DNA of 37,246 nucleotides, taken from NCBI GenBank assembly GCA_015232025.1, contig JADGAL010000004.1:1-37246 (forward strand), in the 5' to 3' direction. Source of the stretch: Alphaproteobacteria bacterium (GTDB lineage: Bacteria; Pseudomonadota; Alphaproteobacteria; Rhodospirillales; Magnetospirillaceae). Below the pieces are notes generated by a model. The model searched no databases. It had not been told where the DNA came from and was given only the letters and a program-made list of their open reading frames with translations. This document shows, in pieces, positions 1 to 37,246 of this stretch; the first letter of the stretch is position 1; every line of letters starts with the position of its first letter. The position numbers and the translations under genes are program-made.

Positions 1-1
1 G

Positions 2-115
2 GCCCGCCGGATGGCCGAGGAGACGGCCGAGACGATCCGCGAAAAGGCGGCCGAGGTGGCGCGCGAGGACGAGGACCGCACCGCCCGCGGCGGCTTGGGC
101 GGCAGCCTGCATTGA
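2..115 (+). CDS. C-terminal end of an unidentified protein (partial, truncated by window start)
   Basis: Open frame from base 2 to TGA at 113-115 (ARRMAEETAETIREKAAEVAREDEDRTARGGLGGSLH*). Confidence 0.45.
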   Translation, partial: ARRMAEETAETIREKAAEVAREDEDRTARGGLGGSLH

Positions 116-159
116 GCGCCGGGCGGCGGGCGCGACGCCCGCCGCCTGGTCCCTTTCGT

Positions 160-2820
160 TCAGATCGCCGCCCGCCTCCGTTCGCGGCGCGCCAGATCGC
201 GCAGCAAGGCCATCAGGACGGGCGGATCGACGGGCTTGTGCAGCAGGCGGAAGCCGCTCTGCTGCGCTTGCTTGATGCGTTCGGCGCTGGTGTCTCCGGT
301 CAAGATCACGCAAGGCGCGGCGGCCCCGGTGGCGGTCAGGATGCGGCGCGCCGCGTCCAGCCCCGTCTGCCCGCCTTTCAGCCGGAAGTCGCTGAGCACG
401 AGGTCCGGCCGACGCCGCGCCAAGCCGCTCACCACCTCCTCGGCCGAGGCGCCCGAAACCACCGTGCAGCCCCACTGGGTGAGAAGAAGATCGAGGCCCT
501 CGCGCTGGCTGGGCTCGTTTTCGACCACCGCGACCAATAGTCCGACCAAGGCGGGGCTGTCGGTGGTCACCGGGGCGACGGGGGCCTGGATGGGGCCGGC
601 GGCGATCGGCACGTCGACGCAGAAGCACGAGCCGCGTCCGGGCACCGAGGCGACCTGGACCTGGTGTCCCAGCAGGCGGGCCATGCGGTCGACGATGGCC
701 AGTCCCAGCCCCAGGCCGCGCGCCTGGTCGCGCTCGGGATTCGAGACCTGGTAGAACTCCTGGAAGATGCTGTCCACCTCGTGGGGCTGGATGCCGATGC
801 CGCTGTCGACCACCATCAGCCGCAGCATGTTTCCGCGCCGCCGGGCGCCCAGCACGACGCCGCCGCGCCGCGTATAGCGGAGCGCGTTGCTCAGCAGGTT
901 GCCGAGCACGCGGCCCAGCAACACCGGGTCGCTGCGCACCGCGACGCTGCTTTTCACCACCGCGAGGCGCAGGTTCTTGGCGCGCGCCTGCAACGAGAAC
1001 TCGTCGCCCAGCCGGGTCAACAGATCGCCCACCGCGAATTCGGTCGGCTCGGCCTGCACGGTGCCGGCGTCCAGCCGGCCGACCTGGAGCAGCGCGTCGA
1101 GCAGGCCGTCGGCGGTCTTCATCGCCTCGCCCAGCTTCGCCGCGATATCGATGCTCTTGGGGTCGTCGAGGCGCTGGCGCAGGATGTGGAGGAACAGGTG
1201 CATCGCCTGGAGGGGCTGGCGCAGATCGTGGCTGGCCGCCGCGAAGAAGCGCGCCTTGGCCTCGGTCGCCCGCTCGGCGCTGGCCTTGGCGGCCTCGAGC
1301 GCCTTTTGGGTGCGGTGCGCGTGCATGTGCCGCCCCAGGATTTCGGCGGCCGCCGACAGGAAGGCGTTGTCGTCGCCGCCGCCATCGTCGAGCAGGAACA
1401 GCTCGATCTCGCCGACCGCGCGGCCATCGGCCAGCACCGGGCACGAGACCCGTCGTCCCAGGGCGCGGAAGCCGCCGCTCTCGAACACCTCGCCCTCCAC
1501 GGTGACCCGCGCTCCGGCGTCCTCGACGCCGCCGGCCGAGCGCGGCAGCAGATCGACGGCTTGGCGGCAGACCTGCCGCCAGCCCAGCGCGGGATCGGTC
1601 GACAGCTTGGACAGGGCGTAAAGGCCGTTGACCTCGCGCACCCGGCGGCTAAGGGTCAGGGTGCGCACCTTCAGGTTCTCTTCGACGTGGCCGCGAACCG
1701 CGGCCTCGTCCTCAAGCCGGGCGTTGCTGGCGGCCAGCGCCTCGGTCAGCAGGCGCTGGCGGCGATGGCGGCTTTCCCCTCCGGCCAGATAGGCGCAGAT
1801 TCCGGCGGTCATCACCAGTCCGGCCAGCGGCACCCAGGGCAGGAAGGGGCGCGGCGCGGCCAGCAGCTCGGGAAGCGGACGCGCGACCAGCGACCAGGTG
1901 CGTCCGGCCACCGCGATCGGCAGCGAAAGATGGGGACCGGCGAGGACCGCCGCCTTGGACAGCGGGGCGGGCGCCCGGACATGCAGCGCCGAAGGCTCGT
2001 AATGGAGCGCCCCGTCCGCGGCATCCTCGTCGTAGAGGTAAAGATCGACCGGGTAGGGCGCCGAACCCTCCAAGGCCTTGCGCACGATCAGCGAAATCCG
2101 GAACAGTCCGACCACATAGCCGCGCAGGCCCTCATCGCAGGTCGCCGCCTCGCCCGGCGCGTGAACCGGGCTGACCACCAGGACGCCGGTGCCCTCCTGC
2201 GCCAGGCGCAATTGGGGCGTGATGATGGCGCGATCCTCTTGGCACGCCTTGCGCAGCGCCTCGGCCCGCTTGGGATCGGAGGCGAGGTCCAGGCCCAGCA
2301 CCGCCTCGTTGCCGGCCAGCGGCTCGACTTGGGTGACCGGCAGGTAGCGCTCGCGGGTCGCGGCGGGCACCAGCCGGCCGGAATCGTCGAACTCGCGAAT
2401 TCTGAAGTCGCGGTACCCCATGGCCCGCATGCGCGCCTCGAACATCGGCCGCTCGTGATCGTGCAGGACCGAGATCCATTCCAGGACCTGCACCACCTCG
2501 GCGTCGCGCACCTGCTCGCGGGCGAAGGCGCGGAATTGGCCGCCGGTCAGGCCCGGCGTGACGGAGGCGTACGAATCGACGCCGCGGATGATCGACACGT
2601 CGCGGTTCAGGCGCTCGGCCAGCAGACTGGCGCGCTCGCCCACCTCCTGACCGAAGCGGGCGGTCTGTTCGCGCTGGTGCGCCCGCTCGAACAGGATCAT
2701 CGACCCCGCCGTCAGCAAAAGGCCGAGCAGGGCGATGATGGCGATTGGAGCGTAAGGCCCCGGCTTTCGTTTGGCGGACCACATGGGCAGATGCACCGGA
2801 CCACGACTGGGGGAGGTCAC
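160..2820 (-). CDS. Hybrid sensor histidine kinase (CHASE sensor, HisKA/HATPase, C-terminal receiver)
   Basis: 886 aa; N-terminal TM and CHASE-like region, H-box ASHDLRQPLQAM, ATPase motifs GNLLSNALRYT and GLGLAIVDRMARLLG, receiver LVLSDFRLKGGQTGLDA with LLHKPVDP. Confidence 0.93.
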   Translation of the reverse strand: MTSPSRGPVHLPMWSAKRKPGPYAPIAIIALLGLLLTAGSMILFERAHQREQTARFGQEVGERASLLAERLNRDVSIIRGVDSYASVTPGLTGGQFRAFAREQVRDAEVVQVLEWISVLHDHERPMFEARMRAMGYRDFRIREFDDSGRLVPAATRERYLPVTQVEPLAGNEAVLGLDLASDPKRAEALRKACQEDRAIITPQLRLAQEGTGVLVVSPVHAPGEAATCDEGLRGYVVGLFRISLIVRKALEGSAPYPVDLYLYDEDAADGALHYEPSALHVRAPAPLSKAAVLAGPHLSLPIAVAGRTWSLVARPLPELLAAPRPFLPWVPLAGLVMTAGICAYLAGGESRHRRQRLLTEALAASNARLEDEAAVRGHVEENLKVRTLTLSRRVREVNGLYALSKLSTDPALGWRQVCRQAVDLLPRSAGGVEDAGARVTVEGEVFESGGFRALGRRVSCPVLADGRAVGEIELFLLDDGGGDDNAFLSAAAEILGRHMHAHRTQKALEAAKASAERATEAKARFFAAASHDLRQPLQAMHLFLHILRQRLDDPKSIDIAAKLGEAMKTADGLLDALLQVGRLDAGTVQAEPTEFAVGDLLTRLGDEFSLQARAKNLRLAVVKSSVAVRSDPVLLGRVLGNLLSNALRYTRRGGVVLGARRRGNMLRLMVVDSGIGIQPHEVDSIFQEFYQVSNPERDQARGLGLGLAIVDRMARLLGHQVQVASVPGRGSCFCVDVPIAAGPIQAPVAPVTTDSPALVGLLVAVVENEPSQREGLDLLLTQWGCTVVSGASAEEVVSGLARRRPDLVLSDFRLKGGQTGLDAARRILTATGAAAPCVILTGDTSAERIKQAQQSGFRLLHKPVDPPVLMALLRDLARRERRRAAI

Positions 2821-2848
2821 CCACCATGGTGGTAGCGGCCTAGGCGGG

Positions 2849-3352
2849 TCAAATGCGATTCGGTGGCATTCGCAAGGGGTATGCGGTGCGCGGCGGCAAG
2901 CGATGGACCATGGTGGCGATCAGGACCAGCGCGACGCTGCCCACCAGGATCGGCGCCAGCACGAAGTCGACGCCGAAATGGCCGGGCAGGATCACCAGCG
3001 GATCGGCGCCGGCCGGCGGATGGGTCAACCGGGCGATCGCCATCAAGGTGATCACCAGGCCGACGGTCAGCGCCAGGCTGGCTGGCCCCTCGGGCAGCAG
3101 GGCGTCGGCGGCAACGCTGACCGAGGCGGCCAGCAAATGGCCACCGATCACGTTGGCGGGTTGCGACAGCGGGCTTTCGGGAACGCTGAACACCAGCACG
3201 CAGGTCGCTCCGAACGGGGCGATCAGCAAGGGGACGCCGGCCCATTCGCCCAGCAGCGCGACCGCCGCCAGCCCGACCAGGGCGCCCAGCCCCGCCTTGA
3301 GCGCGCGGCGGCGGCAGGGGGACGGCTGATGCCGCCGAAGGAAATGACGCAA
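2849..3352 (-). CDS. HPP family integral membrane protein
   Basis: Hydrophobic 167-aa protein with the LTHPPAGADPL signature of HPP proteins. Confidence 0.85.
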   Translation of the reverse strand: MRHFLRRHQPSPCRRRALKAGLGALVGLAAVALLGEWAGVPLLIAPFGATCVLVFSVPESPLSQPANVIGGHLLAASVSVAADALLPEGPASLALTVGLVITLMAIARLTHPPAGADPLVILPGHFGVDFVLAPILVGSVALVLIATMVHRLPPRTAYPLRMPPNRI

Positions 3353-3427
3353 CGCGCACCTCGCCCTGCTCGTGATTGCCGGATCGACCCGATCCTGTCA
3401 CTCTGTCGCAAAGGGAATGCGCCTCGT

Positions 3428-3441
3428 TTGACGGCGGTCAA
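3428..3441. promoter_or_regulatory. FNR/Dnr-type box TTGAC-GGCG-GTCAA
   Basis: Perfect 5+5 dyad, 4-bp spacer, 36 bp before the ATG at 3477, between divergent HPP and crp/fnr genes. Confidence 0.6.
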
Positions 3442-3476
3442 TTCCGGCCACAGGTAAGGGAGTTCGGTCGAAGGTC

Positions 3477-4178
3477 ATGCCGATAGCCTCGTATGGCGCG
3501 GAGATCGCGCTTCAATTGAGGATGGTCCCGCTGTTCGCCAGCGTCTCCACCCCCGATCTGGCCGCCTTGCTGGCCGATGCGGTGATCGAGGATCGGGAAG
3601 CCGGGACGGTTCTCTTGCGCGCGGGCGAGCCCGCCGATGCGTTTTTCGTGTTGCTCTCGGGCCATGTGAGGCTCACCGCCGAGACCGGCGGGCGGTCCGA
3701 CACCGTCGAAATCCTCGAGGCGCCGGCCCTGTTCGGCGAGGCGGCGGTGTTCGACCACGGTCCCAACCCGGTCGGCGCCGAAACGCTGGACGCGGCGCGC
3801 CTGCTGCGCGTTCCCGGCGCGGGCTTCCTGGCCCGCCTCGAGCCCCGCTTCGATCTGATCCTGTCGATGCTGGGCGGCATCTCGTTCCGGCTGCGCGTGC
3901 TGGTGCGCCAGATCGCCGAACTCAAGCTGAAGACCACCGCCCAGCGACTGGGCGGCTTCCTGCTGACCTTGACCGAGGCGTCGGATGGCAAGGTCGAGCT
4001 TCGCTTGCCCTACGACAAGCGGCTGGTCGCCGAAAAGCTGGGCATGAAGCCGGAAAGCCTGTCGCGCGCCCTGGCCCGCTTGGCGCCGGTCGGCGTCAAA
4101 AGCCGTCCCGACGGCATAGTCGCGGTGGCCGACGTGGCGCGGCTGCGTCGCTTCTCCCTCGAGGAGGATCTGGCCTGA
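3477..4178 (+). CDS. Crp/Fnr family transcriptional regulator
   Basis: cNMP-binding N-terminus; C-terminal HTH KRLVAEKLGMKPESLSRALARL. Confidence 0.92.
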   Translation: MPIASYGAEIALQLRMVPLFASVSTPDLAALLADAVIEDREAGTVLLRAGEPADAFFVLLSGHVRLTAETGGRSDTVEILEAPALFGEAAVFDHGPNPVGAETLDAARLLRVPGAGFLARLEPRFDLILSMLGGISFRLRVLVRQIAELKLKTTAQRLGGFLLTLTEASDGKVELRLPYDKRLVAEKLGMKPESLSRALARLAPVGVKSRPDGIVAVADVARLRRFSLEEDLA

Positions 4179-4876
4179 TGCGCATGCTGTCTCCCGCCGA
4201 CGCGGCGGTGCTGTCCGCCACGCCGCTGTTCGCCGGCATCGCGAAGGACGACTTGGCCTTCCTGCTGGACGCCGCCTCGGAGATGGGCATGCCGGATGGC
4301 GGCTTGCTGTTCAGCCAGGGTGATCCGGCGGATCGCTTTTTCCTGGTGCTGGAGGGCCGCGTCAATCTGTTCGCGCTGACCGAGCGCGGCGATCAGACGG
4401 TGATCGAGGTTTTCGAAAAGGGCTTGACCTTCGCCGAGGCGGCGATCTTCTCGTCGGGCTCGTTCCCCCTCAACGCCGAGGCGACGCCCGGCACGCGGCT
4501 GTTGCGGATTCCGGCGGCGCCCTTCTTGCGAAGGCTGTCCGAGCGTCGGAAATTCGCGTTCGAGATGCTGGCCGGACTCAGCCGCTGGCAGCGCCACCTG
4601 CTGCGCGAGATCGGCGATCTGCGCAGCAAGTCCCCGGTTCAGCGGCTGGGCTCGTTCATCCTGTCGCTTACCGAGGCGACCGCCGAGGGCGAGGCGCGGC
4701 TGCGCTTGCCTCTCACCAAGGCGGTGCTGGCCAGCCGCATCGGCATCACGCCGGAAAGCCTGTCGCGCGCCCTGGCCCGCTTGAAGCCGGTCGGCGTCGG
4801 CGTGCGGGGCAGGGAGGTGGTGGTGGCCGATTTGACCGCGCTGCGCCAGTTCTGCCAGGGTTCGCTCGATTGTTGA
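4178..4876 (+). CDS. Crp/Fnr family transcriptional regulator (tandem paralogue)
   Basis: Starts at the last base of the upstream gene (TGATG); HTH KAVLASRIGITPESLSRALARLKPVGV closely resembles its neighbour. Confidence 0.92.
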   Translation: MRMLSPADAAVLSATPLFAGIAKDDLAFLLDAASEMGMPDGGLLFSQGDPADRFFLVLEGRVNLFALTERGDQTVIEVFEKGLTFAEAAIFSSGSFPLNAEATPGTRLLRIPAAPFLRRLSERRKFAFEMLAGLSRWQRHLLREIGDLRSKSPVQRLGSFILSLTEATAEGEARLRLPLTKAVLASRIGITPESLSRALARLKPVGVGVRGREVVVADLTALRQFCQGSLDC

Positions 4877-4879
4877 ACC

Positions 4880-4893
4880 TTAACAAAAGTCAA
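4880..4893. promoter_or_regulatory. FNR/Dnr-like box TTAAC-AAAA-GTCAA
   Basis: Dyad with one mismatch between arms, 53 bp before the ATG at 4947. Confidence 0.5.
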
Positions 4894-4946
4894 GGTACCT
4901 AGGCCCGAGATCGCGGCAAGGTCGCGACAGCACCTGGGAACCCGAG

Positions 4947-5513
4947 ATGAATCCGAATGACGCCCCACCCTCCTGGCTGAACACCGCCGACGTCGTCGCG
5001 ACGGTCGATGCCTGCGCCTTGCTGGCCGATGGCCGCGATCCCTTGGGCGCGGTGATCGACGCCGCGATGGCCGTTCCCGACGACGCGGTGCTCGCGGTCG
5101 AGGCGCCCTTCGACCCCATGCCCATGCGCCATGTCCTCCGCGGGATGGGATTTTCCTCGTTTTCGCAAGCCTTGGGCGGGGGACGCTGGCGGGTCAGCTT
5201 CCGCCGCGACGGCGGGCAAGCGGAACTGCCCGCCATGGCGCGCGACAATTGCCCGATGGCCGAGGTTGGCGCCCCGGTCTGGCGGACGGAGGGCGAGGTT
5301 CACATCGATGTGCGCGGACTGGCGGCGCCGCAACCCATGGTGTCGATCCTCAGGCTGCTCACGGTGCTGCCGCCGGGGCTGCCGGTGATCGTGCATCACG
5401 AGCGCGACCCCCTTTACCTCTATCCGGAACTGGCCGAGCGCGGCTGGGATTGGGCCGCCGAGTCGGGCGAACCCGGCGAGGTGCGCCTGCGCCTGACCCG
5501 GACGGTGTCCTGA
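4947..5513 (+). CDS. Tandem DUF2249 domain protein
   Basis: Two DUF2249-like halves (FDPMPMRHVLRGMGF and VDVRGLAAPQPMVSIL..LPPGLPVIVHHERDPLYLYPELAERGW). Confidence 0.75.
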   Translation: MNPNDAPPSWLNTADVVATVDACALLADGRDPLGAVIDAAMAVPDDAVLAVEAPFDPMPMRHVLRGMGFSSFSQALGGGRWRVSFRRDGGQAELPAMARDNCPMAEVGAPVWRTEGEVHIDVRGLAAPQPMVSILRLLTVLPPGLPVIVHHERDPLYLYPELAERGWDWAAESGEPGEVRLRLTRTVS

Positions 5514-6808
5514 TGTTCGGCGGCTTCATGCTTGGCGCGCGCAGCCGGTTGCTGCCGCCATCGCTGCCCTTCGGCTTTTTCGGCGCGGCGGTGGCGTTCC
5601 ACGTCGCGGGCTGGGCGGCCCTGACCCTGTGGGGCGATGGCGCCATTGGCTTCCAGGGGGGATTGGGGCCGGCGCTGGGCGCTCTTCATCTGATCACCCT
5701 GGGCGTTCTGGTCAGCGCCGCGATGGGCGCCTCGTTCCAGCTTCTTCCGGTGGCGACCAAACGGCCGTTGCGTTCGCTGACGGCGGCGCGGGTGGTGATG
5801 GCCTGCCATGTGTTGGGCACGCCGGTGCTCGCCTGGGGTATGGTCGGCGGCGAGATCTGGGCGTTGCACGCCGGCGGCGCGCTGGTCGGCGTGGCGTTGT
5901 TCGTGTTCCTGCTGCTGCTCGCCGACAATTTGCGGCGGGTCGACGACCTGCCGCTGGTCACCGGCCATGCCTGGGTGGCGGTCGCCTCGCTGGCCGCCTT
6001 CACGGTGCTGGGATTGCTGCTCACCGCCGATTTCACGGCCGGCTTCCTGCCCGATCACGCCGCGGCCGGGGCGGCCCACGCGGTGGCGGCGGGCTTCGGC
6101 TTCATGGGCATGGTGATCTTCGCCTTCAGCCCGGTGCTGGTGCCGATGTTCGCCCTGTCGCCGCCGGTCGACGCGGCCCTGGGGCGTTGGTCCCTGCGTC
6201 TGGCGGCGCCGGCCCTGGCGCTTGGCGTGGCCGGGGCGCTGGTCGGCTGGGTGCCGCTGGTGGCGCTGGCCGGACTGCTCGGTCTGGGCGCGGCGGCGGC
6301 CCATCTGAAGTCGATGGCGCTGGTCATGAAGAGCCGCATGAAGCGCGACATGGGCGATTCCTTCGTGCTGATCCGCGGCGCCTGGGCCTGCCTGCCGGTC
6401 TCGCTGGCGCTGGGCCTCGCCTTCGCGCTGGACGTGGCGCCCCAGGTCAGCGGGCCGCTGTTCGGCTGGTTCCTGGTGTTCGGCTGGCTGCTAAGCTTCC
6501 TGATGGGCGTGCTGCAACGCATCCTGCCCTTCCTCGCCTCGATGCATTCGGTGCGGCCGGGGATCAAGCCGGTCCTGGTTTCGGCGCTGACCCTCGACTC
6601 GGCGGCGCGGGCGCATCTCGTTCTTCACTTCGCCGCGCTGGCGCTGGGCGCCGTGGCGCTGGCCGGTGGCTGGGGATGGCTGATGCGCCTCGCCGCCACG
6701 CTGGGCCTGACCGGCGCGCTGGCCTTCGCCCTGTTCGCCGTCGAGGTGTGGCGCAGGATGAACCTCCATCTCAGCCAATCCCCCCAAGTCCCGGAGAAAC
6801 AAGCATGA
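5513..6808 (+). CDS. Polytopic membrane protein, NnrS-like or heme-copper-oxidase-subunit-I-like
   Basis: ATG overlaps the upstream TGA (TGATG); about 12 hydrophobic segments with His in membrane stretches. Confidence 0.65.
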   Translation: MFGGFMLGARSRLLPPSLPFGFFGAAVAFHVAGWAALTLWGDGAIGFQGGLGPALGALHLITLGVLVSAAMGASFQLLPVATKRPLRSLTAARVVMACHVLGTPVLAWGMVGGEIWALHAGGALVGVALFVFLLLLADNLRRVDDLPLVTGHAWVAVASLAAFTVLGLLLTADFTAGFLPDHAAAGAAHAVAAGFGFMGMVIFAFSPVLVPMFALSPPVDAALGRWSLRLAAPALALGVAGALVGWVPLVALAGLLGLGAAAAHLKSMALVMKSRMKRDMGDSFVLIRGAWACLPVSLALGLAFALDVAPQVSGPLFGWFLVFGWLLSFLMGVLQRILPFLASMHSVRPGIKPVLVSALTLDSAARAHLVLHFAALALGAVALAGGWGWLMRLAATLGLTGALAFALFAVEVWRRMNLHLSQSPQVPEKQA

Positions 6809-7314
6809 TGCCCGCACAGACCAAGACAGGCGCTTTGCTCCACCGCGAGCATCTGGCGACCATTCGGTCGTTGCAGAACCTCGAGGCCTTCCTGGTCAAT
6901 CAGACCCAGAAGCGCGTTCCCGACGCCGCCAACGAGACCGTGCGGGCGATGCTCGACGAGATCATCGGCATGGTCGGCCGCGAGGTCGGCCGCCATTTCA
7001 GCTTCGAGGAGAACCACCTTTTCCCGCTGCTGGCCGAGCGCGGCGAGTCCGGCATCGGCGACTTTCTGATGAGCGAGCACCAGACCATCCTGCCGCTCGC
7101 CGAGGATTTGCGCGACCGCGCCCAGGCGGCCCGCGACGGCGGCTTCGACGCGGCGAGCTGGAAGGCCTTCCACGGCGTCGGCCTGGAACTGGTCGAGCGC
7201 GAAATCTTCCACATCCAGAAGGAGGAGATGGGTCTGTTGATGGCCATCTCGATGCTGCTCGACCCCGAGGCCGACGCCATCCTGGCCGTCAAATACGAAG
7301 AGGTGCTGGGCTGA
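6805..7314 (+). CDS. Hemerythrin-domain protein
   Basis: HREHL, HFSFEENHLFPLL, MSEHQTIL and FHIQKEEMGLL motifs; ATG overlaps the upstream stop. Confidence 0.85.
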   Translation: MMPAQTKTGALLHREHLATIRSLQNLEAFLVNQTQKRVPDAANETVRAMLDEIIGMVGREVGRHFSFEENHLFPLLAERGESGIGDFLMSEHQTILPLAEDLRDRAQAARDGGFDAASWKAFHGVGLELVEREIFHIQKEEMGLLMAISMLLDPEADAILAVKYEEVLG

Positions 7315-7366
7315 GGCATTCCAGTCCGGTTGCGACGCGGGCCGCCGCCGTCCATAGTCGGCCTCC

Positions 7367-8026
7367 ATGACCCGCTTCGCGCCGCGCCTGGACATCCTTC
7401 CGCCAGCTCAACGCCGGCTGTGGGACGCGTTGTCCGCCGTCCCGCCGGAATTCGTCCTTTATGGCGGTACGGCGATCGCGCTGCATCTTGGGCATCGGCG
7501 GTCGGTCGATTTCGACTTCTTTGGCGAGGAAGGCTTCGATCGCGCCGTGTTGCAGGCGCGCGTCCACTTTCTCGCCGACGCGACGGTGGTTCGGGCCGAG
7601 CGGAACACGCTGGTCGTGACGATCGGGCGGGACGAACCCATCAACGTCTCGTTCTTCGGTGTGCCCAGGCTGCCTCGGCTGGCGCCATGTCACGTCGCGC
7701 CGGACAACGGCCTAAGGGTCGCGTCGCTTCTGGATCTCGCCGGGACCAAGGCATCGGTCGTGCAACTCCGCGCCGAGGCCAAGGATTACCTGGATCTGGA
7801 TGCCCTCGTGTTGGCCGGAGTCGATTTGTCGGCGGCCTTGGCGGCGGGGCGGGCGATCTACGGAAACGCCTTCAATCCGGAAGTCACCCTGAAGGCGCTC
7901 GCCTATTTCGAGGACGGTAACCTGGCATCCGTGCCGGACGAGGTGAAGCGGCGCTTGGCCGACGCGGTGCTCGCGGTCGACATCGACAAGCTGCCGTCGT
8001 TTGAGCCGATCCGGTGGGCGCCATGA
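7367..8026 (+). CDS. AbiEii/AbiGii-type nucleotidyltransferase
   Basis: FVLYGGTAIALHLGHRRSVDFDFF matches the GGTAL...HR.S.DlDff signature of AbiEii nucleotidyltransferases. Confidence 0.85.
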   Translation: MTRFAPRLDILPPAQRRLWDALSAVPPEFVLYGGTAIALHLGHRRSVDFDFFGEEGFDRAVLQARVHFLADATVVRAERNTLVVTIGRDEPINVSFFGVPRLPRLAPCHVAPDNGLRVASLLDLAGTKASVVQLRAEAKDYLDLDALVLAGVDLSAALAAGRAIYGNAFNPEVTLKALAYFEDGNLASVPDEVKRRLADAVLAVDIDKLPSFEPIRWAP

Positions 8027-8805
8027 CGCCCTTGCCCGCGACGAGCGCCCTTCTGGCCGTGGCGCGCCGCGTGATCTGGTTCGAGGAGCCCGAGGTGGCG
8101 CTTAGCGATCCGATCCGCTTCCTGGCCTACGCGATGGCCTACGCGACCCACGAGGACATGAAGGAAATCCGCCGCCACGTCGACGACGACGCGTTCCGCG
8201 AGGCGATCGACAACGCGCCGCCGGGCATCATCGATCCGCGCTCGTGGGCCTATTGGAACCTCAAGATGGGCCGCTTCCCGGCCCCGCCGCCGCCGACCCG
8301 GCGGTTCGAATGCGGTTCAGCCACTCGTTCGGCGGAACTCCCCGAGCATGCGCCGCTGATCCGGCGGTTGGCCGCGGCATTGCGTGCGGATCCGGCCATG
8401 GCCGGCCGGATCGAGGCGGTTCTGGCGGGTGCGCCGGTGGCTGAGAATGGGACCGGGGGGCTGCACAATTACGGCCCGTTCGGTGGCGAGGCGCAGGCGC
8501 TCGCGATCTTGCGCGACCGGCTGGTCGCCGCTCTCGATCCGCTCGAAATCCACCTGTTCGGCTCACGTGGACGGGGGACCGCCCGTCCGGACAGCGACTT
8601 CGATCTGCTGGTGGTTCTGCCCGACTCGGTTGGCGAGGAGGGACTCGATCCGCTTCGGGCCTATGCGCCCGTGATGGGGCTGGGCATCGGCGCGGATGTC
8701 ATGCCCTGTCTGGCGAGCGACTTCGAGGCCGAAAAGGACATCCCCGGCACCATCGCCCATGACGCCAAGCGAGGCCAACTGATCTATCGGCGGGTGGCTG
8801 GGTGA
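8023..8805 (+). CDS. Fusion of AbiEii-partner-like N-terminal domain and MNT-type nucleotidyltransferase
   Basis: ATGA overlap with the preceding gene; N-terminus DPRSWAYWNLKMGRFPAPPPPTRRF; C-terminus EIHLFGSRGRGTARPDSDFDLLVVLPD (GSRGRG..SDfDLlV). Confidence 0.75.
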   Translation: MTPLPATSALLAVARRVIWFEEPEVALSDPIRFLAYAMAYATHEDMKEIRRHVDDDAFREAIDNAPPGIIDPRSWAYWNLKMGRFPAPPPPTRRFECGSATRSAELPEHAPLIRRLAAALRADPAMAGRIEAVLAGAPVAENGTGGLHNYGPFGGEAQALAILRDRLVAALDPLEIHLFGSRGRGTARPDSDFDLLVVLPDSVGEEGLDPLRAYAPVMGLGIGADVMPCLASDFEAEKDIPGTIAHDAKRGQLIYRRVAG

Positions 8806-8832
8806 CCGAGCGCGCCGCCGCGGCCGAAGCCC

Positions 8833-10518
8833 TCAATCATCCGCCACCATCTCGATGAAGCCGCAGGGGCACTCGACGGCGCAGACGCCGCAGCCCTTGC
8901 AGTAATCGTAGTCGAACCGGTAATGGCTGCCGTCGCTGGCGATTTCCTTCATCTTCAGCACCGCGCTGTCGGGGCACAGGGTCCAGCAATTGTCGCAGGC
9001 CAGGCAGTTGCCGCAGGACAGGCAGCGATCGGCCTCGCGCGAGGCTTCGGCGGGGCTGTAGCCGCCTTCGATCTCGTCGACGTCGGTGCGCTTTTCGACC
9101 GGCAGTTCGGACAGGGCGACGCGGCGCGAGCGTTCGAAGTAATGCAGGTTGAGCTTGTCGAAGGTCACCACGTCGCGGCGTTCCTCGACCGCGTCGCGGC
9201 CCGAGAGCATGGCGTCGATCGCCTCGGCGGCCTTGCGGCCGTCGCCGATGGCGGCCGACACGGTGCCGCGGTCGCCGCGCGAGTCGCCGCCGACCAGCAC
9301 GCCCTCGGCGTCCTTCAGGCGGCCGAACGCGTCGGCGCGGAAATAATTGGCGCCGTGCATCAGACTTTCGATGCCGGTCGGCTCGACCACCTCGCCGATG
9401 GCGGGGACCACCATGTCGACATGCAGCACCGTCTCGGTGCCCTCGAAGGCGACGCGGGCCATGCGGCCCTTGCCGTCGGGCAGCTTGCGCAGGCGGACCA
9501 TTTCAAGGCCGACCACCTTCGAGCCGCGCATCAGCAAGCGTTGGATGGTGCGGTGCTCGTGGAAGACGATGCCTTCCTCGATGGCCTCCTTCAATTCGCG
9601 CGGCACCACGTTCAGCACGTCGGACGGATCGGCGCCGGGGCCGGGCAGGGCCGAGGCGGTGATGACGTGGACCTCGGCCACTCCGGCCCGCTTCCAGACG
9701 CGGGCGAGATCGACGGCGGTGTTGCCGCCGCCATGGATGGCCACCGCCTTGGGCATCGGGATGCCGCCCACCGCGATCCATTCCTTGAGCAGATGCAGGC
9801 CGTCGGCGTAGTCGCCGGGAACGGCGCCATCGACGCTCCATTCGCGGCTCTTGCCGGCGCCGATGCCCAGGAACACGGCGCGATAGGACGAGCGCAGATC
9901 GTCCAGCCGCAGGTCGCGGCCAAGCGCGTGACGCGGCTGGAAGTCGATGCCCAGGCCCATGATTCGGGCGATCTCGGCGTCCAGCACGTCGCGCGGCAGG
10001 CGGGTCAGCGGAATCGCCGAGCGCAGCAGTCCGCCCGCCTCGGGCATCGCGTCGAACAGCGTCACCTCGAAGCCGCGGCGGCGCAGGTGATAGGCCGCCG
10101 ACAGGCCGGCCGGGCCGGCGCCGACCACCGCGATCCTGCCGCCGGCGCCCTTGGGCGCCTCGGGATAGGTCCAGCGATTGGCGATGGCCTGGTCGCCCAG
10201 CCAACGCTCCACGCCGTGGATGGTGATCGACTCGTCGTACTGGCCGCGATTGCAGGCGCTTTCGCACGGATGCGGGCAGACCCGGCCGGTGACGGCCGGC
10301 ATCGGGTTGACGCGGGTCAGGGCCTCCCACGCTTCGCGGGGCTTGTGCTCCTGCACCTTGGCCAGCCACGCCTGGGCGTCCTCGCCGGCCGGGCAGGCCG
10401 AGTGGCAAGGCGCCGCCCAATGCTTGTGCTGGGGCTTTTCGCTGCGCCAGGTGCCGGTCTTGAAGTTCAGCGACGTGCCGGGCAGGGCATAGGCGCCGCG
10501 GGTCAGCAGAGTTGCCAT
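8833..10518 (-). CDS. GltD-like NAD(P)H/FAD oxidoreductase fused to a C-terminal 2x[4Fe-4S] ferredoxin
   Basis: GltD-type Cys motifs (CHSACPAGED, CPHPCESACNRG), VVGAGPAGLSAAYHLRRRG, C-terminal CLSCGNCLACDNCWTLCP and CKGCGVCAVECPCG. Confidence 0.88.
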   Translation of the reverse strand: MATLLTRGAYALPGTSLNFKTGTWRSEKPQHKHWAAPCHSACPAGEDAQAWLAKVQEHKPREAWEALTRVNPMPAVTGRVCPHPCESACNRGQYDESITIHGVERWLGDQAIANRWTYPEAPKGAGGRIAVVGAGPAGLSAAYHLRRRGFEVTLFDAMPEAGGLLRSAIPLTRLPRDVLDAEIARIMGLGIDFQPRHALGRDLRLDDLRSSYRAVFLGIGAGKSREWSVDGAVPGDYADGLHLLKEWIAVGGIPMPKAVAIHGGGNTAVDLARVWKRAGVAEVHVITASALPGPGADPSDVLNVVPRELKEAIEEGIVFHEHRTIQRLLMRGSKVVGLEMVRLRKLPDGKGRMARVAFEGTETVLHVDMVVPAIGEVVEPTGIESLMHGANYFRADAFGRLKDAEGVLVGGDSRGDRGTVSAAIGDGRKAAEAIDAMLSGRDAVEERRDVVTFDKLNLHYFERSRRVALSELPVEKRTDVDEIEGGYSPAEASREADRCLSCGNCLACDNCWTLCPDSAVLKMKEIASDGSHYRFDYDYCKGCGVCAVECPCGFIEMVADD

Positions 10519-10534
10519 GGCTTGCTCTCCCTGG

Positions 10535-11545
10535 TCAGCGCAACGGGCCGCCGCGGCGCACCGTGTCGATCCCGGCCGTGTCCAGGGGATCGGCGCCGTC
10601 GCCGCGAAGGTGGTACTTGTCGATGTTGTGATCGGCCAGGGCCTGGAGGTGCTCGCGCTCCTCGCGGGCCCGGTGATCGTCGGCGAACAGGTGGCGGAAG
10701 CGGTTTTGCAGCTTCAAATATTCGGTCACCGGCCGGGGCTCGCGAATCGGCATCACGCCGCCCAGTTCGCCGCGCTCAAGCTCGACCACCGGGAACAGGC
10801 CGCATTCGACGGCCAACCGCCCGATCTCGATGCTGCGCGAGGCGTCGTGGCCCCAGCCGAGCGGGCAGGGGCTGTGGACCAGCAGGAAGGTCGGCCCCTC
10901 GATATCGAGCGCGCGCCGCACCTTGCGCCGCAGATCGGCGGGGAACGACACGCTGGTCGAGGCGGCGTAGGGGACGTGATGCGCGGCGATGATGGACAAA
11001 AGGTCCTTCTTCATGTGCCGCTTGCCCATGCGCTCCTTGCCGGGGGGCGAGGTGGTGGTCATCGCCGCGTGCGGCGTCGACCCCGAGCGCTGGATGCCGG
11101 TGTTCATATAGGCTTCGTTGTCATAGCACACGTAAAGAACGTTGTGCATGCGCTCCAGCATGCCCGACAGCGCCTGGAAGCCGATATCGAAGGTGCCGCC
11201 GTCGCCGCCCATGGCGATGACCTTGGTGCGCTGGCCCTTGGCCTTCATGGCGGCCTCGACCCCCGAGGCGATCGCCGCCGAGTTCTCGAACAGCGAATGC
11301 AGCCATGGCACCCGCCACGCCGATTGCGGCCAGGGGGTGGTGAACACCTCGAGGCAGCCGGTGGCGTTGGTGACCACGACGTCGGGGCCGGCGGCCTCCA
11401 GCACCAGCCGGGCGGCCAGCGCCTCGCCGCAGCCCTGGCAGGCGCGATGGCCGGCTTCCAGGCCGCGCCAGCGGGGCTGGCGGTCGCGGGGCGACAGTTC
11501 TTGCGGCGGCGCTTCGGGCGCGGCGGGTTCGATCTTGTTCATCAC
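10535..11545 (-). CDS. 2-oxoacid:acceptor oxidoreductase, beta (TPP-binding) subunit
   Basis: HRACQGCGEALAARL, GDGGTFDIGFQALSGMLERMHNVLYVCYDNEAYMNTGIQRSGSTP. Confidence 0.9.
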   Translation of the reverse strand: MMNKIEPAAPEAPPQELSPRDRQPRWRGLEAGHRACQGCGEALAARLVLEAAGPDVVVTNATGCLEVFTTPWPQSAWRVPWLHSLFENSAAIASGVEAAMKAKGQRTKVIAMGGDGGTFDIGFQALSGMLERMHNVLYVCYDNEAYMNTGIQRSGSTPHAAMTTTSPPGKERMGKRHMKKDLLSIIAAHHVPYAASTSVSFPADLRRKVRRALDIEGPTFLLVHSPCPLGWGHDASRSIEIGRLAVECGLFPVVELERGELGGVMPIREPRPVTEYLKLQNRFRHLFADDHRAREEREHLQALADHNIDKYHLRGDGADPLDTAGIDTVRRGGPLR

Positions 11546-12714
11546 CGCTCCTCCACCGGCAGTTTCTCCAATTCGACGTCGAGGATCGAGAAGCTCGGCT
11601 CCCCGTCGCGGGCCACCGCGTCCATCAGGCGCGGCCAGGTCTCCAGCGGAATGTCGCGACCGCCCAGGCCGACCGCGAATTCATGGACCACCGGCTGGCG
11701 CTTCATGCCCATCAAGGCCGCCTTGACCTCGACGCCCAGAATGCCGCCGGCGCCGGGCGAGATCGCCCGCTCCAGCACCACCACGTCCTTGCAGCCCTCG
11801 CAGGCGGCGCGGATTTCGGCCGCCGGGAAGGGGCGGAAGGTGCGCAGCTTGATCAGCTTGGCCTTGCGCTTGGTCGGATAGACCGACATCGCCTCGCGAA
11901 TCGTGCAAACCGTCGAGCCCATGATGATGATCGCGGTGCGCGCGTCCTCGGGGCCTTCGACGGTCAGCAGGCCGCCGCACGAGCGGCCGGTGAGCGCCGC
12001 CCAATCGGCGTCGGCCGCCAGAATCTCGGCGGTCGATTTCATCAAGGCGGCGTGGTGCGAATGGCGCGCCTCGGTGAAGTGCTCCGGCCCCACCAGGGTG
12101 CCCAGGCTAAGCGGCGCCCGCGGGTCGAGCTTGCGCGAGAAATTGAGCGGCGGCAGGTACTTGTCGACCAGTTTCTGATCCGGCATCTCAATTGTTTCAA
12201 GCGTGTGGGTCAGCACGAAGCCGTCCATGCACACCATCACCGGCAACTCGGTCGCCTCGGCGATGCGGAACGCCTGGATCGAGGTGTCGACCGCCTCTTG
12301 ATTGTCCACGCAATGGATCTGGATCCATCCGGCATCGCGCACCGCCATCGAATCCTGGTGGTCGTTCCAGATGTTGATCGGCGCCGAGACGGCCCGGTTG
12401 GCGCAGGTCAGCACCACCGGCAGACGCAGCCCGGCGATGTTGAACAGCACCTCGGTCATCAGCAGGATGCCCTGCGAGGACGACGCGGTGTAGGACCGGG
12501 CGCCGGCCGCCGACGAGCCCAGCACCACCGAGGCGGCCGAGAATTCCGACTCGACGCTGACCAGTTCGCAGATCAGCTTGCCGTCGGCGACCAGCTTCGA
12601 GATGTTCTCGACGATGTGGGTCTGCGGCGTGATGGGATAGGCGGCCACCACTTCGGGCCGGCACATGGCGACGGCGCGAGCGACCGCCTGACTGCCTTCG
12701 AGAGCTTCAAGCAT
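11542..12714 (-). CDS. 2-oxoacid:acceptor oxidoreductase, alpha subunit
   Basis: AAYPITPQTHIVE, VESEFSAASVVLGSSAAGARSYTASSSQG, KLIKLRTFRPFPAAEI. Confidence 0.9.
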   Translation of the reverse strand: MLEALEGSQAVARAVAMCRPEVVAAYPITPQTHIVENISKLVADGKLICELVSVESEFSAASVVLGSSAAGARSYTASSSQGILLMTEVLFNIAGLRLPVVLTCANRAVSAPINIWNDHQDSMAVRDAGWIQIHCVDNQEAVDTSIQAFRIAEATELPVMVCMDGFVLTHTLETIEMPDQKLVDKYLPPLNFSRKLDPRAPLSLGTLVGPEHFTEARHSHHAALMKSTAEILAADADWAALTGRSCGGLLTVEGPEDARTAIIIMGSTVCTIREAMSVYPTKRKAKLIKLRTFRPFPAAEIRAACEGCKDVVVLERAISPGAGGILGVEVKAALMGMKRQPVVHEFAVGLGGRDIPLETWPRLMDAVARDGEPSFSILDVELEKLPVEER

Positions 12715-13273
12715 GGGCGGCCTCCCGCCACAGGCCCGCCGGAACCAGGGCGGCCGCGGCGTCGATGAGCTTGCGGTTGCGCTCCAGGACGTCGCCCTTG
12801 AAGCGGTGGCCCAGGGCCTTGCCCAACGCGTCGACCGGGACGATGCCGGTGATCGTCAGGAAGGCGGCCAGCAGGGCCACGTTGGGCATCGGTCGGCCAA
12901 GGATGTCGGCCGCCAATTGCGAGGCGGGCAGGGCGATGGTGGGCCGCCCGGTCTCGGCCGCCACGTCGTCCGACGCGCGCGGTGAATTGACCAGCACGCC
13001 GCCGCCCGGCTTCAAGCCCTCGGTGACGCCCGCCACGTGCAGCAGCCCGGAGTCCTGTATGATCAGGAAATCGGGGGCGCGGACTTGGCAGCGTCGCTGG
13101 ATGGGATTGTCGTCGATCCGCACGAAGGCGGTGACGGGTGCGCCCCGGCGCTCGGCGCCGAAGCTGGGGAAGGCTTGGCAGTGGCGGCCTTCCTCGAAGG
13201 CGGCGGTCGCCAGAAGATAGGCCGCGACCACGTTGCCTTGGCCGCCGCGCCCGTGAATGCGGACTTCGATCAT
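12707..13273 (-). CDS. 2-oxoacid:acceptor oxidoreductase, gamma subunit
   Basis: EVRIHGRGGQGNVVAAYLLA...AFPSFGAERRGAPVTAFVRID. Confidence 0.9.
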   Translation of the reverse strand: MIEVRIHGRGGQGNVVAAYLLATAAFEEGRHCQAFPSFGAERRGAPVTAFVRIDDNPIQRRCQVRAPDFLIIQDSGLLHVAGVTEGLKPGGGVLVNSPRASDDVAAETGRPTIALPASQLAADILGRPMPNVALLAAFLTITGIVPVDALGKALGHRFKGDVLERNRKLIDAAAALVPAGLWREAAHA

Positions 13274-13384
13274 CGTCCCCCCGCTGGCAGGAACCTTGGT
13301 GTCCCTCTTGTTGTCCAGGGAGGATACGCGCCTTTGGGGGGCCTTGGCTATCCCTAGCCGATGGCCACCCCTTCCGCGCGCGGG

Positions 13385-13723
13385 CTATTCGAAAAGGACG
13401 TCGCTGGCCGGGATCACGGTGACGCCCTCGCCGTCGTCGTTTTCGATCAGCACGACGTCGCCATCGATGTGGCCTTCGCCCTCGAGATGATTGAAATAGT
13501 GCCACAGGAAGGCGACGGCGATGGCTTGGTCGATTTCGTCGTCCTCGTCCATCTCCTCGTCCGCCATGGCCGACAGGTCGCGGATGGTTTCGAGCGATTC
13601 GTCGAGCAGGTCCTCGAGGTCGGGCTCGTCCTCGAGGACGCTTTTGATGACCAAGTCATACTCGGCGTCGTCGAGTTCGTACTTCCATTCGCTGGGGCCG
13701 GCCTTGAAGTAGATGGTTTTCAT
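13385..13723 (-). CDS. Small highly acidic hypothetical protein
   Basis: MKTIYFKAGPSEWKYELDDAEYDLVIKSVLEDEPDLEDLLDES...; precedes the oxidoreductase operon on the same strand. Confidence 0.7.
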   Translation of the reverse strand: MKTIYFKAGPSEWKYELDDAEYDLVIKSVLEDEPDLEDLLDESLETIRDLSAMADEEMDEDDEIDQAIAVAFLWHYFNHLEGEGHIDGDVVLIENDDGEGVTVIPASDVLFE

Positions 13724-13829
13724 GCGTGCTCCTCCGCAGGAAGCGCGACATTCGACGTTTTCAGGGCAAATTGCAAGCGGGCGCCAGCGGGCGCATAATG
13801 CCGCGAGGCGAGGCATGAGGGCATGAGCG

Positions 13830-14528
13830 GTGCAGATCCAAGACAGCCAGACGCTTGACGGGATAGCGATCCTCGCCACCGTCTCCCGCGCCGACCGGGA
13901 CCAGCTCGCCCGCCAATGCAAATGGCGGCGCCATGCCGGCGGCGAGCAGATCATCGACAGCCAAAGCGAGACGCGCGACGTGTTCTTCGTGGTGGGCGGC
14001 CTGGTTCGGGTGGTCAACTACTCGATGTCGGGGCGCGAGGTCACCTTGGACGACATCGGACCGGGGGGATATTTCGGCGAACTGGCCGCCATCGACGGCG
14101 AGCCGCGCTCGGCCAGCGTCATGGCGCGCGAGGAAACCCTGACGGCGGCCCTGTCGCCCGAGGGCTTCGCCACCCTGATCGAGCGCCACCCGGTGGTCGG
14201 CGTGGCCATCATGCGGGGCTTGGCGCGGATCATCCGGCAATCGACCGACCGCATCATGGATCTGTCGACGCTGGGCGCCAACAACCGGGTCCACGCCGAA
14301 CTCCTGCGTCAGGCGCGGGCCTGCTCGACCGACGAGCGGACCGCCGAAATCCGCCCGATCCCCGTCCATTCCGACATCGCCAGCCGGGTCAGCACGACGC
14401 GCGAGACGGTCGCGCGGGTGCTCAACGATCTGGCGCGCGACGGCGTGGTGCGCCGCGCCAAGGACGCCTTGGTCGTCCTCGACATGGAAAAGTTGGAACG
14501 ACTCGTCGAGGAAGTGCGTGGGATTTGA
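13830..14528 (+). CDS. Crp/Fnr family transcriptional regulator
   Basis: GTG start; cNMP domain (GPGGYFGELAAIDGEPRSASV) and HTH SDIASRVSTTRETVARVLNDLARDGVV. Confidence 0.92.
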   Translation: MQIQDSQTLDGIAILATVSRADRDQLARQCKWRRHAGGEQIIDSQSETRDVFFVVGGLVRVVNYSMSGREVTLDDIGPGGYFGELAAIDGEPRSASVMAREETLTAALSPEGFATLIERHPVVGVAIMRGLARIIRQSTDRIMDLSTLGANNRVHAELLRQARACSTDERTAEIRPIPVHSDIASRVSTTRETVARVLNDLARDGVVRRAKDALVVLDMEKLERLVEEVRGI

Positions 14529-14543
14529 GTTTTTTTCGACCGG

Positions 14544-14559
14544 TGTGACGGCTGTCACA
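14544..14559. promoter_or_regulatory. Consensus CRP-type operator TGTGA-CGGCTG-TCACA
   Basis: Perfect TGTGA-N6-TCACA dyad 16 bp after a crp/fnr-family stop codon. Confidence 0.7.
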
Positions 14560-14569
14560 GCGCACCCTC

Positions 14570-14660
14570 CGGGTTTTGGGGATGATGAGGGCGTATCCAG
14601 TGTCCTTTCTCCTCCAGAGAAACAAACTTCGGGCCGGGTGGCGACACCCGGCCCTTTTTT
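14570..14660 (+). ncRNA. Candidate small RNA (or regulated 3'UTR) with CTCC loop and intrinsic terminator
   Basis: Hairpin TTTCTC-CTCCA-GAGAAA (14606-14622) followed by a strong terminator; start approximate, after the CRP-type box. Confidence 0.4.
14631..14660 (+). terminator. Rho-independent terminator
   Basis: GGGCCGGGTG-GCGA-CACCCGGCCC-TTTTTT. Confidence 0.88.
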
Positions 14661-15310
14661 CATTCGCCCGCGCCCATGATCGGCCAGTCGCGAACTTCGG
14701 CGAGGCGGCGCAGGCAGATGTCGGGCCACACCGCCACCGGGCGCCCGACGGCCGCCAAGAGGGGGGCGTCGGACAGCGAATCGGCATAGGCGGCGCACTC
14801 GTTCAGGGCCAAGCCGCGCTCGGCGCAGAAGGCGCGGGCCAGTTCCAGCTTGGCGCCGCCGAACGGTTGGTTGGAGGGAGGATGGGCGAGGAAACGCCCG
14901 GCGCCTTGCGGGCAGACGGTGGCGATGCAGTGGCCGATGCCAAGCGCCCGGGCGAGCGGCGCCGCGACGAAATCGGGCGAGCCGGTGATCAGCACGGCGA
15001 TGTCGCCGGCCGCCCGGTGCTCGTCCAGGCGGCGCAGCACGGTGGGGCGCATGTGCCTGGCGATCAGGATGTCCGCCACCCGGCGGCCCAGCTCCTCGAT
15101 CCGCTCGACCGCCAAGCCGGCCACATAGCCCTTGTTCAGCCGCATCGCCACGCCGAAGCCGAGCGGCAGCAGGCGCAGATGGTTCAGCGCGGCGGCGGCC
15201 ATCTGGTTTGGCCCCAGGTGACCCTCGCGCAACATCAGCCCCACCAGAAGGGCTTCGCTGGCCGGCAGGCTGGACAGCGTTCCGTCGAGGTCGAAGAACG
15301 CCACGGGCAT
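14660..15310 (-). CDS. HAD superfamily (HAD-IB / SerB-like) phosphatase
   Basis: AFFDLDGTLSSLPASEALL, VLITGSPDFVAAPLARALGI, YADSLSDAPLLAAVGRPVAV. Confidence 0.85.
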   Translation of the reverse strand: MPVAFFDLDGTLSSLPASEALLVGLMLREGHLGPNQMAAAALNHLRLLPLGFGVAMRLNKGYVAGLAVERIEELGRRVADILIARHMRPTVLRRLDEHRAAGDIAVLITGSPDFVAAPLARALGIGHCIATVCPQGAGRFLAHPPSNQPFGGAKLELARAFCAERGLALNECAAYADSLSDAPLLAAVGRPVAVWPDICLRRLAEVRDWPIMGAGE

Positions 15311-15370
15311 GATGGCGAGGTGGGGGCGTCGTCGCGCCGGGCAAGACCGCTCAACCGAAAGCTACGGCAT

Positions 15371-16801
15371 CAGCAATTCTAAATTTGGAACGAAAGGGGA
15401 TTCCCCCGGAGGAAAAAGTCTGACTCAATAGGTGGTGTGGACCATCTTGATTCGTACATAACGGCACTGCGCGAGCGGTGCGAAGCCCTGCCGGACAAGC
15501 GGGAGGGGCGGAACGTGCAATACCGAATGGAGGACATCGGCGTCGCGGCGTTCTCGGTGTTCTTCATGCAGAGCCCTTCGTTTCTGGCGCACCAGAAGGC
15601 GTTGGAGGAGATGCGGGGGCGGTCGAACGCCAACACGCTGTTCGGCATGACGAAAATCCCCAGCGACAACCACATACGCCAGATGCTGGACGGGGTGCCG
15701 ACGGATCATTTCGACGCGGTTTTCCAGCATATCGTCCGTGACCTGGAGGGGAGCGGCGGCCTGAAGCCGTTGCGGCGTCTGGGTGGGCGAACATTGATCG
15801 CTCTGGATGGGTCGGAGCACTTCTGTTCGCGCAAGGTCCATTGCCCCCGTTGCTCGACCCGGAAGCGTTCGGATGGCGAGACCGAGTATTTCCACAGCTT
15901 CGTCGGGGCGACACTGGTTGCGCCCGGTCACGCGACAGTCGTTCCCTTGCCGCCCGAATTCGTTCGTCCGCAGGACGGCGCCAAAAAGCAGGACTGCGAG
16001 CCCAACGCGGCGCGCCGCTGGCTTTCCCGTCTGGGACCGCATTACGCTTGGCTGAACCCGGTCTACCTGGGCGACGACATCTATGCGCGCCAGCCGATGT
16101 GCGCCGACGTCCTGGCGGTGGGCGGCAGCTTCATCTTCGGCTGCAAGCCTTCGAGCCACAAGACGCTGACCGAGTATCTGACCGGCGTGCCCCTGGAGGA
16201 GTTCAGTGAAACCGTGGGTGTCGGATCGGCCAAACGGATCCATCGCCACCGCTGGATGAAGGACGTTCCGCTCCGAGACGGCAAAGACGCGCTGGCGGTC
16301 AACTGGCTGGAGATCGAGATCAGCAAGCCCAGCGGCAAGGTGACCTACCGCAACAGCTTCGTCACCAACCTCGCGGTCAACAGACAGTCCGCCGCCGAGA
16401 TTGCCGCCTGCGGCCGTGCCCGCTGGAAAATCGAGAACGAGACATTCAACGTTCTCAAGAACAACGGATACAATCTCGAACACAACTTCGGGCACGGCAA
16501 GGATACCCTCGCCAGTCTGCTTGTTTCCCTGAACCTGCTGGCTTTCGCCATGCACAACGCCTGCGACCTCGCGGAGGCCCAATGGCAGGACGGCCGCCAG
16601 AAGGTCGGCGCCAAGATGCGCCTGTTCGAGCACATCCGCACCATCACCGCCTATCTCGTCTTCCCTTCATGGGGAAGCCTGTTTCGAACCATCCGAACCG
16701 GGAGACCGCCGCCCCAGCCGCCATAACCAAGCCTTTTCCCCAGCCCCAGCCGCCTCCTCAACCTCCAACCGCCGCCGTCCGGGCCATAGTGAGAACCGCT
16801 G
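15371..16801 (+). mobile_element. IS4-superfamily/ISNCY-like insertion sequence, 1431 bp, with TIRs and 9-bp target duplication
   Basis: Left end CAGCAATTCTAAATTTGG vs right end (rc) CAGCGGTTCTCACTATGG (12-14/18); flanks CTACGGCAT at 15362-15370 and 16802-16810. Confidence 0.82.
15437..16726 (+). CDS. DDE transposase, IS4-superfamily/ISNCY-like
   Basis: [53 protein letters not shown] motifs. Confidence 0.85.
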
Positions 16802-16886
16802 CTACGGCATAGCGCGGTTTGACTTGTCGCCGGGAATTGGGGATGATGTCGAAACTCCGGCAGTCCAGGCCCCAGGGGAAGCGCTT

Positions 16887-17252
16887 ATGCCAAAAACAAT
16901 TTTGATCGTCGAAGACAACGATCTCAACATGAAGCTGTTCAACGATCTGCTGCAGGCCCATGGCTATCAGACCCTGCAGACCAAGGACGGCCGCGAAGCG
17001 CTGAAGCTCACGCGTGACCACCGCCCGGACCTGATCCTGATGGACATCCAGTTGCCCGAGGTTTCGGGCCTGGAGATCACCAAGATGCTGAAGGAGGATG
17101 CGGAGTTGAAGGCGATCCCCGTGATCGCCGTCACGGCCTTCGCCATGAAGGGCGACGAGGAGAAGATCCGCGAGGGTGGCTGCGAGGGCTATATCGCCAA
17201 GCCGATCTCGGTCGCCAACTTCCTCCAGACGGTCGCCAAGTTCCTGGCCTGA
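16887..17252 (+). CDS. divK: DivK-like single-domain response regulator
   Basis: [92 protein letters not shown]. Confidence 0.93.
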
Positions 17253-17271
17253 TCGCCGGAAGCGCCCAAGG

Positions 17272-17305
17272 AAAAGGCCGCCCCGTTTCGCGGGGCGGCC
17301 TTTTT
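17272..17305. terminator. Bidirectional intrinsic terminator between divK and rpmG
   Basis: AAAAGGCCGCCCCG-TTTCG-CGGGGCGGCCTTTTT. Confidence 0.9.
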
Positions 17306-17334
17306 CATGGTCGGGCCATTCGGGGAGGCGAAGA

Positions 17335-17502
17335 CTACTTGATCTTCGATTCCTTGAACGCGACGTGCTTGCGCACGACGGGGTCATATTTGCGGAACTC
17401 GAACTTCTCAGTCGTCTTCCGCGGATTCTTCTTGGCCACGTAGAAATAGCCGGTGCCAGCGGAGCTGACGAGCTTGATGAGGACGGTGGCGGGCTTGGCC
17501 AT
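17335..17502 (-). CDS. rpmG: 50S ribosomal protein L33 (below the ORF-track length cutoff)
   Basis: Manual translation: [55 protein letters not shown]. Confidence 0.95.
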
Positions 17503-17544
17503 GGCGGAATTCCCGAATTGAGCTAGGACGAAGTCAGGGGGCGC

Positions 17545-17572
17545 ACAATACAGCCCCCGTCGGCGGTGTCAA
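17545..17572 (-). promoter_or_regulatory. Sigma70-type promoter for rpmG
   Basis: Minus strand TTGACA - 16 bp - TATTGT, upstream of the rpmG ATG at 17502. Confidence 0.65.
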
Positions 17573-17590
17573 GCGACTTGGCCGGCGAGC

Positions 17591-18837
17591 CACGGCAATC
17601 GCTCGAAGCCGAGCTTGACAGATTGGGTTGTGCAAAAGAGCGCCTGCGTGATTCAAGAATCGCCGCTACGAGGGAGAGGCGGCAATGGCGAGTTGCGAGG
17701 CGAAGCGGGGGCTTTTGGATCACTTCTCGGCGCTGGAGGACCCGCGCCAGTCCTGGAAGGTGGTATACCCCTTGCCGGAGATCATGCTGGCGGTGCTGTG
17801 CGGCACGATGGCGGGGGCCGAGGATTTCGTGGAAATCCGCCGCTGGGGCAACATGAACCTGGACTTTCTGCGCCGCTTTTTGCCGTTCGCACGCGGCATT
17901 CCGAGCCACGACACACTGAACGACGTGGTGAATGCGCTGGACGGGACCTTGTTCGCGGCGTGCTTCACGGCCTGGGTCGATGGTTTGCGCGAGGCTGAGC
18001 CGGACATCGTCGCGATCGACGGCAAGACCTCGTGCCGCGCTCACGCGCGCAGCAAGGGCCGAGAGCCGCTGCACCTGGTTTCGGCCTGGGCCAGCCGCCA
18101 GCGCCTCGTGCTCGGACAGCAGGCCACCGATGCCAAGTCCAACGAGATCACCGCCATTCCGTTGCTGCTCGAACGACTGGAGTTGAAGGGTGCGCTGGTC
18201 ACCATCGACGCCATGGGCTGCCAGACCAAGATCGCCCAGGCCATTCTCGACCGCGAGGCGGACTATCTCCTGGCCGTGAAGGAGAACTGGCCGGCATTGC
18301 ACGGCGAGATCGTAAGCTTCTTCGCCGACGACGCCCAGGCGCTCGATCGATACGAGACCACCGACGGCGAGCACGGCCGCATCGAGGTCCGTCGCCACGC
18401 CGTCAGCCACGACGTGGGCTGGCTGGCTACCGACCGCCGCTTTCCCGGCGAACCGCGCTTCCCAGGTCTGGCGGCGGTCGGCATGGTCGAGGCCGAGGTC
18501 GAGCGCAATGGCAAGACCAGTCGCGAGCGGCGCTACTATCTCTGCTCGACACGCATCGACGCGCGAGCCTTCGCGCGCGCCGTGCGCTGCCATTGGCACA
18601 TCGAGAACCGACTCCATTGGGTGCTCGACGTCGTCTTCCACGACGACCTGTGCCGGCTCCGATCCGGCTTCGGGCCGCAGAACATCGCTACCGTCCGCCA
18701 CATGGCCATGAACCTCATCCGTGGCGCCAAAGACAAGCACAGCCTCAAGGTGCGCCGGAAATCGGCAGCATGGGACGTCAATTACCTGGAGTCGCTGCTC
18801 CGCCCGACCGCCTGATCCCGTTCAAGCGATTCCCCTG
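17591..18837 (+). mobile_element. ISAs1-family insertion sequence (about 1.25 kb; boundaries from TIRs)
   Basis: Left CACGGCAATCGCTCGAA vs right (rc) CAGGGGAATCGCTTGAA, 14/17; no clear target duplication found. Confidence 0.65.
17685..18815 (+). CDS. ISAs1 family transposase
   Basis: LEDPRQSWKVVYPLPEIMLAVLCGTMAGAEDFVEI, IVAIDGKTSCRAHA, HWHIENRLHWVLDVVFHDDLCRLRSGFGPQNIATVRHMAMNLIR. Confidence 0.95.
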   Translation: MASCEAKRGLLDHFSALEDPRQSWKVVYPLPEIMLAVLCGTMAGAEDFVEIRRWGNMNLDFLRRFLPFARGIPSHDTLNDVVNALDGTLFAACFTAWVDGLREAEPDIVAIDGKTSCRAHARSKGREPLHLVSAWASRQRLVLGQQATDAKSNEITAIPLLLERLELKGALVTIDAMGCQTKIAQAILDREADYLLAVKENWPALHGEIVSFFADDAQALDRYETTDGEHGRIEVRRHAVSHDVGWLATDRRFPGEPRFPGLAAVGMVEAEVERNGKTSRERRYYLCSTRIDARAFARAVRCHWHIENRLHWVLDVVFHDDLCRLRSGFGPQNIATVRHMAMNLIRGAKDKHSLKVRRKSAAWDVNYLESLLRPTA

Positions 18838-18871
18838 GGCCGCCCCCCACCAACGGGTGGGTCGGCAACGC

Positions 18872-18900
18872 TTGACGGGCGGAGGCGATTTGCTTATTTA
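18872..18900 (+). promoter_or_regulatory. Sigma70-type promoter for carAB
   Basis: TTGACG - 17 bp - TATTTA, about 110 bp before the carA ATG. Confidence 0.65.
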
Positions 18901-19017
18901 ACGCCCAATTTGCCTTTAGCCATATGCCCAACCTTCCGGGCGCTTTCGCGGTCGGCGCCGAAATTCTGCGGCGTCCGGCGCTTGCGCGCGGCCGGTGGGG
19001 CGCAGCCAAGGAACAGC

Positions 19018-20205
19018 ATGTCGAACCTCGACCACCGGATGCCAGCGCCCCCCGCCAGCCAGCGTCCTCCGGGGGCCACGGCCGCGCTCGTGCTCGCCGA
19101 CGGCGCCATCGTGTGGGGGCGCGGATTGGGCGCCACCGGAGCCGCCGTGGGCGAGGTGGTCTTCAACACCTCGATGACCGGCTATCAAGAGGTGATGACC
19201 GATCCCTCCTACGCCGGCCAGATCATCACCTTCACCTTTCCCCATGTCGGCAATGTCGGCACCAACGCCGAGGACGTCGAGTCGGTCACCCCGGCGGCGC
19301 GCGGCTGCATCCTGCGCGCCGACGTCACCCAGCCCAGCAATTGGCGCTCGGCCAAGCCGCTGGACGCCTGGCTGCGCGGCCACGGCATCGCCGGGATCAC
19401 CGGCATCGACACCCGCGCCCTGACGCGGCGCATCCGCGCCCTGGGCGCCCCCAACGGCACCATCGTCCATGCGCCGGACGGCCAGTTCGATCTGCCCGCG
19501 CTGCATCGCATGGCGGCCGAGTGGCCGGGTCTGGAGGGGATGGACCTCGCCAAGGGCGTCACCTGCGGCCAGACCTATTCCTGGGACGAGACCACATGGA
19601 CCCTGGGCCGCGGCCATGGCCGCCAAGAGGCGCCGCGCTTCCACGTGGTGGCCATCGATTACGGCGCCAAGCGCAACATCCTGCGCTGTCTGGCCGCCGC
19701 CGGCTGCCGCGTCACCGTGGTTCCGGCCACCGCCACCGCCGACGAGGTGCTGGGCCACAAGCCGGACGGCGTGTTCCTGTCGAACGGCCCCGGCGACCCG
19801 GCCGCCACCGGCGTCTACGCGGTGCCGGTGATCCGCGCCCTGGTCCAGGCCGGCGTGCCGCTGTTCGGCATCTGCCTGGGCCACCAGATGCTGGGGCTGG
19901 CGCTGGGCGCCCGCACCCGCAAGATGGAGACCGGCCACCGCGGCGCCAACCATCCGGTCAAGGACCTGGCCACCGGCCGGGTCGAGATCACCAGCCAGAA
20001 TCACGGCTTCGTGGTCGACGAGACCTCGATCCCCGCCGGAGTCGCGGTCACCCACCGCTCGCTGTTCGACGGCTCGGTCGAGGGCTTGGCCGTCGAGGGC
20101 AAGCCCGCCTTCTCGGTGCAGTACCACCCGGAAGCCTCTCCGGGCCCACAGGACAGCCATCACCTCTTCCAGCGTTTCGTGGCGCTGATGGAAAGCAAAA
20201 GCTGA
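19018..20205 (+). CDS. carA: Carbamoyl-phosphate synthase small subunit
   Basis: [75 protein letters not shown]. Confidence 0.97.
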
Positions 20206-23200
20206 TGCCCAAGCGCACCGACATCAAATCGATCCTCATCATCGGCGCCGGGCCGATCGTCATCGGCCAAGCCTGCGAGTTCGACTACTCGGGAGCGCAA
20301 GCCTGCAAGGCTTTGCGCGACGAGGGTTACCGGGTGATCCTGGTGAACTCGAATCCGGCCACCATCATGACCGACCCGGATCTGGCCGACGCGACCTATA
20401 TCGAGCCGATCACGCCCGAGATGGTGACCCGCATCATCGAGAAGGAGCGCCCCGACGCGCTGCTGCCCACCATGGGCGGCCAGACCGCGCTGAACACCGC
20501 GATGGCGCTGGCCGACGACGGCACGCTCGAGAAATACGGCGTCGAGATGATCGCCGCCAATCGCGACGTCATCGCCAAGGCCGAGGACCGTCTGCTGTTC
20601 CGCGACGCGATGGACAAGATCGGCCTGGAAAGCCCGAAAAGCCGCATGGTCCATTCGCTGGCCGAGGCGCGCGAGGCGCTGACCGCGATCGGCCTGCCGG
20701 CGATCATCCGGCCGTCCTTCACGCTGGCCGGAACCGGCGGCGGCATCGCCTACAATGTCGGCGAGTTCGAGCAGATCGTGTCGGGCGGGCTGGCCGCCTC
20801 GCCGGTGCATCAGGTGCTGGTCGAGGAATCGGTGCTCGGCTGGAAAGAGTTCGAGATGGAGGTCGTGCGCGACCGCGCCGACAATTGCATCATCGTCTGC
20901 TCGATCGAGAACGTCGACCCGATGGGCATCCACACGGGCGACTCGGTCACCGTGGCCCCGGCGCTGACGCTCACCGATAAAGAATACCAGATCATGCGCG
21001 ACGCCTCGATCGCGGTTCTGCGCGAGATCGGGGTCGACACCGGCGGCTCGAACGTGCAGTTCGCGGTCAATCCGGTCGACGGCCGCATGGTGGTGATCGA
21101 GATGAATCCCCGCGTGTCGCGCTCGTCGGCGCTGGCCTCGAAGGCGACCGGCTTCCCGATCGCCAAGGTGGCCGCCAAGCTGGCGGTCGGCTACACCCTG
21201 GACGAGTTGATGAACGACATCACCGGCTCGACCCCGGCGTCGTTCGAGCCGACCATCGACTACGTCGTCACCAAGATCCCCCGCTTCACCTTCGAGAAGT
21301 TCCCCGGCGCCGATCCGACGCTCACCACCTCGATGAAGTCGGTGGGCGAGGCGATGTCGATCGGCCGCTGTTTCGCCGAAAGCCTGCAAAAGGGCCTGCG
21401 CTCGATGGAGACCGGGCTCACCGGCCTCAACGACGTGGTGGTGCCGGGTGGCCGCGACGCCATCCGGGGAGCGCTCGCCCAACCGCGCGCCGATCGCCTG
21501 CTGCTGATCGCCCAGGCCTTCCGGGCCGGCTTCTCGGTCGACGAGATTCACGCCGCCTGCGCCTATGACCGCTGGTTCCTGCGCCAAGTCGAAGACATCG
21601 TTCGCGTCGAGGAGGAGGTCCGCGCCAAGGGCCTGCCGATCGACGCCCCCGGCCTGCTGCGCCTCAAGAAGATGGGCTTCTCGGACGAGCGCCTGTCCGA
21701 GTTGTCGGGCAAGACCATCGTCGAGACCGCCTTCCGCCGCGACGTCTTGAACGTCAAGCCGGTCTACAAGCGCATCGACACCTGCGCCGCCGAGTTCGCC
21801 TCGGACACGCCCTACATGTATTCCTGCTACGAGGGCGACGGCTGCGCCCCGGCGGAATGCGAGGCCGAGCCGACCGCCCGCGACAAGGTGGTGATCCTCG
21901 GTGGCGGCCCCAACCGCATCGGCCAAGGCATCGAGTTCGACTATTGCTGCGTCCACGCCGCCTACGCCCTGAAGGAGGCCGGGTTCGAGACCATCATGGT
22001 CAACTGCAACCCCGAGACCGTCTCGACCGACCCCGAGACCTCGGATCGCCTGTATTTCGAGCCGCTCACCGCCGAGACCGTCATCGATCTGGTGCGCGTC
22101 GAGCAGCGGCGCGGCGCCGTCAAGGGCCTGATCGTGCAGTTCGGCGGCCAAACCCCGCTGAAGCTGGCCGCCGCCCTCGAGAAGGCCAACATCCCGATCC
22201 TCGGCACCTCGCCCGACGCCATCGATCTGGCCGAGGACCGTCAGCGCTTCCAGGAGTTGCTTCAGCGGCTTGACCTGCGCCAGCCGGCCAACGGCACCGC
22301 CCATACGCTGGAGGAGGCCCGCGCCGCCGCCGAGCGGATCGGCTATCCGGTGGTGATCCGCCCGTCCTACGTGCTGGGCGGCCGCGCCATGCGCATCGTC
22401 CACGACACCGACGAGCTCGAGCGCTACATGCGCGAGGCGGTGTTCGTGACCGGCACCAACCCGGTGCTGATCGACAGCTACCTGTCCGACGCCGTCGAGA
22501 TCGACGTCGACGCCATCGCCGACGGCACCGACGTGCATGTCGCGGGCATCATGGAGCACATCGAAGAGGCCGGCATCCATTCGGGCGACTCGGCCTGCTC
22601 GCTGCCGCCGCACTCGCTGACCCCCGAGACCATCGAGGAATTGCACCGCCAGACCGCCCTGCTGGCCCGCGGGCTGCAAGTGGTCGGGCTGATGAACGTG
22701 CAGTTCGCGGTCAAGGACGGCGAGATCTACATTCTCGAAGTCAATCCGCGGGCCAGCCGCACCGTGCCCTTCGTCGCCAAGGCGACCGGCGTGCCGATCG
22801 CCAAGATCGCCGCCCGCGTGATGGCCGGCGAAAAGCTGGCCTCGTTCGGCTTGAAGCGCCCCGACATCAAGCATGTCGCGGTCAAGGAGGCGGTGTTCCC
22901 GTTCTCGCGCTTCCCCGGCGTCGACATCATCCTGGGGCCGGAGATGAAATCGACCGGCGAGGTGATGGGCATCGACAGCGACTTCCCGCGCGCCTTCGCC
23001 AAGTCCCAGTTGGGCAGCGGCGTCAAGCTGCCGCTGGCCGGCACCGCCTTCATCTCGGTCAAGGAAGGCGACAAGAAGGTCGCCGCGCAATTGGGCAAGC
23101 GTCTGGTCGACATGGGCTTCAAGCTGATCGCCACCAGCGGCACGGCGCGGTACCTGTCCGAGCACGGCATCGTGGTGGGCATCGTCAACAAGGTGGTCGA

Positions 23201-23441
23201 AGGTCGCCCGCACTGCGTCGACTCGATGCTGTCGGGTCAGGTGCAGTTGGTCGTCAACACCACCGAGGGCGCCACCGCCATCGCCGACAGCTTCTCGATC
23301 CGGCGCACCGCGTTGAGCATCAACATCCCGCACTACACCACGGTGGCCGGGGCGCGGGCCGCCGTCGACGCCATCGAGGCCCTGAAGTGTGGGGCACTTG
23401 ATGTCGCCCCGCTCCAATCGTATTCTATCGGTTCCTTTTGA
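20205..23441 (+). CDS. carB: Carbamoyl-phosphate synthase large subunit
   Basis: [37 protein letters not shown]..., duplicated ATP-grasp halves and C-terminal MGS domain; TGATG overlap with carA. Confidence 0.98.
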
Positions 23442-23484
23442 ACGCCGTCCCGGCGGCGTTAGTCCAGTCACGCTCGGGGACCCC

Positions 23485-23958
23485 ATGGAAAAGATACCGA
23501 TGTCGCCGGCCGGTTTGGCCAGCCTCGAGTTGGAATTGAAGCATCTCAAGAGCGTGGAGCGGCCCGCCATCATTCGCGCCATCGCCGAGGCGCGCGAGCA
23601 CGGCGACCTGTCCGAGAACGCCGAGTACCACGCGGCGCGCGAACGCCAAAGCTTCACCGAAGGCCGGATCGCCGAGTTGGAGGACGTGATCAGCCGCGCC
23701 CAGGTGATCGACGTCAGCACGATGTCGGGCACCGTCGTCCGCTTCGGCGCGACCGTCACCCTGGCCGACGAGGACACCGACGACGAAAGCGCCTACACCC
23801 TGGTCGGCGCCCACGAATCCGACATCAAATCGGGCCGCCTGTCGGTCCACGCCCCGCTGGCCCGCGCCCTGATCGGCAAGACGGTGGGCGACACCATCGA
23901 GGTCAGCACCCCCAGCGGCTCGAAGATGTACCAGATCGTCGACGTGAAATTCGTCTGA
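23485..23958 (+). CDS. greA: Transcription elongation factor GreA
   Basis: [66 protein letters not shown]. Confidence 0.97.
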
Positions 23959-24049
23959 GGGCGCTTGTTCATCGTCTTTCCCGCGATCACTCGGGGCGGA
24001 CGACCTAACAGGCTGTTTTCTTTATCGTCATGTGTGGACGGCCCCTGCT

Positions 24050-24240
24050 TGGCAAGGGAAAAATCAACGATGCGAGCGACCAGGCTGTTGCAGTCATGTG
24101 TCCGGCCTGTTTTCGCGGCTGAACGACCGCTGGCCATGATGTGATCCGCGACACGCTCCCAAATCATTCCCGCGACCTGAGACGGCCGTGACGGTACAAG
24201 GGTTCTGCGGTCGTGGAGTTGGTCGGTCGCCATCACGCTG
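24050..24240 (-). ncRNA. Putative bridge RNA / seekRNA region of the IS110-family element
   Basis: Non-coding segment 3' of the transposase with four short matches to its own target halves and element ends (see findings). Boundaries approximate. Confidence 0.6.
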
Positions 24241-24281
24241 TCTTCGCCCTCGCTTCTGGTCCCCTGTGTCTCGCGCTTGGA

Positions 24282-25310
24282 TCAGGCGGCGGTCGCGACC
24301 TGGGGCGGCTGGTAGATGCCGCCCTTGACGAGGATGGCCCAGACGATGCGGGCCATCTTGTTGGCGAGCGCGACGGTCGCCTTGCGCGCCGACATGCGGC
24401 CGAGCAGCGCGTCGAGCCAAGGCGCGAATCCGTGGTTGCGCCTCCTGAGCATCGCGGTGGCGCCCAGCACGAGCAGGGATCGCAAATAGCGGTCCCCGGT
24501 TTTGGTGATCGGCCCGAGCGCCGTCTTGCCGCCAGTGGAATTCTGCGACGGCACCAGGCCCAGCCATGCCGAGAGGTCGCGCCCGCTCGAGAAGCGCTGC
24601 GGGTGGCCGATCGCGGTCACGAGGGCGCTGGCGATGTGCGGGCCGATGCCGGGGATGGTGGCCACCCGGCGGCTCGCCTCGTCGCTCTGGTGCAGCGCCC
24701 GGATTTGCTGGTTCAGCGCGTCGATCTTCGCTTCGGCCTCGCGCAACTGGGCGGCGAGCATGGCCAGCCCTTCCCGCGCGAAGGCCGGCAGCCCTGGGGC
24801 GTTGGCGTCCAAAGCCAGCACGATCAGCTTGCCAAGCCCTTTTTCTCCTTGCGCTTCGATGGTGCCGAATTCGGCGAGGTGCGACCGCACCGCGTTGGCG
24901 AGCATCGTGCGCTGGGTCACCAGCAGGTTGCGGGCCCGGTGAAGCACCAGCCCGGCTTGCTGCTCCGGCGACTTGACCGGAACGACGGTGATCCGCTTGC
25001 TCTGCAACGCCTCGCAGATCGCCGCCGCGTCGTTGGCGTCGTTCTTGCGGCCGCGCCGGACGTAGGGCTTCACGTGCGCTGGTGGGATCAGCCGAACCTC
25101 GTGCCCCAGCGCCACCATCTCCCGAGCCCAGTAATGCGACGTGGCGCAGGCCTCCATGCCGATCAGGCATGGCTCAAGCCGCGCGAAAAACCCGAGCACC
25201 TGGGCTCGGCGGAGCTGGCGCCGAACCGCCACCTCCCCATCCGCGTCGATGCCGTGGACCTGGAAAACCCCCTTCGCCAAATCCAACCCGATGATGCTAA
25301 TCTTATCCAT
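24282..25310 (-). CDS. IS110 family transposase (DEDD-type)
   Basis: MDKISIIGLDLAKGVFQVHGID, RRGRKNDANDAAAICEA, IPGIGPHIASALVTAIG, SAWLGLVPSQNSTGGKTALGPITKTGDRYLRSLLV. Confidence 0.96.
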   Translation of the reverse strand: MDKISIIGLDLAKGVFQVHGIDADGEVAVRRQLRRAQVLGFFARLEPCLIGMEACATSHYWAREMVALGHEVRLIPPAHVKPYVRRGRKNDANDAAAICEALQSKRITVVPVKSPEQQAGLVLHRARNLLVTQRTMLANAVRSHLAEFGTIEAQGEKGLGKLIVLALDANAPGLPAFAREGLAMLAAQLREAEAKIDALNQQIRALHQSDEASRRVATIPGIGPHIASALVTAIGHPQRFSSGRDLSAWLGLVPSQNSTGGKTALGPITKTGDRYLRSLLVLGATAMLRRRNHGFAPWLDALLGRMSARKATVALANKMARIVWAILVKGGIYQPPQVATAA

Positions 25311-25389
25311 GGACGGCCCCCTCTTGTGGCGTTGCACGACGACCACCTTATGGCACTTCGATGCCGGTGAGCAGGGGCCGTCCACCCCA

Positions 25390-25414
25390 TCATTCCCGCG
25401 AAAGCGGGAATCCA
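25390..25414. repeat. REP-type palindrome, first copy, interrupted at its 5' end by the IS110-family element
   Basis: TCATTCCCGCGAAAGCGGGAATCCA; its 'CG' prefix lies at 24026-24027 across the IS. Confidence 0.75.
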
Positions 25415-25465
25415 TCGTGCCGCCGCATCCTATTTGGCGGATCACTCCATCGCCACACCCCAAAA

Positions 25466-25493
25466 TGGACCCCCGCTTTTCGCGGGGGTGACG
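25466..25493. repeat. REP-type palindrome, second copy in opposite orientation
   Basis: TGGACCCCCGCTTTTCGCGGGGGTGACG, mirror-image to the first copy: a REP doublet. Confidence 0.7.
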
Positions 25494-25511
25494 CGCCAAG
25501 GAAGGCGAAGG

Positions 25512-26012
25512 CTATTCCTGCTCGGGCTCGGGGCCGGCCTGGACGTCGATCGGCACGCCCGGTTCCTGCTTCGAACTGCGAATCCCCAGCGCGGACTTGA
25601 CGTGGCTGATATTGGGCGCCGCCGTCAGCCGGGTGGTGAGGAAGCGCTGGTAGTCGTCCCAGTCATGCGCCACCACCTTCAGCAGGAAGTCGGTCTCGCC
25701 GGCCAGCATGTGGCACTCGCGCACCTCGGGCCAGCCCTGGACCAGCGCCTCGAACGCCTTGAGGTCGGCCTCGGCCTGGCTGTTCAGCCCGACATGGGCG
25801 AAGACGGTGACGTTGAAGCCCAGCGCCGCCGGATCGATCTGGGCGTGGTAGCCGCGGATGAAGCCCGCCTCCTCCAGCGCGCGCACCCGCCTTAGGCAGG
25901 GCGGCGCCGAAATCCCCGCCCGCCGGGCGAGTTCCACATTGGTCATCCGCCCGTCCGCCTGCAAATCGCTAAGGATGCGGCGGTCGATCCGGTCCAGCTT
26001 GACCCGTTGCAT
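25512..26012 (-). CDS. Lrp/AsnC family transcriptional regulator
   Basis: MQRVKLDRIDRRILSDLQADGRMTNVELARRAGISAPPCLRRVRALEEAGFIRGYHAQIDPAALGF. Confidence 0.95.
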   Translation of the reverse strand: MQRVKLDRIDRRILSDLQADGRMTNVELARRAGISAPPCLRRVRALEEAGFIRGYHAQIDPAALGFNVTVFAHVGLNSQAEADLKAFEALVQGWPEVRECHMLAGETDFLLKVVAHDWDDYQRFLTTRLTAAPNISHVKSALGIRSSKQEPGVPIDVQAGPEPEQE

Positions 26013-26049
26013 GGAAAATGCGTCTCCCAATCCCCTTTGCGCAATTATA

Positions 26050-27618
26050 TTACAATGGGCTGGTGGAGACGCCAAGCGCAACAATTCCGCCGTCGACCGT
26101 CCCGCGCTTGGCGGGATCGCGAATCCGCGCCTCTTCAAGCGTCGCGATGGCCACCCAAGGGGTGATCGAACAGTCGCTCAACGCGACGGCGAGGTGGTCG
26201 TCCTTTTCCCTGACGCTGAGCTTGCGCCGCCAGAAATCGTCGAGCACCGCCGCCACCTGGTCGCTGGGCGCGCCGACATGGCGGACGATGTCGACGAAGC
26301 GCCGCGGAACGTCGATGAACGCGTAAATGTCCGCGGCGAACCGGTCGAGCGTGATCCGGGTCTCGGCCGCGCACGGTCGCGTGTCGATGAGGGTGCCGCC
26401 ATCCGAATCGCGCCAAAACACCAGAAGCGCATTGCGCTCGACGCGCCGCCAATTGGACACCGTCTTCCACAAACCTCCGAGATCGACCTTCGGAAAATGA
26501 TCGGCTACTTCAAAGTCATATTTGCTGGCAATCGCAAACACGTCATCGTCCCCAAACGGATAAATATACCCTTGCCACTTATATATTCTTATGTTTGCAA
26601 CCCAAGTTCATCCGAACGTTCGAAGGCTGGACTGGACCTAACCATGTTGATATGCGATAAAATATTTGGGCACTGTAAATGAAAAATTCTTTCCGCAATT
26701 TCGATAGAGTCCTGAATGTCAGACTGCCCTTCTCCCGGAAACCCAACCAAGATGTTCCAATTGCATCTGATGTTCGCTTCCTTGGCGTATTTCAGCATCG
26801 CCACGTTGGTCAACGCGGTCACGCCTTTGTCGATGTACTTGAGTACATTGGTCGACAGTGATTCCACGCCGGCCTGCAACGCCCCGAACCCGGATCGCCT
26901 AGCCTTTTGCACGGCTCGGCGAGACATGTTCGACTTCACCGAGCCCATCAGGGTTAGGTTCGCGTCGGTCGAAATCAGTTCGTCGCAAACGTTTTCGATC
27001 AGCTTGCTCGACAGGATGCTGTCGGCGAAGCGCAACTGGCGAATGCCATGGCCGTCGACGATGTGGGCGATGTCGCGAAGAATGCGCCGGCTCGATTTCG
27101 CGCGATATTTTTTCCGGAAACGCCCGCTTCAGCCGCTTCGCCAGCGCGAGGGATGGCGAGAGCTGTAAATAGATGCACTCGAAGCCTATCACATCATAGG
27201 CATCCCAGGAAATATTGTTTAAACACTCTTCCAGGAACCCCCTTACCAATTTTGCCGTTTCCAATATATATTCAGAATATGCGAACTTTTGTCGCAGAGC
27301 GCTGCTCCTGTACTCATCGATGTATAAATCCGCCGTCGCCTGCGTCTCGGGAAACGCATCCAGCGCGAACATCCATTCGGCGCTATGGCGTATTTGGGCC
27401 AAGTCGAGTATTTTCGAGCAAAGTTGATTCAGCGGTAGGCCATCCCGAGCGGCCGCGGCGGCAAGCGCCGTTTCGACGGTCTTCTGCCATGCGATGTTCA
27501 GGTAGTGGATATCGCAGGTGGTGTCGGGATGTTCGAGGGCGATGGCTTTGAGATTGCTCAACCCCATCGCCGGTCCGGTGGAGTCGCGCCAAGGCATGGC
27601 TACCAGCGCGATGCGCAT
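26050..27618 (-). pseudogene. Decayed RiPP-maturation B12-binding radical SAM protein (TIGR03975-like), three fragments in two or more frames
   Basis: N-terminus MRIALVAMPWRDSTGPAMGLSNLKA...SPSLALAKRLKRAFPEK; middle YRAKSSRRILRDIAHIVDGHGIRQLRFADSIL...QAGVESLSTNVLKYIDKGVTALTNVAMLKYAKEANIRCNWNILVGFPGE; C-terminus YKWQGYIYPFGDDDVFAIASKYDFEVADHF. No CxxxCxxC retained. Confidence 0.82.
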
Positions 27619-27802
27619 CGAGTATGAACCTCCCCGTCCGAGAGTTTCCGAGTGTGGCCACTTCGCGTCATATCACAAGCGGAAAATGGCATGCCCCCTC
27701 AACCGCCACAATTCACAACCGTTTCTTGGAGTTATTCCGACTTGCATGGATCGCCCCAGGCCACTACATTGCCGGCCGAAACTACCCGAAGGAGCCCCAT
27801 AA

Positions 27803-29484
<1,682 letters not shown>

Positions 29485-29517
29485 ACCAAAGGCTAGAACG
29501 CGGGCGGCCCGGCGCCA

Positions 29518-30432
29518 ATGACCCGGCGGGGGGAATGGATGGACTGGGACAAGTTGCGGGTGTTTCACGCGGTCGCCGAGGCGGGCAGCTTCACGCATGC
29601 CGGCGACACGCTGAACCTGAGCCAATCGGCGGTCAGCCGCCAGATCAGCGCCCTTGAAGAGAGCCTGAGCGTGCCCCTGTTCCACCGGCACGCGCGCGGC
29701 CTGATTCTGACCGAGCAGGGTGAAATCCTGTTCCATACGGCGCGCGACGTGTTCGGCAAATTGGGCATGGCCCAGGCGCGCATCTCCGACTCGAGGGACC
29801 AGCCGCGCGGGCCGCTGAAGATCACCACCACGGTGGCCTTCGGCTCGCTGTGGCTGACCCCGAGGCTGAAGGAATTCATCGAGCTTTATCCCGAGATCGG
29901 CGTCACCGTGGTCCTGGACGACGGCGAACTCGACCTGTCGATGCGCGAAGCCGACGTCGCGATCCGCATGATGCCGCCGCGCCAGCCCGATTTGGTGCAG
30001 CGCCATTTGACCACCATGCATTATCACGTCTACGCGGCGCCGGAATATCTGAAGGTGCACGGCGTTCCGAAGACGCCCGAGGACCTCGACGACCACCGCA
30101 TCATCATCTGGGGCCAGGACGGCCGGCCGCCGGTCCATCGCGTCAACTGGCTGCTGGAAGCCGGCCTGCGCCCCAACGTGACGCGCACCCCGATTCTCAA
30201 GGTCAACAACATCTACGGGATTCTGCGCGCCGTGCAGTCCGGCCTGGGCCTCGCCGCCCTGCCCGGCTATCTGGCCGACGAGGCCACCAACATGGTCGAA
30301 GTCCTTCCCGAACTGCGCGGCCCGGCCTTCGACGCCTATTTCGTCTATCCCGAGGAGCTTAGGCACTCGAAGCGCATCGCCGTGTTCCGCGATTTCCTGA
30401 TCCGCAAGATCGGCGGCGCGCAACCCGCCTAA
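29518..30432 (+). CDS. LysR family transcriptional regulator (start may be ATG 29536)
   Basis: MDWDKLRVFHAVAEAGSFTHAGDTLNLSQSAVSRQISALEESLSVPLFHRHARGLILTEQGE. Confidence 0.94.
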   Translation: MTRRGEWMDWDKLRVFHAVAEAGSFTHAGDTLNLSQSAVSRQISALEESLSVPLFHRHARGLILTEQGEILFHTARDVFGKLGMAQARISDSRDQPRGPLKITTTVAFGSLWLTPRLKEFIELYPEIGVTVVLDDGELDLSMREADVAIRMMPPRQPDLVQRHLTTMHYHVYAAPEYLKVHGVPKTPEDLDDHRIIIWGQDGRPPVHRVNWLLEAGLRPNVTRTPILKVNNIYGILRAVQSGLGLAALPGYLADEATNMVEVLPELRGPAFDAYFVYPEELRHSKRIAVFRDFLIRKIGGAQPA

Positions 30433-30577
30433 GCCCCCGCGACTCTTTCGGGTGGGTCTTCAGCCACACGAACGTCGAATGGCCCACCAATGCCTCGGCG
30501 CATTATGCGCTACGCGCATGGGGGGCCTGCTCTTTTGTCTATGGCACCCGTCAAGACGGCGCATAAATTAGCTTATT

Positions 30578-30600
30578 GAAATATTGCTGCGCGATATTTC
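30578..30600. promoter_or_regulatory. 23-bp dyad GAAATATTGC-TGC-GCGATATTTC
   Basis: Arms match at 9/10 positions; just upstream of the candidate sRNA. Confidence 0.4.
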
Positions 30601-30603
30601 AGT

Positions 30604-30687
30604 TTCGGGTACGCCCGATAGCGTCTCCCAGACGTGAAGCCTCCCTGTTCGACTTCAGCCCCCCGGTCCTCCGGGGGGCTTCTTTTT
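30604..30687 (+). ncRNA. Candidate small RNA with CCTCCC loop and intrinsic terminator
   Basis: Successive hairpins CGGG-TACG-CCCG, CGTCT-CCC-AGACG, TGAAG-CCTCCCTGTTCGA-CTTCA, then a terminator; no credible ORF. 5' end approximate. Confidence 0.5.
30657..30687 (+). terminator. Rho-independent terminator
   Basis: AGCCCCCCGG-TCCT-CCGGGGGGCT-TCTTTTT. Confidence 0.88.
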
Positions 30688-30912
30688 CAATGGCTTGGCG
30701 GGTGGTGGTAGGGCATCCACCCCGTCCGATTCGCGGCCTATCGGGCAACTGTCGGGCAATTTGGCCCGGACGGGCGGCGGGTGAACGCCCGCGGAGTGGT
30801 ATCTCCCGAATTTCCGCCGCTTTCGCCGATTTGGCTGGCGGGGCCCAACGGCCCGACTCGCTCCGGATCGGGAGGCGACGGAAGGCGCCGCGCCAGGGCG
30901 GGATGGGGTATG

Positions 30913-31150
30913 TCAGGCGGTCCAGGGATCGATCACGGTGAGGCCGGCGGCCACGAACGGGCTCGTGTCGCGCGACGCCACCGCGAAGCCGTGCGCGGCG
31001 GCGATCGCGGCGATGTAGCCATCGGGTGTGGGGAAGCCCATTCCGACGGCGCGAGCCTTGACGGCGATCTCCGCGTAGCGCCGCGCCGCCTGCGCAGCGG
31101 GAAGTTGGTGATCGTGGCGCCGTAGAACGGCCTGTCGCGCCCGACGATCA
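30913..31150 (-). pseudogene. Truncated PIN-domain (VapC/FitB-like) toxin remnant
   Basis: RRYAEIAVKARAVGMGFPTPDGYIAAIAAAHGFAVASRDTSPFVAAGLTVIDPW is a FitB-type C-terminus; no recognisable N-terminal PIN motif in frame. Confidence 0.7.
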
Positions 31151-31264
31151 GGTTGGCCAGTCAGGTTCATGGGCATCTTCACCGGCTCCAACCGGGACAA
31201 GCATCTCGCCATCTTCGTTCTGGTTCAGGGCGTCGCGCGCCGCCTTGATGGCGAACATGGCGTT

Positions 31265-31804
31265 CAGCTCGGGCCGCCGCCCGAGAGCGTCGAAGGCGGC
31301 GAAGACGTCGTCCGGATCGAAGCGGTTGTCGGCCGCCAGCCGCTCGTTGAGCCAAACGGTGTAAGCGTCGGTGAAGGCGCGGGAGAGCTCTTCCGCGTTC
31401 TCAAGGCCATCGCGTTCTCCGAGGAGAGGGCGGCCTCCATCAAGACGTTGCTGGCCAACGACTCGGCCGCCCTCAGGAGCGAGTACATGGAGCGGTTCGA
31501 GACCGCGTTCGGGAGCCTCGAGCCGCTCCAGAAGGCCGTCCTGATCCGGCTTATCGAGCAAGGCGACAAGTTCGCGCCGTTCAGCGGCGACTCCCTGGCC
31601 GCCTACGGCCGCACCATGGGCGAGGATCCGCCGAACATCCCCGCGGTGCAGAAAGCCATCGCCGGACTGCGCGAGCAGGGCATCGTCTGGCAGCCGGCGC
31701 GCGGCGACTACGTTCTTGAGGACAGGGACATGGCCATCTGGTTTCGCTCGCGCGCGCCCGGGCAACTCGGCGTACCCGCCGTCGACCCCGACGGCGAAGG
31801 CTGA
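31265..31804 (+). pseudogene. C-terminal fragment of an AAA-type ATPase with an internal micro-inversion
   Basis: Plus strand ELFRVLKAIAFSEERAASIKTLLANDSAALRSEYMERFETAFGSLEPLQKAVLIRLIEQ...; adjoining segment reads RAFTDAYTVWLNERLAADNRFDPDDVFAAFDALGRRPEL only on the minus strand. Confidence 0.6.
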
Positions 31805-31828
31805 ACGGGCGCGGAGATATCGACCCCG

Positions 31829-34800
31829 TCAGGTCCGGTCGACTTCGAAGACCACGCTCATCGGCGCCGCCCCCGTGTGGCCGCGGTAGCGCACCGGCCC
31901 CTCATAGACGAAGGGCGCGGCCTTTCCGCCCTCCAGCTTTGTCTCGCGGACGAACAGGTGCAACGTGATGCCCAGCTTGTCGTGGTTGATGATCTCGCGG
32001 CCGCGGGCGCTGTCCGGCGTCGTCGCGTTCTGGCTTTGCCAGTGGAAGGTCGTCGCGTCGATCCAGTGGTCGAGGTAACGGTGATCCTCGGCCCTTCCCT
32101 GCTTGTTGATGGTCACCAGCAGCACGTGGACCTTCTTGTCCCTCAGCACCACGTGGCCGACGTTCCAATTGCCGGGGTTGAAGGTCTCCCCGAACAACTC
32201 GGGGATTTCTTCGCGCAGGAAGGGGCGGCCAATCGATAGATCCAGCGGATCGAGGACCGCCTTCAGGCGGGCGAAGGTGCGCATGTGCTCGTTGGCTTCG
32301 AGGTCGGCGTAGTCGGGATTGTTGGCCTTGAGGATGTAGCGCCCGTCGCGGGTCTTGGTGACGACGCGCAGGAGATACTGGTCGTCGCCGGCCTCGTCCT
32401 GGCGCTCGATGGCCATGATGCCGCCGGTGATCGACCCGGCGCTGGCCGAGGTGACCACTTCCAGCAGCAGGAGGTCGCCGTCGCGGATGGGGTTCTTGCC
32501 GCCGTTCATGGAATTGCCCGAGGCGCGGGCGATGAAATGGCGGGCGGGATCAAGGCGGCCATGGCCACTCCCCACGCCGTAGTGCTCCTCGGCATCGGCG
32601 CGGCCGGTCTTGAAGTGGCCGCAGGCGATGGGGAGGTTGGGGAAGAAGGCGAGTTCCGTGCGGGTGGGCCGGGTTCGCGTGAAGGACACCACCTCGGCCG
32701 TTGGCGTCGTGGCGGAACGACGCGCCTCATAGGCGGCGAGCCGATAGTCGACAAGCTCCTGGACCAGCGTCGACAGGATCTCGCGCTGGCCGGGATCGAC
32801 GGCGACGCTTGGCCGGAAATGGTCGCCATCCATCCGGAAGAAGCTCTTGGCGGTGGCGGCGCGGTTGCCCCCAATCCAGGCATTGACGGGATTGTCGCGC
32901 CAGTAGCGGATCCAGTCCTTGCCGGTGCCGTCTTCCGTCGCGCCCATGGTGTCGGGGAGATCGCTCAACAGCGGACGGCGGCGCCGCAGCACCTGCCACG
33001 ATCGCCTGGCGAGATCGGCCAGGACGGGTGCGGCCGACCACCCGTCCAGCTCTTGGAAGGCTTCGAGCAGGACCATCTTGAACGACTTGGTCATCGCCGT
33101 CGCCTCGACGTCGCGCAGGAACGCCCGGTGGGTTTCGGCCGCCGCGGCCTCGTCGTCGCCCAAATCGCCCATCGCCGCCACCAAGTCGAACCAACCGCCG
33201 TAGTCCTGGCGGACCCGCGACGGGCTGGCGCCGGCCCGATGGAATTCCGTCAGGGTGGGCCGGCGCCCCAGCCCGTCCCTCAGGGCGAGGTAGTCCTTGG
33301 TGGCGCCGTCGCCGTCGAGCGCCTTCAGGAACTCGATCAGTTCGAGGTCGTAATTGATGAAGCAGCCGGGCGGCAGTTCCAGCCGCCCGGCCTCGACCTT
33401 GCGCGCGAAGTCCGCCAGTTGTCGGTAGGTCGCGCCGATCTTGGCCAGCGCCTGCGGCTTGTGGAGGAAGCTTTGGTGGTTGCCGATGAAGTCGAGCGCC
33501 ACCAGGCCTTCCTTGCCGGGCGCCTTGCGCAGCCCGCGCCCGAGCTGCTGCAGGAACAGGATCTTCGATTCGGTGGGCCGCAGCATCAGCACGGTGTCGA
33601 TGCTGGGCAGGTCGACGCCCTCGTTGAAGAGGTCAACCGAGAAGATCACCTGCAGCCGCCCCTCGGCCAATCGCTCCAGCGCCTCGCCGCGACCCATGGC
33701 CGAACCCGCATAGACGGCGGCGGCGTGGACGCCGGCGGCGCGAAACTGATCGGCCATGTAATCGGCGTGCCGCTTCGAGACGCAGAAGGCGAGCGTGCGC
33801 CGCCCGGCCCGCGCCCGCCATTGCTTCAGGGCATGACGGGCGCGGGCCAGCGTGGCCAGCTTGTTGACCAGTTGCTCGGGGTCGAATCGTCCGCTGCGCC
33901 AGGGAACCTCCCGGTAATCCACCGTTTCGTCCCAGATGCCGTAGTAGTGGAAGGGCGCCAGCAGGCCGGCGGTGATCCCGGCGAACAGGTCGCAGCCATA
34001 GACCAGATTGTCGTCGCACAGCGACAGGATGTCGGATTGGTCGGTGCGGTCGGGGGTCGCGGTCAGGCCGAGCAGGAATTGGGGCGCGAAATGGCTGAGC
34101 AGCCGGCGATAGATCGGTGCGGCGGCGTGGTGGAATTCGTCGATGACGATGTAGTCGAAATGCCGGGGCGCGAATCGCTCCAGATGTGGCTTCTTTCCCA
34201 ACGTCTGGACCGAGGCGCACAGCACGTCCACTTGAGTGTCGCGGACCTGCCCGGCATAGAACCCGACCCGCGCCCGCGGGCGGATGCGCACGAAGGTCTC
34301 GGCGGCCTGGTGAAGGATTTCCTCGCGATGGGCGACGAACAGGACGCGACGGGCGGCCATTTGTTCCGCATCGAAGGCGGCCGCCCAAGTCTTGCCCAGG
34401 CCGGTGGCGAGGACGACGAGGCCACGGCGATAGCCGTCCCGCCGCGTGGCGGCCAACGCGGCGAGCGCTTCCACCTGCACCGGCGTCGGGACCGGGGGTG
34501 GCTCCCGTTCCTCGCTGCCGGGGGCGACCGCCCGGGGCTGTGGAACCCGTCGCGCCTCGTAGCGCTCGATCCAGGCGTCGGTCAACGGGACCGTGCGCCC
34601 ATCGCGGAACAGGCTTTCGAACCGCGCCCGCGCTTCGACGAAGCCGTCGTCACCGGGATAGTCGATGCGGTAGTTCCATTCCAGGCCATCGGTGAGCGCC
34701 ATGCGGCTGATGTTGCTCGAGCCGATGAAGGCGGTGCCCCGCAACCCGCCCTCCTCGCCGAAGCGGGCGAACAGGTAGGCCTTCATGTGGAAGCTGATCC

Positions 34801-35686
34801 CGGACGCCTCGAAGATACGGACCTGGGCGCCGCGCTCCCCCAGCAGCATCAGCAGCCGCAGGGCATCCGGGTCGGTGACATCCAGATAATCGCTGGTGAC
34901 CACGCGCAGCCGCGCCGGGGGGCGGGCGCGCTCTTCGTCCTCGCCGAGGGCGGCATGGAGGTCATGGAGCAGCAGGCGCAAGCCGGTGGTCTTGATGAAC
35001 GCGACCGCCAAGTCGATCTCGTCCGCTTGCGCCATCGCTCCGCACAGTTGCGGAAGGAACGGGTTGGCCCGCTCTCCCGTGAACAACTTGGCGGCGGCGA
35101 CCGGACCTCGGCGGACCAGCGCATTCAGCCATGTCTCCGTCCGACCAGGCCGCATGTCCACCGTCGTCCAGCATTCGACCCCGGCGACGTCGGGGATGCC
35201 CAAGAGCCAACCGGCAAGCCGCGCTTCGGTCGCATCGGTGAAGTGGCGTCCGCCGTCAACCCGCTCTCCGTCGCCGTACTTGAAGCTGGCGTAGAGGGTG
35301 CCGTCCGGCTTCAAAGCCGCCCACAGCCGGGCGATGGCGTCGGGAAGATCGGACTCGGGAACGTGGAGAAGACTGGCGCAGGCCCAAACGCCGTCGTATC
35401 GCGCCCGCTCGTCGACCTCGGCGAAGCGGCGGACGCGCACCGGCTGGCCGATGATTTCGGTCGCCAGACGGGCAAGCTCTTCGGAGCCATCGAAGGCGCG
35501 GACCCGAAAACCTCGCCCCAAGAAGGCGCGGCTATCGCGTCCCGAGCCGCACCCGGCGTCGAGGATAAGCCCTCCCGGCGGGATCAGGCCGAGGAAACGA
35601 TCGTGTAGTTCCGACATGTCGACGGCCACCGTCTCCTCAAGGAAGGCGGAAGCATGGGCGTCGTAGAAGGCCAGCGTGTCGGACAT
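31829..35686 (-). CDS. Putative defence fusion: SAM methyltransferase, PLD-like nuclease, SF2 helicase, S24-like segment, DUF3427-like C-terminus
   Basis: LILDAGCGSGRDSRAFL (MTase); FHMKAYLFARF...FIGSSNISRMAL (PLD); LVVLATGLGKT, DEFHHA, LLGLTATPDR, QQLGRGLRK (helicase); ASGNSMNGGKNPIRDGDLLLLE (S24-like); VHVLLVTINKQGRAEDHRYLDHWIDATTFHWQSQNATTPDSARGREIINH (DUF3427-like). Confidence 0.88.
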   Translation of the reverse strand: MSDTLAFYDAHASAFLEETVAVDMSELHDRFLGLIPPGGLILDAGCGSGRDSRAFLGRGFRVRAFDGSEELARLATEIIGQPVRVRRFAEVDERARYDGVWACASLLHVPESDLPDAIARLWAALKPDGTLYASFKYGDGERVDGGRHFTDATEARLAGWLLGIPDVAGVECWTTVDMRPGRTETWLNALVRRGPVAAAKLFTGERANPFLPQLCGAMAQADEIDLAVAFIKTTGLRLLLHDLHAALGEDEERARPPARLRVVTSDYLDVTDPDALRLLMLLGERGAQVRIFEASGISFHMKAYLFARFGEEGGLRGTAFIGSSNISRMALTDGLEWNYRIDYPGDDGFVEARARFESLFRDGRTVPLTDAWIERYEARRVPQPRAVAPGSEEREPPPVPTPVQVEALAALAATRRDGYRRGLVVLATGLGKTWAAAFDAEQMAARRVLFVAHREEILHQAAETFVRIRPRARVGFYAGQVRDTQVDVLCASVQTLGKKPHLERFAPRHFDYIVIDEFHHAAAPIYRRLLSHFAPQFLLGLTATPDRTDQSDILSLCDDNLVYGCDLFAGITAGLLAPFHYYGIWDETVDYREVPWRSGRFDPEQLVNKLATLARARHALKQWRARAGRRTLAFCVSKRHADYMADQFRAAGVHAAAVYAGSAMGRGEALERLAEGRLQVIFSVDLFNEGVDLPSIDTVLMLRPTESKILFLQQLGRGLRKAPGKEGLVALDFIGNHQSFLHKPQALAKIGATYRQLADFARKVEAGRLELPPGCFINYDLELIEFLKALDGDGATKDYLALRDGLGRRPTLTEFHRAGASPSRVRQDYGGWFDLVAAMGDLGDDEAAAAETHRAFLRDVEATAMTKSFKMVLLEAFQELDGWSAAPVLADLARRSWQVLRRRRPLLSDLPDTMGATEDGTGKDWIRYWRDNPVNAWIGGNRAATAKSFFRMDGDHFRPSVAVDPGQREILSTLVQELVDYRLAAYEARRSATTPTAEVVSFTRTRPTRTELAFFPNLPIACGHFKTGRADAEEHYGVGSGHGRLDPARHFIARASGNSMNGGKNPIRDGDLLLLEVVTSASAGSITGGIMAIERQDEAGDDQYLLRVVTKTRDGRYILKANNPDYADLEANEHMRTFARLKAVLDPLDLSIGRPFLREEIPELFGETFNPGNWNVGHVVLRDKKVHVLLVTINKQGRAEDHRYLDHWIDATTFHWQSQNATTPDSARGREIINHDKLGITLHLFVRETKLEGGKAAPFVYEGPVRYRGHTGAAPMSVVFEVDRT

Positions 35687-35814
35687 CGGGACGAAAGGTA
35701 CAGCGGCCTGGCCGACATGCAACCCGCATTCGCCGCGCGACGCCCGCCCCGCTCAATCTTTGAAGGGCGGCGACCGGGATTGTCGTTGCCCGGCGGCGTC
35801 CGACGCGTCAAGAA

Positions 35815-37017
35815 TTGGCGCTCCCGCCGACAGAAAGGAATCGCTTGCCGCCCGCGCCGGACACCATCGCGCTGATCCTGCCGCCCGCCGAGGTGGACCC
35901 CCACGGCGCGCTGCGCTTCGCGACCGGGACCTACGGGGCGGCGTTCCAGGCGATCGGCCGGAGAACGGCGACGTTCGATCTGGCCGCACTGGACGCCGGC
36001 ATGATCGAGGCGCTGCGGTCGCCCCGCATCGAGGCGGTGTTCAGCGATGGCGGCTGGATTCATGGACAGGTGGCGTTCGGCGAAGCGGGCGGGCCGGCGC
36101 GGCCGCTGGGCGATCTGGTCGGCAAGCCGACGATCGTCCTGATCAGCGACAGCCCCTACAACCAGTGGATGGAGCCCATCCTGGGGCACCGCCGAGCGGA
36201 CCAGACCACCATCTTCATCGACCCCGATTTCGCGGCGCAGTGGGGGCGGTGGACGGACGAGGTCGGAACGCACCAAACCTACGTTCCCGCCTGTCCCGAT
36301 CTGGGACCCGGCCCGCCGGAGTCCGAGCGGTCGATCGGCATCCTGGTCGTGGCCTCGACCCGTCCGCCCGACCTCGACCGCGCGCGCGCCCTGGGCCGAC
36401 TGACCGGCGACGACGTGCCCCGGCTGTTCGATTCCCTGGCCGAGGCCTGCCTGTCGGATGGCTCGCGCCCCTTCAGCGTCCTCTGCGACGAGGTTTTCCG
36501 GTCGCTGGATGTGCGCCTGGATCACAGGTCCCCGGCGACCCGTTTCCTGTTGTGCTCGGTCGACCAGTTCGTGCGCAACCGGCGCCGGCTGAGCATGATC
36601 GAGCGGCTGTCCGATCGTCCGATCACGCTGGTCGGAGGCGGCGCCGGCCCCACGCACCCCGACACCCGCGTCGTGGGTCCGATGCCGTACCCGCGGCTTG
36701 TCGAATATTATCGCCGCGCCCGTTGCGTGGTCGTTTCGCCGCCTTATTCGGGCGCCATCACCGAGCGCGTGATCCATCCCATGGCGGCGGGCGCCGTGGT
36801 CGTCGCGCCGCCGACCAGCCTGAGCGACCGCGTGCTTGGACGCGACCGGCTGTTCGTGACCGCCAGGGCCGACTTCGCCGATCTGGGCGCCTGCCTCGAA
36901 CGCGCCCTGGACCCGGTGGCGCGAACGGCGATGGCCGACGCGGCGCTGGCCGAGGCGCGGCGTCGGTTCTCGCCGGTCGCCACGGTGCGGCGCTTCCTGG
37001 GCGAGCCGGATGGCTGA
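35815..37017 (+). CDS. Glycosyltransferase-like protein (CgeB/GT4-like C-terminal domain); start uncertain
   Basis: SIGILVVASTRPP...ITLVGGGAGPTHPDTRVVGPMPYPRLVEYYRRARCVVVSPPYSGAITERVIHPMAAGAVVVAPPTSLSD. Confidence 0.65.
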   Translation: MALPPTERNRLPPAPDTIALILPPAEVDPHGALRFATGTYGAAFQAIGRRTATFDLAALDAGMIEALRSPRIEAVFSDGGWIHGQVAFGEAGGPARPLGDLVGKPTIVLISDSPYNQWMEPILGHRRADQTTIFIDPDFAAQWGRWTDEVGTHQTYVPACPDLGPGPPESERSIGILVVASTRPPDLDRARALGRLTGDDVPRLFDSLAEACLSDGSRPFSVLCDEVFRSLDVRLDHRSPATRFLLCSVDQFVRNRRRLSMIERLSDRPITLVGGGAGPTHPDTRVVGPMPYPRLVEYYRRARCVVVSPPYSGAITERVIHPMAAGAVVVAPPTSLSDRVLGRDRLFVTARADFADLGACLERALDPVARTAMADAALAEARRRFSPVATVRRFLGEPDG

Positions 37018-37246
37018 GCCCACCATCCTGCTCACCAGCGCCGGCAGCCTGGTCGCCTTCGCCATCCTGCGCTGTCTGGAGGGAATGCGCGGCGAGCTGA
37101 CCATCGTCGGCGCGAACAGCGTGGCGGCGCCCATCGCCTTCGCCTGCGACCGGCTGTACCGCGTTCCGCCCACCGCCGACGCGCCCGCCCACGAGGCGGG
37201 CCTGCGCGAGGTGCTGGCGCGGGAGAGGCCGCGCCTCGTGCTGCCC
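37010..37246 (+). CDS. N-terminus of an ATP-grasp / carbamoyl-phosphate-synthase-like protein (partial at window end)
   Basis: MAEPTILLTSAGSLVAFAILRCLEGMRGELTIVGANSVAAPIAFACDRLYRVPPTADAPAHEAGLREVLARERPRLVLP; overlaps the upstream stop. Confidence 0.6.
   Translation, partial: MAEPTILLTSAGSLVAFAILRCLEGMRGELTIVGANSVAAPIAFACDRLYRVPPTADAPAHEAGLREVLARERPRLVLP

What the first reader, a model, noticed from the sequence alone, without database searches (positions are those of the whole stretch)
24026..25401. IS110/IS1111-type element whose 3' non-coding segment carries the guide layout of a bridge RNA/seekRNA aimed at a REP palindrome
Seen directly, read in transposase (minus) orientation. (1) Removing the IS across the shared TCA core rebuilds CGTCATTCCCGCGAAAGCGGGAATCCA, an intact REP. 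(2) The 3' non-coding segment contains, in order: CGTCA (24189-24193), complementary to the right target half TGACG; TCGCGGGAATGAT (24163-24175), a 13-nt match to the left target junction at 25389-25401, of which 12 nt are target; CATCAT (24136-24141), complementary to the transposase-proximal end ATGATG; ACACATGAC (24093-24101), a 9-nt match to the distal junction at 24027-24035. (3) The order complement-of-right then identity-to-left repeats for target and donor. Potential stems lie between the guides (CGGCC/GGTCG, GGCC/GGCC). Established: IS110/IS1111 elements use such RNAs (bridge RNA/seekRNA), and IS1111 members have subterminal IRs and a 3' non-coding region. The RNA identity is inference; the 5- and 6-nt matches alone would be weak.
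Basis: partly seen in the sequence, partly recalled or inferred. Interest (0 to 1): 0.9.

Follow-up and report, generated by a model that had tools for sequence, protein, structure and literature searches.

The report
RNA-guided jumping gene in REP repeat
This is a mobile DNA element of the IS1111 kind that carries, behind its transposase gene, a guide RNA matching both the repeated palindrome it has jumped into and its own right end; such elements are known, but here the guide rules could be read base by base from 44 related elements, and one end repeat appears to double as a lid over the transposase start site.

Summary
Window 24031-25392 (minus strand) is an intact IS1111-group insertion sequence inserted in a REP palindrome; removing it rebuilds a REP whose unoccupied copies exist elsewhere in the same genome. 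The 3' non-coding segment is a seekRNA/bridge RNA. A covariance model built only from 43 relatives finds it at 24092-24224 (79.9 bits, E 1e-19; next best 10.5 bits) and also finds ISEc11's 3' region, where a seekRNA was shown experimentally. Across 44 dissimilar elements the two target guides follow each element's own flanks, while control regions and wrong-sense matches do not; the left-donor guide follows the IS right end in 75 elements. Corrections: the left guide is 8 nt (GGGAATGA), not 12-13, because the extra TCGC lies outside the family's guide window; the right guide is 8 nt (TACCGTCA, 7/8 matched), not 5. The right-donor guide is conserved but could not be tested. An unexpected extra: the left subterminal repeat pairs with the Shine-Dalgarno/start region of the transposase mRNA, a hairpin that co-varies across relatives. 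So: a new member of a known kind, plus one regulatory feature I did not find described. No transcript was measured.

The parts
24031..25392 (-). whole insertion sequence (1362 bp); the TGA core (25390-25392 / 24028-24030) is shared with the target
   Evidence: subterminal repeats, 7-nt left and 3-nt right extensions, same layout in relatives, unoccupied REP copies in own genome
24282..25310 (-). transposase gene, 342 aa, intact, DEDD N-terminal domain plus PF02371 domain with GL-P----TG motif
25370..25385 (-). left subterminal inverted repeat GTGGACGGCCCCTGCT
24034..24049 (-). right subterminal inverted repeat AGCAGGGGCCGTCCAC
24092..24224 (-). seekRNA/bridge RNA: two-domain fold with target loop then donor loop
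   Evidence: held-out covariance model R1, 79.9 bits, E 1e-19
24189..24196 (-). right-target guide TACCGTCA, 7/8 complementary to right flank TGACGATA
   Evidence: position and length from 44 elements
24164..24171 (-). left-target guide GGGAATGA, identical to left flank GGGAA + core TGA
   Evidence: per-position agreement in 44 elements
24137..24141 (-). putative right-donor guide CATCA, complementary to IS left end TGATG
   Evidence: sequence; conserved in relatives but donor end nearly invariant, so covariation not testable
24094..24101 (-). left-donor guide ACACATGA, identical to IS right end ACACA + TGA
   Evidence: varies together with the IS right end in 75 elements
24026..24030 (-). right part of the interrupted REP (TGACG in transposase orientation; TGA is the core)
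25390..25414 (-). left part of the interrupted REP, TGGATTCCCGCTTTCGCGGGAATGA
25310..25385 (-). transposase mRNA leader: left subterminal repeat pairs with Shine-Dalgarno GAGGGGG (25317-25323) and start codon; inner hairpin GGCAT/GTGCC (25352-25365)
   Evidence: fold z -3.46; 8 of 11 stem pairs with both-side changes in 42 sequences
24050..24055 (-). -35-like TTGCCA; with CATGAT formed by the circle junction (24031-24032 joined to 25389-25392) a junction promoter with 17-nt spacing
   Evidence: inference from sequence

Best explanation
An autonomous IS1111-group insertion sequence. Shown by sequence: intact DEDD transposase, subterminal repeats, insertion into a REP, a 3' RNA fold shared with relatives, target guides that follow the flanks and a left-donor guide that follows the right end. 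Inferred from published work on ISEc11, ISPa11 and IS621: the element circularises, the RE-LE junction promoter transcribes the transposase and 3' RNA, the processed RNA binds the transposase, its first loop pairs with the two strands of a REP half-site (GGGAA-TGA-CGnTA) and its second loop with the circle junction (ACACA-TGA-TGGGG), and strands are exchanged at the shared TGA core. The element thereby inserts in one position and orientation into a repeat family with about 15 exact sites in this genome. In addition the left subterminal repeat pairs with the ribosome-binding site, probably keeping transposase translation low.
For: Boundaries regular in 79 elements, window included. Own flank beats other elements' flanks: left z 11.6, right z 8.7-9.3, control regions and wrong sense about 0. 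Guide lengths. Left-donor guide z 8.6, 12.3 and 9.3 at the variable positions. Fold covariation. Held-out model hit in the window, ISEc11 64.9 bits and IS4321/IS5075 about 40 bits. Same guide at the same kind of target despite 50% transposase identity, and different guides and targets at 73% identity. Leader stem.
Against: No transcript data. The single-sequence fold of the RNA is not more stable than shuffles (z -0.57). Only one copy of the element in an 81%-complete genome, so its own retargeting or repeated use of REP sites is not observed. One mismatch in the right guide. A few relatives do not match at one guide, e.g. L003.
Confidence: 0.95

Rival explanations
1. The REP-like string in the 3' segment is a captured or chance REP fragment; the transposase protein itself recognises REP hairpins.
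For: REPs are common in this genome and palindromic targets are frequent among close relatives.
Against: The segment lies at a fixed place in a conserved fold and changes to match non-REP targets in relatives. Transposases 64% identical use different targets, whereas 50%-identical ones with the same guide use the same kind of target.
Confidence: 0.03
2. The 3' RNA is only a regulator of the transposase (as proposed for Ssr9 of ISPpu9), not a targeting guide.
For: ISPpu9 has a 3' sense RNA reported to pair with an antisense RNA against its mRNA leader (PMC8450116).
Against: A regulator would not need to co-vary with chromosomal flanks, which the target guides do. The regulator reading predates the discovery of bridge RNAs.
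Confidence: 0.02
3. For the leader: the repeat next to the start codon is a third DNA copy of the end repeat, a binding site for the transposase (operator), not an RNA hairpin.
For: 15 of 17 nt identical to the right-end repeat (family D4). Stem mismatches outnumber G-U pairs.
Against: In ISEc11 and a Cupriavidus element the leader model still matches and the start site is hidden by a stem whose left arm is not the end repeat. The inner hairpin is also conserved, and the interior folds better than shuffles (mean z -1.51).
Confidence: 0.3

Closest known systems
ISEc11 and its seekRNA (IS1111 group; PMC11187229)
   Same: 3' non-coding RNA, order of target matches, subterminal repeats, 7-nt left extension, junction promoter; the relatives-only covariance model finds ISEc11's RNA at 64.9 bits
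   Different: Different guides and target (GTGAAAATACTG for ISEc11); transposase 41% identical; longer left end in ISEc11
ISPa11 (IS1111 group, inserts in Pseudomonas aeruginosa REPs; PMC11187229, PMC1525189)
   Same: REP-targeting IS1111 element; a 3' seekRNA was co-purified with its transposase in the published work
   Different: Different REP sequence, host lineage and element; ISPa11 was not aligned here
IS621 bridge RNA (IS110 group; PMC11208160)
   Same: Target and donor loops each with left and right guides around a shared core; REP-type targets
   Different: IS621 RNA is in the left end and IS110-type RNAs have the reverse guide order; weak sequence match of the transposase C-terminal part only (8wt6, E 4e-8)
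ISPpu9 5'-UTR of the transposase mRNA (PMC8450116)
   Same: mRNA leader structure hides the ribosome-binding site; weakening it raised translation about 26-fold in the published work
   Different: There the leader is 244 nt with an antisense RNA and no end-repeat arm is described; here the left end repeat itself is one strand of the stem

Membership tests
IS1111 group of IS110-type insertion sequences | DEDD transposase with PF01548 and PF02371 domains, 330-350 aa | tested here: met
   PF02371 E 2.7e-23, PF01548 E 4e-17, 342 aa; GLVPSQNSTG fits GL-P----S(t)G
IS1111 group of IS110-type insertion sequences | subterminal inverted repeats with about 7-nt left and 3-nt right extensions | tested here: met
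   16/16 repeat; TGATGGG and ACA extensions, same in relatives
IS1111 group of IS110-type insertion sequences | long non-coding region downstream of the transposase gene | tested here: met
   232 nt between the stop codon and the right repeat, of which 133 nt are the RNA fold
IS1111 group of IS110-type insertion sequences | site- and orientation-specific insertion without target duplication | tested here: met
   single shared TGA core, rebuilt REP matches unoccupied copies; one copy only
IS1111 group of IS110-type insertion sequences | circular intermediate with junction promoter | not testable with these tools
   predicted TTGCCA-17-CATGAT across the junction, conserved position in relatives
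seekRNA / bridge RNA | conserved structured RNA in the non-coding end | tested here: met
   held-out model E 1e-19, compensatory pairs
seekRNA / bridge RNA | two target guides matching opposite strands and changing with target | tested here: met
seekRNA / bridge RNA | two donor guides matching the IS ends | tested here: inconclusive
   left-donor guide met; right-donor guide CATCA is conserved but its partner hardly varies
seekRNA / bridge RNA | RNA expressed and bound to the transposase | not testable with these tools
   no RNA data
REP-targeting IS (type 1 of Tobes and Pareja, PMC1525189) | IS flanked by the two halves of a broken REP | tested here: met

The most novel reading that the evidence does not exclude
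In IS1111-group elements the left subterminal repeat is dual-use: a DNA end feature and one strand of an mRNA hairpin that hides the transposase's Shine-Dalgarno sequence and start codon. End sequence and translational control would be evolutionarily locked together, visible as compensatory changes when the repeat changes (GTGGAC/GTCCA, GTGACC/GGTCA, GTAGAC/GTCTA, GTGGAAC/GTTCCA).
Probability: 0.6. Interest if true: 0.6.

Novelty: new member of a known kind. Interest (0 to 1): 0.45.

Why it matters
The kind (RNA-guided IS1111 recombinases) has been known since 2024, so the element itself is not a surprise. What adds value: guide lengths and tolerances for this mostly alphaproteobacterial branch (left guide 5 target bases plus a 3-base core, right guide 8 bases with a lenient sixth base, donor guide following the right end) are read directly from natural covariation; one element pair shows natural retargeting at 73% transposase identity and another shows the same guide at 50% identity. 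That gives ready-made orthogonal candidates for programmable insertion. The end-repeat/ribosome-site hairpin would explain how transposase levels stay low and would have to be respected when IS ends are redesigned.

Tried and rejected
Rfam at gathering thresholds: no family hit in the window. Longest-common-substring test over the whole 3' region: signal present, but one element (L081, at a contig end) had a corrupted flank, so it was removed and the test repeated with fixed regions. Pattern search for the left junction in 385 class genomes gave mainly scattered 2-mismatch hits, which I did not follow up. Pattern search for the guide in viral contigs: 41 hits, none of which the RNA model recognises as seekRNA. 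RNAalifold on the leader alignment found only the inner hairpin because gaps split the outer stem; the stem was then specified and counted. Considered and weakened: that the leader stem acts only on read-through transcripts. The predicted junction-promoter start lies inside the left repeat and the Shine-Dalgarno stays paired (mean unpaired probability 0.12) with either 5' end; only start-codon access changes, e.g. 0.37 with the full repeat against 0.85 for a start at 25383.

Full report
What is there. Read on the minus strand, 25392 to 24031 is a 1362-bp insertion sequence. The transposase (24282-25310, 342 aa, no stops) has both IS110-type domains. The subterminal repeats GTGGACGGCCCCTGCT / AGCAGGGGCCGTCCAC are perfect over 16 nt, with a 7-nt left extension TGATGGG and a 3-nt right extension ACA, the arrangement of IS1111-group elements (the 7-nt left extension is stated in PMC11187229; the 3-nt right extension is from my own knowledge). 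The same layout was found in 79 elements, window included.

Target. The rejoined flanks give CGGCGGCACGATGGATTCCCGCTTTCGCGGGAATGACGATAAAG. The same genome holds unoccupied copies of this REP, for example CGGCGGTACAATGGATTCCCGCTTTCGCGGGAATGACGATGAAA (L097). The 14-mer TCGCGGGAATGACG occurs 15 times and its reversed control never. The IS lies between a greA-like gene (23389-23958) and an Lrp-type gene (25512-26138), named from their translations without a family search, and interrupts neither.

RNA. From 43 relatives, without the window, an alignment gave a consensus fold with 23 pairs in five helices. 96% of cells pair, 18 pairs show changes on both sides, and 142 cells are compensatory against 38 in shuffles; every slid control falls to 24-43% paired. 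The covariance model from these relatives hits the window once with confidence: 24092-24224, 79.9 bits, E 1e-19; the next hit has 10.5 bits. In the whole genome the next best is 18.9 bits. The model also finds the 3' regions of ISEc11 (64.9 bits), IS4321 and IS5075 (about 40 bits). ISEc11's 3' region is the one from which a seekRNA was experimentally isolated (PMC11187229). A single-sequence fold of the window RNA is not exceptional (z -0.57), so the fold rests on covariation.

Guides. In 44 elements chosen so that 3' regions share less than 30% of their 12-mers, the five target bases left of the core match the element's own left-guide region far better than other elements' flanks do (z 11.6), and the right flank likewise matches the right-guide region (z 8.7 to 9.3). 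The same flanks tested against other parts of the RNA, or in the wrong sense, give z between -2.0 and 1.7. Per position, the left guide covers exactly target bases -5 to -1 (agreement 0.84-0.91 against 0.28-0.38 permuted) plus the TGA core; base -6 and outward are at chance. The right guide covers right-target bases 1 to 8, base 6 being the least strict of bases 2-8 (0.70). For the window this means GGGAATGA (24164-24171), fully matched, and TACCGTCA (24189-24196), matched 7 of 8 with the mismatch at base 6. The left-donor guide (7 letters compared) equals the right end of the IS in 68 of 75 elements, including variants ATACATG, ACATATG, ACAAATG, ACAGATG and ATGTATG. The right-donor guide CATCA is conserved, but its partner TGATG hardly varies, so it stays inference. 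Durrant and colleagues already proposed donor guides for several IS1111 elements by inspection (PMC11208160).

Natural retargeting. The nearest relatives (64% identical transposase, several copies in related genomes) have the same right guide CGTCA but AAATCTGA or AAATGTGA as left guide, and lie at CAAATCTGA / CAAATATGA followed by CG, mostly inside another palindrome. L140, from a viral-contig collection, has a transposase only 50% identical to the window's yet the same TCGCGGGAATGA, and lies at CGCCGGGAATGA in a REP-like palindrome. Its 73%-identical relative L022 has a different guide and target. The guide follows the target, not the protein.

Leader. The left repeat is also complementary to the ribosome-binding site and start codon. 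Nucleotides 25296-25385 fold into a 13-bp stem hiding GAGGGGG and AUG (-41.7 kcal/mol, z -3.46). In 42 sequences 8 of the 11 specified stem pairs have changes on both sides (58 both-side-changed cells against 21 in shuffles for the whole structure), and slid controls collapse. Full leaders average z -2.48 and the interior alone -1.51. A third DNA copy of the repeat would also covary, so this alone does not prove RNA pairing. But in ISEc11 and a Cupriavidus element the leader model matches where the left arm is not the end repeat, and a stem still covers the start region. IS4321/IS5075 fold similarly but with weaker complementarity. ISPpu9 is the published precedent for a leader hiding the ribosome-binding site, with 26-fold higher translation after weakening it (PMC8450116); the passages of that paper I read do not describe the end repeat as an arm, and I found no such statement in the held papers searched.

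Promoter. TTGCCA and CATGAT with 17-nt spacing form across the circle junction; the same register is the best site in 26 of 44 elements. The predicted start lies inside the left repeat, so the stem can form in circle transcripts too; selective silencing of read-through transcripts is therefore not specifically supported.

Verdict. Observation confirmed, interpretation supported and sharpened. It is a new member of a known kind. The leader hairpin is the part that may be new to specialists.

Noticed in passing
25462-25495: A second REP-like palindrome (CCCCCGCTTTTCGCGGGGGTGACG) lies about 70 nt from the interrupted one, so the insertion is in a REP pair or cluster; this copy differs from the left guide by two bases.
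   Followed up: partly
23968-23990: A degraded REP arm (GTCTTTCCCGCGA, 85% like the target arm) lies just beyond the right flank of the IS.
   Followed up: no
25310-25326: Third near-copy of the subterminal repeat overlapping the transposase start codon, conserved with compensatory changes in relatives.
   Followed up: yes
L083, L094, L109, L113: The same IS relative sits at the same palindrome with identical flanks in four related genomes, suggesting one old shared insertion or a repeated host sequence; L094 is a shortened copy (1093 bp) lacking part of the transposase gene and the target half of the RNA.
   Followed up: partly
L140 (IMGVR_UViG_2540341127_000001), reverse complement 10727-12115: An IS of a different branch inside a contig classed as viral carries the same left guide and sits in a REP-like palindrome.
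   Followed up: partly
L002 (own genome, contig C222 7536-8486): A second, distant IS110-type transposase (31% identical) in the same genome; its own RNA was not analysed.
   Followed up: no
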